DNA of 64,000 bases from Allobosea thiooxidans (GTDB taxonomy: Bacteria > Pseudomonadota > Alphaproteobacteria > Rhizobiales > Beijerinckiaceae). How positions within the stretch are numbered: the first letter of the stretch is position 1; each line of letters begins with the position of its first letter. Where the stretch lies: contig NZ_FUYX01000001.1 in assembly GCF_900168195.1 (NCBI RefSeq), positions 434,001 to 498,000 on the forward strand, given 5' to 3'. The position numbers and the translations under genes were made by a program. Under the pieces are notes generated by a model, which saw only the letters and a list, made by a program, of their open reading frames with translations, was not told where the DNA came from and made no database searches. Of the stretch, positions 1 to 64,000 are shown one piece after another.

Positions 1-1
1 G

Positions 2-94
2 GATTTCGCCGCGCTGCATGACCATGCCCGCCTGCCGTGGCGCTTCTTCGGCCGCTTCACCTCTTCCATCGCCGCGGGCCTTACCGGCGCCTGA
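2..94 (+). CDS. C-terminal fragment of an unidentified protein, cut by the window edge
   Basis: An open frame runs from the first bases to a TGA at 92-94, giving 30 residues that end in ITGA-like small residues (…AAGLTGA). Codon use fits the neighbouring genes. The fragment is too short to assign a family. It is followed by an 8-bp GC hairpin and then leuC on the same strand. It could also be a chance frame. Confidence 0.4.
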   Translation, partial: DFAALHDHARLPWRFFGRFTSSIAAGLTGA

Positions 95-96
95 GA

Positions 97-118
97 CCGG
101 CCGCTTCCGCGCGGCCGG
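97..118 (+). terminator. GC-rich hairpin after the partial gene
   Basis: CCGGCCGC (97-104) pairs with GCGGCCGG (111-118) across a 6-base loop, just after the stop at 94. There is no T tract, so this is only a candidate transcription end or RNA-stabilising stem. Confidence 0.3.
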
Positions 119-206
119 CGACAGGCGCCCGATCCTTTGCGCCGGAGAACCGGCGCAGCGATGAACCGATTTTCCAGACCACCATTCCGCAGACCGAGAT
201 CAAGCC

Positions 207-1625
207 ATGACTGCGTCCACAGGCCCCCGCACTCTCTACGACAAGATCTTCGACGATCACGTCATCGACCGGCAGGAAGACGGCACCTGCCTGCTCTATA
301 TCGACCGCCACCTCGTCCATGAGGTGACGAGCCCGCAGGCCTTCGAAGGTCTGCGCATGACCGGCCGCAAGGTCCGCTCGCCGGAGAAGACGCTCGCCGT
401 CGTCGACCACAACATCCAGACGACCGACCGCTCCAAGGGCATCCAGGAAGAGGAAAGCCGCATCCAGGTCGAGGCGCTCGCCAAGAACGCCAAGGACTTC
501 GGCGTCGAGTATTTCAACGAGCTCGACAAGCGCCAGGGCATCGTCCACATCGTCGGCCCCGAGCAGGGCTTCACCCTGCCGGGCACCACGATCGTCTGCG
601 GTGACTCGCACACCTCGACCCATGGCGCCTTCGGCGCGCTCGCCCATGGCATCGGCACCTCCGAGGTCGAGCATGTGCTCGCCACGCAGACGCTGATCCA
701 GAAGAAGGCGAAGAACATGCTCGTCCAGGTGGACGGCACGCCTGCTCCCGGCGTCGGCGCCAAGGACATCACGCTCGCCATCATCGGCGAGATCGGCACC
801 GCCGGCGGCACCGGCTCGGTGATCGAATATGCCGGCGAGGCCATCCGCGGCCTCACCATGGAAGGCCGCATGACGGTCTGCAACATGTCGATCGAGGGCG
901 GCGCCCGCGCCGGCATGGTCGCCCCTGACCAGAAGGCCTTCGACTACCTGCAGGGCCGCCCCAAGGCGCCGAAGGGCGAGGCCTGGGACGCGGCCGTCCG
1001 CTACTGGGAGACGCTGCGCTCCGACGAGGGCGCGCATTTCGACCGCGTCGTGAAGCTCGACGCCGCCAACCTGCCGCCGATCGTCTCCTGGGGCACGAGC
1101 CCGGAGGACGTCATCTCGGTGCTCGGCGCCGTGCCCGATCCCGAGCTGATCGCCGACGAGGTCAAGCGCGCCTCGAAGAAGCGCGCGCTTGAGTACATGG
1201 GCCTGACCGCGGGCACCAGGATGACCGAGATCCCGCTCGACGTGATCTGGATCGGCTCCTGCACCAATGGCCGCATCGAGGATCTGCGCACCGTCGCCAA
1301 GATCGTCGAGGGCAAGAAGATCCATGACAGCCTGGACTACGCCATGATCGTGCCGGGCTCGGGTCTGGTGAAGCAGCAGGCGGAGCTGGAAGGCCTCGAC
1401 AAGATCTTCCTCGCCGCCGGCTTCGAATGGCGTGAGCCGGGCTGCTCGATGTGCCTCGGCATGAACCCGGACCAGCTGAAGCCGGGCCAGCGCGCCGCCT
1501 CGACCTCGAACCGCAATTTCGAGGGTCGCCAGGGCTATCGCGGCCGCACCCACCTGGTCTCGCCGGCGATGGCGGCGGCGGCGGCCCTGACCGGCCACTT
1601 CGTCGACGTGCGCCAGCTGGGCTGA
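207..1625 (+). CDS. leuC: 3-isopropylmalate dehydratase, large subunit
   Basis: LeuC (472 aa, normal length) forms isopropylmalate isomerase with LeuD and interconverts 2- and 3-isopropylmalate in leucine biosynthesis in the cytoplasm. The aconitase-fold motif [12 protein letters not shown] lies near residue 135. Three cysteines expected to hold the [4Fe-4S] cluster are visible: Cys352 in IGSCTNGR, then Cys413 and Cys416 in [11 protein letters not shown]. The ATG at 207 starts the usual N-terminus ([12 protein letters not shown]). LeuD lies 0.7 kb downstream on the same strand, separated by two small genes, an arrangement familiar in alphaproteobacteria. The identification is secure. Confidence 0.98.
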
Positions 1626-1649
1626 GCGGCAAGCGCGGGGAGGCTAGCC

Positions 1650-1895
1650 ATGTCGAACGACCCCCGCGAAACCGCACGCGAAGCCGAGGCCAAGGCCGCG
1701 CTGGAGCGTGTCAAGCGCGACAGCGAGACCGTGCTCGGTTCGTCGATGAACCGGGCGGCCCAGCACTTCTCGGGCGCCGACGCGCCCGAGGGCGACAGGA
1801 TCGAGCTCTGGGGACGGCGCATCGGCCGTTCCCTCTCGCTGCTGGGCGTCGTCGTGCTGGCCTGGTGGCTCGGCCATCAGCTGAAGTTCTGGTGA
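1650..1895 (+). CDS. small single-pass membrane protein
   Basis: This 81-residue protein has a charged, Ala/Glu/Arg-rich N-terminal half that looks helical and amphipathic. One hydrophobic segment follows near residues 61-78 (LSLLGVVVLAWWLGHQL). It lies between leuC and the metallopeptidase gene; a GGGAGG ribosome site precedes its ATG. Its position inside the leu cluster suggests co-transcription rather than a role in leucine synthesis. I do not recognise a family. Confidence 0.8.
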   Translation: MSNDPRETAREAEAKAALERVKRDSETVLGSSMNRAAQHFSGADAPEGDRIELWGRRIGRSLSLLGVVVLAWWLGHQLKFW

Positions 1896-1900
1896 CGGAT

Positions 1901-2335
1901 ATGGACGCCGTGGCGACCAAGAGCAGGGACATCGACTGGGACGGGGCCAAGGCCCCGTCGCTCGAAGCCTTCGAGATCATGGCGCAGGCCGCCTTCGACC
2001 GCCTGCCGGAGGAGTTCCGCGCGCTCTGCGCCGACGTCGTCTTCAACGTCACCGAATTTCCCGAGGACGACGTGCTCAAGGAGCTGGAGGCGGAGAGCCC
2101 CTTCGACCTGCTCGGACTGTTCAGCGGCGTCGGCCTGCCGCAGCAGGGTTTCAGCCCCCAGACCGGTCAGATGCCCAACACCATCCATCTCTATCGCAGG
2201 CCGATCCTCGACTACTGGGCGGAGAATGACGAGAGCCTGGGGGCCATCGTCACCCACGTCATGGTCCACGAGATCGGCCACCATTTCGGCTTCTCCGACG
2301 AGGACATGGAAGCCATCGAACAGGCGGCCGGCTGA
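1901..2335 (+). CDS. zincin-like metallopeptidase family protein (PF06262 type)
   Basis: The 144-residue product carries the zincin signature HEIGHHFGFSDEDM near its C-terminus, where the two His of HEIGH would bind zinc and Glu would act as base. The sequence resembles the small DUF1025/Zincin_1 family, whose substrates are not established. The ATG at 1901 is preceded by GGTGA at 5-base spacing. A GTG at 1892 overlapping the previous stop is an alternative start. It sits between leuC and leuD, most likely in the same transcript. The family call is firm; peptidase activity is inferred from the motif. Confidence 0.9.
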   Translation: MDAVATKSRDIDWDGAKAPSLEAFEIMAQAAFDRLPEEFRALCADVVFNVTEFPEDDVLKELEAESPFDLLGLFSGVGLPQQGFSPQTGQMPNTIHLYRRPILDYWAENDESLGAIVTHVMVHEIGHHFGFSDEDMEAIEQAAG

Positions 2336-2362
2336 GCCGGCCTCGAAGCAAGGACAAGAACC

Positions 2363-2965
2363 ATGCAGCCCTTCACCACCCTGACCTCGACGCCCGCCCC
2401 GATGAAGGTGGTCAATGTCGACACCGACATGATCATCCCCAAGCAGTATCTGAAGACGATCAAGCGCACCGGGCTGGGCACCGCGCTGTTCTCCGAGATG
2501 CGCTACAAGGAGGACGGCTCCGAGAACCCGGATTTCGTGCTGAACCAGCCGGCCTATCGCAAGGCCGAGATCCTCGTCGCCGGCGACAATTTCGGCTGCG
2601 GCTCCTCGCGCGAGCATGCTCCCTGGGCGCTGCTCGACTTCGGCATCCGCTGCGTGATCTCCACGAGCTTCGCCGACATCTTCTACAATAACTGCTTCAA
2701 GAACGGCATCCTGCCGATCAAGGTCACGCCCGAGCAGCTCGAGATGCTGTTCGACGACGCCGAGCGCGGCTCCAACGCGACGCTGACGATCGACTTGGAG
2801 AAGCAGACGATCAAGGGGCCGGACGGCGGCGAGATCTCGTTCGAGATCGACCCCTTCCGCAAGCACTGCCTGCTCAACGGGCTCGACGATATCGGCCTGA
2901 CCATGGAGAAGTCCTCCAAGATCGAGGCCTTCGAGGACAAGCTGAAGCAGCGCGCCTGGGCTTGA
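2363..2965 (+). CDS. leuD: 3-isopropylmalate dehydratase, small subunit
   Basis: LeuD (200 aa) is the swivelling-domain partner of LeuC. The N-terminus contains [13 protein letters not shown] and the middle contains [17 protein letters not shown], both diagnostic of the family. The length is normal. It follows the zincin gene by 27 bases with an AAGGA-type ribosome site. A rho-independent terminator sits about 60 bases after the stop, so this is probably the last gene of the leuC-leuD unit. Confidence 0.98.
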
Positions 2966-2970
2966 CCTTC

Positions 2971-3109
2971 CCTTCTCCCCTCGGGGGAGAAGGTGGCAGT
3001 GCGTAGCGCCGACGGATGAGGGAAGGGCCGCGCAAGCGGCCCTTTTTCGTTCACCTGATCGCGCCACCCTCATCCGCCCGCCGGCACCTTCTCCCCCGAG
3101 GGGAGAAGG
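2971..3109. repeat. composite palindromic repeat (paired CCTTCTCCCC hairpins)
   Basis: Two perfect hairpins, CCTTCTCCCC/GGGGAGAAGG at 2971-2993 and again at 3087-3109, flank an inner pair GATGAGGG (about 3016) and CCCTCATC (about 3067). The whole block is one large imperfect palindrome between the convergent genes leuD and the DUF1501 gene. It resembles dispersed BIME-like elements common in rhizobial chromosomes. It surrounds a rho-independent terminator. Confidence 0.85.
3024..3047 (+). terminator. rho-independent terminator after leuD
   Basis: AGGGCCGC (3024-3031) and GCGGCCCT (3036-3043) form an 8-bp GC stem with a GCAA tetraloop, followed at once by a run of T. This is the natural end of the leu transcript and lies in the middle of the palindromic repeat. 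Confidence 0.85.
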
Positions 3110-3112
3110 GCG

Positions 3113-4368
3113 CTAAACCACCAGCCCCTGCATCGGCCTGAGCTCGCCCGTCCCCGGGAACACCTTCTCGGCCAGGACCGGGCCCGACAGCCCGAAGAGA
3201 TCGGCGACCACGCCCTTGGCGACCGTGCGGATGTCGGTCGTCGGCGCAAGGTCGCGGCTTTGGTAGAGCTGTCCGGGCTTCAGCCCCGGCCAGTCCGTGA
3301 TCATCCGGCCGCCCTTCACCGCGCCGCCGACGAGAAAGGCGACAGTGCCGGTGCCATGGTCGGTGCCGACCGTGCCATTGACGGCGGCCGTGCGCCCGAA
3401 CTCGGTCGCGACCATCACCACCGTGTCCTTCCAGACCGGGGCCAGCCCCTGCTCCAGCGCGGCGAAGGCCCCGTCCAGGCCGCCGAGCAGATTGGCCAGC
3501 CGTCCCTTGGCCCCGCCCTCATTGGCATGCGTATCCCAGCCCTCGAAGGCCAGCGCGGCGATGCGCGGCCCGTCATCGGCGCCGACGAGCCCGGCGACGC
3601 CTTCGGCGATCCGCCGCATGCCGTCGGCCGTGTCCGGCCCGCCGCCGCCCCTCGGCTCGGCCATGCCGCTGCGCCGCGCCAGCCCCTCGGTTTCGATCGC
3701 CTGCTGCAGGGCCATGGCGAGGCCGGGATCGCGCTGGCCGTAGAGATCGGCCAGCCGCGTGGTCAGGTCGATGCCGGCCCGCGCCATGCGCGGCGGCGCC
3801 CAGCCCAGCACCGGCGCCCGGCCCCGCACCACCAGAGGCGGCACGACGCCGACGCCGAGCACACCCTTGCGCGAGATGCCCTCCCCGGCCGGCAGGCTCG
3901 CGATCAGCCGGTTGAGCCAGCCATCCTCGGTGCTGCCCGGCCCCGACTGGCCGCTCTCCAGCACGTCCTGACCGTCGAAATGCGAGCGCTCGCGATAGCC
4001 CGTCGCTGTGGCATGGACGATCGCCGCCCGCCCTTCGCGATAGAGCCGGGCGAGGTTCGGCATCGCCGGATGCAGGTAGAAGAAGCCGTCGAGCGGCAAG
4101 GCCGCCTCGGGCCCGTCCTTGGCGAGCGCAATGCCCTCGCGCAGGCCGGCATAGTCGGGATCGCCGATCGGAGGCACCGCCGAAAGCCCGTCGAGCGCCC
4201 CGCGCAGCACCACCAGCAGGAAGCGCGGATCGCGGCTGCCCGCCGCCGCATGGGCGAATTTCGGTACGAAGGACCAGCCGAAGAGCGCGCCCGCCGCACC
4301 GAGCACGGCGCGCCGCGACGGCGTCATCCGTTCGCAATCGTCATCGTCGTCGTGATGCTCCATCGGCC

Positions 4369-4372
<4 letters not shown>
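3113..4372 (-). CDS. DUF1501 family protein, Tat-type signal
   Basis: This 419-residue protein belongs to the DUF1501 family, which has an alkaline-phosphatase/sulfatase-like fold and no established function. After a His/Asp-rich start there is a twin-arginine-like signal, SRRAVLGAAGALFGWSFVP, followed by an AHAAAG cleavage region, so export through Tat is predicted. Family-typical segments include VVLRGALDGLSAVPP, VATEFGRTAAVNG and DHGTGTVAFLVGG. Its ATG overlaps the stop of the DUF1800 gene by 4 bases (ATGA), so the two are translationally coupled. A second ATG lies three codons downstream. Confidence 0.92.
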
Positions 4373-5838
<1,466 letters not shown>

Positions 5839-5954
5839 GCCGCCGGCCTCCGCTGTTCAGGCATGCAGCATCCCGACCGACTATGGCGAAAACCAGAAGG
5901 ACATCTCGACAATCCGAAGCAGACAGGGTCTCGCGGCCGTTTCTCCGCATGCGC

Positions 5955-6164
5955 CTACGGGCGCTGCTCAGCGCTCCGATGCTCCGCTTCCCAGAGGCAG
6001 ACCGCCTCCTTGAGCGCCATGAGCTCGCGATAGCTGCTCCCGTCCTGCACCGCGAGGGCATCGATGCGGCGCTTGGCGAGGGCGTAGTCTTCGACCGTCT
6101 CGATCTTGAACAGGGGCGGGTCCGACCGGCAGGAATCCGGCCCGTGCCTGATTGTCGTTTTCAT
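5955..6164 (-). CDS. small protein resembling the N-terminus of HigA-type antitoxins, without HTH
   Basis: The 69-residue product contains IETVEDYALAKRRIDALAV followed by YRELMALKEAVCLWEAEH. This pattern matches the helical segment that precedes the HTH domain in HigA/YgjM-like antitoxins, but the protein ends before any HTH would begin. The ATG at 6164 follows a strong GGGGAGGT ribosome site. A longer frame back to 6209 has no such support. No toxin gene adjoins it. It may be a free-standing helical domain or a remnant. The resemblance is by eye and uncertain. Confidence 0.65.
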   Translation of the reverse strand: MKTTIRHGPDSCRSDPPLFKIETVEDYALAKRRIDALAVQDGSSYRELMALKEAVCLWEAEHRSAEQRP

Positions 6165-6392
6165 GGACGACCTCCCCGGACAATGAAGCTGCAGAAGATT
6201 ATACGGCAAAGGCGGGAGATCGCTCTTGCGTCAAATCAATCCCGCTTCCGGCCCGGAAACCAAGCGGAATCGGCATGAGCCCCTAGCTTCAGGGTTGCTT
6301 GTCAATGACCCAAAGGGCGCCGAGGATCAGGCTCGTGCCGGGCGCTGGATCTCTCGGGCGGCGTTTTCGCGGCACGGATAGCGGGATCAGCC

Positions 6393-6845
6393 ATGTACAA
6401 GCACATTCTCATATCGACGGACGGGTCAGAGGTCGGCCAGAAGGGTGTGGACCATGGGCTGGCCCTGGCGAAGAGCGTCGGCGCCAAGGTCACCATCGTC
6501 ACCGTGACGGAGCCGTTTCCGATCTATGCAGGCGCTGCAGCGGGCCCGGGCTGGCTGCCTCCACCGACCGCGACCGTCGAGTACGAGGCGAGCCAGAAGG
6601 AAGCGGCGACGAGGACGCTGGTGGACGCCAAGGCCGCCGCTGACCGGCTCGGCGTCGCGGCCGAGACGGTCTACATCCCGGAGGCCCACCCTGCCGAGGC
6701 GATCGTCGAAACCGCCGGCAGACGCCATTGCGACCTGATCGTCATGGCCTCGCACGGCCGTCGCGGCCTTCGCCGCCTCCTGCTCGGCAGCCAGACCTCC
6801 GAGGTCGTCACCAACAGCCCGGTTCCGGTTCTGGTGGTCAGGTAG
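6393..6845 (+). CDS. universal stress protein, UspA family
   Basis: A single-domain Usp of 150 residues. It opens with MYKHILISTDGSEVG, the usual first strand with its conserved Asp, and ends with MASHGRRGLRRLLLGSQTSE and a final strand VPVLVVR, which form the nucleotide-binding loop region. UspA-type proteins bind ATP or protect against stress; the specific role is unknown. A 228-base gap precedes it, so it probably has its own promoter, although I see no confident -35/-10 pair. It converges on the helicase gene. Confidence 0.95.
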   Translation: MYKHILISTDGSEVGQKGVDHGLALAKSVGAKVTIVTVTEPFPIYAGAAAGPGWLPPPTATVEYEASQKEAATRTLVDAKAAADRLGVAAETVYIPEAHPAEAIVETAGRRHCDLIVMASHGRRGLRRLLLGSQTSEVVTNSPVPVLVVR

Positions 6846-6856
6846 CGCCTGCGCCG

Positions 6857-7948
6857 CTACATCACTACCGTGATCGTCTCGGCCGCCCGCGTCAGCCCGG
6901 TATAGAGCCAGCGCGCCCGGTGCTCGCGGAAGGCGTAGCTCTCATCGAAGAGCACCACGTCGTCCCATTGCGAGCCCTGCGATTTGTGCACCGTCAGCGC
7001 GTAGCCGAAGGTGAACTCGTCGGTGTGCTTGCGCAGCTCCCACGGCACCTCCTCCTCGGTACCGTCGAAGAAGTTCGGCAGCACCGAGACCTTGACCGCC
7101 TTGGCGCCGGTGTCGTCCTCCGGCGTCACCCGCATGGTGACGAGCCCCTTCTTCGAGGTCGCGATCTCCTGCACGATCCAGGAGCCGCCATTGAGCAGCC
7201 CCTTGCTCTTGTCGTTGCGCAGGCAGACCAGCTTCTCGCCCGCGACCGGGCTGTTGTCGGTGCGGCCCATCAGCTGGCGGATACGGGCATTGTAGTTGCG
7301 CCGCGTCTTGTTCATTCCGACCAGAACCTGATCGGCCGTCATGACGATTTCCGGATTGACGTCGCCGCGCCGGATCACGCGGCTCGGACCGTATTCGCCA
7401 TAGTCGAGCCGGCCGCCCTCGCGCACGATCATCGACATCCGCACGATCGGATTGTCGGCCGCCTGGCGGTGTACCTCGGTCAGCATGACGTCGGGCTCCT
7501 GCTCGGTGAAGAAGCCGCCGCCCTTGACCGGCGGCAGCTGCGCCGGGTCACCGAGCACCAGAACCGGCGTGCCGAAGGAAAGCAGGTCGCGCCCGAGCTC
7601 CTCGTCCACCATCGAGCATTCGTCGATGATGATCAGCTTCGCCTTGGCGGCGGCGCTCTCGCGGTTGAGCACGAAGGTCGGGCTCTCCTCCTCGACCCCG
7701 CGCGAGCGGTAGATCAGCGAATGGATGGTCTGCGCGCCATGGCAGCCCTTGTTACGCAGCACGAGCGCGGCCTTGCCGGTATAGGCGGCGAAGACGACCT
7801 CGCCGTCGACCGCCTCGGCGATATGGCGGGCGAGCGTGGTCTTGCCTGTGCCGGCATAGCCGAACATGCGGAAGAGCTGCGGCTCGCCGGCCTGAAGCCA
7901 GCGCGCCACGGCGGTCAAGGCGGCATCCTGCTGGGGCGACCAGCTCAT
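6857..7948 (-). CDS. RecD/Dda-like superfamily 1 DNA helicase, short form
   Basis: This 363-residue protein has the SF1B helicase motifs in order: Walker A GYAGTGKTTLA near residue 29, Walker B IIIDECSMVDE near 110, LVLGDPAQLPPV near 131, TVHKSQGSQWDDVVLFDES near 320, and a final RWLYTGLTRA. It is shorter than RecD2 (about 700 aa) and close to phage Dda, lacking any large N-terminal domain. The ATG at 7948 opens the family-typical SPQQDAALTAV. A much longer upstream frame exists but encodes only the shadow of the chemoreceptor. It probably acts in 5'-3' unwinding during repair or replication. Confidence 0.9.
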   Translation of the reverse strand: MSWSPQQDAALTAVARWLQAGEPQLFRMFGYAGTGKTTLARHIAEAVDGEVVFAAYTGKAALVLRNKGCHGAQTIHSLIYRSRGVEEESPTFVLNRESAAAKAKLIIIDECSMVDEELGRDLLSFGTPVLVLGDPAQLPPVKGGGFFTEQEPDVMLTEVHRQAADNPIVRMSMIVREGGRLDYGEYGPSRVIRRGDVNPEIVMTADQVLVGMNKTRRNYNARIRQLMGRTDNSPVAGEKLVCLRNDKSKGLLNGGSWIVQEIATSKKGLVTMRVTPEDDTGAKAVKVSVLPNFFDGTEEEVPWELRKHTDEFTFGYALTVHKSQGSQWDDVVLFDESYAFREHRARWLYTGLTRAAETITVVM

Positions 7949-8028
7949 CGCCGAAAGATCCTGAAAACGGGCATCGCGCAGATGGGGCCGAGTCGGGCGA
8001 CGAAGGCAAGCCCGACATTGCCGGCCCC

Positions 8029-9714
8029 CTATGCCGCGCGCAGGCGCCGCACGAAGGCTGCGGCCTCCGCCCGCAGGGCCGTGATCCGGCCGTCGAGCTC
8101 GCGCGCGCTCGCCGCGCCTGTATCGGCCCGGCCGACGGTCTGGAGATTGGCGGCGGCGATCTCGCCCATCGCCATCGCCGCGGTGCCGGTCACGTCCGAG
8201 ATGCGCGCCACCGTCTCGCCGAGCGAGCCGAGCAGCTCGACATGCGAGCTCACCATCGTCGCGATCTCGGTGCCGGTCTGCTCGACCGCCGCGACGCCGG
8301 CCCCGATCGTAGCCACCGCCTCCGCCGCATGGGACAGGGCCTCGTCGACCTGCGCGATCCGGTTCACAATCCGTGACGCCGCTTCCGAGGCCTGGTTCGC
8401 GAGCGTCTTCACCTCGGCGGCGACGACCGCGAAGCCGCGGCCCTGTGCACCGGCGCGGGCGGCCTCGATCGTCGCGTTGAGCGCGAGCAGGTTGGTCTGG
8501 CGCGCCACCGCCTCGATGATCGCGACGACCTCGCGGATCTGCGCCGCATTCTCCGCCAGCCGCGTGACGAGGGCGTGCGTGCCCGCCGCTTCGCGGGTCG
8601 CCGCCGTCGCCATCACCGAAACCCGCCGGACCTCGGCATTGATCTGGCGGATGACGTCCTCCATCCGCAGCGCCGCCTCGCTGGTGCGCCGCGCTTCCGC
8701 CCCGGCGCCGTCGACCGAGGCCGCGGCGGTCTTGGTGCTCTTCGAGATCTGGTGCACCCGCACGGCGGCATCCTGGAGCGCCAGGCGAAGCACCTCGCTG
8801 GCCCGGCCGATCTCGCCGAGCAGTGCGCCCAGCCGCATTTCGAACTCGTCGGCGATGCGCGCGAGCTCGGCGCTGCGCATGTTCTGCAACCGGCGGGCAT
8901 CGTCCGCCTCGGCCTCGCGCGTGTTCAGCGTCGCGCGAACCTCGCTGAGCTGGCGCACTACCCGGGCGAGCTCGCCGATCTCGTCGGCACGCCCGCAATG
9001 CGGAACCTCGACGACGCGGTCCGCCGAACTCGCCTGGCTGATCGCCGTCATGAGCTGCCGCAGCGGCCGCGTCAGCTGGCTGCGCAGGAGCAGCAACGCC
9101 ACCAAGCCGCCGCCGAACGGCAGCAGCAGCGCGAACAGGACCGTCCGCAGCCGGACGGCTTCGGCACGCTCCCCGGCCCGTGCCGCGGTCTCGCCGGCCC
9201 GCCGCGCCAGCTCGTCCCGAAGCCCCGAGGTGGTCGCGACGATCTCCTCGACATTGAGCCGCGCCTCCTCGGCCCCGGCCTCGAGCAGCGCCGCCCTCGC
9301 CGAAACGCGTTGGCCGATCTCGACGATGCCGCGCTGGAAGGCGATGAAGGTGCGGATCCGGGCGTCGAGCGTCGGATGGGCCTCGATCAGGCTCGCAGGC
9401 AACGCGGATATCAGATGGGCGCGGGCGGCATCGACGCCGTCGATCGCGCCATCCAGCCGTTCCAGCATCGTCTCGACCTCGCGCACGGGCGCATCTGCCT
9501 TGACCCGGCTGAGCAGCGCCGCCGAGGCGACGCGGCTGGACAGGAGCGAGGCGCTGCTCGCCAGGCGGATATCGGAGAAGGCGGCCGCATCGACGCGGCG
9601 CGCCTCGTCGAAGCCCCGCAACGCGCCGGCGAGGCCGAGCGCCCCTGCAAGACTCAGAAGCGCGAAGAAGATCATGATCTTCGCCGTCAATCCCAGTCGC
9701 CGCATCGCCGCCAT
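8029..9714 (-). CDS. methyl-accepting chemotaxis protein
   Basis: A chemoreceptor of 561 residues. The first membrane helix lies near residues 12-32. A helical periplasmic domain follows, then a second helix near 215-235 ([20 protein letters not shown]), a HAMP segment, and the signalling domain with the hairpin tip [20 protein letters not shown]. No C-terminal CheR-binding pentapeptide is present; it ends RRLRAA. The ATG at 9714 is preceded by GAGG. An in-frame TTG at 9774 would add 20 residues without an obvious ribosome site. The ligand is unknown. Confidence 0.93.
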
Positions 9715-9825
9715 CGCCTCGTCTTCGGCCGTCCTTTCGCAGATGCGAACGAACACGAGGTTAACGAACGGCAATATGTCGCAAGGAATTCAACAGCTTA
9801 GCCGGTTACGCAAATGCCGGAGCGC

Positions 9826-10629
9826 TCATCCCATCAGGCTGTCGAGGCCGCGCCGCAGCCCCGCCTGCTCGGCGACCCGCCGGGCGGCGAGCAGCGTGCC
9901 GCCGACATAGGGAGCGGCCGAACTACCGGCATCATGGCGGATCACCAGCCGTTCGTCGGGCAGGCCGAACAGCGCCTCGCAGGAGAGCACGAAGCCCGGC
10001 ATGCGCACCGAATGCACCTGGACCGGGTTCGGCGCGCCGATCGCTCCGCCGCGCGTCTCGCGCACGCCGCCGAGTTCCGCGACCGGCTTGGCGGTTCCGG
10101 CCATGCGCTCGGCCCCCAGCGTCTCGGCCAGTTCCCGGCCGGTGCCGGAGGGCGTGTCCGGCTTGGCGGCCGAAGCGTAGTCGATGATCTCGACATCCGG
10201 GACGTATTTCGCCGCCTCGCGGGCGAAGCGGCGCAGCAGCGTCGCGGTCACCGAGAAATTGCCGGCGGCGAGAACGCCCACTCCCGCGGCCTTCGCCGCC
10301 GCGTCGATCTCGGCATAGTCCTCGCCGGTCATGCCGGAGGCGCCGACCACGACATGGCGGCCGGCCGCGACCGCCGCGAGCACATTGCCCTTCACGCTGT
10401 CGGGCTTGGTGTAGTCGATCAGCACGTCGGAGGGGATCGCAAGCGCCTCCTCGACCGAGGCGAAGACCGGAAGCCCGTTGGCCGGCAGTCCGGCCGCCTC
10501 GCCGAGATCCCGGCCTGCCGCCTTGCGCGATACGCCGGCGACGAGCGCGAGATCGGGCGCCGCGGCGATGGCGGCGACGAGCGCCTTTCCGACCCAGCCG
10601 GTGCAGCCGGCAAGCGTGATGCGGATCAT
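9826..10629 (-). CDS. dapB: dihydrodipicolinate reductase-like protein lacking the conserved His pair
   Basis: The length (267 aa) and overall pattern fit DapB, which reduces 4-hydroxy-tetrahydrodipicolinate for lysine and diaminopimelate synthesis. An N-terminal Rossmann motif (GCTGWVGK), the hinge GNFSVTATLLRRFA and the substrate loop KPDTPSGT (residues 156-163) are present. In canonical DapB the segment before this loop is EAHHRHK; here Ala152 and Ser153 replace the His pair, while Lys156 is kept. GGAIGAPNPVQVHSVRMPG agrees with the family C-terminus. The ATG at 10629 has a GGGAGA ribosome site. It may be a paralogue with altered function, with a canonical dapB elsewhere. Confidence 0.85.
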   Translation of the reverse strand: MIRITLAGCTGWVGKALVAAIAAAPDLALVAGVSRKAAGRDLGEAAGLPANGLPVFASVEEALAIPSDVLIDYTKPDSVKGNVLAAVAAGRHVVVGASGMTGEDYAEIDAAAKAAGVGVLAAGNFSVTATLLRRFAREAAKYVPDVEIIDYASAAKPDTPSGTGRELAETLGAERMAGTAKPVAELGGVRETRGGAIGAPNPVQVHSVRMPGFVLSCEALFGLPDERLVIRHDAGSSAAPYVGGTLLAARRVAEQAGLRRGLDSLMG

Positions 10630-10734
10630 GGAGATCTCCCGGTTGGAATCCGCCATGAGAATTAAGTCCCGGAGCGCGGCTTTGCCAGCCCCGGCCGCGT
10701 TGCCCGGAATCGCGAGGCAGCCTAGCTTCGCGGA

Positions 10735-11736
10735 ATGAGACCTCGCGCCACCCGGATTCTCCTGCTCTGCCTGAGCCTGGCCTTCGTCGGCTACGCCGCC
10801 TTCGCCCTGTCGCCCTGGCCATCCGCCCTGCTGATCCGGCTCGCCTTCGGCTACGGCGCCTCCAAGACCGGCGAAGCCCTCGCCCGGCATGTCCCGGCCG
10901 ACATCCGCGAGCAGCGCGACATTCGCTACGGCACGGCGGCGGAAGCGCTTCTCGACATCTATCTGCCGCCGGGGGACACGCAGGGGCGGCCGATTGTCGT
11001 CTGGGTCCATGGCGGCGGCTTCGTCGGCGGCGACCGCAAGGATGTAGCGCCCTATCTGAAGATCCTGGCCGGGCGAGGCTACCCCGCCGTCGCCCTGGGC
11101 TACACCCTCGCACCGACCGCCCGTTATCCGGGCCCGGTGCTGCAGGCGAACGAGGCCCTCGGCTTCCTCGCCCGCGAAGGCCGGCGCCTCGGCCTCGATC
11201 CGCGCCGGATCGTGCTCGCGGGCGATTCGGCCGGCGCGCATATCGCAGCACAGCTCGCCGCCGGGCTGACCGGAAAGGACTATGCCGAGCTGCTCGGCCT
11301 GAAACCGGCCGTGGACCCGGCGACCTTGCGGGCGGTCGCCCTGTTCTCCGGCGCCTTCGACCCGACGGCGTTCGACTTCTCCGGCCCGTTCGGGAACTTT
11401 CTCCGCGCGGTCCTCTTCGCCTATTTCGACACGTCGAGCCCGCTGGAAAGCGAGCAGATCACCGAGGCTGCGGTACCGCGCTATGTGACGGAAGCCTTCC
11501 CGCCGAGCTTCATTTCCGCCGGCAATGGCGACCCGTTGGCGCCGCAATCGGTGATGATGGCCCAGGCGCTGCGAGACCGCGGCGTCAAGGTCGACACGCT
11601 GTTCTTCCCGCCCGAGACCGAGCCGAAGCTGCCGCACGAATACCAGTTCGACCTCGACCGGCCGGAGGGGAAGCAGGCGCTCGACCGGCTGGCGGCCTTC
11701 ATCCAGGCCGTGGCACCGCGGCGCTCGGCGCCCTGA
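10735..11736 (+). CDS. alpha/beta hydrolase, hormone-sensitive-lipase-like esterase
   Basis: This 333-residue protein has an N-terminal hydrophobic segment (ILLLCLSLAFVGYAAFAL) that could be a signal anchor. The hydrolase core follows, with the oxyanion motif VWVHGGGFVGG near residue 96 and the nucleophile elbow AGDSAGAHIAA near 163. These are hallmarks of the alpha/beta hydrolase-3 (esterase/BD-FAE) group. The substrate is unknown. It is transcribed divergently from dapB across 105 bases and converges on the GNAT gene. Confidence 0.92.
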   Translation: MRPRATRILLLCLSLAFVGYAAFALSPWPSALLIRLAFGYGASKTGEALARHVPADIREQRDIRYGTAAEALLDIYLPPGDTQGRPIVVWVHGGGFVGGDRKDVAPYLKILAGRGYPAVALGYTLAPTARYPGPVLQANEALGFLAREGRRLGLDPRRIVLAGDSAGAHIAAQLAAGLTGKDYAELLGLKPAVDPATLRAVALFSGAFDPTAFDFSGPFGNFLRAVLFAYFDTSSPLESEQITEAAVPRYVTEAFPPSFISAGNGDPLAPQSVMMAQALRDRGVKVDTLFFPPETEPKLPHEYQFDLDRPEGKQALDRLAAFIQAVAPRRSAP

Positions 11737-11765
11737 CCTTCAGGAGTCCGCTCCGATGAGCGCGC

Positions 11766-12350
11766 TCACAGCACCAGCCGCAGCAGCGGCCGCCCCGGCT
11801 TCTGCCGGGCCACTTCGGTGAAGCCGGCGCGCAGGAACACGCTCTCCGGCCCGACATAGAGCCCGTCGGCGCTGCGCTTGTCGCGATTGTCCATCGCCGC
11901 CGCCTCGATCAGCCGCGCACCGCTCTCGCGGGCGAAGCCGACGGCGCCGTCCAGCAATGCGCCGGTGACGCCCTTCCCGCGAAAGCCCTTGCGCACGAAG
12001 AAGCAGGACGCAGCCCAGTTGCTGATGTCCTCGGCCGGCGCGTCCGGCAGCGGCGTCGAGGCGCGGCGCGGATTGTTCCACTCGGGCACATGCGCCCGCG
12101 GGCCGACCTGCAACCAGCCGACGGCCTTGCCCTCGGCATAGGCGAGCACGCCCGGCGGCGGCCCCTTCCTCACCCGCTCCTCGAACAGTTGCCGCGCGCC
12201 CTCGCCGAGCAGCGGCTTGCGCAGCTGCGGCGGCATCCGGAAATGATTGCACCAGCAGCCATAGCAGGGTCCCTGCGGGCCGAAGAGATCCTCCAGGTCG
12301 CCCCAGCGCTCCGGCGTGAGCGGCACCACGGAGAAATCCGTCCGGTCCAT
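11766..12350 (-). CDS. GNAT family N-acetyltransferase
   Basis: The 194-residue product shows the GNAT acetyl-CoA loop in CFFVRKGFRGKGVTGALLDGA (motif A) and a late beta strand ending in FLRAGFTEVAR. Near the N-terminus there is an unusual cysteine-rich stretch, CYGCWCNHFR, which a subset of GNAT proteins carries; its purpose is unknown. The ATG at 12350 has an excellent GGGGAGGT ribosome site. The acceptor substrate cannot be read from sequence. It is divergent from the LysE-type exporter gene. Confidence 0.9.
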   Translation of the reverse strand: MDRTDFSVVPLTPERWGDLEDLFGPQGPCYGCWCNHFRMPPQLRKPLLGEGARQLFEERVRKGPPPGVLAYAEGKAVGWLQVGPRAHVPEWNNPRRASTPLPDAPAEDISNWAASCFFVRKGFRGKGVTGALLDGAVGFARESGARLIEAAAMDNRDKRSADGLYVGPESVFLRAGFTEVARQKPGRPLLRLVL

Positions 12351-12440
12351 CGCAACCTCCCCTTCGGCCGCCACGCGAGAAGGCTGGACACGCAGCCGGG
12401 ATCGGCAGATCACTGACGCGCCACAGCCGGAGACCGCGCC

Positions 12441-13058
12441 ATGTCGCTCGACGTCTACGCCGCCTATCTCATCGCCTGCATGGTCATCATCATCGTTCCG
12501 GGCCCGACCGTCACGCTGATCGTAGCCAACAGCCTGAAGCACGGTACCCGCGCCGGTCTCCTCAATGTGGCAGGAACCCAGCTCGGTCTCGGCGTCATGG
12601 TCCTCGTCGCCGGCATCGGGCTGAGCTCGGTAATCGCCGCGCTCGGCCATTGGTTCGAGTGGCTGCGGCTGGCCGGCGCCGCCTATCTGATCTGGCTGGG
12701 CTGGAAGATGTTCCGTTCGGCCGGCGCCGACCTCGATGGGCACGCGCCGGCGAGGCCGCCGCGCGGCGGCTTCTTGCTGCAGGGCGCGCTCGTCGCCCTC
12801 AGCAACCCGAAGACGCTGCTGTTCTTCGGCGCCTTCTTCCCGCAGTTCCTCGATCCGTCGCGCGACCACGCCACGCAGATCGCCATCATGGGCGCGACGG
12901 CACTGGCCTTCGCCGCGCTCAGCGACGGCGCCTATGCCCTGCTCTCCGGCCGCGCCGGCCATCTGCTCTCGCAGCGGCGCGTCCGGCTGCTGTCGAGGTT
13001 CAGCGGCGGGCTCCTGGTCGGCGGCGGCCTCTGGCTCGCCTCGGCGCGGACGAGCTGA
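12441..13058 (+). CDS. LysE/RhtB family amino-acid exporter
   Basis: A 205-residue inner-membrane protein with about six hydrophobic segments. The family-typical PGPTVTLIVANSLKHGTRAGL lies in the first loop, and WLRLAGAAYLIWLGWKMF and FLQGALVALSNPKTLLFF follow. LysE/RhtB proteins export amino acids or related metabolites by proton exchange; the substrate here is unknown. It is transcribed away from the GNAT gene with 90 bases between starts. Confidence 0.95.
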   Translation: MSLDVYAAYLIACMVIIIVPGPTVTLIVANSLKHGTRAGLLNVAGTQLGLGVMVLVAGIGLSSVIAALGHWFEWLRLAGAAYLIWLGWKMFRSAGADLDGHAPARPPRGGFLLQGALVALSNPKTLLFFGAFFPQFLDPSRDHATQIAIMGATALAFAALSDGAYALLSGRAGHLLSQRRVRLLSRFSGGLLVGGGLWLASARTS

Positions 13059-13071
13059 GCCGCCGGGAGCC

Positions 13072-13767
13072 TCACCAGGCGATCGGTTCGCCGGTGTAAT
13101 CGCGGAAGCTGTTGCTCTCCGCCATGCCGGAGCCGTCGATGGTGCGGATCAGCCCACCGGCGCTCTCGGCCGGTGTGATATCGGCGCCACCACCGCCCAT
13201 ATCGGTCTGGACCCAGCCCGGGTGGAACAGCAGCACGCTGACATTGCGCGCGCGCACCGCATTGCCGAACACGACCATCGCCATGTTCACCGCCGCCTTG
13301 GACGAGCGATAGATCAACGCATTGCCGGGATTGGCGCCGATCGAGCCCATGCGGCTCGAGATCGTCGCGATCTTGCGCCCCTGCCCCGCCTCGATGTTCG
13401 GCAGGAAGGCCTGCGCCACCCGCACCGGCGCATAGACATTGACCTCGAAGACCTCGCGCCAGGCCTCGAAATCGACATCGAGCCCGCTCTGACGGTCGCG
13501 CGGGCCGTAGAGGCCGGCATTGTTGAGCAGGACGTCGATCGCGCGGCCGGCCAACGCCTCTTTGGCGGCGGCGACACTGGCATCGGAGGTGACGTCGAGT
13601 TCGATCGGCGTCAGCGCGCCGGGATGCGCGGCTGCGAGCTCGCCAAGCGCCCCGCCCCAAGGGTTGCGGGCCGCGGCGACGACATGGTCGCCACGGCGCA
13701 GCAATTCGATGGTGAGCGCGAGGCCGATGCCGCGATTGGCGCCGGTGATCATCCAGGTCTGAGGCAT
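13072..13767 (-). CDS. short-chain dehydrogenase/reductase
   Basis: A classical SDR of 231 residues: the cofactor motif TGANRGIG lies near residue 8, NNAGLYG near 83, and the active site has Ser in TISSRMGSIG with YRSSK supplying Tyr and Lys. The ATG at 13767 follows GGAGA; the frame extends further upstream without support. The sequence resembles carbonyl-reductase-like (csgA/sniffer) SDRs. The substrate is unknown. It is divergent from the methyltransferase gene (96 bases). Confidence 0.93.
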   Translation of the reverse strand: MPQTWMITGANRGIGLALTIELLRRGDHVVAAARNPWGGALGELAAAHPGALTPIELDVTSDASVAAAKEALAGRAIDVLLNNAGLYGPRDRQSGLDVDFEAWREVFEVNVYAPVRVAQAFLPNIEAGQGRKIATISSRMGSIGANPGNALIYRSSKAAVNMAMVVFGNAVRARNVSVLLFHPGWVQTDMGGGGADITPAESAGGLIRTIDGSGMAESNSFRDYTGEPIAW

Positions 13768-13862
13768 CAGCTTTCTCCGTAGCGGGGACCGGAGGTAAGG
13801 CTTGCCCGCCCCCATTTCCAGACCGATAGTCCCGCCCCCGTACCGTTGGCAAAGGCTGCGAC

Positions 13863-14657
13863 ATGGCCGAACAACAGATCCGCTTCAACGACGGCGCCGC
13901 CTATGAGGAGATGATGGGCAAGTGGAGCCGTCTCGCCGGAGACGTCTTCCTTGACTGGCTCGCAGCGCCCGAATGCCTGAGCTGGGCGGATATCGGATGC
14001 GGCAACGGCGCCTCGACGCAATTGATCTTCGATCGCTGCGCGCCGGCCGCCTTGAGCGGCATCGACCCGTCGCAAGGGCAGCTCGACTATGCCCGCAAGC
14101 GCCCCGTCGCCAGCCTCGCGACGTTCACGCTGGGCGACGCGATGGACCTGCCCTTCCCGGACCGGAGCTTCGACGCCGCAGTCATGGCGCTCGTGATCTT
14201 CTTCGTACCCGATCCGGCCAGGGGCGTGGCGGAGATGGTGCGCATCACGCGGCCCGGCGGCCTCATCGGCGCCTATGCCTGGGACATGCCGGGCGGCGGC
14301 TTCCCCCTCGAACCCCTGCTGGCCGAACTCCGGGCACTCGGGACCACGCCGCCTCGCCCGCCAAGCGCCGACATTTCACGGATCGAGAGCCTGGCTGAGC
14401 TCTGGACGCAGGCCGGATTGCGCGATGTCGAGACGCGCGAGATCAGCGTGCGCCGCCATTTCGCAGATTTCGATGCGTTCTGGCATGCAAGCACGCTCGG
14501 CGCGACCATCGCCCCCGCCATCACCGCCCTACCCCTCGAAACGGTGACCGCGCTCAAGGACAAGGTGCGTGCGCGTATCACCATCGCCGGCGATGGCAGC
14601 GCGTCCTATGTCGCGCGAGCCAACGCCGTGAAGGGCCGGGTGGCGCTGCGAAGCTGA
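13863..14657 (+). CDS. class I SAM-dependent methyltransferase
   Basis: The 264-residue protein has the SAM-binding motif I as WADIGCGNGASTQLI near residue 42, an acidic second strand end (GIDPSQGQ), and the post-motif region LPFPDRSFDAAVMALVIFF. This is the UbiE/Methyltransf_11 pattern. The substrate is unknown. A perfect 10-bp hairpin immediately after the stop separates it from the convergent 5-oxoprolinase gene. Confidence 0.93.
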   Translation: MAEQQIRFNDGAAYEEMMGKWSRLAGDVFLDWLAAPECLSWADIGCGNGASTQLIFDRCAPAALSGIDPSQGQLDYARKRPVASLATFTLGDAMDLPFPDRSFDAAVMALVIFFVPDPARGVAEMVRITRPGGLIGAYAWDMPGGGFPLEPLLAELRALGTTPPRPPSADISRIESLAELWTQAGLRDVETREISVRRHFADFDAFWHASTLGATIAPAITALPLETVTALKDKVRARITIAGDGSASYVARANAVKGRVALRS

Positions 14658-14675
14658 GACGCTCCGCGTCTCAGC
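14653..14675. terminator. perfect hairpin between convergent genes
   Basis: GCTGAGACGC (14653-14662) and GCGTCTCAGC (14666-14675) form a 10-bp stem with a 3-base loop. The methyltransferase stop codon lies inside the left arm. Being symmetrical between two convergent genes, it probably terminates or protects both transcripts, though neither side has a strong T run. Confidence 0.6.
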
Positions 14676-14685
14676 CTGTCGCGAG

Positions 14686-18285
<3,600 letters not shown>

Positions 18286-18332
18286 GAAGCCCTCCCTCCG
18301 CTCCCCGGAAGGAGCGACCAACAATGACGTTT

Positions 18333-18351
18333 CATCGATAAATCGTCGATG
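18333..18351. promoter_or_regulatory. inverted repeat, candidate operator of the oxoprolinase/TRAP region
   Basis: CATCGA (18333-18338) and TCGATG (18346-18351) form an inverted repeat with a 7-base AT-rich spacer. It lies in the divergent intergenic region and directly abuts the putative -35 of the TRAP promoter. The layout suits a dimeric repressor or activator, perhaps the MarR-like protein at 21560. This is inferred from symmetry alone. Confidence 0.5.
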
Positions 18352-18356
18352 AGTTA

Positions 18357-18384
18357 TTGACAAGCCGATTTCGCCGGCTACGAT
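18357..18384 (+). promoter_or_regulatory. candidate sigma-70 promoter of the TRAP operon
   Basis: A perfect TTGACA at 18357-18362 is followed after 16 bases by TACGAT (18379-18384). It would start transcription about 45 bases upstream of the leader ORF and about 110 bases upstream of the dctQ-like gene. Confidence 0.55.
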
Positions 18385-18438
18385 CGCAAATGTGGCTGGA
18401 ACATGGCTGAGAGGCCGGGCCGGCAAGTGGAGGATGCG

Positions 18439-18507
18439 ATGATGCAAGCTGTCCTGGCAACCGGGGGCGTGCGCGCCGCCTTCCCGATCGAGCGGCGCAT
18501 CCCATGA
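18439..18507 (+). CDS. 22-residue leader ORF overlapping the TRAP small permease start
   Basis: ATG at 18439, preceded by TGGAGGATG at suitable spacing, opens [20 protein letters not shown] plus two residues and stops at a TGA (18505-18507) that overlaps the ATG of the next gene (ATGA). The next gene lacks a good ribosome site of its own, so this short frame could drive its translation by coupling. It was found by eye and could be coincidental. Confidence 0.4.
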
Positions 18508-19052
18508 TCCGCCGGACGCTCGACGCGCTCTATCTGCTGGCGGGCTATCTCGCCGGATTGTTTCTCATCGCGATCTTCGCCCTGATGATGCTGCTGTCCA
18601 TCGGCCGCCAGATCAACCTGAACGTGCCGTCCGGCGACGATTTCGCCGGCTGGTCTCTCGTCGCGATGGCCTTTCTCGGCCTCGCCCATACCTTCAAGAG
18701 GGGCGAGATGATCCGGGTCGGCTTGCTGCTCGAGCGGTTGCACGGCCCTTCCCGCCGCATCGCCGAGCTGGTCGCGCTGACCATCGCAGCCGCGTTCATC
18801 GCCTATTTCACCTGGCAGGCCGGGCGCCTCGCCTATGATTCCTGGCGCTTCTTCGACATGTCCACGGGCGTCATCTCGGTCCCGCTCTGGATTCCGCAGC
18901 TCGGCATGGTCATCGGCCTTGCGGTCCTGCTCCTGGCGATCGCCGAGGAATGGCTGATCGTCGCGCGCGGCGGCAAGCCGACCTACGAATCCGTACCGCC
19001 ACAGACCACCGAAGAGCTGATCGAGCGCGTGGCGCAGGGCGGGGGCGTCTGA
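18504..19052 (+). CDS. TRAP transporter small permease, DctQ family
   Basis: This 182-residue protein has four predicted membrane helices (for example [20 protein letters not shown] near residue 14) and the DctQ pattern with [21 protein letters not shown] between helices 2 and 3. DctQ proteins pair with the large DctM permease to form the sodium-driven TRAP channel. It starts within the stop of a short leader frame and ends three bases before the DctM gene. Confidence 0.93.
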
Positions 19053-19055
19053 GCG

Positions 19056-20360
19056 ATGAGCCTTCCCCTTCTGTCGATCGTCCTGCTCGGCTTTCTCGTC
19101 ATCGTTCTCGCCAGCGGCGTCTGGATCGCCGTTGGCCTCGGCCTCGTCGGCCTGCTCGCGATGCTGCTCGTCACCGACGTCCCCATCGGCCAGGTGCTGG
19201 CGACGACGGTATGGAGCGCGTCGGCATCCTGGACGCTGGCCGCCCTGCCGCTCTTCATCTGGATGGGTGAGATCCTGTTCCGGACCCGGCTCTCGGCGCA
19301 GATGTTTCAGGGCCTTTCGCCCTGGCTGCAATGGCTGCCCGGCCGGCTGATCCACACCAACATCGTCGGCTGCGGCATCTTCGCCGCCGTTTCCGGATCT
19401 TCCGCCGCGACGGTCGCGACCATCGGCAAGATCTCGTTGCCGGAGCTCAGGAAGCGCGGCTATGACGAGCGCCTGAGCCTCGGCACCCTTGCCGGCTCCG
19501 GCACGCTCGGGCTGCTGATCCCGCCCTCGATCCCGATGGTGGTCTACGCGGTCACGGCCAACGTCTCGGTGCTGCAGGTGTTTCTCGGCGGCTTCCTGCC
19601 CGGCCTGCTCGTGATGGCCCTCTATATGGGCTACGTCATCGTCTGGTCGCTGCTCAACCCGAACAAGACGCCGCCGCGCGACCCGAGCATGGCTTTCATG
19701 GAGAAGGTCAGGCAGTCGGCGAAGCTCGCTCCTTGCCTGCTGCTGATCGCGGCGGTCTTCCTCGCGCTGATCCTCGGCTTTGCCACGGCCACCGAATGTG
19801 CGGCATGGGGCGTCACCGGCGCACTGTTCCTGGCCTGGTGGAGCGGCACCCTCACCTGGCAGACCTTCTTCGACAGCGTGATGAGCGCAACGCGCCTGAC
19901 CTGCATGATCATGCTGATCCTGGCGGGGGCGGCCTTCTGCACCGCGGCGATGGGTTATACCGGCATCCCGGCCGCGCTCGCCGAATGGGTCAAGGGCCAG
20001 TCGCTCTCGCCGCACATGCTCGTGCTGGCACTGACCGTCATGTACATCATCCTCGGCTGCCTGATCGACGGCATTTCGATGATCGTCCTGACCGCCGTCA
20101 TCGTTCTGCCGATGGTCAAGGAAGCCGGCTTCGATCTGGTCTGGTTCGGCGTCTATCTCGTCATCCACGTCGAGATGGCGCAGATCACACCCCCGGTCGG
20201 CTTCAACCTGTTCGTGCTGCAGAACATGAGCGGCAAGGATACCTGGACGATTGCGAAGGCCGCGTTTCCGTTCTTCATTCTGCTGAACGTCGCCGTCATC
20301 ATCATCACGACCTTCCCGCAGATCGTGCTCTACCTGCCGAAGCTCGCCTTTCCGGACTGA
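19056..20360 (+). CDS. TRAP transporter large permease, DctM family
   Basis: The 434-residue protein has about 12 hydrophobic segments and DctM landmarks: GCGIFAAVSGSSAATVATIG near residue 105, TLAGSGTLGLLIPPSIPMV near 146, and ITPPVGFNLFVLQ near 375. It is the transport subunit that moves solute delivered by the DctP protein. It is encoded directly between DctQ and DctP genes in one operon. The solute is not readable; the adjacent oxoprolinase suggests 5-oxoproline or a related lactam. Confidence 0.96.
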   Translation: MSLPLLSIVLLGFLVIVLASGVWIAVGLGLVGLLAMLLVTDVPIGQVLATTVWSASASWTLAALPLFIWMGEILFRTRLSAQMFQGLSPWLQWLPGRLIHTNIVGCGIFAAVSGSSAATVATIGKISLPELRKRGYDERLSLGTLAGSGTLGLLIPPSIPMVVYAVTANVSVLQVFLGGFLPGLLVMALYMGYVIVWSLLNPNKTPPRDPSMAFMEKVRQSAKLAPCLLLIAAVFLALILGFATATECAAWGVTGALFLAWWSGTLTWQTFFDSVMSATRLTCMIMLILAGAAFCTAAMGYTGIPAALAEWVKGQSLSPHMLVLALTVMYIILGCLIDGISMIVLTAVIVLPMVKEAGFDLVWFGVYLVIHVEMAQITPPVGFNLFVLQNMSGKDTWTIAKAAFPFFILLNVAVIIITTFPQIVLYLPKLAFPD

Positions 20361-20400
20361 TCCTCGGCCCAATCACCACAAGCAAAAGAGAGGGAATGAC

Positions 20401-21390
20401 ATGATCAACCGCAGACATCTCGCCGCCGCCTCCTTCGCCTTCGGCGTCAGCGCACTCGCCTTCGCCATGCCGGCTTCGGCGCAGACCAAGTGGAACCTGC
20501 CGGCGGCCTACCCATCCGACAACCCGCACAGCGAAAACCTCGTGCTCTTCGCCAAGGACGTCGAGGCGGCCACCGCCGGCAAGCTGCAGATCACGGTCCA
20601 TCCGAACGCCTCGCTGTTCAAGGCGCCGGAGATCAAGCGCGCGGTCGCCTCGGGCCAGGCCCAGATGGGCGAAGTGCTGATGTCGCTGCACGAGAACGAG
20701 GATCCGGTCTACGGCATCGACGTCGTGCCCTTCCTGGCCACCTCCTTCGCGGATTCGCGCAAACTCTATACGGCCTCCAAGGCCGCGATCGAGAAGAAGC
20801 TCGACAGCCAGGGCATCAAGCTCCTCTTCATGGTTCCCTGGGCGCCGCAGGGCGTCTACGCCAAGAAGGACATCAATACGGTCGAGGACATGAAGGGGCT
20901 GAAATGGCGCTCCTACAATGTCGGCACGGCGCGCCTCGGCGAGCTGCTCGGCATGCAGTCCGTCACCATCCAGGCGGCCGAGCTGCCGCAGGCGCTGGCC
21001 ACCGGCGTGGTCAACTCCTTCATGTCGTCGGGCGGCACCGGCTACGATTCCAAGGCCTGGGAATCCCTGACGCACTTCTACGACACCCAGGCCTGGATTC
21101 CGAAGGACGCGACCTTCGTCAACAAGGCCGCCTTCAACGGCCTCGACAAGGCGACGCAGGACGCGATCCTGAAGGCTGCCGCCACCGCCGAGGAACGCGG
21201 CTGGAAGATGTGGCAGGAGAAGGCCGGCTGGTATCTCGACCAGCTCAAGGCCAAGGGCATGAAGGTGCAGGCCCCCTCGCCCGAGCTTGCCGCCGGCTTC
21301 AAGAAGGCCGGCGAGACCCTGACCGCCGACTGGCTGAAGAAGGCGGGCGCGGAAGGCCAGGCGATCATCGACGCCTACAAGAAGATGTAA
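20401..21390 (+). CDS. TRAP transporter substrate-binding protein, DctP family
   Basis: A periplasmic receptor of 329 residues with a clear signal peptide (basic MINRRH, hydrophobic core, cleavage after PASAQ). The mature part has the DctP pattern, including GLKWRSYNVGTARLGELLG and a TGVVNSFMSSGGTGYDSKAW region where substrate carboxylate binding is expected; the usual conserved Arg probably lies in KWRSYN. It is preceded by AGAGGGA. It is the last gene of the three-gene transporter and is followed by a palindromic element and a T8 tract. Confidence 0.95.
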   Translation: MINRRHLAAASFAFGVSALAFAMPASAQTKWNLPAAYPSDNPHSENLVLFAKDVEAATAGKLQITVHPNASLFKAPEIKRAVASGQAQMGEVLMSLHENEDPVYGIDVVPFLATSFADSRKLYTASKAAIEKKLDSQGIKLLFMVPWAPQGVYAKKDINTVEDMKGLKWRSYNVGTARLGELLGMQSVTIQAAELPQALATGVVNSFMSSGGTGYDSKAWESLTHFYDTQAWIPKDATFVNKAAFNGLDKATQDAILKAAATAEERGWKMWQEKAGWYLDQLKAKGMKVQAPSPELAAGFKKAGETLTADWLKKAGAEGQAIIDAYKKM

Positions 21391-21426
21391 GGCGGGCGAC
21401 CTCGCCACACGTCAAATCAAGATGGC

Positions 21427-21544
21427 GGTCATCCCGGGCGTAACGAAATGAAGCCCCCGGGACCCATGCCGGAACGGTTCAGGCATGGGTCCCGGATCAG
21501 CGCCGCCAACGCGGCTTGTCCGGGATGATGCAACGCTTTTTTTT
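21427..21544 (+). repeat. palindromic element with 14-bp arms and following T8 tract
   Basis: A perfect inverted repeat, CCGGGACCCATGCC (21457-21470) and GGCATGGGTCCCGG (21482-21495), is nested within an outer pair, GTCATCCCGGGC (about 21428) and GTCCGGGATGATGC (about 21518). Eight T residues follow at 21537-21544. The element looks like a dispersed rhizobial palindrome and may also end the TRAP transcript. Confidence 0.75.
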
Positions 21545-21559
21545 GGATGATCGAGTGCG

Positions 21560-22084
21560 ATGACCTCCCCGCCTCCCGACACGCTCGGCCCGATCGTTTC
21601 ATCCGGCCATCTCGCCTCCGGGGCCCTGCCGGCCCTGTCGGAGTTCGAGTTCGCGATGAACATGACGGTGCACGCCTTCCAGCGCTGGATGATCCGCTGC
21701 ATGGCGGCGGCGGGGGTCCCCGATCTTTCGCCGCTCGACGTGCTGGTGCTGCACAACGTCAATCACCGCGGCAAGCCGAAGCGGCTCGCCGATATCTGCC
21801 TCGTCCTCAACATCGAGGACACCCATCTGGTGAACTATGCGCTGAAGAAGCTGGAGCGGCTGAAGCTGCTCAAGGGCGGCCGCAAGGGCAAGGAGAAGAC
21901 CGTCGAGGTCACGCCGGCCGGCGAGGAGGCCTGCCGGCGCTATGCCCAGATCCGCGAGCAGCTCCTGGTCCGCTCCGTCCGCGCCACCGGCACCGATCCG
22001 GCCCGGCTCTCCGAGATCGCCGCCGCGATGCGCTCCCTCTCCGGCCAGTACGACCAGGCGGCCCGGGCCGCGGCGAGCCTGTAG
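21560..22084 (+). CDS. winged-helix MarR-like regulator
   Basis: The 174-residue protein has a central winged-helix: LSPLDVLVLHNVNHRGKPKR, then LADICLVLNIEDTHLVNYAL as the recognition region, and a basic wing GGRKGKEKTVEVTPAGEE. This fits the MarR/winged-helix DNA-binding group. It lies downstream of the TRAP operon, 170 bases after the receptor gene, and probably regulates the transporter and oxoprolinase. The inverted repeat near 18342 is a candidate site. The regulatory link is inferred. Confidence 0.88.
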   Translation: MTSPPPDTLGPIVSSGHLASGALPALSEFEFAMNMTVHAFQRWMIRCMAAAGVPDLSPLDVLVLHNVNHRGKPKRLADICLVLNIEDTHLVNYALKKLERLKLLKGGRKGKEKTVEVTPAGEEACRRYAQIREQLLVRSVRATGTDPARLSEIAAAMRSLSGQYDQAARAAASL

Positions 22085-22122
22085 CGCGCCGCGCGTCAGA
22101 TCGGACGCGCAGCGCGCCATGC

Positions 22123-22177
22123 TTTTGTTATCGCATCGGTTTGCCCGAAAAGCGGCCTCCGCTCTTCGGTCCGATGC
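22123..22177. repeat. dispersed palindromic repeat, TGTTATCGCATCGG family, copy A
   Basis: The block reads TTTTGTTATCGCATCGG, then a CCGAAAAG…CTCTTCGG hairpin, then TCCGATGC. The same sequence in inverse orientation, with a few changes, occurs at 28942-28996. It fills the gap between two convergent genes. The family resembles short palindromes scattered through rhizobial genomes. Confidence 0.8.
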
Positions 22178-22182
22178 CGAAG

Positions 22183-22740
22183 TCAGGCGCGGGCGCCGGG
22201 CTCCGGCAGGTCGGCGTAGCGCGCCGCGTACTCGGCCTCCAGCCCCTGAAGCCGCGACCAGAACCCGCGACGGGGGCTGCCGGTGAGCAGGTCCTCCAGC
22301 AGGCCGAGATGCACGTGCCAGCCGCCGGAAACACTGGTCATCTCGGCCTTGCTGCCGAGCTTGCGATGCGTCACCACCAAGAGGACCTTGCCATCCTTCG
22401 GCGCAAGCTCGAACGCCACCTCCGATTCCGCCTCGTCGCCGCCACCCCAGGTGAAGGCGATCAGCCGCTGCGGTTCGTAGCGCGTGATCGTGCCGGTCGA
22501 ACGCCAGCCATTCTGATGCATGTCGCGATAGGCATCCGGCGGCGCCTCGTCCGTGATCTGCGAGTGCTTGAACAGCATCTCGGTCCGCCCGCCGACCCTG
22601 AGCTCGAACGGCCCCGACGCCAGCCATTGGCCGCGTTTCTCGGAATCGGTGAGATAGGACCAGACACGCTCGACCGGCCCGGGCAGCAGGCGCTCGAAGC
22701 GCACGGTGCCGCTTTCCAGCACAACGCCAAAATCGCTCAT
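22183..22740 (-). CDS. SRPBCC/AHSA1 family protein
   Basis: A 185-residue START-like protein: VRFERLLPGPVERVWSYLTD at the N-terminus and FTWGGGDEAESEVAFEL in the middle are typical of the AHSA1 (activator of Hsp90 homologue 1-like) group, which forms a ligand cavity. Its ATG overlaps the stop of the upstream ArsR gene by 4 bases, so they are translationally coupled. ArsR-AHSA1 pairs are common, often in stress or detoxification settings. The ligand is unknown. Confidence 0.93.
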   Translation of the reverse strand: MSDFGVVLESGTVRFERLLPGPVERVWSYLTDSEKRGQWLASGPFELRVGGRTEMLFKHSQITDEAPPDAYRDMHQNGWRSTGTITRYEPQRLIAFTWGGGDEAESEVAFELAPKDGKVLLVVTHRKLGSKAEMTSVSGGWHVHLGLLEDLLTGSPRRGFWSRLQGLEAEYAARYADLPEPGARA

Positions 22741-23060
22741 CTTGTATCTCCCTCGCCCGGATCGGGCTTTGCGAGTTCCTGTTCCAGCAGGTCGAGATGG
22801 CCGCTCCAGAAGCGCCGCACCCGCCGGAGCCAGGCATCGAAGGCATCGAGCCCCGCCGGGTCGAGCCGGTAGATCCGCTGCTGCCCGCGCACCTCGACCG
22901 TCACCAGCCCGGCCTCGCGCAGCACCTTGAGATGCTGCGAGATCGCGGGTGCGCTCGCGCTGAAGCTGGCCCCGATCTCTCCCGCCGAAAGCGCACGCGC
23001 CCCGAGCATCTCGACGATGCTGCGGCGGGTCGGGTCGGCGAGAGCGGCAAAGCGGTCCAT
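22737..23060 (-). CDS. ArsR family repressor
   Basis: The 107-residue winged-helix protein begins FAALADPTRRSIVEMLGARA and carries the recognition helix in SAPAISQHLKVLREAGLV, followed by a wing VEVRGQQRIYRL. No metal-binding ELCVCDL cysteine motif is present, so this is a metal-independent ArsR of the kind paired with AHSA1 proteins. The predicted promoter places transcription start at or next to the ATG, and there is no ribosome site, so translation may be leaderless. A 12-bp palindrome overlaps the promoter. Confidence 0.93.
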   Translation of the reverse strand: MDRFAALADPTRRSIVEMLGARALSAGEIGASFSASAPAISQHLKVLREAGLVTVEVRGQQRIYRLDPAGLDAFDAWLRRVRRFWSGHLDLLEQELAKPDPGEGDTR

Positions 23061-23066
23061 GGGGAA

Positions 23067-23108
23067 ATAATTCTCTCGTCACTTAATTAAGTCAATACTT
23101 AATTTAAA
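23067..23108 (-). promoter_or_regulatory. promoter and likely autoregulatory operator of the arsR gene
   Basis: On the minus strand TTGACT (23095-23090) and AATTAT (23072-23067) are 17 bases apart, with only six bases from the -10 to the ATG at 23060. The perfect palindrome ACTTAATTAAGT (23081-23092) overlaps the spacer and -35, and ACTTAATTTAAA (23097-23108) repeats the half-site. This suits repression by the encoded ArsR protein. Confidence 0.65.
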
Positions 23109-23198
23109 AGGCAACCCTGCCATGCCGCGCGGCGGGATTGCCACCCGCGACCGACTGCGCCAGAGGTGGCGCGCCTTAGAGAAAAAGCCTGCCGTACC

Positions 23199-24101
23199 AT
23201 GAACTTCCGCAACGCCTCGCTCGCCGGCATCGCCATGATGCTGATCGGCATGCTGCTGTTTTCCCTGAACGACGTGATGGGGAAATGGCTGATGGCCACC
23301 TATACGGTCGGGCAGGTCCTCGTGCTGCGCAGCGTCGCGGCGCTCGTGGTCATCCTGCCCTTCGTCTTCCGGCAGGGTTTGCGCCGGACATTGCGCCCCG
23401 AGCGCCCCCGCCTGCAGGTGCTGCGCGTTCTCTTCGGCTCGGGCGAAGTCGCGCTCTTCTACCTCACGGTGAGCTACCTGCCGCTGGCCGACGCCATGAC
23501 GATCTGGCTTGCCGCACCGGTCTGGGTGGTCGTGCTCGCCTCCCTGTTGCTCGGCGAGCGCGTCGACGGCAAGCGCTGGCTCGCTGTGGCGCTGGGCTTC
23601 GCCGGCGTCGCGGTGGCGCTCAACCCGAGCGGCGCGAGCCTGTCGATGCCGGCGCTGATCGCGGTCGTCGGCAGCTTCTTCTTCGCGGCGATGATGATCG
23701 CCGGGCGGCAATTGCGCGGCACGCCGGACGTCACCCTCGTCGCCTGGCAGACGCTGGGTGCCCTGCTGATGGGCCTCCTGCTGCTGCCCCTCGGCTGGGT
23801 GACGCCCAGCCTGCAGGATGCAGCCCTGCTCGGCCTGCTCGGCATCATCGCGATGGCGGCGCATCTGTGCGTCACACGCTCGCTCAAGCTCGCCGAAGCC
23901 TCCGTCGTGGTGCCCTATCAGTACACGCTGATCGTCTGGGCGCTGGTCTTCGGCTGGTTCATCTTCGGCGACTGGCCGACCCCGGCCATGCTCTGCGGCG
24001 CGGCGCTGATCGTCGCTGCCGGCCTCGCCTTGCTCGTCCTCGAACGCCGGGCCGCCCCGGCGCCGGTGGTGCTTGAAGCGAGCAAGGCCAGCGCCCCATG
24101 A
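23199..24101 (+). CDS. EamA/DMT family transporter
   Basis: A 300-residue inner-membrane protein with about ten hydrophobic segments arranged as two EamA repeats (roughly residues 10-140 and 150-285). LADAMTIWLAAPVWVVVLASLLLGERV shows the family pattern at the end of repeat one, in line with drug/metabolite exporters; RhaT/YdcZ-like relatives move amino acids or nucleosides. The ATG at 23199 was chosen over an in-frame GTG at 23166, since the homologous hydrophobic core starts soon after it. The substrate is unknown. Confidence 0.93.
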   Translation: MNFRNASLAGIAMMLIGMLLFSLNDVMGKWLMATYTVGQVLVLRSVAALVVILPFVFRQGLRRTLRPERPRLQVLRVLFGSGEVALFYLTVSYLPLADAMTIWLAAPVWVVVLASLLLGERVDGKRWLAVALGFAGVAVALNPSGASLSMPALIAVVGSFFFAAMMIAGRQLRGTPDVTLVAWQTLGALLMGLLLLPLGWVTPSLQDAALLGLLGIIAMAAHLCVTRSLKLAEASVVVPYQYTLIVWALVFGWFIFGDWPTPAMLCGAALIVAAGLALLVLERRAAPAPVVLEASKASAP

Positions 24102-24139
24102 TGACGGCGCACTGACGCAGGACGGACGAGGGGCACGCC

Positions 24140-25270
24140 GTGGCACTGATCACCTATCTCACCACGATCAAGTTCGGCTTCGGCGAGATCGCCGGCATAG
24201 AGGCCGATCTCGCCGGCCTCGGCATCCGCAAGCCGATGATCGTGGCCGACAGGGGCGTCGTCGCGGCCGGGCTGGTACAGGCGGTGCAGCAGCATGCCGC
24301 CGGCCTGCGCGGCGCGCCGGTCTTCGCGGACACGCCGACCAACCCGACCGAGGATGCGGTCGAAGCCGCGCTCGCGCTCTACCGCCAGCATGGCTGCGAC
24401 GGCCTCGTCGCCATCGGCGGCGGCTCGCCGATCGACCTCGCCAAGGGCGTCGCCCTGCTCGCCTCCCATGAAGGGCCGCTCGCGACCTATGCGGCGATCC
24501 TCGGCGGTATCCCGAAGATTACTGCCGCGGTTGCGCCCGTCATCGCCGTGCCGACCACTTCGGGCACCGGCAGCGAGGTCGGCCGCGCCGCGCTGATCAC
24601 GCTCCGGGACGGCCGCAAGCTCGGCTTCATCGCCCCGCATCTGATCCCGCGCCTCGCGATCTGCGACCCCGAGCTGACGCTGGGCATGCCGGCCTGGCTG
24701 ACCGCCGCGACCGGCATGGACGCCGTCACCCATTGCATCGAGACCTATCTCAGCCCGCGCGAGAACCCGCCCGCCGAGGCGATCGCCCTCGACGGGCTGA
24801 AGCGCGCCGTCGGCCATATCGAGCGGGCCGTGCGGGACGGCGCCGACCGCGAGGCGCGCAAGGAGATGATGATGGCCGCTCTGCAGGGCGGCATGACCTT
24901 CCAGAAGGGGCTGGGCGCGGTGCATGCGCTCTCCCACCCGCTCGGCGGCCTGAAGGAGGTCTCGCTGCATCACGGCACGCTCAATGCGGTGCTGCTGCCG
25001 GCCGTGCTGCGCTTCAACGCCCCGGTGGCGGCAGCGAAATATGCCGAGATCCGGCGCACGCTCGGCCTAGCGCCCGAGACCGACCTGGCCGAATGGATCG
25101 CCGCACTGGTCGCGCGGCTCGGCATGCCCGGGCGCCTCTCGGCCATGGGCCTGCCGCGCGAAGTCATCCCGCATGTCGCGGAGGCCGCGACGCTCGATCA
25201 CTCGAGCGCCACCAACCCGCGCCCGGCCACGGCGGCCGACTATGCCGCCATGCTCGAGGCCTCCTTCTGA
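24140..25270 (+). CDS. iron-containing alcohol dehydrogenase
   Basis: A group III (Fe-ADH) enzyme of 376 residues, starting at GTG (MALITYLTTIKFGFG) behind GAGGGG. The NAD-binding GGGSPIDLAKG lies near residue 94. Metal ligands are expected in MDAVTHCIETY (Asp, His) near 194 and in GAVHALSHPLGGLKEVSLHHG near 256-276. Family members oxidise alcohols, lactaldehyde or maleylacetate-type substrates; this one is not assignable. It is close behind the DMT exporter (38 bases), possibly one transcript. Confidence 0.95.
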   Translation: MALITYLTTIKFGFGEIAGIEADLAGLGIRKPMIVADRGVVAAGLVQAVQQHAAGLRGAPVFADTPTNPTEDAVEAALALYRQHGCDGLVAIGGGSPIDLAKGVALLASHEGPLATYAAILGGIPKITAAVAPVIAVPTTSGTGSEVGRAALITLRDGRKLGFIAPHLIPRLAICDPELTLGMPAWLTAATGMDAVTHCIETYLSPRENPPAEAIALDGLKRAVGHIERAVRDGADREARKEMMMAALQGGMTFQKGLGAVHALSHPLGGLKEVSLHHGTLNAVLLPAVLRFNAPVAAAKYAEIRRTLGLAPETDLAEWIAALVARLGMPGRLSAMGLPREVIPHVAEAATLDHSSATNPRPATAADYAAMLEASF

Positions 25271-25283
25271 TCGCGCGTCAGCC

Positions 25284-25919
25284 TCAATAGAGGCGCGTGC
25301 GATAGCCTTCCTCGAGGTTGCGGTCGGCTTCGGCGGCGTCGACCGCCTTGGTCTGGTCGGCGATGATCCGGCCGAGCGTCGGGAAGCTGTGGCGCGGCAC
25401 CTGCGAGGCCGGGTCCCACAGCTTCGAGCGGATCAGCGCCTTGCCGCAATGGAAATAGGCTTCCGCGACATCGACCATGAGGCCGGTGACCGGCGGGCGC
25501 TCCTGCATCGTCGAGGGCGCCAGCAGCGCGGCGTCGCGCGTCGCCCGGCCCCGGCCGTTGACCCGGAGCGTCTCCGGGATGCCCGGCACCATGAAGACGA
25601 GGCCGACGCCGGGCGACGACAGGATGTTGCCGAAGCTGTCGACGCGGTTGTTGCCGCGCCGGTCCGGGATCAGCAGGGTCCGGTCGTCGAGCACGCGCAC
25701 GAAGCCCGGCGCGTCGCCGCGCGGGCTCGCATCGGCATTGCCCTCGCTGTCACAGCTCGCCAGCACGAGGAAGGGCGACAGCGCGATGAAGTCACGGCAG
25801 AACTGGTCGAGTCGGTTGAGCACCTTGCCGGTCGCCAGCGGGTGGACGGGGCCGATATGCTCGCGCAAGGCCTCGCCATCGGGGATGCGTGCGTCCGGAT
25901 CGTCGAAACAAGTCGTCAT
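25284..25919 (-). CDS. pyridoxamine 5'-phosphate oxidase-fold protein (PPOX class)
   Basis: This 211-residue flavin-fold protein carries FLVLASCDSEGNADASPRGDAPGFVRVLDD near residues 50-80 and a dimer-barrel strand GVGLVFMVPGIPETLRVNGR, as in the MSMEG_1061-like PPOX family, which binds FMN or F420. The ATG at 25919 is in the homologous position; the open frame continues upstream without meaning. The substrate is unknown. It converges on the alcohol dehydrogenase gene. Confidence 0.9.
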   Translation of the reverse strand: MTTCFDDPDARIPDGEALREHIGPVHPLATGKVLNRLDQFCRDFIALSPFLVLASCDSEGNADASPRGDAPGFVRVLDDRTLLIPDRRGNNRVDSFGNILSSPGVGLVFMVPGIPETLRVNGRGRATRDAALLAPSTMQERPPVTGLMVDVAEAYFHCGKALIRSKLWDPASQVPRHSFPTLGRIIADQTKAVDAAEADRNLEEGYRTRLY

Positions 25920-26133
25920 GGCGTCTCCCCGAGATTGCGGCGCGCAGTCTGTCCGATCGCCGCAGCCCGCGCCAGCACGCGACCAGAAGAGCGGCCTCTT
26001 CTCCTCGCATGACGCCGCACCATGTTTCCGGTACGACCGCAGAACCTCGGGAACGGCTCTAGCGCCTTGACCCCCGCCGCGAGCATCGGCATCGTGCCAA
26101 CCTGCTTTGCCCTCCTGCAAGAGGCCTGATTCC

Positions 26134-26592
26134 ATGCGCCGCGCCCTGCTGCGAACCGCCCTTGTCTCCCTTGTCTGCCTGACAGGCCTCGCGGCCGAGG
26201 CCGGGGGGCGCCGTGGCGTGCATCCCGCCGACCGGGCCGAGGCGCGCTTCCACCCGATGTACGGCAACATCCCCGCCTGCGACGACCCGGCGGTGCTCGG
26301 CGAGATGACGAGCTGGTTCAACTCCCGCGAGTCGCGCTTCTGGGGGCCGCTGCGTGCGCTCTCCTATGACCGCGTCGCGGAGACCGGCTTCCGCCCCTGG
26401 GGCGACGACTTCATCCCGCGCCGCTTCTGCAGCGGCCGCATACTGCTGAACAATGGCGTCTACCACCGCGTCGACTATTCGGTGCGCGAGAATCTGGGCC
26501 TGTTCGGGCTGACCTGGAACGTCAACTGGTGCGTCAGCGGCCTCGACCGGCTCCGCTCCTATGCTCCCGACTGCCAGATGGCGCGCCCCTGA
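26134..26592 (+). CDS. small secreted cysteine-containing protein of unknown function
   Basis: The 152-residue product has a signal peptide (MRRALLRTALVSLVCLTGLAAEA). The mature part has four cysteines spaced for two disulfides, at PACDDP, RRFCSGR, NWCVSG and PDCQMA, and a motif PWGDDFIPRRFCSGR. I do not recognise the family with certainty, though similar secreted proteins occur in rhizobia. It ends 21 bases before the RNase T2 gene on the same strand, so the two may be co-expressed in the periplasm. The ATG at 26134 has AAGAGG upstream. Confidence 0.85.
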   Translation: MRRALLRTALVSLVCLTGLAAEAGGRRGVHPADRAEARFHPMYGNIPACDDPAVLGEMTSWFNSRESRFWGPLRALSYDRVAETGFRPWGDDFIPRRFCSGRILLNNGVYHRVDYSVRENLGLFGLTWNVNWCVSGLDRLRSYAPDCQMARP

Positions 26593-26613
26593 CCGCTGCC
26601 GGATAGACCTGCG

Positions 26614-27276
26614 ATGAAGCGGCTGGCCCTCGCGGCCCTGACCTGGCTTTGCCTCGGCGGGCTGGCCCACGCGCAGGGCTTCGGCCAGCGCGGCGGCGTG
26701 CCGGGCGATTTCGACTTCTATGTCCTCGCTCTGTCATGGTCGCCGGGCTTCTGCGAGCTCGACGGCGACCGCGCGCGCAATCGCGAGCAATGCGGCGAGG
26801 GCGCGAATCTGCGTTTCGTCGTGCACGGTCTCTGGCCGCAGAACGAGCGCGGCTACCCTAGCGATTGCGGCCCGGCCGGGCGCTCGCCTTCCCGCATCGC
26901 GCTGCAGCAGGCCGAAGGCGTTTTTCCGACAGAAAGTCTCGCCCGCTATCAGTGGCGCAAGCACGGCAGCTGCACCGGCTCGAGCCCCGCCGACTATTTC
27001 CGCGATGTCCGGCAGGCCCGCGACAAGGTGGCGATTCCGCCGGCGCTCGCCAAGGCCGACCGCGACCAGAGCTGGACCGCGATCGATCTCGAACGGGCTT
27101 TCGCCGCGGCCAATCCGGGCCTGCGCAGCGACATGATGTCGGTCGCCTGCAGGCGCGGCGTGCTGCAGGAGGTCCGTATCTGCTTCACCAAGGACCTGCG
27201 GTCGTTTCGGAGCTGCCAGCAGGTCGACCGCTCCGGCTGCCGCGCGCGCGAATTCACCCTCCCCGCCCCGCGCTGA
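26614..27276 (+). CDS. secreted ribonuclease T2 family protein
   Basis: The 220-residue protein has a signal peptide ending near GLAHAQG and the two RNase T2 blocks: CAS I FVVHGLWPQ (His71) and CAS II YQWRKHGSC (His117). In fungal RNase Rh the second block reads HEWxxH; here Tyr112 and Gln113 take the place of His and Glu, leaving the two principal histidines. The usual cysteine pairs are visible. It should cleave RNA to 2',3'-cyclic phosphates in the periplasm or outside. Neighbours: a small secreted protein upstream and rlmJ downstream. Confidence 0.93.
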   Translation: MKRLALAALTWLCLGGLAHAQGFGQRGGVPGDFDFYVLALSWSPGFCELDGDRARNREQCGEGANLRFVVHGLWPQNERGYPSDCGPAGRSPSRIALQQAEGVFPTESLARYQWRKHGSCTGSSPADYFRDVRQARDKVAIPPALAKADRDQSWTAIDLERAFAAANPGLRSDMMSVACRRGVLQEVRICFTKDLRSFRSCQQVDRSGCRAREFTLPAPR

Positions 27277-27335
27277 GGCCGGCATCCCGCGCTTTCCCGC
27301 TTCCGGAGCGCAGCCGCCTGCTCTATCGACGGGGC

Positions 27336-28187
27336 ATGAACTACCGCCACGGCTTCCACGCCGGAAATTTCGCCGATGTGCTCAAGCATGTCGTCCTGAC
27401 GCGCATCCTGCTGCACCTCACGGCCAAGGAAACGCCGTTCCGCGTCATCGACACCCATGCCGGCAGCGGACGCTACGATCTCGGCTCCGAGGAAGCGCTG
27501 CGGACCCATGAATGGAAGGACGGCGTCGCCCGGATCGACCGTTCGCCGCTCGCGCCGGCGGTCGAAGCGCTGCTCGCGCCCTATCGCCATGCGCTCGCCG
27601 GGGCGCGCGCCCTCTACGGCCCCGACGCCTATCCCGGCTCGCCCTGGCTGTGCCGCCATGTGATGCGGCCTGACGACCGGCTGATCGCCGCCGAGCTGCA
27701 CCCCCCGACCTATCGGAAGCTCGTCGATTCGCTCGGCCGCGATCGCCGCTGCAAGGCGCTCGCCATCGACGGCTGGACCGCACTCCGGGCCAATGTCCCG
27801 CCCAAGGAACGCCGCGGGCTCGTCCTGATCGACCCACCCTTCGAGGCGAAGGACGAATTCGAGGTGCTCGCCGCCCAGTTCATCGCCGCCCATCGCAAAT
27901 GGCCGACCGGGATCTATGCGCTCTGGTATCCGGTTAAGGAACGCCGGGGCGTCGAATCGCTAATGAATGCCGTCGACGATGCCGGCATCGGCCGCCTGCT
28001 TCGGCTGGAGATCGATGTCGACCGTCCCGAAGCCGCCGGCGGGCTGGGTGCGACCGGCCTGCTCGTCGTGAATCCGCCATGGCGCCTGGCGGAGGAGGCC
28101 CGGACTCTACTTCCGGCCCTGGTCGAGCGGCTCGCGCAGGGCCCGAGACCGCGCTATCTATGCGAGTCGATCCGCGCCGACGGCTGA
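27336..28187 (+). CDS. rlmJ: 23S rRNA (adenine2030-N6)-methyltransferase
   Basis: RlmJ (283 aa) methylates A2030 of 23S rRNA. The N-terminus MNYRHGFHAGNFADVLKHV is diagnostic; VIDTHAGSGRYDLGS is the SAM loop, and the catalytic motif IV appears as LIDPPFEAKDEF near residue 165. The ATG at 27336 matches the family start. It follows the RNase T2 gene by 59 bases. Confidence 0.97.
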   Translation: MNYRHGFHAGNFADVLKHVVLTRILLHLTAKETPFRVIDTHAGSGRYDLGSEEALRTHEWKDGVARIDRSPLAPAVEALLAPYRHALAGARALYGPDAYPGSPWLCRHVMRPDDRLIAAELHPPTYRKLVDSLGRDRRCKALAIDGWTALRANVPPKERRGLVLIDPPFEAKDEFEVLAAQFIAAHRKWPTGIYALWYPVKERRGVESLMNAVDDAGIGRLLRLEIDVDRPEAAGGLGATGLLVVNPPWRLAEEARTLLPALVERLAQGPRPRYLCESIRADG

Positions 28188-28224
28188 TCGGCGCACCGCC
28201 TCTCCTTCACAGGGATTTCGCCCG

Positions 28225-28827
28225 ATGCTCGTCCTGCGTTCCTCTCCCGCTTCTCCCTTCGGCCGGAAGGTCAAGATCGCGGCCATCGAGCTGGGCCTGA
28301 TGGATCGCATCGAGGTGGTCGCGGCCGACACCAGCGACCCCTCCGAGGTGCTGCGTCAGCAGAACCCGCTCGGCAAGATCCCGACCCTGGTGCTCGAGGA
28401 CGGGACGACGCTGTTCGATTCGCGCGTCATCGTCGAGTATCTCGACCATCTCGCCGGCGGAAAGCTGCTCCTGCCGGGACAGCCCCGCTTCGCCCAGCTG
28501 CGCCTGCAGGCGCTGGCCGACGGCGTTTGCGATGCCGCGCTGCTGCAGGTCTACGAGGCGCGTTTCCGCCCGGAGGACGGGCGCAATGCCGACTGGCTGA
28601 CACATCAGGGCGGCAAGGTCTCGCGCGGGCTCGCGGCGCTGGAAGCCGCCCCACCCCTCTTCCCGAGCCACCCACGAATCGGCGAGATCGCGCTCGCCTG
28701 CACGCTAGGCTATCTCGATTTGCGCTTCGGAGGCGCATGGCGCGCCACGCATCCCAAGCTCGTCGCCTGGCTCGATGATTTCGCGGCTCGCGTCCCCGCC
28801 TTCGAGGCGACGCGCTTCAAAGGCTGA
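28225..28827 (+). CDS. glutathione S-transferase family protein
   Basis: A 200-residue GST-like protein: the thioredoxin-fold N-terminus has SPASPFGRKVKIAAIELGL with the Ser/Phe-Gly-Arg region expected for glutathione binding, NPLGKIPTLVLEDG carries the cis-Pro, and DSRVIVEYLD precedes the linker. A helical C-domain follows. It is close to the YibF-type bacterial GST group. The substrate is unknown. A strong terminator follows at 28891. Confidence 0.94.
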   Translation: MLVLRSSPASPFGRKVKIAAIELGLMDRIEVVAADTSDPSEVLRQQNPLGKIPTLVLEDGTTLFDSRVIVEYLDHLAGGKLLLPGQPRFAQLRLQALADGVCDAALLQVYEARFRPEDGRNADWLTHQGGKVSRGLAALEAAPPLFPSHPRIGEIALACTLGYLDLRFGGAWRATHPKLVAWLDDFAARVPAFEATRFKG

Positions 28828-28890
28828 AGCCGCTTCGCCGGTAATCGACAACCTCGCCTCCGGAGCCGGCAAATGCCGACTCATTTCAAG

Positions 28891-28921
28891 AAGGGCGCCC
28901 CTGTGGCGCCCTGTTTTTTTT
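28891..28921 (+). terminator. rho-independent terminator after the GST gene
   Basis: AGGGCGCC (28891-28898) pairs with GGCGCCCT (28904-28911) over a 5-base loop, followed by G and nine T residues to 28921. This is a textbook terminator on the plus strand. Confidence 0.9.
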
Positions 28922-28941
28922 GACAGCCCGATTTGGCGATA

Positions 28942-29019
28942 GCGTCGGACCGAACAGTGGAATCCACTTTTCGGAAGAATCCGATGCGATAACAAATGCA
29001 TAGGTCGCGTTATCGCATC
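28942..29019. repeat. dispersed palindromic repeat, TGTTATCGCATCGG family, copy B
   Basis: Positions 28942-28996 are the inverse of copy A at 22123-22177 with scattered changes. A second inverted repeat, GATGCGATAAC (28983-28993) and GTTATCGCATC (29009-29019), extends it. It lies between convergent genes. Confidence 0.8.
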
Positions 29020-29188
29020 CGAAGGGACGCGGCGATCTAGGGCGCGTCGCAGCGCCCGCTTTGAAACCCGGGCTTGCACCGGGGTCCCCGGTAACGCTCC
29101 TGCCCGAATTCAAGCATGGCTCCCGTCGCGGCCACCGGCTTCCGCAGCGATCGAGGGAGCGACCGGCCGGCAATGGCATGGCAGCATG

Positions 29189-29216
29189 AAAAAACCCGGT
29201 GGCCGAGGCCACCGGG
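29189..29216 (-). terminator. rho-independent terminator of the Omp25-like gene
   Basis: On the minus strand a 10-bp stem, CCCGGTGGCC/GGCCACCGGG (29216-29195), is followed by six T residues (29194-29189). It lies 25 bases after the stop codon of the outer membrane protein gene, in keeping with strong expression. Confidence 0.92.
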
Positions 29217-29241
29217 TCGCTCTGTCTCCGTGAGGAGATGA

Positions 29242-29892
29242 TCAGAACTTGTAGCTCAGGCGAGCGCGGACGACCGAGAAGTCGGTGCCGACCTTGGTGT
29301 TCGCACCGAGGATGTTCTTCTCGCCGAGGTCGACGTAGAGGTACTCGACGCCAGCGATGATGTTGTTGGTGAAGGCGTACTCGAGGCCCGCGCCGACAGC
29401 GTAGCCGCCGGTGTGCGAACGATCCGACGAGAAGGCGACGGACGGGATCGAGGTCTTCACGTTGCCGTAGGCCCAACCACCGGTGATGTAGGGCATGAAG
29501 CGGTCAACGGCGAAGCCGAGGCGAGCACGGACCGTACCGAAGTAGTCGGTCTTGACGCCGATGAGGCCGAGGTTGTCGCCGCTGCTCAGGTCGGCAGCCT
29601 GGAGGTCAGCCTCGAGACCGAGGACGAACTGGCCGATCTGGTAGTTGTAGCCGATCTGGCCACCGCCGACGAAGCCGTCGAGATCGCCGACATTGGCCCA
29701 GCCGTTGGCATTGACGTTACCCCAGCCGTAGCCGGCGTTGGCACCGATGTAGAAGCCGGTCCAGGTGAACGCCGGCGGCATGTAGACCGGAGCGGCGATC
29801 GGGCCCTTGCGGGACGGCAGGTCGGCAGCCGAGGCAGCGCCAGCGGCGACAATCCCGAGCGCGGCAACGCTCGCAAGCAGATACTTCTTCAT
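29242..29892 (-). CDS. Omp25/Omp31-like outer membrane beta-barrel protein
   Basis: A 216-residue outer membrane protein with a signal peptide (MKKYLLASVAALGIVAAGAA, cleavage near SAADLP). It has the AFTWTGFYIGANAGYGWG motif typical of rhizobial/Brucella Omp25/31 proteins, followed by alternating strands and a C-terminal strand ending in Phe (VVRARLSYKF), as the BAM signal requires. AAGGAG lies 6 bases before the ATG. With a strong terminator it looks highly expressed. The role is probably structural or envelope stability. Confidence 0.95.
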   Translation of the reverse strand: MKKYLLASVAALGIVAAGAASAADLPSRKGPIAAPVYMPPAFTWTGFYIGANAGYGWGNVNANGWANVGDLDGFVGGGQIGYNYQIGQFVLGLEADLQAADLSSGDNLGLIGVKTDYFGTVRARLGFAVDRFMPYITGGWAYGNVKTSIPSVAFSSDRSHTGGYAVGAGLEYAFTNNIIAGVEYLYVDLGEKNILGANTKVGTDFSVVRARLSYKF

Positions 29893-30264
29893 GACAAACT
29901 CCTTAGTCGTCGCGGGCGCCGGTCGACCCGGCAGTTGATTTCGATATCCCCTTATAAGACGGGGCGATGACTTTGTCTGTTGCACCGGAAACACATCTGC
30001 CTTGCAGACCGCGGCAGAAATGCGGCGCGAATGCGATAACTGCACGCAAAGAGGTAAAACCGAGTTAACCGTATCGCGTCCGATGATGATGGTAAATCGA
30101 ATACTAATAGAGGCAAGCCTCGCGCTGTACTCTCGCGCCGGGCCCGGGCTACAAACGCAGCATAATTCCGAAGGTTCCGCCGGCGCGCAGCTACGTCCCG
30201 CTCCGCCTTGCCGCTCCGGTGCAGGCATGCTTAAGCCTTGAATTCACAAGGATTGAACGAAACC
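29893..30264. other. divergent regulatory gap between the Omp25-like and glycosyltransferase genes
   Basis: This 372-base region should hold the promoters of both genes. On the minus strand the AAGGAG ribosome site lies at 29904-29899 and a TTATAA, possibly a -10, lies near 29952, but no good -35 is paired with it. A comparatively AT-rich stretch lies at 30055-30120. No open frame is convincing. Confidence 0.5.
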
Positions 30265-31080
30265 GTGCCGCCTCTCTCGATCTTCATCATCGCGCAGAAT
30301 GAAGCAGACCGCATCGGCCGGACGATCGAGGCCGCCCGCGCACTCAGCGACGATATCGTCGTCGTCGATTCCGGCTCCTCCGACGGCACGCAGGCCGTGG
30401 CCGAGGCGCTCGGCGCCCGCGTGATTCATCATCCCTGGCCCGGCTACGGCCTGCAGAAGCGCTTCGCCGAAGAACAATGCCGCCATGATTGGCTTCTCAA
30501 CCTCGATGCCGACGAGGTGCTGCCCCCCGATCTCGCCGACGAGATCGCCGGGCTCTTCACCGGCGGCCAGCCCTCTGCCGATGCCTACCGGATCCGAATC
30601 GCCGAGATCTTCCCCGGCGAGCGCGCCCCACACCGCTTCGCCTATGCGCTCGCGCCCGTGCGGCTCTACCGCAAGAGCTGGGGGCGCTACTCGCCCTCCC
30701 CGGTGCATGATCGCGTCGAGCTCCTGCCCGGCGCCAAGGTCGGGCGACTCAAGGGGACGATCCACCACTTCTCCGTCCGCTCGCTCGGCGAGCAGATGGA
30801 AAAGCTCAACGCCTATAGCGATGCGCAGGCCGACGATCTCGACGCCCGTGGCGAGACGCTCTCCGCCTTCCGGCTCGTCGCCGAGTTCCCGGCCAATTTC
30901 TTCAAGGCCTATATCGGCCGCCGTCATGCGCTGCGCGGCGCCTACGGCTTCATGACGGCGATGAACTACGCCTTCTACCGCTATCTGCGGGTCGCCAAGC
31001 ATTGGGAGCGCCGCCTGCAGCGGCGGGCCGCCCAGCCGGACGACGCGACGGCGGCACGACCCGGGGCCTCCGATGGCTGA
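30265..31080 (+). CDS. family 2 glycosyltransferase, WaaE/LPS-core type
   Basis: The protein of about 271 residues shows the GT2 pattern: LSIFIIAQNEADRIGRTIEA at the N-terminus, VVVDSGSSDGT for nucleotide-sugar binding, and the DxD-like motif LLNLDADEVLPPDL. It ends with a basic amphipathic tail (YRYLRVAKHWERRLQRR). It resembles the WaaE/KdtX enzymes that add sugars to LPS core. No ATG starts the frame: GTG at 30265 was chosen, with TTG at 30253 or 30238 as alternatives. The stop overlaps the next gene by 8 bases. Confidence 0.88.
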   Translation: MPPLSIFIIAQNEADRIGRTIEAARALSDDIVVVDSGSSDGTQAVAEALGARVIHHPWPGYGLQKRFAEEQCRHDWLLNLDADEVLPPDLADEIAGLFTGGQPSADAYRIRIAEIFPGERAPHRFAYALAPVRLYRKSWGRYSPSPVHDRVELLPGAKVGRLKGTIHHFSVRSLGEQMEKLNAYSDAQADDLDARGETLSAFRLVAEFPANFFKAYIGRRHALRGAYGFMTAMNYAFYRYLRVAKHWERRLQRRAAQPDDATAARPGASDG

Positions 31081-31819
31081 GGTCGCGCTCGTCACGGGCG
31101 GCGCCCGGCGAATCGGCCGCGCGATCGTCGAGCGCCTGGCACTGGCGGGCTATGCCGTCGCCATCCATCATGGCGACAGCCATGACGAAGCGAAGGCGCT
31201 GGCCACGACGCTCCGCGAAGCGGGCACCGCCTGCTGTACGCTCGAGGCCGATCTCGCCGACGCACAGGCGACGACCGCCCTGATTCCAGCCGCCGAGAAG
31301 GCCCTCGGCCCGGTCACGCTGCTGATCAACAACGCTGCGAGCTTCGTCCCGGATGACGTGCGCTCGCTCGACATCGCGAATTGGGACCGCCAGTTCGCGA
31401 TCAACCTGCGCGCGCCCTCGTTGCTGATCGGAGCCTTTGCCGAGCGCCTGCCGGACGGCGCCGCCGGCGCGGTCGTCAACATCGTCGACCAGCGCGTCTG
31501 GAAGCTGACTCCGCAATATTACTCCTACACCCTGACCAAGGCCGCGCTTCTCACCGCGACCCGGACGCTGGCGCAGGCGCTCGCGCCGCGGATCCGCGTC
31601 AACGCGGTAGGCCCCGGCCCGACTTTCCCCAACCCCCATGACGGTATCGGCGGGGTGGAGCGCGAAGCCGCCGGCACCCTGCTCGGCCACAGGATCGACC
31701 CTGCGGAAATCGCCGAAGCGGTGCTCTACCTGGCACAGGCGCGCTCGGTCACCGGCCAGATGATCGCCGTCGATGCCGGCCAGCACCTCGGCTGGCGCAC
31801 GCCGGACATCATCGGCTGA
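31073..31819 (+). CDS. SDR oxidoreductase, pteridine-reductase/FolM-like
   Basis: A 248-residue SDR with the Arg-containing cofactor motif TGGARRIGRAI, as in FolM and PTR1 rather than the usual TGxxxGIG. NNAASFV and the active-site YSYTLTKAAL (Tyr-x3-Lys) follow. PTR1/FolM enzymes reduce dihydropterins or dihydrofolate with NADPH. The start overlaps the glycosyltransferase stop. The pteridine role is suggested by the TGGARRIG motif only. Confidence 0.88.
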   Translation: MAEVALVTGGARRIGRAIVERLALAGYAVAIHHGDSHDEAKALATTLREAGTACCTLEADLADAQATTALIPAAEKALGPVTLLINNAASFVPDDVRSLDIANWDRQFAINLRAPSLLIGAFAERLPDGAAGAVVNIVDQRVWKLTPQYYSYTLTKAALLTATRTLAQALAPRIRVNAVGPGPTFPNPHDGIGGVEREAAGTLLGHRIDPAEIAEAVLYLAQARSVTGQMIAVDAGQHLGWRTPDIIG

Positions 31820-31822
31820 TTT

Positions 31823-32452
31823 TCAGAGGGCATCCTCCGGCCGATAGGGAGAACGCCCGCTCGCCAGCGCCGAATCGAGCAACTCGAGCCGGTCCTGCCC
31901 CCAGAACACCTCGCCATCGAGCACATAGCTCGGCGCGCCGAAGACGCCGGCCTCGACGGCCTGGCCCAGCGCATCCTCATAGCGCAGCCTCACCACCGGG
32001 CTTTCGGTAGCGGCGAGCAGCATCGGCCCATCGAGCCCGGCGCGATCGGCGCAGGCCAGGAGCGCCTCGGGCCGGGTCATGTCTTCGTTGCGCGCCCAGA
32101 CCCCGGCCATGACGTCGCCGATGAAAGCCGAAGGATCGTGACCGGCTTCCAGAATCGCGATCGCCATCCGGTCGGCCTGGGACGCGTCGAAGGGAAAATG
32201 CTTCGGCTGGAGCACGAGCGGCAGGCCGCGCCGCTCGCGCCAGCGCTGCAGATCGACGAGCCTGTAGCGCTGCCGCACCGGATGCCGTTTGGGCAAAGGC
32301 AATCCGCCTGTCTCGTCGAACACCGAGCGCAAAGGCATCGGCCGGTAGTCGATCGCGCAGCCATGCCGGCGCGCGATATCATGGAAGACGGCGTTGCCGA
32401 GATAGGTCCACGGCGAATGCAACGAGAAATAATAGGTGATCGAACGGGACAA
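31823..32452 (-). CDS. 2-hydroxychromene-2-carboxylate isomerase-like protein (DsbA/GST-kappa fold)
   Basis: The 209-residue protein begins ITYYFSLHSPWTYLGNAVF with the SPWTYL active-site region of the HCCA isomerase/GST-kappa family and ends with GVFGAPSYVLDGEVFWGQDRL, which includes the cis-Pro. The start codon is TTG at 32452, preceded by GAGG; no ATG lies near. The family catalyses glutathione-dependent isomerisation in naphthalene catabolism, but chromosomal copies such as this usually have unknown substrates. It ends 3 bases from the convergent SDR stop. Confidence 0.92.
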   Translation of the reverse strand: MSRSITYYFSLHSPWTYLGNAVFHDIARRHGCAIDYRPMPLRSVFDETGGLPLPKRHPVRQRYRLVDLQRWRERRGLPLVLQPKHFPFDASQADRMAIAILEAGHDPSAFIGDVMAGVWARNEDMTRPEALLACADRAGLDGPMLLAATESPVVRLRYEDALGQAVEAGVFGAPSYVLDGEVFWGQDRLELLDSALASGRSPYRPEDAL

Positions 32453-32579
32453 GGCGGCCTCTCAAACTTCTTCGACCGCACGACATCGCCGCCGCGCGAA
32501 CCATCTGCACGAGGCGCCGGCCGAAGATCGAACGTAGCCCGGCCGCCTTGGCCGGGCTACCGCAAGATGTCGCCGCCGC

Positions 32580-32864
32580 TCAGGCAGCCTTGTTCTTCAG
32601 CGCGCCGATGATCGCGGTCAGGACGGCGCCGCCCGCGCCGCCTGCGATCAGGTTGGTCAGGATGCCGCCGATGCTGAGATTGCCGCCCTGCGCCGCCGCG
32701 CTGATCGCCGGCAGCAGAAGCGGGATGAGCTGGCCGAGAACGCCACCACCGACCAAACCGGAAATCGTGTTGCCTAATGTCCCGAGATCGAAGCTGGGAC
32801 TGGCCTTGCCGGCCGCGTTGCCACCGATCGCACCCGCGATCAGATTCATCAGGATCTGTTCCAT
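32580..32864 (-). CDS. small Gly/Ala-rich hydrophobic protein of unknown function
   Basis: The 94-residue product is dominated by glycine and hydrophobic residues: MEQILMNLIAGAIGGNAAGK at the start, then GNTISGLVGGGVLGQLIPLLL and GGAGGAVLTAIIGALKNK at the end. Two or three segments could insert into a membrane, and the GxxxG-like spacing suggests helix packing. The ATG at 32864 was chosen because the conserved-looking part begins there. I recall similar hypothetical proteins in rhizobia but no function. An inverted repeat lies 20 bases upstream. Confidence 0.75.
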   Translation of the reverse strand: MEQILMNLIAGAIGGNAAGKASPSFDLGTLGNTISGLVGGGVLGQLIPLLLPAISAAAQGGNLSIGGILTNLIAGGAGGAVLTAIIGALKNKAA

Positions 32865-32884
32865 CTCGGCCCCCGCATCTGGAT

Positions 32885-32922
32885 GCATCGCCCGAAGAAC
32901 ATGCGTGGCTCGAGGGCGATGC
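32885..32922. promoter_or_regulatory. 9-bp inverted repeat upstream of the Gly-rich protein gene
   Basis: GCATCGCCC (32885-32893) and GGGCGATGC (32914-32922) are perfect inverse copies 20 bases apart. The pair lies directly upstream of the small Gly-rich gene and downstream of pgeF. It could be an operator or a leader hairpin. Confidence 0.4.
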
Positions 32923-33002
32923 GTCCCCAAGCCGCACAGCGACGATGCTGCGGCTCTACCGGGGCGGCAAGCGGGGATTTGGCTCTATCAACCGCAATCG
33001 GC

Positions 33003-33767
33003 TCAAACGAGCGCGATCGCCGAGATCAAACGCCCATAATCGGGCTCGCTGCGATGCGTCGCGCGCCGATAGCTGAAGAAGCGCTGCTCGTCGCCATAGG
33101 TGCACAGCCCCAGATCGACGAATCGGCCGATCCCCGCCTCCTGCGCCTTGAGCCCGATGAAGGCCGGCAGGTCGAACATCGCATGCGCCGCCCGCTCGGA
33201 TGGTGTGAAGAAGCGCGAATAGGTCCGGTTCTCCGCCTTGAAGCGCTCGATGAACTCCGGCCCGACCTCGTAGGCCCTGGCGCTGATGGTGGGCCCGAGC
33301 ACGGCGGTGATCCGCTCGCGCCGGGCGCCGAGCTTCTCCATCGCGGTCACGGTCGCGCCGACGATGCCGGTGAAGGCGCCCTTCCAGCCGGCATGAGCAC
33401 CGCCGATCACGCGCGCCTCGCTGTCGGCGAAGAGGATGGGGCCGCAATCGGCGGTGGAGATGCCGAGCGCCACATGCGGCGCCGTCGTCACCATGGCGTC
33501 GGCCTTCGGCCGCTCGCCGGTCCACGGGCCGGTGACGACTTCGACATCGGCCGAATGCACCTGGTAGAGGCTGACCAGCTTGGCCGGCTCGACTTCGAGA
33601 TGCCGCGCCATCCGCGCCCGGTTCTCGACGATCGCGGCCGGATCGTCGGACGAGCCCAGCCCCCCGTTCAGCGAGGCGTAGATGCCGCGCGAGGCGCCGC
33701 CCTCGCGCGTGAAGAAGGCGTGGCGGATGCCGGGCTCTCCGGCGAGTTCGCGGGCGGTGATGAACAT
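33003..33767 (-). CDS. pgeF: peptidoglycan editing factor / purine nucleosidase-type multicopper-fold protein
   Basis: The 254-residue protein has the YfiH/PgeF metal-site motifs: SLYQVHSADV (His), STADCGPILF (Cys) and GGAHAGWKGAF (His). PgeF removes non-canonical amino acids from peptidoglycan precursors; related proteins are purine nucleoside phosphorylases. It is the third gene of the lgt-midA-pgeF order on this strand, which recurs in alphaproteobacteria. The ATG at 33767 gives a normal length. Confidence 0.95.
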   Translation of the reverse strand: MFITARELAGEPGIRHAFFTREGGASRGIYASLNGGLGSSDDPAAIVENRARMARHLEVEPAKLVSLYQVHSADVEVVTGPWTGERPKADAMVTTAPHVALGISTADCGPILFADSEARVIGGAHAGWKGAFTGIVGATVTAMEKLGARRERITAVLGPTISARAYEVGPEFIERFKAENRTYSRFFTPSERAAHAMFDLPAFIGLKAQEAGIGRFVDLGLCTYGDEQRFFSYRRATHRSEPDYGRLISAIALV

Positions 33768-33815
33768 GGGCGCGGTCCGGTTTGCGCAAGCCGCGGCGGC
33801 TCGCTGAAATCAGCC

Positions 33816-34901
33816 CTATTCTGGCAGCCGATGAAGGGCAAATCCGGGCAAGGGCGGCAGGCCGGGATGGGATAGCGCCAAAACCTTGAACAAATCGCCC
33901 ATGCCCGTTTCACCCGTCTGCGTCAGCCGGTCGAAGGCCGCGGAGATGGCTCCGCGCTGGGCCGCATCGGCCTTGAGCGACAGCGCCTGCGCACGCTGCG
34001 CCAGGCCCAGGGCCAGCAGGAAATCGCGTTGGCTCGCGGGGCCATGCAGTGCCGCGCCAGCCTCGAGCGCCCCCTGCCCCATCCGCTCGAAATCGACATG
34101 CACGGTGAGGTCGGCCTCGCCCGGCTCGGCCAGCGGATCGACGAAGGCGTGTCGCTTCATCGCCTGCAGGGTGTCGCCGAAGCCGGAGCGCGTCGAGCCG
34201 TAATCTATGAAGAGCGCCGCACCGCCCGCGGCCGCGACATGCCCGGCGACCTGCCCGACGATGTCGAGCGCGATGGTCGGCTGCTCGAAGGTGGCCCCGG
34301 CCGGCGCGGCGACGTCGAGGGACGCCTCCGTCCCGGCAGCGAGCCCGAAGGCGAGCTCGCTCGCCGCATCCAGCCCTACCAGCCTCTCGCGCCAGCCATC
34401 CGGAGTCATCACGAACTGGTCTAGCGGCAGCGCATCGAGAAATTCGTTGGCGACCAGGATCACCGGCCCGGACAGCGCCTGTCCGACGCTGTCATGCCAA
34501 GCGGGGGCGTTCCCGGCCAGCGTCGCGGCCTGGCGCTCGCGCAGGGTCGGACTGGTTTCGACGAGATGGACCGAGACCGCTTCGCGGAAGCCGGGCACGA
34601 TCCGCGCCGCCCGCAGCATGTCCGCCATCAGCGTGCCGCGGCCCGGCCCGAGCTCGACGAGGCGCAGCCGCGCCGGCGCACCCATCGCCTGCCAGAGATG
34701 CGCGGCCCACAGCCCGATCAGCTCGCCGAACATCTGGCTGATCTCGGGCGCCGTGGTGAAATCGCCGTCGCGCCCGAAGGGGTCACGCTTCATGTAGTAG
34801 CCCTGGCGCGGATGGCCGAGCGCCAGCGCCATGTACCGGCCGATGCCGATCGGCCCCTCCTGCCGGATCAGCTCGACGATCTCGGCCTTGAGGCTGCTCA
34901 C
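33816..34901 (-). CDS. MidA/NDUFAF7-type SAM-dependent methyltransferase
   Basis: The 361-residue protein belongs to COG1565. Landmarks are GPIGIGRYMALALGHPRQGYY near residue 15, DFTTAPEISQMFGELIG near 48, and the SAM-binding LVELGPGRGTLMADMLRAA. The eukaryotic homologue NDUFAF7 dimethylates an arginine of a complex I subunit. The start is GTG at 34901, overlapping the lgt stop by 4 bases (GTGA), so translation is coupled to lgt. Confidence 0.93.
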   Translation of the reverse strand: MSSLKAEIVELIRQEGPIGIGRYMALALGHPRQGYYMKRDPFGRDGDFTTAPEISQMFGELIGLWAAHLWQAMGAPARLRLVELGPGRGTLMADMLRAARIVPGFREAVSVHLVETSPTLRERQAATLAGNAPAWHDSVGQALSGPVILVANEFLDALPLDQFVMTPDGWRERLVGLDAASELAFGLAAGTEASLDVAAPAGATFEQPTIALDIVGQVAGHVAAAGGAALFIDYGSTRSGFGDTLQAMKRHAFVDPLAEPGEADLTVHVDFERMGQGALEAGAALHGPASQRDFLLALGLAQRAQALSLKADAAQRGAISAAFDRLTQTGETGMGDLFKVLALSHPGLPPLPGFALHRLPE

Positions 34902-35752
34902 GCACGCACCTCGCCCGGCTCCGCCTTCCTGCTGCGCAGCACGAGCCAGAGCCCGGCGAAGAACACGGGCAGCGACAGCAGCATGCCCATGGTGATGCCA
35001 CCCGAAAGCGCATCCACGGAGGTGCCGAACAGGAAGCCGAGCTGCGGATCGGGCTCGCGGAAGAACTCGCTGACGATGCGGGCGATCGCATAGCCCATGC
35101 CGAAGATGCCGGCGACGAGGCCGGGTCGCCGGAAGCCGCCCAAGCGCACGACGAGGTTCACCACGATGAAGAGCAGCAGGCCTTCGCTCAGCGCTTCGTA
35201 GAGCTGGCTCGGATGGCGCGGCACCGGCCCGCCATTCGGGAAGACCATCGCATAGGGAAAGTCCGGCGCCGGGCGGCCCCAGAGCTCGCCATTGATGAAA
35301 TTCGCGATGCGGCCGAGGAGGAGGCCGATCGGCACGACCGCCGCCGCCAGATCGAACACCGACAGCGCCGGATAGCCGCGCCGCCTGGCGAAGAGCCACA
35401 AGCCCAGCGTCGCACCGATCAGCCCGCCATGGAAGGACATGCCGCCCTGCCAGATCGCGAAGATGTCCTGCGGCCGCTCGAGATAGCGCGGCAGGTCGTA
35501 GAACAGCACGAAGCCGATCCGCCCGCCGAGCACCACGCCGAACGCCACGAAGAGCAGCATGTCGTCGAGCTCGACCGGCTGCGGCCGCGCCCGCCCGCCC
35601 CAGAGTCCGTCGGAAGCGACGAGGCGCCGCGCATACCACCAGCCGCCGAGGAGGCCGACGACATAGGCCAGCCCGTACCATTTGATCGCGAGCGGCCCGA
35701 TCTGGACCGCGACGGGGTCGATCATCGGGAAGGGAATGGCGAAGACGGGCAT
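34898..35752 (-). CDS. lgt: prolipoprotein diacylglyceryl transferase
   Basis: Lgt (284 aa) is an inner-membrane enzyme that moves diacylglycerol from phosphatidylglycerol to the lipobox cysteine of prolipoproteins. The signature GRIANFINGELWGRP is present, as are DPVAVQIGPLAIKWYGLAY at the N-terminus and about seven hydrophobic segments. The ATG at 35752 gives the family's usual MPxFAIPFPxIDP start, though its ribosome site is weak. It heads the lgt-midA-pgeF run. Confidence 0.97.
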   Translation of the reverse strand: MPVFAIPFPMIDPVAVQIGPLAIKWYGLAYVVGLLGGWWYARRLVASDGLWGGRARPQPVELDDMLLFVAFGVVLGGRIGFVLFYDLPRYLERPQDIFAIWQGGMSFHGGLIGATLGLWLFARRRGYPALSVFDLAAAVVPIGLLLGRIANFINGELWGRPAPDFPYAMVFPNGGPVPRHPSQLYEALSEGLLLFIVVNLVVRLGGFRRPGLVAGIFGMGYAIARIVSEFFREPDPQLGFLFGTSVDALSGGITMGMLLSLPVFFAGLWLVLRSRKAEPGEVRA

Positions 35753-35856
35753 GAGTGATATCCGGCGGCGGGCGCATGGTGATGGCCGTGCGCCCGCTGC
35801 ATGGTCAAGGAAAAAGGCTGGCCCGTGGCAGCCTGTCTCAGAGAGCAAACTCCAAG

Positions 35857-35974
35857 CCCTCATCCTGAGGCGCCGCGCAGCGGCGTCTCGAAGGATGCTC
35901 CAGATCGCTGCTGAGCCTCCTGAAATATCCTTCGAGACGCCATTCCCGAAGGAATGCCTCCTCAGGATGAGGGC
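35857..35974. repeat. dispersed palindromic repeat, CTCATCCTGAGG family, copy 1
   Basis: CCCTCATCCTGAGG (from 35858) is mirrored by CCTCAGGATGAGGG (about 35959-35973). Inner arms GCGTCTCGAAGGATGCTCC and ATATCCTTCGAGACGCC also pair. Closely related copies lie at 59799-59904 and, within the uvrC coding sequence, at 41610-41720. It lies between lgt and the oxidoreductase gene. Confidence 0.92.
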
Positions 35975-35993
35975 TCAGGTTTGGATCGGGCGC

Positions 35994-37013
35994 TCAGAGC
36001 TTGACGATCAGCTTGCCGAAATTCTTGCCTTCGAGCAGGCCGATGAAGGCCTCCGGCGCGTTCTCCAGCCCCGCGACGACGTCTTCCTTGTATTTGACGG
36101 CGCCGTCCGCGATCCAGCGCGCCATCTCCTCGCGGAAGGACGGTCCCTGGGCTGCGACGAATTCGCGCTGGATGAAGCCGCGGATGGTCAGGCTCTTGGA
36201 CAGGACCTGGCGCATCAGCACCGGCAGCCGGTCCGGCCCCGGGAAATCCCCGGTCGCGTTGTATTGGGCGACGAGGCCGCAGACCGGGATACGCGCGAAG
36301 GTGTTGAGCAGCGGGAAGACGGCGTCCCAGACATGGCCGCCGACATTCTCGAAATAGACGTCGATGCCGCTCGGGCAGGCGGCGGCGAGCTTTCCGGCCA
36401 TGTCGGGGTCGCGATGGTCGATCACCGCATCGAAGCCGAAGGTGTCACGTACGAAGGCGCATTTCTCGGGCCCGCCGGCAATGCCGACCGCCCGCGCACC
36501 CTTGATCCGCGCGATCTGCCCGACCGCCGAGCCGACCGGCCCGCTCGCCGCCGCGACCACCACCGTCTCGCCCGGCTTCGGCTGGCCGATGGTGAGCAGT
36601 CCGGCATAGGCGGTGAAGCCGGGCATGCCGAGCACGCCGAGCGCCGTCGTCACCGGCGCGCTCTTCGGATCGAGCTTGCGCAGCTGCGCGCCCTCCGCCA
36701 CCGCATGCGACTGCCAGCCGGAATAGGACAGCACCAGGTCGCCCGGCTTGAAGGCGGGATCGCGGCTTTCGAGCACCTCGGCGACCGTGCCGCCCTCCAT
36801 CACCTGGCCGATCTCGGTCGGGGCGGCATAGGATTTCGCCGCGCTCATCCGCCCGCGCATATAGGGATCGAGCGAAAGATAGAGGATCTTGAGCAGCACC
36901 TGCCCTTCGGCGATCGCCGGGAGGGCGGCGCGTTCCTGCCGGAAATTCTGCGGGCTGGGTCGCCCTTCCGGACGGGAGGCGAGAACGATGCGAACGCTGT
37001 CGGACTGGGACAT
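35994..37013 (-). CDS. zinc-free NADP-dependent MDR oxidoreductase, LTB4DH/CurA-like
   Basis: The 339-residue protein has the medium-chain reductase pattern of leukotriene B4 dehydrogenase-like enzymes: LYLSLDPYMRGRM near residue 47, GMPGFTAYAGLLTIGQPKPGETVVV near 130-155, a Rossmann motif AASGPVGSAVGQIA, and DVYFENVGGHVWDAV. No zinc-binding cysteines are seen. The family reduces alkenal or alkenone double bonds with NADPH. The ATG at 37013 starts the canonical N-terminus. Confidence 0.94.
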   Translation of the reverse strand: MSQSDSVRIVLASRPEGRPSPQNFRQERAALPAIAEGQVLLKILYLSLDPYMRGRMSAAKSYAAPTEIGQVMEGGTVAEVLESRDPAFKPGDLVLSYSGWQSHAVAEGAQLRKLDPKSAPVTTALGVLGMPGFTAYAGLLTIGQPKPGETVVVAAASGPVGSAVGQIARIKGARAVGIAGGPEKCAFVRDTFGFDAVIDHRDPDMAGKLAAACPSGIDVYFENVGGHVWDAVFPLLNTFARIPVCGLVAQYNATGDFPGPDRLPVLMRQVLSKSLTIRGFIQREFVAAQGPSFREEMARWIADGAVKYKEDVVAGLENAPEAFIGLLEGKNFGKLIVKL

Positions 37014-37163
37014 GGGTTTCGATCCTCGGTGAATGGTGCGGTATGGGCGTGTCTTTCCCATATTGGCTCGCCCCTGCCTGTTGTGTAGCCGCTTCGATCT
37101 GCGTTCCGGTAGGGAGGCGGAAGGCAGCTCCGGCATAGCGGAACGCCTGCGTTCGAGTGTTGG

Positions 37164-37736
37164 TCAGCCGAGATCCCGGCGCGCACGCAAGCGCTCGAAG
37201 GCCAGGGGCCACGAACGACTCCGCCAGGCGCCGATCACCAAATCGGCATTGGCCTGCGCGTCGAGCATTCCGTCCACATCGAGATCGTAGAGGCAGTAGG
37301 CGTGGATGCGATGGAAGTCGCGCCTCGCATCGCCGACCGGCCGGTCGCCCCGCGCCAGCTCGCGGCGCTCCAGCTCGTCGAGCGCGCAATGCACGCCGAC
37401 GAAGAACACGTCCTGTCCCGAGAGCGTGTCGGCGAGCCGAAGCAGCCAGTCCTCGCTCTCCATGATGTGCTCGACGATCAGGTCGTTACCAGCCTCGACA
37501 TAGGCGAGCAGCGAACGCTCGAAGCCGAGGAAGAACGCCTCCCGCATGCTGCGCCAGTCGAACTCGCCGCTGCGGATCCGCGCCGTCGGCAGCACCCCGG
37601 AATCCCTGAGATGGTCGATCGAGATGTGCCAGAAGGGCGTCTCGATCCGGCCCTGCAGGGCACGCGCCAGCGAGGACTTTCCGCTGCTCGACGCGCCGTT
37701 CAGCAGGATGATCCGGCCCGCCGTGACGGACGTCAT
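37164..37736 (-). CDS. chloramphenicol phosphotransferase-like P-loop kinase
   Basis: A 190-residue nucleotide kinase-fold protein with the Walker A motif LLNGASSSGKSSLARAL near residue 12 and a catalytic-Asp-like segment HISIDHLRDSG near 37, as in the CPT family. FFVGVHCALDELERRELARGDR corresponds to the lid arginines. True CPT phosphorylates chloramphenicol; chromosomal relatives mostly have unknown substrates, so resistance should not be assumed. The ATG overlaps the stop of the upstream MarR gene by 4 bases. Confidence 0.9.
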   Translation of the reverse strand: MTSVTAGRIILLNGASSSGKSSLARALQGRIETPFWHISIDHLRDSGVLPTARIRSGEFDWRSMREAFFLGFERSLLAYVEAGNDLIVEHIMESEDWLLRLADTLSGQDVFFVGVHCALDELERRELARGDRPVGDARRDFHRIHAYCLYDLDVDGMLDAQANADLVIGAWRSRSWPLAFERLRARRDLG

Positions 37737-38263
37737 GGCTGCTGCCCGCCCTCGGCCGCGATGGAGGCTTCGCTTTCGAGCTCGGACAGCAGCTCCCTCA
37801 GCAGCCCGGCGAGCGCCGCGCTCTTCCTGGGATCGAGCGCGGCAAGGAAGCGGCTCTCGCTCGCCATGTCGGCCCGGAAGGCCGCTTCGGTGCGCCGCAC
37901 GCCTTCCTCTGTCAGCACGACGAGGAGGCTGCGGCCGTCCTCGGCCGACTTTTCCCGCCGCACCAGCCCGGCCTTCTCCAGCCGAACCAGCCGATGGGTC
38001 AGGCCGCCGGAGCTGATCATCAGCGAGCGATAGAGATCCGTCGGCGTCAGGCGATAGGGCGGGCCGCTACGGCGCAGGGTGCTGATCACGTCGAACTCGC
38101 CGCGATCCAACCCGAAGCTGGCGAAATTCGCCTCGATGCTCGGCCTGACCAGATTTGACAGGCGATAGGCACGGCCGAGGATCGCCATCGGCGTCGTATC
38201 GAGATCGGGCAGCTCGCGCGCCCATTGCGCCCGCAGGCGCTCGACATGGTCCGTTCTGCTCAT
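37733..38263 (-). CDS. MarR family regulator
   Basis: The 176-residue protein has a MarR winged-helix: LDRGEFDVISTLRRSG, the recognition segment SLMISSGGLTHRLVRLEKAG, and the wing EKSAEDGRSLLVVLTEEG with the conserved Asp-x-Arg. The ATG at 38263 was taken because the upstream extension is Arg-rich and unlike the family. It is coupled to the CPT-like kinase gene and divergent from a cupin gene. A 36-bp perfect palindrome between the two starts is its likely operator. Confidence 0.93.
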   Translation of the reverse strand: MSRTDHVERLRAQWARELPDLDTTPMAILGRAYRLSNLVRPSIEANFASFGLDRGEFDVISTLRRSGPPYRLTPTDLYRSLMISSGGLTHRLVRLEKAGLVRREKSAEDGRSLLVVLTEEGVRRTEAAFRADMASESRFLAALDPRKSAALAGLLRELLSELESEASIAAEGGQQP

Positions 38264-38312
38264 CGGGTCTCGAAGCCTTCCGCGCCCGTCTCTGCCCCGG
38301 CCGCGGCTCGCC

Positions 38313-38348
38313 GCCAAGAGATATCTTGACACAAAGATATCTCTTGGC
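38313..38348. promoter_or_regulatory. 36-bp perfect palindrome, likely MarR operator
   Basis: GCCAAGAGATATCTT (38313-38327) and AAGATATCTCTTGGC (38334-38348) are exact inverse copies around GACACA. Each arm itself contains AGATATCT, so two dimer sites are possible. A TTGACA occurs at 38326-38331. The site lies between the divergent MarR and cupin genes. Confidence 0.8.
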
Positions 38349-38388
38349 GAAACTATCTCGACGAGAAGATAAATCCAAGGGGCCGAAA

Positions 38389-38748
38389 ATGACGATGCCG
38401 GCGATGATCGACAGCAGCATCCTGCGCAGCGGCGCGAGCCGGACGGCTAGGTTCGAGGGCGGCGGTTATGGCTCGCAGGTCTCGTTCTTCCTGGTCGACA
38501 ACGAGCCGGGACAGGGGCCGGGCCTGCACGTCCATCCCTATTCGGAGACCTGGGTCGTCCGTTCCGGCGAAGCGGAGTTCACGGTGGGCGGCGAGAAGCT
38601 GCGGGCGGGCGCCGGCGCGATCGTGGTCGGCCCGGCGGGAATCCCGCACAAATTCGTCAATATCGGTCCCGGGCGGCTGGAACTGATCTGCATCCACGCC
38701 AATGGCGCGATTGTACAGGACTGGGTCGAGGACGGCGTCGCGGCCTGA
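38389..38748 (+). CDS. small cupin protein
   Basis: A 119-residue single-domain cupin: PGLHVHPYSETWVVRSGEAEF supplies the first metal-binding motif (two His and one Glu) and GPAGIPHKFVNIGPG the second (His). AAGGGG lies 7 bases before the ATG at 38389. Cupins this size are often metal-dependent dioxygenases or small-molecule sensors. It is divergent from the MarR/CPT-kinase pair, which suggests shared control. Confidence 0.92.
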   Translation: MTMPAMIDSSILRSGASRTARFEGGGYGSQVSFFLVDNEPGQGPGLHVHPYSETWVVRSGEAEFTVGGEKLRAGAGAIVVGPAGIPHKFVNIGPGRLELICIHANGAIVQDWVEDGVAA

Positions 38749-38834
38749 GCGCGGCATGACGATGCCGGAAGGAAATGACGACGGGCGGCCATCGTCGATG
38801 GCCGCCCGTCGCTGAATGCGTCAAGTGAGAAGGA

Positions 38835-39095
38835 TCAGGGCGCCTTGGCTGCGACCCGGCGCGGGCGCTTTGCCGCTGCGGCGCTGCGGGCAGCGCTCGC
38901 CTTGGCGGCAGCTTCCTCGGCTTCCCTCGCGAGCCGCAAGGCTCTCAGCCGCTCGGTCTTGAGGCGCGTCTGGTTGGCTTGGTCGTCGAGCGCCTGCCAC
39001 GCGAGGAGAGCATCCCTCTTGCGTTGCTCGGTGGTCTCGAAAGCCGCCTGTACCCGCGCCTCGATCTCGTCCAGCTTCATGTTGCGGCTCGACAT
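38835..39095 (-). CDS. small coiled-coil, Ala/Lys-rich C-tail protein
   Basis: The 86-residue product has a charged N-terminal helix (MKLDEIEARVQAAFETTEQR, then a predicted coiled coil through residue 60) and an Ala/Lys/Arg/Pro tail (AARSAAAAKRPRRVAAKAP) resembling basic nucleic-acid-binding tails. An AAAGGAG ribosome site precedes the ATG. It lies behind rpsU and may share its transcript. Family and function are not recognised. Confidence 0.75.
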   Translation of the reverse strand: MSSRNMKLDEIEARVQAAFETTEQRKRDALLAWQALDDQANQTRLKTERLRALRLAREAEEAAAKASAARSAAAAKRPRRVAAKAP

Positions 39096-39148
39096 GGCAA
39101 AACTCCTTTGAAACTCCTCCTCGACGGGTAAAGCGGGTCGCCGCGGCC

Positions 39149-39421
39149 TCAGACAGAAGCCGGGCGGGGCGCGGCGCTCCGGGCCTTGCCGGCAGGAACC
39201 TTGCGCTTCGGCGCCGGCAGCAAGCCCTCGCGCTGCGCCTGCTTGCGCGCGGCTTTCCTGGCGCGGCGGACGGCCTCGCCCTTCTCCCGCGCACGTCGTT
39301 CGGACGGCTTCTCGTAGGCGCGTCGCTGCTTCATCTCGCGAAACACGCCTTCGCGCTGCAGCTTCTTCTTCAGAACGCGGAGCGCCTGCTCGACATTATT
39401 GTCCCGAACGAGAACTTGCAT
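39149..39421 (-). CDS. rpsU: 30S ribosomal protein S21
   Basis: S21 (90 aa) begins [20 protein letters not shown] and contains [20 protein letters not shown], the standard family sequence. A long basic Lys/Arg/Ala/Pro C-terminal extension is typical of alphaproteobacterial S21. The ATG at 39421 follows AAAGGATAACC. It lies downstream of a cold-shock protein gene with a hairpin between them. Confidence 0.97.
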
Positions 39422-39444
39422 GGTTATCCTTTCCAGAAAACATA

Positions 39445-39473
39445 AAGGGTCGGGCTTTCTGGTCCCGACCCTT
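39445..39473 (-). terminator. hairpin between csp and rpsU, terminator or attenuator
   Basis: A perfect 10-bp stem, AAGGGTCGGG and CCCGACCCTT, with a 9-base loop. On the minus strand it is followed by TTTATGTTTT. It comes after the csp stop and 24 bases before the rpsU ATG, so it probably reduces read-through from csp into rpsU. Confidence 0.7.
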
Positions 39474-39555
39474 CTCACCGCTGGTGCGAACCCTGCGCCG
39501 CAGCGCCAGTACATCCGTGGTCGCCGCAAATCGCGGTTGTCCGCTCCTACAGCGG

Positions 39556-39765
39556 TTATTCCGCCCGCAGATTGTCGGCCGAGCTCTTGCCGGACCGCTT
39601 GTCCTGCACGATCTCGTACGAAATCTTCTGGCCTTCGCGCAGATCGCGCAGGCCGGCGCGCTCGACTGCGCTGATGTGGACGAACACGTCCTGCCCGCCA
39701 TCGTCAGGCTGAATGAAGCCAAACCCCTTGGTGGCGTTGAACCATTTGACAGAACCAGAAGCCAT
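39556..39765 (-). CDS. CspA-family cold-shock protein
   Basis: A 69-residue cold-shock domain with both RNA-binding motifs: [12 protein letters not shown] (RNP1) and [13 protein letters not shown] (RNP2). It begins [16 protein letters not shown], and the ATG at 39765 has GGGAGGAG upstream. It is an RNA chaperone that melts secondary structures. A predicted promoter near 39915 gives a 5' leader of about 130 bases, as in cold-inducible csp mRNAs. Confidence 0.97.
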
Positions 39766-40105
39766 CGACTCCTCCCGCAGACATGCATATTCAGGCCGCA
39801 TGAAAACACGCGACAGCGACTTCGATCAAAGGGAGAAATCGTCAGCATGTCGCGCTCTCATGGCGCGAATGGCCAAGTCATCAGGCCTAAATCGAAGTTA
39901 ATAAATAGGGGATGATCGCCGCGATGTCAAATCGACATCAGAGAGACGGCGGCAGGAAAACGAGAACGCGCTGCGCCAAATACGAGAAACAACGCTGAAG
40001 AACGATCGTCAATTTTGCCCGGCATCGGCGTCATCGAAAGGCGCCGTCGGGCGCTGCGCAATGGCTGCGCGCTCCTGACATGACGAAGCCGTTCCGGCAT
40101 CCTAC
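39766..40105. other. divergent regulatory gap between csp and uvrC
   Basis: The 340-base gap holds the csp promoter and leader (39766-39939). The remainder towards uvrC, 39940-40105, shows no strong promoter or frame by eye. Confidence 0.55.
39902..39930 (-). promoter_or_regulatory. predicted promoter of the cold-shock gene
   Basis: On the minus strand a perfect TTGACA (39930-39925) is 17 bases from TATTTA (39907-39902). Start would be near 39895, leaving about 130 bases of leader. An inverted repeat GATGTC/GACATC (39923-39939) overlaps the -35 and may be an operator. Confidence 0.6.
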
Positions 40106-42229
40106 ATGAAGCCCATGAATCGCGAACGTCAGGACGATCTGCCTCAGGACGAGTTCGAGGACGAGGAGGACACCCTCCCCGCCGAGCCGGCGCTCGACCT
40201 CGGCGAGGCTGCGCCCGGCGCGCTCAAGGCCGGCATCGAGGTCATCCAGCAATTCGCCAGGCACCTGCCGAACAAGCCCGGCGTCTACCGGATGTTCGAC
40301 CGTGCCGGCGAGGTGCTCTATGTCGGCAAGGCCAAGAGCCTGAAGAACCGCGTCACCGCCTATGCCCGCGGCATGGCGCACACCAACGCCGTCGCCCGCA
40401 TGATCGCCGAGACGGCGAATATGGAGTTCGTCACCACCGGCACCGAGACCGAGGCGCTGCTGCTCGAGTCGAACCTGATCAAGCAGCTCCGGCCGCGCTA
40501 CAACGTGCTGCTGCGCGACGACAAGTCGTTCCCCTATATCCTGCTGACCGGCGACCATGACGCCCCAGCGATCCTCAAGCATCGCGGCTCGCGCCATCGC
40601 AAGGGCGACTATTTCGGCCCCTTCGCCTCGGTCTGGGCGGTGAAGCGCACCATCGACGCGCTGCAGAAGGCCTTCCTGATCCGCACCTGCTCGGATTCCT
40701 TCTACGAGAACCGCACGCGCCCCTGCCTGCTCTTCCAGATCAAGCGCTGCGCCGGCCCCTGCACCGGCGAGATCTCCATCCCGGACTACCAGGCGCTGGC
40801 CGGCCAGGCGCGGGACTTCCTCTCCGGCCGCTCCTCTGCGGTGAAGCAGCTGCTTTCGGCGCGCATGCAGGCCGCCGCCGAAGAGCTCGAATTCGAGAAG
40901 GCCGCCCGCTACCGCGACCGCCTCGCCGCACTCTCCGCGGTGCAGGCCGGGCAGGACATCAACACGCAAGGGGTGGAGGAGGCCGACGTCTTCGCCATCG
41001 ACGAACAGGCCGGGCAGTTCTGCGTCGAGATCTTCTTCTTCCGCAATCACCAGAACTGGGGCAACCGCGCCCTCTTCCCGCGCGCCGACCGCTCGCTGAC
41101 CCCGGCCGAAGTGCTGGCCTCCGTCGTCGCCCAGTTCTACGACGACAAGCCCCCGCCGCGGCTCGTGCTGCTCTCGCACCCGGTCGAGGAGATCGAGCTG
41201 ATCGGCCAGGCGCTGTCGGCGCGAGCCGGCCGCAAGGTCGAGGTCGCCCATCCCAAGCGCGGCGAGCGCGCCGACCTGATGGCCCATGCGGTCAAGAACG
41301 CCCGCGAGGCGCTCTCCCGCAAGCTCGCCGACAATGCCGGGCAGAGCGCTCTGCTCGCCGCGCTCGGCGCCGCCTTCGGCATGGAGACCGCGCCGCGCCG
41401 CGTCGAGGTCTATGACAACTCCCACATCATGGGCACGAACGCCGTCGGCGGCATGATCGTCGCCGGGCCGGACGGCTTCGTGAAGAACCAGTACCGCACC
41501 TTCAACATCTCGACCGACACCATCGCCGGCGACGATTTCGGCATGATGCGAGAGGTGCTGACGCGCAGGTTCGCGCGGTTGGCGAAGGAGAGCGGCATTG
41601 CCCTCGGCTCTCATCCTGAGGAGGCCGCGGATGCGGCCGTCTCGAAGGATGCTCCAGAGAGCGACGGAGCCTCGACGATCATCCTTCAAGGCGCGCCTGA
41701 CGGTGTTCCCCAGGATGAGGGCGCGCAGAAGAAGCCCCGCAAGGCGCCGAAGCCGCGCCGGGACGAGGACGGCTTCCCCTCCCGCCCCGACCTCGTCATC
41801 GTCGACGGCGGCAAGGGCCAGTTCACCGCCGCGCTCAAGATTATGAAGGAGCTTGGTGCAGCCGACATCCCGCTCGTCGCCATCGCCAAGGGGGAGGATC
41901 GCAACGCCATGCGCGAGACCTTCCACATGGCCGGCCGCGAGCCCTTCAAGCTGCAGCCGCGCGACCCGGCGCTCTATTTCATCCAACGCCTGCGCGACGA
42001 GGCGCACCGTTTCGCCATCGGCACCCACCGCGCCAAGCGCAAGCGCGAGACGATGAAGAACCCGCTCGACGAGATCCCCGGCATCGGGCCCTCGCGCAAG
42101 CGGGCGCTGCTGTTGCATTTCGGCACAGTAAAGGCGATCCAGCGCGCCAAGCTCGACGATCTGATGCGCACGCCCGGCGTAAATGCGGCGACCGCCAAGG
42201 CCGTCCATGATTTCTTTCACGATGCCTGA
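40106..42229 (+). CDS. uvrC: excinuclease ABC subunit C, with an in-frame repeat insertion
   Basis: UvrC makes the dual incisions in nucleotide excision repair with UvrA/UvrB. The 707 residues include an acidic N-terminus, the GIY-YIG nuclease ([21 protein letters not shown]), a UVR segment around residue 265, the RNase-H-like second nuclease ([17 protein letters not shown] and [12 protein letters not shown]) and a C-terminal HhH pair ([18 protein letters not shown]). Residues 502-538 ([20 protein letters not shown] onward) are encoded by a dispersed palindromic repeat at 41610-41720, 37 codons, in frame, between the two halves of the RNase-H-like domain. Such a stretch is absent from typical UvrC proteins. 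Confidence 0.97.
41610..41720. repeat. dispersed palindromic repeat, CTCATCCTGAGG family, inside uvrC
   Basis: CTCATCCTGAGGAGG (from 41610), GTCTCGAAGGATGCTCCAGAG, ATCATCCTTCAAGG and CCCAGGATGAGG (to 41720) match, in the same order, the intergenic copies at 35857 and 59799. The inserted length is 111 bases, exactly 37 codons, with no stop in the uvrC frame. The right half is more diverged than the left. Confidence 0.92.
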
Positions 42230-42286
42230 TAGTTCTGCCACATTCACGGTCTTGCGTGTTGACGCTGCGACGGCCGGATTGCTTTG

Positions 42287-42907
42287 GTGCTCGACGTGAC
42301 GATTCTTCCTGACGCCATCAGGCGGCGCGGCCCGTGGTCGCTGCCCAACCTCCTCACCTACGGGCGGATCCTGGCGATCCCAGCCCTGGTGGCTATCCTG
42401 TTCTGGCCGCGCGACGACTGGATGCGCTGGATGGCGCTGGCGATCTATACGCTCGCCGCCATCACCGACTATCTCGACGGCTGGATCGCCCGGGCATGGA
42501 GCCAGCAATCGGCGATCGGCCGCATGCTCGACCCGATCGCCGACAAGCTGCTCGTCGCCGCGCTGCTGCTGATGCTGGTGGCGGACGGCACGATCTATGG
42601 CTGGACGCTCTGGGCCGCGATCGTCATCCTCTGCCGCGAGATCCTGGTCTCGGGCCTGCGCGAATTCCTGGCCGAGCTCAAGGTCAGCGTCCCCGTCAGC
42701 AAGGTCGCGAAATGGAAGACGACGGCGCAGCTCTTCGCGCTCGGCTTCCTCATCGCCGGCCCGGCCGGGGACAAGGTCCTGCCCGGCAACACCCAGCTCG
42801 GCATCATCCTGCTCTGGGCCGCGGCCGGGCTGACGATCTATACCGGCTGGGATTATTTCAACGCCGGCATCCGTCATCTGGTTGAAGAAGACGAGCGCAT
42901 GCCATGA
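42287..42907 (+). CDS. pgsA: CDP-diacylglycerol-glycerol-3-phosphate 3-phosphatidyltransferase
   Basis: PgsA makes phosphatidylglycerophosphate, the precursor of phosphatidylglycerol, in the inner membrane. The CDP-alcohol phosphotransferase motif is complete: DYLDGWIARAW, then GRMLDPIADK. About 206 residues with 4-6 hydrophobic helices. No ATG is available; GTG at 42287 or TTG at 42284 are the likely starts, with a further GTG at 42296. The stop overlaps the moaD ATG (ATGA). Confidence 0.95.
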   Translation: MLDVTILPDAIRRRGPWSLPNLLTYGRILAIPALVAILFWPRDDWMRWMALAIYTLAAITDYLDGWIARAWSQQSAIGRMLDPIADKLLVAALLLMLVADGTIYGWTLWAAIVILCREILVSGLREFLAELKVSVPVSKVAKWKTTAQLFALGFLIAGPAGDKVLPGNTQLGIILLWAAAGLTIYTGWDYFNAGIRHLVEEDERMP

Positions 42908-43197
42908 ACGCCGTTTCGCCCATGGCAACCTCCGCCACCCGCACCGTCAGGCTGGTCTATTTCGCCTGGGTGCGGGAGCGCGTCGGGCTGCCCGAGGAAA
43001 CACTCGACATCCCCGCGGATCTCGCCACGGTGGTCGACCTCGTGCGCTGGCTGAAGGCGCGCGGCGAGAATTACGAGGCGGCCTTCGCCCGGGAGACGCT
43101 GGTGCGAGTCGCGCTCGACCAGCACCATGCCAAGCCGCAGAGCCCGCTCGGCAACGCCCGCGAGATCGCCTTCTTCCCGCCGATGACCGGCGGCTGA
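42904..43197 (+). CDS. moaD: molybdopterin synthase sulfur carrier subunit
   Basis: MoaD (97 aa) is a ubiquitin-fold protein whose C-terminal glycine is thiocarboxylated to give sulfur to molybdopterin. It ends with the required double glycine (FFPPMTGG). VYFAWVRERVGLPEE and NYEAAFARE are family-like. A short N-terminal extension precedes the core. It is coupled to pgsA and 7 bases before moaE. Confidence 0.95.
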   Translation: MNAVSPMATSATRTVRLVYFAWVRERVGLPEETLDIPADLATVVDLVRWLKARGENYEAAFARETLVRVALDQHHAKPQSPLGNAREIAFFPPMTGG

Positions 43198-43204
43198 GGC
43201 CGTC

Positions 43205-43669
43205 ATGATCCCCGTCATCCGCATCCAGCGCGAGGATTTCGATCTCTCGGCCGAGATCGCCGCGCTCAGTGCCGGGCGCGCCGATATCGGCGCGGTGGTG
43301 TCCTTCATCGGGCTTTGCCGGGACGAGCAGGGCAGGCTGAGCGCGCTCGAGCTGGAGCATTACCCCGGCATGGCCGAGGCCGAGATCGGCCGCGTCGCCG
43401 CGGAAGCCGCCGCGCGCTGGCCGCTGATGGGCCTCGTCGCCGTCCACCGTTACGGGCCGATCCGGCCGGGCGAGCAGATCGTGCTCGTGCTGGCGGCTTC
43501 CGCCCATCGTCGCGCCGCCTTCGAGGCGGCCGACTTCATGATGGACTACCTCAAGACCCGCGCCCCGTTCTGGAAACGCGAGCATCGCTCCGACGGCACG
43601 CTCGGTGGCTGGGTCGAAGCCAAGACGGATGACGACGATGCAGCGAAACGCTGGGAACCGGCACCCTGA
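43205..43669 (+). CDS. moaE: molybdopterin synthase catalytic subunit
   Basis: MoaE (154 aa) makes molybdopterin from precursor Z together with MoaD. Characteristic segments are GAVVSFIGLCRDEQG, LELEHYPGMAEAEI, VHRYGPIRPGEQIVLVL with the catalytic Arg/His area, and a late APFWKRE with the conserved Lys. It directly follows moaD. Its 3' end overlaps the next gene by about 30 bases. Confidence 0.97.
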   Translation: MIPVIRIQREDFDLSAEIAALSAGRADIGAVVSFIGLCRDEQGRLSALELEHYPGMAEAEIGRVAAEAAARWPLMGLVAVHRYGPIRPGEQIVLVLAASAHRRAAFEAADFMMDYLKTRAPFWKREHRSDGTLGGWVEAKTDDDDAAKRWEPAP

Positions 43670-44708
43670 CAGCCTGAAGGGCGCGATATTCGCTGCCGGC
43701 TTCGCCATGCTCCCGACACTCGCCTCAGCCGCCGTGCCGGAGCCGAAGGTCTTTCGCGACTGGATGGCCGGCTGCGACAACGTCAAGACCTGTACAGCCG
43801 TCTCACTGCCGGCCGAAGCAGCCGATCCGATCGCCTATCTGCGCCTCGAACGCCCCGCCGGATCGGACGGAGCGGCCAGCCTCCGGCTCAAGCTGCGCGG
43901 CGACTGGAAGACGCCGCCGCGGACGGCCCAGCTCAAGCTCGACGGCGCCGCCTTCCCCGCCGGCGGCAAGCCACTCGCCGTCACCACGGAAGCCGATCTG
44001 GCGACGCTGACCTTCTCGGCCGAGGATACGGCCGCGCTGATCGAGGCCGCACGCAAGGCGGCGAAACTGACCGTGACGACATCCGGCCTGACCGGCAGCG
44101 TCTCGCTCGCCGGTTCGATCGCGGCGATGCTCTGGATCGACGAACAACAAGGGCGCCTCGGCACGACCACGGCGCTCATCCGCAAGGGCACGAATACGGC
44201 CGTGCCACCGGCTCCGGCCCTGCCGGTGGTCGCAGCGGTCCCGGCCCCGCCCATGCTCGATATGAAGACGGGCAAGCGGCAGGCCGCCAGCCTGCGTGCC
44301 GAATTGAAGAAGAAGGACCCCGATTCCTGCGAGGACGATACCGCTCTCGCAGGACACGATGAGGCCTGGGCGCTCGGAAACAAGCGCGTGCTGGTCGCGC
44401 TTTCCTGCTCGCGCGGCGCTTACAACCTGTCGTCCTCGTTCTACATCATGCCGGAGAACGAGCCCGCCAAGGCGGTGCCGCTGAGCTTCGCCGATGGCCG
44501 CAACGAACTGACCAATGCGAGCTTCGATCCGCGCACCGGGCATATCGCCTTTTCCGACAAGGGCCGCGGCATGGGCGATTGCGGCGCAACCGGCGGCTAT
44601 GCCTGGACCGGCAGCGGCTTCGTCCAGTCCGAATTCAGCCTGATGGGCGAGTGTCGCGGCATCTCGCCCGAGGACTGGATCACGCTCTATCGCAGCGCGA
44701 ACCGTTGA
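43638..44708 (+). CDS. DUF1176 family exported protein
   Basis: The protein of about 356 residues has a signal peptide (LKGAIFAAGFAMLPTLASAA) and the DUF1176 layout: VFRDWMAGCDNVKTCTAVSL near the start with two cysteines, a middle with strands, and SCEDD… and GMGDCGATGGYAWTG near the end. Family members are periplasmic and of unknown function. The start is uncertain: ATG at 43638 or 43629, both within the moaE 3' end, so translation may be coupled to moaE. Confidence 0.88.
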   Translation: MQRNAGNRHPDSLKGAIFAAGFAMLPTLASAAVPEPKVFRDWMAGCDNVKTCTAVSLPAEAADPIAYLRLERPAGSDGAASLRLKLRGDWKTPPRTAQLKLDGAAFPAGGKPLAVTTEADLATLTFSAEDTAALIEAARKAAKLTVTTSGLTGSVSLAGSIAAMLWIDEQQGRLGTTTALIRKGTNTAVPPAPALPVVAAVPAPPMLDMKTGKRQAASLRAELKKKDPDSCEDDTALAGHDEAWALGNKRVLVALSCSRGAYNLSSSFYIMPENEPAKAVPLSFADGRNELTNASFDPRTGHIAFSDKGRGMGDCGATGGYAWTGSGFVQSEFSLMGECRGISPEDWITLYRSANR

Positions 44709-44713
44709 AGCTT

Positions 44714-44741
44714 TCCGGGCCGTCGCGAACGCCGGCCCGGA
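44714..44741. terminator. hairpin between convergent DUF1176 gene and ilvE
   Basis: TCCGGGCCG (44714-44722) and CGGCCCGGA (44733-44741) form a 9-bp stem with a 10-base loop directly after the DUF1176 stop. There is no T run. It is probably a shared transcription end for the convergent genes. Confidence 0.5.
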
Positions 44742-44791
44742 CCATTCGGCGGGAGATGCCCTGGTCAGGCCCCGGGCATGACGGCGCTGGC

Positions 44792-45679
44792 TCAGGCCGC
44801 CTTCGGCTGCGGGCGCACCGCGGCCGAATAATCCTCCATGATCACCTTGCCCATATTGCCGGTGACGAAGCTGTAGGGGCCGATCTCGGAGACGAGCGTC
44901 ACCTCGGCAGCCGAGCCGGTGATGAAGCACTCGCTGAAGCCTTCGAGCTCCTCCGGACGGATACGCCGCTCCACCACCTCGAAGCCGCGCTGCTTGCACA
45001 GCTCCATCACCGACTGGCGGGTGATGCCGTTGAGGAAGCGGTCGGCCAGCGGAGTATGCACCACGCCGTCCTTGATGAAGAAGATGTTGGCGCCGGTGCA
45101 TTCGGCGACATTGCCTTCCCAGTCGAGCATCATCGCATCGGCATAGCCGGCGCGCTCGGCCTTGTGCTTCGACAGCGAGCAGATCATGTACAGGCCCGCC
45201 GCCTTGGCATGGACCGGCGCGCAGGCCGGGTCGGGCCGGCGATAGGTCGCGAGGTCGAGGCGCACACCCTTCAGCTTCTGGGCCATGTCGAACATGCTCG
45301 GCCACTCCCAAACCGCGATCGCGGTATGGATCGTGTTGTTCATGCCCGAGACCGCCATCATCTCCGAGCCGCGCCAGGCGACCGGGCGGATATAGGCGTC
45401 CTTGAGCCCGTTCTCCTTCAGGCAGAGATACTTGGCCTCATCCAGCTCGGCGACCGAATAGGGGACCGTGAAATCCATGATCTCGGCCGACTTGTGGAAG
45501 CGCTTGCTGTGCTCGGTGCATTTGTAGATGACGCCGTCATAGGAGCGCTCGCCCTCGAACACGCAGGAGCCATAGTGCAGCCCATGGGTCAGTACGTGAA
45601 TCTTGGCGTCCTTCCACGGCACGAGCTTGCCGTCGAACCAGATGACACCGTCGCGCTGGTCGAAAGGAATGACTGACAT
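44792..45679 (-). CDS. ilvE: branched-chain amino-acid aminotransferase
   Basis: IlvE (295 aa) is a class IV PLP enzyme that transaminates the keto acids of leucine, isoleucine and valine. Landmarks: HVLTHGLHYGSCVFEGERSY, a region around GLKDAYIRPVAWRGSE, HAKAAGLYMICSLSKHKAER with the PLP-binding Lys expected in the following KHKAERAGYADAMMLD area, and the cofactor phosphate site ECTGANIFFIKDG and FITGSAAEVTLVSEIG. It is divergent from a MarR gene. Confidence 0.96.
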   Translation of the reverse strand: MSVIPFDQRDGVIWFDGKLVPWKDAKIHVLTHGLHYGSCVFEGERSYDGVIYKCTEHSKRFHKSAEIMDFTVPYSVAELDEAKYLCLKENGLKDAYIRPVAWRGSEMMAVSGMNNTIHTAIAVWEWPSMFDMAQKLKGVRLDLATYRRPDPACAPVHAKAAGLYMICSLSKHKAERAGYADAMMLDWEGNVAECTGANIFFIKDGVVHTPLADRFLNGITRQSVMELCKQRGFEVVERRIRPEELEGFSECFITGSAAEVTLVSEIGPYSFVTGNMGKVIMEDYSAAVRPQPKAA

Positions 45680-45863
45680 GGGACCTTCTCCTGGGTGCTT
45701 GACGCCACGAACTCGGACACAGCCGATTCAGGAACGCAAGCATGGGTCTAAAGCTGCGCCTCGCCGATCCGCTTTGAAATAATCGTTCGCTCAGCGCCCT
45801 TGACCGGTAATCTTCCGTCTGAGATATGTCAATAAGGCTGACCCAAATTTTCGGGAGCGCATT

Positions 45864-46367
45864 TTGACCCTGCCCCGCCCCGACCCCGACGCTGCGCCCC
45901 TTCGGTCTTCGTCCGAGGCCGTCCCGCATGACCTGATCGAGCTGCTCTTCTTCGCCTATCGCGATTTCGTCGGCGACCCCGACCGCATCCTCGCCGATTA
46001 CGGCTTCGGCCGCGCCCATCACCGGGTGCTGCATTTCGTCCAGCGACGGCCAGGGCTGACCATCGCCGAGCTGCTGGACATTCTCCAGATCACCAAGCAG
46101 AGCCTGAACCGCGTGCTCAAGGAGCTGGTCGAGAAGGGCTATATCGAACAGCGCACCGGCCGGCAGGACAAGCGCCAGCGCCATCTCCATACCACCGCCA
46201 CCGGCCAGGATCTCGCCCTTCGGCTCGTCCGCCTCCAGGCCAAGCGGATCAACCGCGCCCTCGCCAGCGTCGGCCCCGAAGCGGCCGCAACGGCGGCGCA
46301 GTATCTGTCGGCGCTAATCGACCCGTCCGAGCAGCCGAAGGTCAACCGCCTCCTCGGCAAGCCCTGA
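45864..46367 (+). CDS. MarR family regulator
   Basis: A 167-residue winged-helix protein: RAHHRVLHFVQRRPGLTIAE, the recognition helix in LQITKQSLNRVLKELVEKG, and the wing RTGRQDKRQRHLHTTATG. No ATG is available; TTG at 45864 is the only reasonable start and is preceded by GGGAG at 7 bases. It is divergent from ilvE (184 bases) and is followed by a two-component pair, so it may control either side. Confidence 0.92.
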   Translation: MTLPRPDPDAAPLRSSSEAVPHDLIELLFFAYRDFVGDPDRILADYGFGRAHHRVLHFVQRRPGLTIAELLDILQITKQSLNRVLKELVEKGYIEQRTGRQDKRQRHLHTTATGQDLALRLVRLQAKRINRALASVGPEAAATAAQYLSALIDPSEQPKVNRLLGKP

Positions 46368-46448
46368 CGGCGACCCGCTCCGCGCATTGTGCTAAGGGGA
46401 GCCGAGCATCGCGATCGCTCCCGGCGGGAGCAGGAGAAAGGCGGAGGG

Positions 46449-47192
46449 ATGATCGTCACCGAGACCGCGGCGAAGCCGGCGCGCAAGCCCCTGCCCGACG
46501 AGGCGCCGCATGTCCTCGTCGTCGACGATGACCGGCGCCTGCGCGACCTGCTCGGGCGTTTCCTCGGCGACAACGGCTATCGCGTGACCACGGCGGCCAG
46601 TGCGGCGGAGGCCGATACAAGGCTCGGCCACCTCGTCTTCGACGCGATCGTGCTCGATGTGATGATGCCCGGCGAGAACGGCTTCGAATTCGCCCGCCGC
46701 TTCCGCAGCGGCTCCGCCGTACCGATTCTGATGCTGACCGCCCGCGCCGACGGCAAGGACCGGATCAACGGGCTCGAGATCGGCGTCGACGATTATCTCG
46801 CCAAGCCCTTCGAGCCGCGCGAATTGCTGCTGCGCCTCGGCAACATCCTGAAGCGCACGCTCGTCGTCGAGGCCGCGCAGTCCGGGCCGCGGCCGGACTT
46901 CGTCCGCTTCGGCCCCTTTCTCTACGGGCTCAATCGCGGCGAGCTGCACAAGGGCGACGAAGCCATTCGCCTCACCGAGCGCGAGCGCGAGATCCTCACC
47001 GCGCTCGCCGAGCGCGCCGGCGAGGTCGTGCGTCGCGAGGAACTGGCGGCGCAGGGCTCGGCCGCCAATGACCGCACGGTCGACGTGCAGATGAACCGCC
47101 TGCGCCGCAAGATCGAACGCGACCCGGCCGACCCGCTCTATCTCCAGACGGTGCGCGGTGTCGGCTACAGGCTGGTGACGGACAGGACGTGA
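46449..47192 (+). CDS. OmpR/PhoB-type response regulator
   Basis: A response regulator of 247 residues. The receiver (about residues 20-135) has acidic DDD near residue 27, phosphoacceptor Asp70 in IVLDVMMPGENG, Thr in MLTARADG and Lys in YLAKPFEPREL. The winged-helix output domain follows (LTEREREILTALAERAGE, DVQMNRLRRKIERDP, YLQTVRGVGYRL). The ATG at 46449 follows AGGCGGAGGG. The stop overlaps the kinase start by 4 bases (GTGA), so the pair is coupled. Confidence 0.95.
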   Translation: MIVTETAAKPARKPLPDEAPHVLVVDDDRRLRDLLGRFLGDNGYRVTTAASAAEADTRLGHLVFDAIVLDVMMPGENGFEFARRFRSGSAVPILMLTARADGKDRINGLEIGVDDYLAKPFEPRELLLRLGNILKRTLVVEAAQSGPRPDFVRFGPFLYGLNRGELHKGDEAIRLTEREREILTALAERAGEVVRREELAAQGSAANDRTVDVQMNRLRRKIERDPADPLYLQTVRGVGYRLVTDRT

Positions 47193-48646
47193 CCCCGCTC
47201 CAGCACGGCAGGAAGGGCAGGAGCGCGCTGCACGCGGCGGCGATGTGGTTCAGGCGCGCCCGCGCGCCCGTCCAGCGCCTCGCGCGCCAGTTGCACAGTA
47301 CCGTCAGGCCGGCGCTGAAGCGCATCGGCCGGCCGCTGCAGATCGTCGCGCGCTACATGCCCAAGGGGCTCTATCCGCGCGCGCTCGTCATAGTCATCGC
47401 GCCCGTGGTGCTGCTGCAATCGGTCATCGCCTATGTCTTCATGGAACGCCACTGGCAGACGGTGACGCAGAGGCTCTCCTCGGCGGTCTCGGCCGACATC
47501 GCCATGCTAATCGACGTCTATGAGAGCTATCCGCAGGATGCCGACACCACGACGCTCTCGCGCATCGCCGCCGAGCGGCTCGGGATGGACCTCGATATCA
47601 TCCCCGATTCCGACCTGCCGGCACCGGGGCCGCGCCCCTTCTTCTCACTGCTCGACAACGCGCTCTCGACCGAGCTCAGCCAGCAGGTGGCCCGCCCCTT
47701 CTGGCTCGACACCGTCGGCCGCTCCAGCCTGATCGAGATCCGGATCAAGCTCGGCAAGGACGTGATGCGCATCCTGACGCGGCGCAACGCGGCCTATGCC
47801 TCCAACAGCCACATCTTCCTGCTCTGGATGATCGGCACCTCGCTGATCCTGCTCACCATCGCGGTGCTGTTCCTGCGCAACCAGATCCGCCCGATCCTCA
47901 AGCTCGCCGATGCGGCCGAGGCCTTCGGCAAGGGCCGCGACGCCGATTTCCGGCCGCGCGGCGCACGCGAGGTCCGCCGTGCCGGCAACGCCTTCATCGA
48001 GATGAAGCGGCGCGTCGAGCGCTCGATCGGCGAGCGCACGACGATGCTGAACGGTGTCAGCCACGACCTGCGCACCATTCTCACCCGGTTCAAGCTGTCG
48101 CTCGCCCTGATGGAGCGCACCTCCGAGATCGAGGCGCTCGAGAAGGACGTCGACGAGATGAGCCGCATGCTCGAGGACTATCTCGCCTTCGCCCGCGGCG
48201 ATGCCGGCGAGGTCGCCGTCGAGACCGACATCCGGGCCTTGCTCGAGGAGCTGAAATCGGACGCCGAGCGCCAGGGCCACCAGACCGGGCTGGAGGTCGT
48301 CGGCGACCCGCTCGTGGTCATCCGGCCCGACGCGTTCCGGCGCCTCCTGACCAATCTCGTCTCCAACGCCGCCCGCTATGGCGACCGCATCGCGATCCGC
48401 GCCACGCATGACGCGCGCTACCTCATCGTGATGATCGACGATGATGGGCCGGGCATCCCGCCGGACCAGCGCGAGGAGGTCTTCCGGCCCTTCTTCCGCC
48501 TCGACGAGGCACGCAACGTCGATGGCGGCGGCACGGGCCTCGGCCTCGCCATCGCCCGCGACATCGCCCGCGCCCATGGCGGCGACATCATCCTGGGCGA
48601 CTCGCCGCTCGGCGGCCTGCGGGCGACGGTGCGCCTGCCGGTCTGA
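47189..48646 (+). CDS. EnvZ-like sensor histidine kinase
   Basis: The 485-residue kinase starts at GTG. It has two membrane helices (near residues 68-90 and 208-230) around a periplasmic domain, a HAMP linker (LKLADAAEAFGKG), and the H-box GVSHDLRTILTRFKLSLAL with His292. EnvZ-type kinases usually have Pro where this one has Ile in HDLRTI. ATP motifs are complete: NLVSNAARYGD (N), DDDGPGIPP (G1), GGGTGLGLAIA (G2). It forms a pair with the preceding regulator, which resembles EnvZ/OmpR or FeuQ/FeuP. The stimulus is unknown. Confidence 0.94.
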   Translation: MTPLQHGRKGRSALHAAAMWFRRARAPVQRLARQLHSTVRPALKRIGRPLQIVARYMPKGLYPRALVIVIAPVVLLQSVIAYVFMERHWQTVTQRLSSAVSADIAMLIDVYESYPQDADTTTLSRIAAERLGMDLDIIPDSDLPAPGPRPFFSLLDNALSTELSQQVARPFWLDTVGRSSLIEIRIKLGKDVMRILTRRNAAYASNSHIFLLWMIGTSLILLTIAVLFLRNQIRPILKLADAAEAFGKGRDADFRPRGAREVRRAGNAFIEMKRRVERSIGERTTMLNGVSHDLRTILTRFKLSLALMERTSEIEALEKDVDEMSRMLEDYLAFARGDAGEVAVETDIRALLEELKSDAERQGHQTGLEVVGDPLVVIRPDAFRRLLTNLVSNAARYGDRIAIRATHDARYLIVMIDDDGPGIPPDQREEVFRPFFRLDEARNVDGGGTGLGLAIARDIARAHGGDIILGDSPLGGLRATVRLPV

Positions 48647-48656
48647 GCCTCGAGCC

Positions 48657-49556
48657 TCAGCCCGGCCCGATCGGCGCGAGCTGCGGCAGGCGAGCCACGG
48701 CATGGTCGATGAAGGCGCGCACGCGCGGAGCCGGCTGGCGCCCGCCCGGCAGCACGAGCTGAACCGGCAGCGGCGGCGGCTCGAATTCGGGAAGCAGGCG
48801 CAGCAGCGTCCCCGCCGCCAGATCGTCGGCCGCCTGATAGGACAGCACCCGCGCCAGCCCGCGCCCGGCACGCGCCGCGATCAGCACCGATTCGACCTCG
48901 TTGACGATCAGCCGCGGCGTGAGCACGACGCCGCTGCCGCGGCGCGGGCCGCCGAAGCGCCAATGCAATGTCTGGTTGGCCGCGACGCTGGCGATCGTCT
49001 CATGCGCCGCGATGTCGGCCGGGCGCTGCAGCGACGGGCAGCGCGCCAGATAGGACGGCGCCGCGACGAGGATGCGCCTGACCTCCCCGACCTTCCGCAT
49101 CAGCAGGCCCGAATGCGGCAGCGGCCCGATCCGCACGGCGAGCTGCAGATCCTCCTCGATCAGGTCGAGGTTCCGATCCGCCAGCACGAGCTCGACCCGG
49201 ACCTGCGGATAGCGATCGAGGAATTCGTTCACCAGCGGCGTGACGTGCCGCCGCCCGAAGGCGAGCGGCGCCGTGATCCGCAGCAAGCCGCTGACCGGCT
49301 CGGCCGCCGCGACGCCGAGCGCCGCCTCGTATTCGGCGAGCAGGCGCCGGGCCGTGGCGGCAAGCTCCCGGCCCGGTTCGTTCGGCGTCAGCCGCCGCGT
49401 CGTCCGCGCGATCAGCTGCGCCCCGACGCGCTCCTCCAGCGCCGCGAGCGCACGCGTCACCGCCGGGCGCGACTTGCGCAGCCGCCGTGCCGCACCGGCG
49501 AGGCTGCCGTCGTCGACGATCGCGACGAAGATCGCAAGCTCCTCGATCCGATCCAT
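48657..49556 (-). CDS. LysR family regulator
   Basis: This 299-residue LysR protein has the N-terminal HTH (ELAIFVAIVDDGSLAGAARR and SRPAVTRALAALEERVGAQL), followed by the two-lobed effector domain. It is divergent from a GST gene and a PNPOx-fold gene, the arrangement in which LysR proteins usually control their neighbours. A candidate TTG-N12-CAA site lies in the 98-base gap. Confidence 0.94.
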   Translation of the reverse strand: MDRIEELAIFVAIVDDGSLAGAARRLRKSRPAVTRALAALEERVGAQLIARTTRRLTPNEPGRELAATARRLLAEYEAALGVAAAEPVSGLLRITAPLAFGRRHVTPLVNEFLDRYPQVRVELVLADRNLDLIEEDLQLAVRIGPLPHSGLLMRKVGEVRRILVAAPSYLARCPSLQRPADIAAHETIASVAANQTLHWRFGGPRRGSGVVLTPRLIVNEVESVLIAARAGRGLARVLSYQAADDLAAGTLLRLLPEFEPPPLPVQLVLPGGRQPAPRVRAFIDHAVARLPQLAPIGPG

Positions 49557-49572
49557 CCCATCGTTCCGCGAA

Positions 49573-49590
49573 TTGGAATTCTGAGTTCAA
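49573..49590. promoter_or_regulatory. candidate LysR binding site
   Basis: TTGGAATTCTGAGTTCAA has TTG and CAA arms around a centre containing GAATTC. It lies mid-way between the divergent LysR and GST starts. This is only a symmetry-based suggestion. Confidence 0.3.
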
Positions 49591-49654
49591 CCGATAGCAG
49601 ATTTTGCCATCCGCCGAAACGATCATGATCCTGCCGACCAGCAGGAGCATCGCC

Positions 49655-50293
49655 ATGCCATCGTCAGAGATCGTCCTCCACGGCACCGTCCTCTCCGGCC
49701 ACGCCCACCGGGTCGAGCTGCTGCTGCTCGCGCTCGGCCTGCCTTATCGCTGCGAGCCGGCTCCGAAGGAGATCCGGCAGAGCGCGGCCTTCCGCAAACT
49801 CAACCCTCTCGGCCAGATTCCCGTGCTGCAGGACGGCGACCTCGTGCTCTCCGACAGCAACGCGATCATGGTCTATCTGGTCAGGCGCTATGCCCCGGAC
49901 AGCGCCTGGCTGCCGGGCGACCCCGTCGATGCCGCGCAGGTCCAGCGCTGGCTCTCCATCGCCGCGGGCGAGGTGATGCACGGCCCCTGCACCGCGCGGC
50001 TGGTCACGCAGTTCGGCCTCAACGACGACAAGGCCCGCGCCAAGCGCATCGCCGCCCAGCTTCTCGCCTTCATGGAGCAGCATCTGGCGGCGCACGACTA
50101 TCTCGCCGCCAGCCACCCGACCGTTGCCGATCTCGCCTGCTATTCCTACGTCGCCCATGCCCCCGAGGGCGGCATCTCGCTGCTGCCCTACCCGGCCGTG
50201 CGCGACTGGCTCGCCCGTATCGAGGCCCTGCCCTTCTTCAAGCCGATGCCGCCTTCACCCCTGCCCGACGAGCGCGACGACGATGCTGCCTGA
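49655..50293 (+). CDS. glutathione S-transferase family protein
   Basis: The 212-residue protein has the GST N-terminal thioredoxin fold (SGHAHRVELLLLALGLPYRC, KLNPLGQIPVLQDGDLVLSDSNAIMVYL with cis-Pro and the Ser of the glutathione site) and an all-helical C-domain. The ATG at 49655 follows AGGAG; upstream frame codons are shadow. It is followed, with 11 bases of overlap, by a PNPOx-fold gene, and controlled probably by the LysR protein. Confidence 0.93.
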   Translation: MPSSEIVLHGTVLSGHAHRVELLLLALGLPYRCEPAPKEIRQSAAFRKLNPLGQIPVLQDGDLVLSDSNAIMVYLVRRYAPDSAWLPGDPVDAAQVQRWLSIAAGEVMHGPCTARLVTQFGLNDDKARAKRIAAQLLAFMEQHLAAHDYLAASHPTVADLACYSYVAHAPEGGISLLPYPAVRDWLARIEALPFFKPMPPSPLPDERDDDAA

Positions 50294-51209
50294 CGGTCCC
50301 TTCCATGCTGGCGAGCGCGCCGCCCAGGCGCGGGCGGGCGTCTCCGCGCGCGGCGCCGGCATCCGCGACTTCATGCCGGACCAGCACCGCATCTTCTTCG
50401 GCCAGTTGCCCTGGCTCTTCGCCGGCGTGCTCGATCGCGACGGCTGGCCTCTGGCGACGACGCTCGCCGGCCCGCCCGGCTTCGTGACGAGCCCGGATCC
50501 GGCCAGCCTCTCGATCGCGGCCCTGCCGAGAGCCGACGACCCGGCCTTCGAAGGGTTTCAGCCGGGCGCCGAGGTCGGGCTGCTCGGGCTCGAATTCGAG
50601 ACGCGGCGCCGCAACCGCGCCAATGGGCGGATCGAAGCGGTGCGGCATGACGGCTTCAGCGTTGCCGTGGCCCAGAGCTTCGGCAATTGCGCCAAATACA
50701 TCCAGGCGCGCGGACGGCGCGCGGACGGCCGCGAGCGACCGGAGGCCCCGACGGAGCTTGCCGGCCTCGACCAGGCGGCGCGTACGCTCATCGCCGGCGC
50801 CGACACCCTGTTCATCGCCAGCAGCGCGCAGCCTGGAACGGCCGCCGGAGGCAGCGATATCTCGCATCGCGGCGGCCGGCCAGGTTTCGTCCATATCGAC
50901 CGCGACACGCTGACCATCCCGGATTTCGTCGGCAACAACTATTTCAACACGCTGGGGAATCTGGTGCTGGAACCGCGCGCGGCACTACTATTCGTCGATT
51001 TCGACACGGGTACGCAGCTGCAGTTGCAGGGGCGGGCCGAGATCGTCTGGGACGGGCCTGAGCTTGCCGGGCTCGCCGGGTCGCAGCGCCTCTGGCGTTT
51101 CCACGTCACCCGCGGCTGGCGGCGCGCCCACGCCCTGCCGCTGCGCTGGACGGCGCCCGAATTCGCGCCGACGACCTTGCAGACCGGCCTGTGGATGGCG
51201 GCAGCCTGA
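50283..51209 (+). CDS. pyridoxamine 5'-phosphate oxidase-fold protein
   Basis: The 308-residue protein contains a C-terminal FMN-binding split barrel (GRPGFVHIDRDTLTIPDFVG, then NYFNTLGNLVLEPRAALLFVDF), preceded by a related N-terminal half (HRIFFGQLPWLFAGVLDRDGW), as in HugZ-like or PPOX-class proteins. It overlaps the GST gene. The substrate is unknown; GST plus PNPOx suggests xenobiotic or peroxide handling but cannot be shown. Confidence 0.9.
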   Translation: MLPDGPFHAGERAAQARAGVSARGAGIRDFMPDQHRIFFGQLPWLFAGVLDRDGWPLATTLAGPPGFVTSPDPASLSIAALPRADDPAFEGFQPGAEVGLLGLEFETRRRNRANGRIEAVRHDGFSVAVAQSFGNCAKYIQARGRRADGRERPEAPTELAGLDQAARTLIAGADTLFIASSAQPGTAAGGSDISHRGGRPGFVHIDRDTLTIPDFVGNNYFNTLGNLVLEPRAALLFVDFDTGTQLQLQGRAEIVWDGPELAGLAGSQRLWRFHVTRGWRRAHALPLRWTAPEFAPTTLQTGLWMAAA

Positions 51210-51262
51210 TCATCCCGGGTTTCGCGCCGGCAGCGAGCGGGTCCCATGGTCACGGCGCCGAC

Positions 51263-51332
51263 CATCCACGTCTTCACCTCATCGATCGCATGCGGTATTC
51301 AAGACGTGGATGCTCGCCACAGGGGCGAGCAT
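51263..51332. repeat. tandem hairpin element
   Basis: CATCCACGTCTT (51263-51274) and AAGACGTGGATG (51301-51312) are exact inverse copies. Overlapping this, ATGCTCGCC (51310-51318) pairs with GGCGAGCAT (51324-51332). The element fills most of the gap between two convergent genes and resembles the other dispersed palindromes, though no second copy is in the window. Confidence 0.65.
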
Positions 51333-51429
51333 GACGCTGGCTGGATAATGCTCGCGTTCAGGGCTTCCGGGCTCGGGGCCGCGGCCTGCCCCGGAATGAC
51401 GCGCAATGCCGTGCAGAAAGCGGCGCCGC

Positions 51430-51801
51430 CTAATAGAGCCTGCCGCCATCCGGCACGGTGTGGCCCGGCCCGATCAGCACGACCTCGCCCTCGGCATCGG
51501 GAATGCCGAGCGTCAGCACCTCGGACATGAACTTGCCGATCTGGCGCGGTGGGAAATTGACCACCGCGAGCACCTGCCGGCCCGGAAGATCCTCGGGCCG
51601 GTAGTGCCTGGTGATCTGCGCCGAGGACTTCTTGCGACCGATCGTGCCGCCGAAGTCGATGACGAGCTTGATCGACGGCTTGCGGGCCTCGGGATAGGGC
51701 TCGGCCTCGACGATCGTGCCGACGCGGATGTCGACCTTGAGGAAATCGTCGAAGCCGATCGGTGCGGAGGGTTCAGCCGAGGCGCTCAAAATTCTTCCCA
51801 T
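51430..51801 (-). CDS. csaA: CsaA-like tRNA-binding-domain protein
   Basis: The 123-residue protein is a single EMAPII/tRNA-binding OB fold: [20 protein letters not shown] near residue 17, [20 protein letters not shown], and [20 protein letters not shown]. This is the CsaA pattern, a chaperone-like protein in Bacillus that also binds tRNA. Its ATG lies inside the end of the chemoreceptor gene; the genes overlap by 16 bases, suggesting coupled translation. Confidence 0.92.
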
Positions 51802-53774
51802 CCCTTGTCGCGAACCTCGGCATCCTGCCTGGATGCCGTCACGGCGCTGCCATTGGCCTTGCTGGCGCGGGGCGCGGCTGCACGGGGTGGCGCAACCGGC
51901 GCCGGCGCGATCGCCGCCTGCATCGTCCGCGCCATCGCCTTGAGCCCGGCGACATCGCTGCCGAGCTGGAAGCGCGCGACCAGCGCAGAGAGGCGATCGG
52001 CCTCCTGCGACAGCGAATGGGCGGCCGCGGTCGACTGCTCGGCCATGGCGGCGTTCTGCTGCGTCGCCTGGTCCATCTCGCCGACGGCGGAATTGACCTC
52101 CTGCAGGCCCGAAGCCTGCTCCTGCGCCGCTCCGGCGATCTCGGCGACGAGGCCGGTGACGCGGGTGATTTCTGTCGCCATGCGCTGCAGCGCCCCACCC
52201 GTCTGGCCGACGAGGGTCACGCCCTTCTCGACCTCGATGGTCGAGGCGTCGATCAGCGTCTTGATCTCCTTGGCGGCGGAGGCCGAGCGCTGCGCCAGCG
52301 CCCGCACCTCGGAGGCAACGACCGCGAAGCCCTTGCCGGCATCGCCGGCGCGGGCCGCCTCGACCGAGGCGTTGAGCGCGAGCAGGTTGGTCTGGAAGGC
52401 GATCTCGTCGATCACGCCGACGATCTGCGAGATCTCCTGCGCCGACTTCTCGATGCCCCCCATCGCCGAGACCGCATCGCGCACGATGCTGGTGGACTGC
52501 TCCGCCTCGCCCTTGACCTGCTCCGTCGCCTGGTTGGCGAGGCGCGCGCTCTCGGCGGTCTGGCGCACGGTGGCGGTGAGCTGGTCGAGCGCGGTCGCGG
52601 TCTCCTCGACCGAGGAGGCCTGCTGCTCGGTGCGGCTGGCGAGATCGTCGGCCGCCTGGCTGATCTCGGTGGAGCCGGCCTTCATGCTTTCGGTATTGGT
52701 CGCGATCTGGCGCATCGCATCCTGCAGCTTGGCGATGGCGCCGTTGAAATCGTCGCGAAGCTTGACGTATTCGGCGGTGAAGGCGGCCTCGATCCGGTAG
52801 GTCAGATCACCGTCGGAAAGCCGCTCCAGACCGGTGGCGAGGGCCTGGACCACGCCAGCCTGGACGCGCGCATGCTCGGCGCGCTCCGCCTCGTTGCGGC
52901 GGCGCTCGCCATCCGCCGCGTTGCGGTGCCCGACCGCCTCTTCCTCGACGCGCAGCTTGTCGGCCTCCATCGCTTCCTTGGCGAGGGCGGCATCGCGGAA
53001 GACGACGAGGGCGCGCGCCATCGAGCCGACCTCGTCGGAGCGCTCCTGATGCGGGATGGCGGTATCGAGATGCCCCGAGGCAAGGCCGTCCATCGAATCC
53101 TGCAGCTCGTGCAGCATGCGCGAAGCGCGGCGGCCGAGGATGATAACGAGGCCGAGCATCAGGAGGCCGAGCGGCACCAGCACCTTGGCGACGCCGGACA
53201 GCATGCCCGAGAAGGCGGCGTCGACATCGTTGACGTGCAGGCCGGAGCCGACCAGCCACTGCCACTTCGGAATGCCGACGACATAGGCGATCTTGAGGGA
53301 GGGCTGCTGGTCGCCGGCCTTGAGCCAGCCATAGTCGAGGAAGCCCTCGCCCTTCTGCTTGACCAGCGCGATCATCTCCTGGACGAAGAACTTGCCGTCC
53401 GCATCCTTGAGCGGCTTCATGTCCGTCGACTGGATCTGCTTGTTGGCGTGCAGGACGCTGATGCCGTCGAAATTGACGAGGAAGTAGTAGTTGCCGTCGT
53501 CGAAGCGGGCCGCGCCGATGGCATCCATCGCCATCTTCTTCGCGTCCTCCTCCTTGAGCTCGCCGGATTCGACCCGCGCGACATAGCTCTTGACCGTCGT
53601 CGCAGCGGCCTCGACCAGGTTCTTCATTTCGTCGCGCTTGAGCCCGAGCATCTCGTTGCGGGCGGCATTCAGGGAATAGCCGACCGCGCCGACGGCGATC
53701 AGAACGGCAAGAGCCGCGATCAGGGCGAAGGAGCGGCTGATCGACAGGGTCGCAAGCTTCTTGGTCAACGACAT
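51786..53774 (-). CDS. methyl-accepting chemotaxis protein with a single Cache domain
   Basis: A 662-residue chemoreceptor. Helix 1 lies near residues 15-32. The periplasmic sCache domain contains [20 protein letters not shown] and [12 protein letters not shown], then helix 2 ([19 protein letters not shown]) and a HAMP segment. The signalling hairpin has [19 protein letters not shown]. The C-terminus ends with GWEEF, close to the CheR/CheB-tethering pentapeptide. sCache domains bind small carboxylates. It lies upstream of csaA with 16-base overlap. Confidence 0.94.
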
Positions 53775-53892
53775 ACGCGTGTCCTGCGCGAGTGAGGATC
53801 GCCCTCACTCGCGCAAATTGACTAAAGCGCGCTTAACATTGACGCATTTCGGCCACATTGTGCCGAACCGGCGGAAAAATCGCCGCCGGCAC

Positions 53893-54639
53893 TCAGATCG
53901 CCGGCGCGTAGTCCTCGTTATCTTCGCCCCGGTCGGAGGCGCGTTCGCGACGGCGCGCTCTCAGCGGCCGGCCGGAGCAGATCGCCCGCGCGAGCCCGCG
54001 CAACGGCGATGTCAGCCGGTGGAAATCCTCGATCCGGGCCATCACGCAGCCGGCAGTCTTCAGCTCCCGGTCGAGCCGCGCCATCGTCTTCGACAGCTCC
54101 GGCTCGTCGTCGTGCAGCCAGGTTTCGGACACCCGCGCCATCAGCAGCACCGCGCCCTGGACCCGCAAATGGCCGAGCGAATCCTCGGTCGGGATGCCGA
54201 CGGAGGCCAGCATGTAGCGCCAGGAATTGACGGCGCCGCGATTGAGCGCCGTCAGCGCCAGCGGGTCGCGCCGGATCACCGGCGCGATCTTGCGCAGGGC
54301 GCTCTTGTAGGGCGCCATCGTGTCGAGCCGCCGCATGACGAGGTCGAACATGCGCTCCTTGACGGGCTCGCCCATCAGATCGTCGGCGCCGCCGGCCAGC
54401 ACCGCGTCGTCGACGATCCGCGTCAGCCCGCCCAGCATGGCGAGCTTGGAGGGAAAGAGGCCGCGCAGCTGCGTCAGGGTCAGCCCCGCTTCCGTCGCGA
54501 TGTCCGGCAGCTCGATCTGGTCCCAGGGCCGCTCCGCGGCGAGCTTCATCAGCGCATCGACGGCGCGCTTGCGCAGATCGGCCGGCTTGGCGGCGGGCTC
54601 TGCGCCCGCCTGCGGGGTGGAAACGGGTTTGCGGGCCAT
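53893..54639 (-). CDS. TetR/AcrR-like regulator
   Basis: The 248-residue protein has a TetR-like N-terminal domain: RKRAVDALMKLAAERPWDQI, the HTH EAGLTLTQLRGLFPSKLAML, then a helical ligand domain. The C-terminus has an Arg-rich, disordered tail (ARRRERASDRGEDNEDY). The helical part also resembles COQ9-type proteins, whose fold is TetR-like. It precedes nothing on this strand, and the proC gene lies 66 bases upstream of it, possibly in one unit. Confidence 0.82.
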   Translation of the reverse strand: MARKPVSTPQAGAEPAAKPADLRKRAVDALMKLAAERPWDQIELPDIATEAGLTLTQLRGLFPSKLAMLGGLTRIVDDAVLAGGADDLMGEPVKERMFDLVMRRLDTMAPYKSALRKIAPVIRRDPLALTALNRGAVNSWRYMLASVGIPTEDSLGHLRVQGAVLLMARVSETWLHDDEPELSKTMARLDRELKTAGCVMARIEDFHRLTSPLRGLARAICSGRPLRARRRERASDRGEDNEDYAPAI

Positions 54640-54705
54640 GGGGCAGCTCCTCTCGCTTCGCGACGAGAGCAGGTTAGGCCGCCATGATGGCGGGTGGAAG
54701 GCCGT

Positions 54706-55527
54706 TCAGCCGGAAAGCTCGCCGGCGCGACGTTTCGCAGCAGCGACGGCCTTGACCATCAGCGGCTTCAGGCCGTCTTCCGCCATCAGGACTTCGAGCG
54801 CCGCCGCCGTGGTGCCGCCGGGCGAGGTCACGTTCTGGCGCAGCGTTCCGGGCGGCAGCGGCGACTGGAACAGCAGTTCGCCGGCCCCCTCCACCGTCGC
54901 CCGTGCCAGCCGCTCCGCGACATCGGCGGGCAGGCCCGCCGCGGCACCGGCGGCGGCAAGGCACTCGACCAGATGGAAGACATAGGCCGGCCCCGAGCCG
55001 GAGACCGCCGTGACGGCATCGATCAGCCCCTCATCGTCAAGCCACTCGACCCTGCCGATGCTGCCGAGCAGCGCGTCGGCCGTGGCGCGCTGCGCCGCGC
55101 TCACGCCCTTGCCCGGCGCCGCGGCGGTCACGCCGCGCTGCACCGAGGCCGGCAGATTCGGCATCGCCCGGATGATCGCGCCGGCATTGGGCAGGCGCGC
55201 GGCGAGATCGCCCAGCGTCTTGCCGGCGAGAATCGAGATCAGCAGCGTGCGGGGGTGGATGAAGGCCTGCACCGCCGGCGCGGCCGTGTCCAGCATCTGC
55301 GGCTTTGTCGCCAGCACGACGACGTCGGCGGCGGGAATCTCCTTGGCGGAAGGGTTGAGCCGCATGCCCTTTTGGTTGGCGAGCTCGACCATCTCGTCCG
55401 ACAGCTTGGGGTCGATCAGGCTGACGCCCTTCGGGTCGATGCCAATGCGCAGCCAGCCCTCCAGCATCGCCCCGCCCATCTTGCCGGCGCCGATCAGGAC
55501 GAGCGATTGAGGAAGGGAGTCGGACAT
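54706..55527 (-). CDS. proC: pyrroline-5-carboxylate reductase
   Basis: ProC (273 aa) makes proline from pyrroline-5-carboxylate with NAD(P)H. The Rossmann motif LVLIGAGKMGGAMLEGWL starts near residue 7, and the C-terminal signature VTAVSGSGPAYVFHLVE with VTSPGGTTAAALE is complete. The ATG at 55527 was chosen; two upstream ATG codons exist (55560 and 55539). It is downstream of a YbjN-domain gene, an order common in alphaproteobacteria. Confidence 0.96.
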   Translation of the reverse strand: MSDSLPQSLVLIGAGKMGGAMLEGWLRIGIDPKGVSLIDPKLSDEMVELANQKGMRLNPSAKEIPAADVVVLATKPQMLDTAAPAVQAFIHPRTLLISILAGKTLGDLAARLPNAGAIIRAMPNLPASVQRGVTAAAPGKGVSAAQRATADALLGSIGRVEWLDDEGLIDAVTAVSGSGPAYVFHLVECLAAAGAAAGLPADVAERLARATVEGAGELLFQSPLPPGTLRQNVTSPGGTTAAALEVLMAEDGLKPLMVKAVAAAKRRAGELSG

Positions 55528-55643
55528 GGCGGTTCTCATCGCTTGGGAACGGAGCGTCATGCCCGGTTTGCGCCAGGCATCTCAGGACCAGAGCCTGCAA
55601 GGGACGGCCGGGTCAAGCCCGGCCGTGGCGGCGGTGTGACGCC

Positions 55644-56150
55644 TCAGGCCTCCCCTGCGGTCTCCAGGATCGCGCCCTCCATTCCCTCTTTCGCCGTCTT
55701 GCCGGCCCAGACGACGAACTGGAAGGCCTGATAGTAGCGCTCGCAGGCCTCGACGGCGCTCTTCACCAGCGCCGCCGCCTGCTCCTCCGTCGGCTCCGCC
55801 CCGCCCGAGAGCAGGAGCGCGTGTCGGTACATCACCACGCCTTCGCTGCTCCACAGATCGAAATGGCCGAGCCAGAGCTGCTCGTTGACCAGACCGACGA
55901 GCTGCAGCACCTCGCTGCGCCGCCGCTCGGGCACCTTGAGATCGAAGGCGCAGGCGATGTGCAGCGCCTCGACCTCGGTGAGCCAGGTGATCGCGATGTG
56001 ATATTCCGACCAGCCGCCCGTCACGGAGACCGACAGCTCGTCTTCGCTGTCGCGGTCGAAGGTCCAGTCATTGAGGGCGGCGAGGCGCTCGAACAGGTCT
56101 AGGGGGTTGGAAGGCCGATCCAGCTCGGCATCCAAATCGAGGTCCATCAT
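55644..56150 (-). CDS. YbjN domain protein
   Basis: The 168-residue protein has the YbjN fold pattern: DLFERLAALNDWTFDRDSED, then ELSVSVTGGWSEYHIAITWL, CAFDLKVPERRRSEVLQLVG and NEQLWLGHFDLWSSEGVVMY. YbjN proteins resemble type III secretion chaperones and have unclear regulatory roles. Two consecutive ATG codons (56150 and 56147) start it. It is followed by proC. Confidence 0.92.
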   Translation of the reverse strand: MMDLDLDAELDRPSNPLDLFERLAALNDWTFDRDSEDELSVSVTGGWSEYHIAITWLTEVEALHIACAFDLKVPERRRSEVLQLVGLVNEQLWLGHFDLWSSEGVVMYRHALLLSGGAEPTEEQAAALVKSAVEACERYYQAFQFVVWAGKTAKEGMEGAILETAGEA

Positions 56151-56465
56151 GCCCAAGGGTCCACCTTCCGGGGCGGGCGCCCCGGCGCGTTCGAGAAGAG
56201 GAACACGGCGACTGGAAAGCCGAAGGAACGCAACCCACCTCCGGAACGACCTCGGGAGAGGCTCGTTCCCGTCCGCCGGGGGCACGGAATCCCCGACGAA
56301 TCAATTCTTTCCACCGACGATAGCGCAGGCGCTGTGACGCTCCCAACACAGCGCGAAGCTCCGCGGATTCGCCCGGTGGGCTCAATCCCTCCCGGGGGCT
56401 GTCCACAGCACATGGCTGTGGACATGACGCGGCGGCATGGGCGCCATCGCGTCAGGTCAGGGCGG
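56151..56465. other. intergenic region between ubiK and the YbjN gene
   Basis: In this 315-base gap I see one perfect hairpin (56401-56423) and no convincing gene. Short frames in it have no ribosome sites. It presumably contains the promoter of the YbjN-proC unit. Confidence 0.55.
56401..56423. repeat. 9-bp hairpin containing TGTCCACAG
   Basis: GTCCACAGC (56401-56409) and GCTGTGGAC (56415-56423) are exact inverse copies with a 5-base loop. The arms resemble a poor DnaA box (TTATCCACA) but do not match it. It may be a terminator for ubiK (minus strand), though T residues are lacking. Confidence 0.5.
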
Positions 56466-56720
56466 TCAGGACTTGCCCAGCTTCTGCTCGAGCGCGGCCA
56501 GGCGCGCCGCGAGCTTGTCGTTCTCCTCGCGGGCGATCAGCGCCATCTCGCGCACCGCCTCGAACTCCTCGCGGGTGACCACGTCGAGATCGCGCAGCAG
56601 GCGTTCGATCTGCGTCTTCACGACGGTCTCGACCTCGCGGCGCACCCCCTGCGCGGCTCCGGCCGCATCGGTGGCGAGGCGGGCGATGTCGTCGAGGATG
56701 CGGTTGCCGGGGTTCACCAT
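56466..56720 (-). CDS. ubiK: ubiquinone biosynthesis accessory factor UbiK/BMFP
   Basis: The 84-residue membrane-fusogenic BMFP protein: amphipathic N-terminal helix (RILDDIARLATDAAGAAQGV), then a coiled coil (VTREEFEAVREMALIAREEN and KLAARLAALEQKLG). UbiK helps UbiJ assemble the Ubi complex for ubiquinone synthesis. The ATG at 56720 follows GAGAG. It is divergent from the M24-family gene. Confidence 0.9.
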   Translation of the reverse strand: MVNPGNRILDDIARLATDAAGAAQGVRREVETVVKTQIERLLRDLDVVTREEFEAVREMALIAREENDKLAARLAALEQKLGKS

Positions 56721-56860
56721 GGCTCTCTCCCATCGGGGCGAAACACTCTGCCGACAGCCTATAGGCAGCGCGGACGGCCGCCGCAATTGCGTCCGGAGGT
56801 CCGGCTTGCCCGCAGGCCGGCGGCGCGATCACATGGCCATCTGCCCGGAGGAGACATGCC

Positions 56861-58012
56861 ATGGCCCTGCATTTCACATCCGCCGAGTTTGCCCGCCGCC
56901 GCGATGCGCTCCTCGCGGCGATGCAGGCCGACAGGCTCGACGCGCTCTTCCTGTTCCAGCAGGAATCGATGTTCTGGCTGACCGGCTACGACAGCTTCGG
57001 CTTCTGCTTCTTCCAGTGCCTCGTCCTCCGGGCCGACGGCACCATGGCGCTGCTGACCCGCTCCGCCGACCTGCGGCAGGCACAGCACACCTCGAATCTG
57101 GCGGATATCCGCATCTGGAAGGACGGCCGGGACGCGAATCCGGCCGCCGATCTGCGCGGGCTGGCGCGGGAGCTCGGCCTGTCGCGGCGGCGCATCGGCG
57201 TCGAGTTCGAATCCTATGGCCTCGTCGCCTCCAACTATCGCCGGCTGGAGGCCGCCTTCGCCGATGAGGCCGATCTCGTCGACGCCTCCACGATCGTCAC
57301 GCGCCTGCGCGCCGTGAAATCGACGGAGGAGATCGCCTATGTGCGCCGCGCCGCCGTGCTGGCCGACGCTGCCGACCGCGCGGCGCTCGACGCGATCCGG
57401 GCCGGCGCCGACGAGGGCGAGATCCTCGCCGCCCAGCACGATGCGATCTTTTCCGGCGGCGGCGACTATCCGGCCAACGAATTCATCATCGGCTCGGGCC
57501 GCGACGCCCTGCTCTGCCGCTACAAGGCAGGCCGCCGAAAGCTCGATCCGAACGACCAGATCACGCTCGAATTCGCCGGGGTCGACCGGCACTATCATGT
57601 CGCCGCGATGCGCACCGTCATAGTCGGGGAGCCGCGCCCGCTGCACCGCCCCTACCACGCCGCCGCCCGCGACGCGCTGCTCGCCTGCGAGGCGGAACTG
57701 CGGCCCGGCCGCACCGCCGGCGATGTCTTCGCGGCCCATGCCCGCATCCTCGACGAGCACGGGCTCTCGCAGCACCGGCTCAATGCCTGCGGCTACTCGC
57801 TCGGTGCCAAGTTCACCCCGTCCTGGATGGACTGGCCGATGTTCTATGAGGCCAATGACTGGGAGATCGTGCCCGGCATGGTGATGTTCGCCCATATGAT
57901 CCTGATGGATTCGGACAGCGAAACCGCGATGTGCCTGGGCCGGACCTACCTCGTCGGAACCGGCGGCGCCGAGGCGCTCAACCTGCCCGATCTGGACCTC
58001 GCCATTCGTTGA
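56861..58012 (+). CDS. M24-fold (pita-bread) protein lacking the metal ligands
   Basis: The 383-residue product has a creatinase-type N-domain (FTSAEFARRRDALLAAMQAD, DALFLFQQESMFWLTGYDSF) and an M24 C-domain recognisable by FIIGSGRDALLCRYKAG and VPGMVMF. In metallopeptidases five ligands (Asp, Asp, His, Glu, Glu) are expected. Here the matching positions read Glu237, Ala248, Tyr312, His345 and an aliphatic or Cys residue near 358, so none is clearly kept. It may act without metal as creatinase does, on an unknown amide or lactam. Assigned from family pattern by eye. Confidence 0.85.
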   Translation: MALHFTSAEFARRRDALLAAMQADRLDALFLFQQESMFWLTGYDSFGFCFFQCLVLRADGTMALLTRSADLRQAQHTSNLADIRIWKDGRDANPAADLRGLARELGLSRRRIGVEFESYGLVASNYRRLEAAFADEADLVDASTIVTRLRAVKSTEEIAYVRRAAVLADAADRAALDAIRAGADEGEILAAQHDAIFSGGGDYPANEFIIGSGRDALLCRYKAGRRKLDPNDQITLEFAGVDRHYHVAAMRTVIVGEPRPLHRPYHAAARDALLACEAELRPGRTAGDVFAAHARILDEHGLSQHRLNACGYSLGAKFTPSWMDWPMFYEANDWEIVPGMVMFAHMILMDSDSETAMCLGRTYLVGTGGAEALNLPDLDLAIR

Positions 58013-58073
58013 GCCTAGAAAAGGGGCACAGGGAATCTCGAAGCAGTCCACAGCCCAAAGGGCGGGAGGCGTC

Positions 58074-58640
58074 ATGATCAACCGTTTGAGCGGCCTCGCA
58101 CTGGGGCCGTTTTTCGCGCTGGCGCTCGCCGGCTGCCAGGAAACCGCCCAGACCGCGCGGCCGCGCGTCGATGCCCCCGGTGTGCCGGTCTCGGTCCAGA
58201 GCATCTCCGGCGCCCCCGAGGACGTCACCGCCAGCTTCGCCGGCCTGCTCGGCGAGGCCGCGGCCGAGCGCAAGATGGAGATCGTGCCCGGCAACAAGCC
58301 GGCGCGCTTCCGCGTCAAAGGCTATCTCACCGCCCAGCCGACCGAGGACGGCCAGACCGCGCTCGCCTTCGTCTGGGACGTCTATGATTCGACCAAGCAG
58401 CGGGCGCAGCGTGTCCAGGGCGAGAGCATCGGCAAGCGCAGCGGCGGCTCGGATCCCTGGGTCGGCATCGACCAGACCATCGTCGCCAAGGCGGCGTCCG
58501 ACTCGATGGACGCGATCGCGAGCTTCCTCGTCACCACCCCCGCCGTCGAGACGCCGGGCGGGGACGACAAGGGCGGCAAGGCCGGCAAGCCCACGAAGAC
58601 GCGCACCAAGGTGGCCGCCACCGCCGAAAAGAAGAGCTGA
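58074..58640 (+). CDS. putative lipoprotein
   Basis: The 188-residue product has a lipoprotein signal: MINRLSGLALGPFFALALAGC, with a lipobox at LAGC (Cys21). The mature part has SFAGLLGEAAAERKMEIVPG and ALAFVWDVYDSTKQRAQRVQ, and a Lys/Thr/Gly-rich disordered tail. I do not recognise the family. It lies between the M24 gene and prs. Confidence 0.82.
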   Translation: MINRLSGLALGPFFALALAGCQETAQTARPRVDAPGVPVSVQSISGAPEDVTASFAGLLGEAAAERKMEIVPGNKPARFRVKGYLTAQPTEDGQTALAFVWDVYDSTKQRAQRVQGESIGKRSGGSDPWVGIDQTIVAKAASDSMDAIASFLVTTPAVETPGGDDKGGKAGKPTKTRTKVAATAEKKS

Positions 58641-58651
58641 TTTGGGCTCCG

Positions 58652-58676
58652 GACGCAGCGCAAGCGACGCTGCGTC
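58652..58676 (+). terminator. hairpin after the lipoprotein gene
   Basis: GACGCAGCG (58652-58660) and CGCTGCGTC (58668-58676) form a 9-bp stem with a 7-base loop, 12 bases after the stop. There is no T run. Confidence 0.45.
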
Positions 58677-58831
58677 AGTGGATTCCGTGCCACGCCGGGC
58701 ATCCGACACCGTTCTGACCAGTTATATTGCAGCGCAGCGGTCGACTCCATGTCATCACGCTGTTAAGAGCCGTTCGAATTGAGCCGGCCCCGCCGGCTCC
58801 TGCCCCGCCTTCTGCAACGGTACGCCACGGC

Positions 58832-59776
<945 letters not shown>

Positions 59777-59798
59777 GAAGCCAGCCTTGTCCCTCCCA

Positions 59799-59904
59799 GC
59801 CCTCATCCTGAGGAGCCGCGAAGCGGCGTCTCGAAGGATGCTCCAGCGCTCTCTGGAACATCCTTCGAGACGCGGGCTCACGCCCGCTCCTCAGGATGAG
59901 GGCT
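59799..59904. repeat. dispersed palindromic repeat, CTCATCCTGAGG family, copy 3
   Basis: GCCCTCATCCTGAGGAGCC (from 59799), GCGTCTCGAAGGATGCTCC and the inverse arms ACATCCTTCGAGACGC and GCTCCTCAGGATGAGGGC form a near-perfect palindrome. This is the most symmetrical of the three copies in the window. It separates prs from queC and its ATG-like GGATGAG lies 27 bases before the queC start. Confidence 0.93.
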
Positions 59905-59922
59905 GAGACGTCGGGGGCGGCC

Positions 59923-60651
59923 ATGAGCGCCTCCCGCGCCCTCGTCCTCTTTTCCGGCGGGCAGGACTCGACCACCGCGCTCGCCTGGGCGCTCGACCGC
60001 TTCGACGCGGTCGAGACGGTCGGCTTCGACTATGGCCAGCGCCACCGCGTCGAGATGGATTGCCGCCTCGCCATCCGCGACAAGCTGCCCGCCCTCTCCG
60101 CGCGCTATGCGGAGCGGCTCGGCCCCGACCATGTCGTCGACCTGGCGGCCCTGGGCGCGATCTCGGAGACGGCGCTGACGCGCGAGACGGAGATCGTCTT
60201 CGCCGAGACCGGTCTGCCGACCAGCTTCGTCCCCGGCCGGAACCTGATCTTCCTGACCTTCGCCGCCGCCCTGGCCTATCGCCGCGACCTCCGACACATC
60301 GTGCTCGGCGTCTGCGAGACCGATTACTCCGGCTACCCCGACTGCCGCGACGACACGATCAAGGCGATGCAGGTGGCGCTCGGTCTCGGCCTCGACCGCC
60401 GCCTCGTCCTCCACACGCCGCTGATGTGGCGCGACAAGGCCCAGACCTTCGCGCTGGCGCGCCGGCTCGGCGGGCAGGCCCTGCTCGACCTCGTCCTCGA
60501 AGAGAGCCATAGCTGCTATCTCGGCGACAGGACGACGCGGCATGGCTGGGGGTTCGGCTGCGGCCGTTGCCCGGCCTGCGATTTGCGCGCAAAAGGCTAT
60601 GCGGCCTATCTGGCGACACCCGACGACAGCGGACCTTCCTATGACACCTGA
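59923..60651 (+). CDS. queC: 7-cyano-7-deazaguanine synthase
   Basis: QueC (242 aa) makes preQ0, the queuosine precursor, using ATP and ammonia. The P-loop ATP motif [16 protein letters not shown] is at residue 7, [17 protein letters not shown] lies near 105, and four Cys of the zinc site are in [10 protein letters not shown] and [15 protein letters not shown]. The ATG at 59923 was taken over an in-frame ATG at 59896, which lies inside the repeat. The stop overlaps the next gene by 11 bases. Confidence 0.97.
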
Positions 60652-61204
60652 CCGGCAGCGCCTGACCGAGGGCGCCATCGCGCTCGCACTGTTCGGCCTC
60701 ACCATTCCGGTCGCCAACTGGATGATCGGCAATGTCGGCACCGCCTGCGTGCCGAACGGGCCCTGCATCGTCCCGGTCTGGCCGGGCATCGTCGCGCCAA
60801 GCGGCGTCCTGATGGTCGGCCTCGCGCTGGTGCTGCGCGACATCGTCCAGCGTCGCCTCGGCGCCCTGGCGGGCCTGGGCGCGATCGCGGTCGGTACGCT
60901 GATTTCCGCCCTGCTTGCCCCGGCCGCCATCGTGACCGCCTCGGCCGCGGCCTTCCTGCTGTCCGAGCTTGCGGATTTCGCCGTCTACACGCCCTTGCAG
61001 CGCCGCCGTTTCCTGACGGCGGTCTTCGCCTCGGGCGTCGTCGGGCTCGTGGTCGACAGCGTCGTCTTCCTGCACCTCGCCTTCGGCAATCTCGACTTCC
61101 TCGCCGGCCAGATCATCGGCAAGGCCTGGATGGTGCTGTTCGCGCTGCCGCTGATGATCCTCCTGCGCCGCCGCGACGAGCGGCTCGGCCTCGTCGCGGC
61201 CTGA
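60641..61204 (+). CDS. VUT family transporter, probable queuosine-precursor uptake
   Basis: The 187-residue protein has about five hydrophobic helices, with [18 protein letters not shown] and a [20 protein letters not shown] segment typical of the VUT/QPTR family (PF02592; YhhQ takes up preQ0/preQ1). It overlaps queC, which matches the proposed role. The start ATG at 60641 lies inside the queC 3' end, with translational coupling likely. The exact substrate is not established. Confidence 0.87.
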
Positions 61205-61294
61205 GGCGGATAAAGTTTGAATCAGGGTTCTAATCGGCCCTTAAGGCGTCGACGCTAGGATTCACGCTCTTCGGCATTCCGGTCGGGGCTCCGC

Positions 61295-63148
61295 GTGATC
61301 AGACCCTCGGGCCGACTGCAGGCCCTGCAGAACGATATTCTCGAAGATATCGCACGCGGGGAGCCGCTCGCCGCCTGCATGGAACGGCTCTGCCACCGCG
61401 CCGAGGCGATCTCGCCGGGCGCGATCTGTTCCGTCGTGACGGTCGACGATCAGGGCTGCCTGCGACCCCTCGCCTGTCCCAGCCTGCCGCAGCATTACAT
61501 CGAAGCGATAGCCGGCGCTCCCGTCGGCCCGTCCATCGGCTCCTGCGGCACGGCGATCCACAGGGCCGAGGCCGTGGAGGTGACCGATATCGCGGCCGAT
61601 CCGCTCTGGCAGGATTTCACGGAACTGGCGCTGCCGCTCGGACTGCGAGCCTGCTGGTCCGTCCCGATCAAGGCGCGCGACGGCCGCGTCGTCGGCGCCT
61701 TCGCCTTCTATTTCCGCAAGGCACGGCCGCCGCGCGAACTCGAACGCCGGATCGTCGCGACCTGCGTCCATCTCTGCGCCATCGCGATCGAGCAGGACGA
61801 GGTGCGCGCGCGCAATCACCGCCTCGCCTATTTCGACACGCTGACCGGGCTGCCGAACCGGGCGCAGTTCAACGCCGCGATCGCCACGATGAGCGCGGCC
61901 ACGCGCCGCTACGGCCTGATGCTGATCGACATCGATTATCTCAAGACGGTCAACGACACGCTGGGCCATGCCGCCGGGGATGCGCTGATCGCCGAGATCG
62001 GCGGCCGGCTGGGCGCGGCGCTCGCCGGCTGCCTCGCCTGCCGTATCGGCGGCGACGAATTCGCCGTGCTGGTACCGGACTGCACGGAGCCGGCCCGCCT
62101 GCGCCGCCTGGCCTCCGCTGCGCTCGGCGCGATCGCGGCCCCGATCGAGCATGACGGCCACAGCATCCAGCCCAGCGCCACGATCGGCGCCGCCATCGCC
62201 GGCGAGGATGGCGGAGACAGCGTGACCCTGCGCCAGAACGCGGATCTCGCGCTGTACCACGCCAAGGAAACCCGCCGCGGCCGCTATGTCCGTTTCCGCA
62301 GCCGGCTGCGCAGCGCGATGATGCGCCGCATCCGCGTCAGGAAGGAGGTCGATGGCGCGCTCGGCGACGAGCGGATCGTCCCTCACTACCAGCCGATCAT
62401 CCGCCTCGACACGGCCGAGATCGTCGGCGTCGAGGCGCTGGCCCGGATGCGGCTCGCCGACGGCCGCCTCGTCGCGGCCGGGGACTTCCAGGACGCCCTT
62501 CACGACCCCAAGATCGCCCATCGCATCACCTCCCTGATGCTGGCCGCAACCACCGCCGACATGGCGGGCTGGCAGGCGGAGGGACTGCATTTCCAGCATG
62601 TCGGTCTCAACGTCACCTCAGCCGATTTCGAGAAGGGCGACCTCGTCCAGCGAGCCGCGAAGGCGCTCGAGAGAGCGGGCCTGCCGGCGCAGCAACTCGT
62701 CATCGAGATCACCGAACAGGTATTCATGGGCGGGCGGCGGGATGGCGTAGCGCGGACCATGGAGGCGTTGCGGGCCTGCGGCATGCCGGTCGCCCTCGAC
62801 GATTTCGGCACCGGCTTCGCCTCGTTGACCCATCTGCTCGACTTCCCGATCGACATCATCAAGATCGACCGGTCCTTCGTCGGTGCCATCGACAGCGGCG
62901 CGCGCAGCGGCGCGATCGTCGAGTCGCTTCTGACGATGACGCGCCGTCTCGGCATGATGACCATCGCCGAGGGCATCGAGACTCCCGCCCAGGCCCGGCG
63001 CCTCGAGGAGATGGGCTGCCGCCTCGGCCAGGGCTTTCTCTATTCCCCGCCGGTCCCTGCCCCGGTCGTGCGGGAACTGCTCAAGCGCTTCGGCCCGGCC
63101 GCGCCGGCATCCGTCGACGACCGCCGCCTGGTCGCGAACGCCGCCTGA
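61295..63148 (+). CDS. GAF-GGDEF-EAL cyclic-di-GMP protein
   Basis: The 617-residue protein starts at GTG. A GAF domain spans residues 15-165. The GGDEF domain (near 175-340) has DIDYLKTVNDTLGHAAGD and an intact GGDEF (RIGGDEFAVL), but the usual RxxD inhibition site before it is absent. The EAL domain (near 360-600) has VGVEALARM, LNVTSADF, VIEITEQVF, ALDDFGTGFASLTHL, IKIDRSF and GQGFLYS, so the residues for c-di-GMP hydrolysis are all present. It could make and/or break c-di-GMP. No membrane segment is seen. Confidence 0.94.
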   Translation: MIRPSGRLQALQNDILEDIARGEPLAACMERLCHRAEAISPGAICSVVTVDDQGCLRPLACPSLPQHYIEAIAGAPVGPSIGSCGTAIHRAEAVEVTDIAADPLWQDFTELALPLGLRACWSVPIKARDGRVVGAFAFYFRKARPPRELERRIVATCVHLCAIAIEQDEVRARNHRLAYFDTLTGLPNRAQFNAAIATMSAATRRYGLMLIDIDYLKTVNDTLGHAAGDALIAEIGGRLGAALAGCLACRIGGDEFAVLVPDCTEPARLRRLASAALGAIAAPIEHDGHSIQPSATIGAAIAGEDGGDSVTLRQNADLALYHAKETRRGRYVRFRSRLRSAMMRRIRVRKEVDGALGDERIVPHYQPIIRLDTAEIVGVEALARMRLADGRLVAAGDFQDALHDPKIAHRITSLMLAATTADMAGWQAEGLHFQHVGLNVTSADFEKGDLVQRAAKALERAGLPAQQLVIEITEQVFMGGRRDGVARTMEALRACGMPVALDDFGTGFASLTHLLDFPIDIIKIDRSFVGAIDSGARSGAIVESLLTMTRRLGMMTIAEGIETPAQARRLEEMGCRLGQGFLYSPPVPAPVVRELLKRFGPAAPASVDDRRLVANAA

Positions 63149-63158
63149 TCCGACGGGC

Positions 63159-63187
63159 TTGAGATTGCGGCGATTTTCGCCTATGAG
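63159..63187 (+). promoter_or_regulatory. candidate promoter of the L25 gene
   Basis: TTGAGA (63159-63164) and TATGAG (63182-63187) are 17 bases apart, 98 bases upstream of the rplY start. A short hairpin, GGCCGCC/GGCGGCC (63240-63257), lies in the leader between them and the ribosome site. Confidence 0.45.
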
Positions 63188-63285
63188 CTGCCCCAGCGTC
63201 CCGCTGACACCCTTGGAGGCTCTGGACGCGAAACCCGATGGCCGCCACCAGGCGGCCTTGTCATTTGAACGTCAAGGACAACATC

Positions 63286-63906
63286 ATGACCGCCGTGAAG
63301 CAAATCGAGGCTTCGGCGCGCGCACAGGTCGGCAAGGGGGCCGCCCGTGCAGTTCGCCGCCAGGGCCAGACGCCTGCCGTGATCTATGGTGGGGGCGCCG
63401 CTCCCGAAGCCATCGCGCTCGACGCCAACAAGACCCGCCAGCTGATTTTCGGCGGCCACTTCCTGACCACGATCTTCGAGATCAGCGTCGCCGGCAAGAA
63501 GCAGCGGGTCATCCCGCGCGACTACCAGCTCGACCCGGTCAAGGATTTCCCGATCCACGTCGACTTCCTGCGCGTCGCCAAGGGCCAGACCGTCACGGTC
63601 CAGGTTCCGGTCCACGTCGTCGGCCAGGAGGCCAGCCCGGGCGTCAAGAGCGGCGGCCTCGTCCAGATCATCGAGCACTCGCTCGAAATCTCGGTCGAGC
63701 CCGACAACATCCCGGAAGCCTTCGAGGTCTCCGTCGCCGGCCTGAACATCGGTGACCAGATCGAAGCCAAGGCCATCAAGCTGCCGGCCGGCGCCAAGCT
63801 GACTGTCGGCTCCGACGCCACGATCGTCACGATCGCCCCGCCGACCGTCGAGGTCGAGACGGTGGAAGAGGCCGCCGCCGAGGCTCCGGCCGAAGCCAAG
63901 GCCTGA
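63286..63906 (+). CDS. rplY: 50S ribosomal protein L25/general stress protein Ctc
   Basis: L25 (206 aa) with the TL5/Ctc-type C-domain binds 5S rRNA. It opens AVKQIEASARAQVGKGAARA, contains RRQGQTPAVIYGGG and VDFLRVAKGQTVTVQVPVHV, and ends with an Ala/Glu-rich tail. The ATG at 63286 was selected behind AAGGA; an earlier ATG at 63238 lies before the leader hairpin. A terminator follows at 63953. Confidence 0.97.
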   Translation: MTAVKQIEASARAQVGKGAARAVRRQGQTPAVIYGGGAAPEAIALDANKTRQLIFGGHFLTTIFEISVAGKKQRVIPRDYQLDPVKDFPIHVDFLRVAKGQTVTVQVPVHVVGQEASPGVKSGGLVQIIEHSLEISVEPDNIPEAFEVSVAGLNIGDQIEAKAIKLPAGAKLTVGSDATIVTIAPPTVEVETVEEAAAEAPAEAKA

Positions 63907-63952
63907 TGAAACGGCGCTACCCGGCGCCGCTTCCGCCTATCCAGTCTACCGA

Positions 63953-63983
63953 GACGGCCGGGTTCATCCCGGCCGTCTTGCTT
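63953..63983 (+). terminator. rho-independent-like terminator after rplY
   Basis: GACGGCCGGG (63953-63962) pairs with CCCGGCCGTC (63968-63977) over TTCAT, followed by TTGCTTT. It lies 47 bases after the L25 stop. Confidence 0.8.
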
Positions 63984-64000
63984 TGGCGTCGGACCCAGAA

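Follow-up and report, generated by a model that had tools for sequence, protein, structure and literature searches.

Can a palindromic repeat that is scattered through a bacterial genome become part of a DNA repair protein, and what happens to it there? The question is raised by uvrC, which encodes the 707-aa excinuclease ABC subunit C (positions 40106..42229, plus strand) in the window, the whole 64-kb stretch of DNA analysed here. Its open reading frame carries the Pfam domains GIY-YIG, UVR, UvrC_RNaseH, UvrC_RNaseH_dom and HhH. A first-pass annotation had noticed that a block inside this gene resembles two palindromes elsewhere in the window and had proposed that a dispersed repeat lies there in frame. 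A DNA profile of this element, termed class A, was built from 28 dispersed copies of the window's own genome (G000; 5.37 Mb, 34 contigs), with the uvrC copy excluded and the copy at 59798 included. In the 64-kb window the profile finds three places with nhmmer, followed by a next best match of E=1.1, and these bear out the likeness. Two lie outside uvrC, at 35855..35975 (E=4.6e-30) and at 59798..59904 (E=8.9e-28), the latter directly upstream of a gene that by eye resembles queC. The third, at 41607..41722 on the plus strand of uvrC (E=1.6e-20), covers profile positions 2-118/119. This near full-length copy of ~116-118 bp is an inverted pair of hairpin units, runs in frame and introduces no stop. 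The dispersed palindrome, whose layout is that of a REP doublet (REPIN), is translated as residues 501-539 of the window's UvrC. The block had been placed at residues 502-538 and said to add exactly 111 bases; the in-frame copy stands and its extent does not, and with no clean empty loop in any congener the exact gain cannot be shown either.

The insert is contained in the UvrC RNase H endonuclease domain (PF08459, residues 423-638; 41372..42019, plus strand; Pfam hmmscan). Within that domain it occupies a variable loop, residues 499-554 (41600..41767, plus strand), in which different Bosea species carry different repeats, as seen in 60 congener loops. Counted between its anchors, the loop has 98 residues in the window's UvrC. 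All of residues 499-554 fall at pLDDT<50 in an AlphaFold2 model computed from a 30-sequence alignment. The prediction is thus of a disordered loop, insert included, in a model that is modest as a whole (pTM 0.46).

Class A is a ~117-bp double-hairpin palindrome with its units inverted, AGCCCTCATCCTGAGGAG-(variable tip)-TCTCGAAGGATG ... CATCCTTCGAGA-(variable tip)-CTCCTCAGGATGAGGGCT. The inverted doublet is seen in an alignment of 22 copies, and the profile matches both strands. At least 40 places in G000 carry the element (40 of 127 candidates were scored), together with 77 exact half-units whose tips are variable and, in those listed, self-complementary. Half-units occur in 12 of 199 genomes of the order, G000 included, and five of these 12 belong to one other genus (g36). 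The site upstream of the queC-like gene holds class A in two of 30 loci, namely the window's own and L306, and lacks it in the other 28. Four loci (L300, L302, L309 and L321) show other palindromic repeats at this site by eye, of the CGTC and CATCCCGG types.

A REPIN is an inverted REP doublet moved by a RAYT transposase. Class A is like a REPIN in having two inverted hairpin units, many dispersed copies of short palindromic units, variable tips and no visible target duplication. Direct repeats of 3 bp or more flank none of 25 intact copies (0.4 expected), and 2-bp direct repeats flank four of them (2.4 expected). The element differs in that the RAYT-type transposase (Y1_Tnp, PF01797) has no match in G000, in a search that was positive in five of 14 control genomes, and it is therefore filed only as having the REPIN layout. 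Class A thus shows no target-site duplication of the kind left by a MITE that a DDE transposase moves. Nor does it have the layout of a CGTC REP, whose tag stands beside an 8-9 bp stem starting with AT, since in class A the CGTC is internal and the consensus stem is CATCC/GGATG. The layout and the lack of duplication fit a putative REPIN-like movement via single strands, for which no enzyme was found in G000.

A uvrC match was obtained in 98 of the 101 genomes searched, and in 60 of the 61 genomes of the genus with the window's own counted. Identifiable inserts are present in 49 of the 60 Bosea loops and fall into seven classes: A in 21, B in 10, F in six, G and H in four each, C in three and E in one, with none in the remaining 11. 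An eighth class, D, sits behind a left-part A (profile positions 1-65) in four of the 21 A loops. Classes were assigned by profile or BLAST, at E cut-offs of 0.01 for A, 1e-4 for B-G and 0.05 for H (best per locus <=7e-6); of the 21 A assignments, those of L041 (E=0.003) and L045 (E=0.0015) are weak. A peptide query made from the class A block matches 46 of 61 congeners and leaves 15 without a match. The alignment of relatives' UvrC, named beforehand as a check, thus finds the block absent or different in many close relatives. The original interpretation is supported and too narrow: class A is one of at least seven insert classes in the loop. Its presence in 21 of 60 congeners makes the insertion an old one rather than a recent event in the window's genome.

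The reading frame is open in 56 of the 60 loops. Two are frame-broken (L078 and L089) and two are cut by contig ends (L081 and L086), and these four were read as DNA. The two breaks, in L089 (G028, on a 5.9-Mb contig) and L078 (G031), fall inside the repeat-bearing loop and are either real or homopolymer errors. No clean empty allele was found among the 60 Bosea loops: the 11 without an identified insert still span 62-90 residues between anchors, and three of them (L043, L044 and L046) resemble decayed A by eye. Outside the genus, none of 79 loops holds a class B-H insert by BLAST or profile, with one B-type record titled only 'Rhizobiales bacterium' (L108) set aside. A homologous block in distant relatives would have counted against an insertion; a single marginal class A match appears among these 79 loops (L096, E=0.006). 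This loop comes from another family of the order (G062), has residues like HPREAPSTVSKDE and is possibly a decayed class A copy outside Bosea.

Chance resemblance or faulty assembly might in principle yield such a block. The gene is indeed split between contigs in three assemblies: G038 (C26, C5), G034 (C255, C77) and G004 (C36, C94). In G038 and G034 the split falls at the repeat loop, as expected for high-copy hairpins. For chance no support was found. Both readings are refuted by the strength of the profile match and by the recurrence of class A in the loop of 21 of 60 assemblies, some of them of 1-3 contigs, so that their probability is negligible.

The other insert classes also have relatives beyond uvrC. 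Class B occurs outside the gene in four of six genomes searched (G009, G010, G024 and G032), and in the other two (G020 and G041) the sole matches to the B query are the uvrC copy itself. Class D has a 133-bp copy, 80% identical, outside uvrC (L207). Class E, the class of the G019 loop (L084), has a dispersed copy in the window at 2966..3110 (blastn, 82% over 57 bp and 83% over 53 bp). Classes C and G match outside uvrC at the level of arms only. The GC-rich hairpin ends of B, C, D and G are related, so that these classes may be subfamilies of one superfamily. A class-B-like palindrome stands at one and the same place, directly upstream of a gene that by eye resembles 3-hydroxyacyl-CoA dehydrogenase, in three species (L283, L289 and L290).

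Class H is a CGTC REP, with the CGTC tag, an AT-starting stem, a CCA tail and head-to-head dimers. In uvrC it matches as a dimer in L072 and L073 and as a single 26-bp unit in L069 and L071. Outside uvrC it is found in the intergenic locus L309 and in another gene; dimers of the form CGTCATTGCGAG...CAATCCAG are present at L309 and in a glycosyltransferase linker. No class H copy was found in the 64-kb window.

Class F corresponds to the T-arm and acceptor 3′ strand of tRNA-Met(CAT). The L070 copy matches the tRNA genes compared (L181-L188) at 28/28 bases, and the uvrC loops of six species (L070, L080, L062, L064, L063 and L056) show 24-28 matches over 27-28 positions to it. In G042 the tRNA gene and uvrC are the only carriers of the sequence (25-mer, <=3 mismatches). 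The tRNA gene lies ~103-117 kb from uvrC in G000, G001, G013, G042 and G050, ~1.0 Mb away in G014 and 0.47 Mb away in G016, and on a separate contig in G005. The uvrC of G000 has A, not F, and that of G016 is counted as having none. The 3′ ends of tRNA genes are usual attachment sites of integrases, and class F could therefore be an attachment-site scar. The L075 loop (VAGSNPARATK) was considered as a second tRNA 3′ end and rejected; its only match in its genome (<=3 mismatches) is the uvrC site, and it is therefore counted among the loops without an insert.

Further in-frame copies were found when the genome was searched for repeats in coding frames. The fetched loci of G000 hold 41 distinct A copies, 18 of them within a long stop-free frame, and 20 of the 22 long stop-free frames around these copies were scanned with Pfam. 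A long open frame around another A or B copy was not accepted as evidence of coding, since most such frames are GC-rich and unsupported. L007 and L009 were likewise dropped as internal coding copies, the domain being wholly on one side, and a CobG-like frame in G036 (L254) was not counted, its block preceding the first domain. Only two internal coding A copies are supported in G000. L003 (G000:C13:178697-178814) is an in-frame copy in a 2-oxoacid dehydrogenase E2, where it separates the E3-binding domain from the catalytic one. L217 lies in a glycosyltransferase, is followed by Glyco_tran_28_C and aligns on both sides with congeners. In other Bosea genomes, class A is found in frame between GHMP_N and GHMP_C of IspE (G031), at the C-terminus of PhnJ (G002), and after GHMP_N in a frame of G009 with no GHMP_C downstream. 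A 438-aa open frame in G034 is a candidate of the same sort. As for class-B-like copies, one separates the two main domains of a hydantoinase A in G004, and another precedes a FemAB-like domain in G003.

The glycosyltransferase (own-genome gene G000:C14:252194-253453) has a match in 57 of 61 genomes, in some to the repeat block only. Read by eye in 30 loci (L322-L351), its linker contains whole or partial A in seven, H in six, another GC-rich palindrome in two, and is short in 12 and unparsed in three. The short alleles have 13-15 residues. The uvrC pattern recurs here in a second gene, this time with short alleles.

How the inserts are distributed among Bosea species bears on how they arrived. 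On a tree of the upstream part of uvrC (~1.33 kb, 60 loci), the classes need at least 28 changes, against 31-39 (mean 35.4) in 200 label shuffles, which indicates a degree of inheritance alongside considerable change. The tree built from uvrC downstream of the loop (58 loci) needs 27 changes. Three loci with ~97% identity upstream, L051 (A), L055 (B) and L080 (F), carry three different inserts; in this set the 100-bp windows flanking the loop are 91-100% identical while the whole loop differs. Many independent class A insertions had been read from 15 changes on the tree. This reading was dropped once the class A copies themselves were placed on a tree, with 15 of the 21 uvrC alleles (the rest being too short or decayed) and 59 copies outside uvrC, some of them coding elsewhere. 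Although support in this tree is low, 13 of the 15 uvrC alleles group together (88/94 support), with L036 and L051 elsewhere, and the scatter of class A therefore does not mean many A insertions. Class A in uvrC probably goes back to one old arrival, perhaps with one or two more, and its scatter would then stem from loss, replacement or recombination.

These same observations could be accounted for if inserts originated few times and whole loops moved between Bosea species by homologous recombination via the conserved flanks. Such exchange agrees with the change counts on both trees, with the clustering of uvrC A alleles apart from the copies outside the gene, with near-identical flanks around differing loops, and with a short sequence that several B loops share just outside the repeat (by eye). 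Even so, the unlike donor types number at least five (A; the B/C/D/G group; E; F; H), and each still needs an insertion of its own. Same-class loops of distant species, moreover, often differ outside the repeat by eye, and no donor allele for L051, L054, L055 or L080 was noticed informally among the 60 loops. Exchange from few origins is thus a serious contender that falls somewhat short of being probable.

Once in the gene, the class A insert evolves unlike its surroundings. By the Nei-Gojobori method, over all pairs of 12 equal-length class A alleles from 12 species, dN/dS reaches 0.67 in the insert, against 0.26 in the linker next to it, 0.12 immediately ahead of the insert and 0.06 over 1299 bases upstream. 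Predicted class A hairpins are also weaker in uvrC (mean -66.1, -96.8 to -44.2, n=15) than outside it (mean -86.7, n=59; Mann-Whitney p=8.6e-6), and the window's uvrC copy has a predicted fold of -68.2 kcal/mol. The A peptide is therefore one that the protein tolerates but does not conserve, and in coding copies the palindrome for the most part decays. The right half had been thought to have drifted to keep the frame. Drift is present, but in both halves, and near-neutral drift in an open frame explains the data.

The insert might instead have been recruited for a role in the protein, selected for altering UvrC activity or for supplying a longer linker that is needed. Loops with an insert are longer in Bosea (median 98, n=45 complete) than loops without one (69, n=11) or those of other genera (60, n=79), and many REPs lie in repair genes, for which altered activity is speculated in the passages of PMC3733652 drawn on here. 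The near-neutral change in the A insert argues against such recruitment, as do the unlike loop peptides of close relatives, the apparent in-frame deletions of L044 and L046 (by eye) and the like behaviour of the glycosyltransferase linker. Functional recruitment is accordingly very improbable.

The most convincing account, which we hold to be very probable, is that repeats multiply genome-wide while a tolerant UvrC loop gains, decays and swaps in-frame inserts much as intergenic DNA does. Short structured repeats would multiply in the genome and land at many sites, and those landing in a conserved part of a gene would be lost by selection. The UvrC loop would accept nearly every insert that is free of stops and a multiple of three in length, and would for that reason behave like intergenic DNA. 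Inserts would enter, decay by substitution and in-frame deletion, and be replaced, each replacement being either a fresh insertion at the site or an exchange with another allele by recombination. The earlier proposal that a tolerated loop received a dispersed palindrome, which now supplies protein sequence, agrees with the loops of relatives and with the other in-frame copies.

A bolder suggestion is that the UvrC loop and the glycosyltransferase linker are coding landing pads, with contents that change faster than the gene around them diverges, and are served by one capture process that acts on folded single strands, instead of by separate transposases. All recognised donors are hairpin-forming (REP doublets, GC-rich palindromes, and the tRNA T-arm with its acceptor strand; folding was computed for A and read by eye for the other classes), which would point to a shared process. 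The restriction to hairpins may be a detection bias, because donors that are not repeated could not be recognised, and a single capture process seems rather unlikely.

Insertions of this general kind are already known, as in-frame palindromes in Rickettsia, one of them in uvrC, and as intragenic REPs. Rickettsia palindromic elements (RPE-1 to RPE-7) are described in the relevant passages of PMC3767692 as palindromes of ~100-150 bp, in frame in protein genes and in exposed regions; RPE fusions are also reviewed, as far as the sections considered here go, in PMC10969869. In Table 1 of PMC3767692, excinuclease ABC subunit C appears as a carrier of RPE-6 in three spotted-fever species and of RPE-4 in R. 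felis. According to the same passages, 18 genes, uvrC included, carry RPE-4, -6 or -7, with RPE groups that vary by species; for the shared sites the authors lean to one common origin, hotspots being 'still not negligible'. The Bosea copies in uvrC, the glycosyltransferase, E2 and IspE are in-frame coding insertions like the RPEs, and uvrC is a common host, compared at the level of the gene. Bosea, by contrast, is free-living and has a larger genome, and its one UvrC loop holds no fewer than seven classes of insert, among them a tRNA 3′ end and a compound insert. Class H is linked to RPE-4/-6 only through the CGTC definition given in part of PMC3733652.

That source, in the parts consulted, reports REP monomers and dimers inside genes, many for DNA repair, with CGTC REPs predominating in alphaproteobacteria. 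Intragenic dimers encode 20-30 residues and clusters 43-82 (PMC3733652, same parts). Xanthomonas recB carries different REPs at about the same site, while other genes of this category have them at different sites (PMC3733652, same parts). Measured against the intragenic CGTC/GTAG REPs described there, class H shares the tag, stem start and tail, whereas class A is without the CGTC layout. Bosea uvrC differs from the cases in these parts of PMC3733652 in collecting many unlike classes at one site across a genus. No published report of this UvrC loop was found in the open-access papers searched, most subscription papers lying outside the scope of the search. The novelty lies in a single coding loop of a free-living genus that accepts many unlike repeats and turns them over fast.

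These observations bear on the question raised in Rickettsia, whether different palindromes at a coding site are separate arrivals or one diverged insert. Each of classes A, B, D, E, F and H has matching sequences elsewhere in the genus, which speaks for separate origins, and the Bosea evidence thus favours separate arrivals of the loop inserts, unlike the lean of the Rickettsia authors. In Bosea, which is free-living, the uptake of mobile repeats into proteins can be traced through a single loop whose inserts include well-kept, decayed, compound and replaced ones. Beyond the confirmed element and its frame, the stronger result is that a single disordered coding loop takes in and exchanges many hairpin-forming repeats genus-wide. 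Different species carry different repeats there, so that junk-like DNA repeatedly becomes protein sequence in UvrC.
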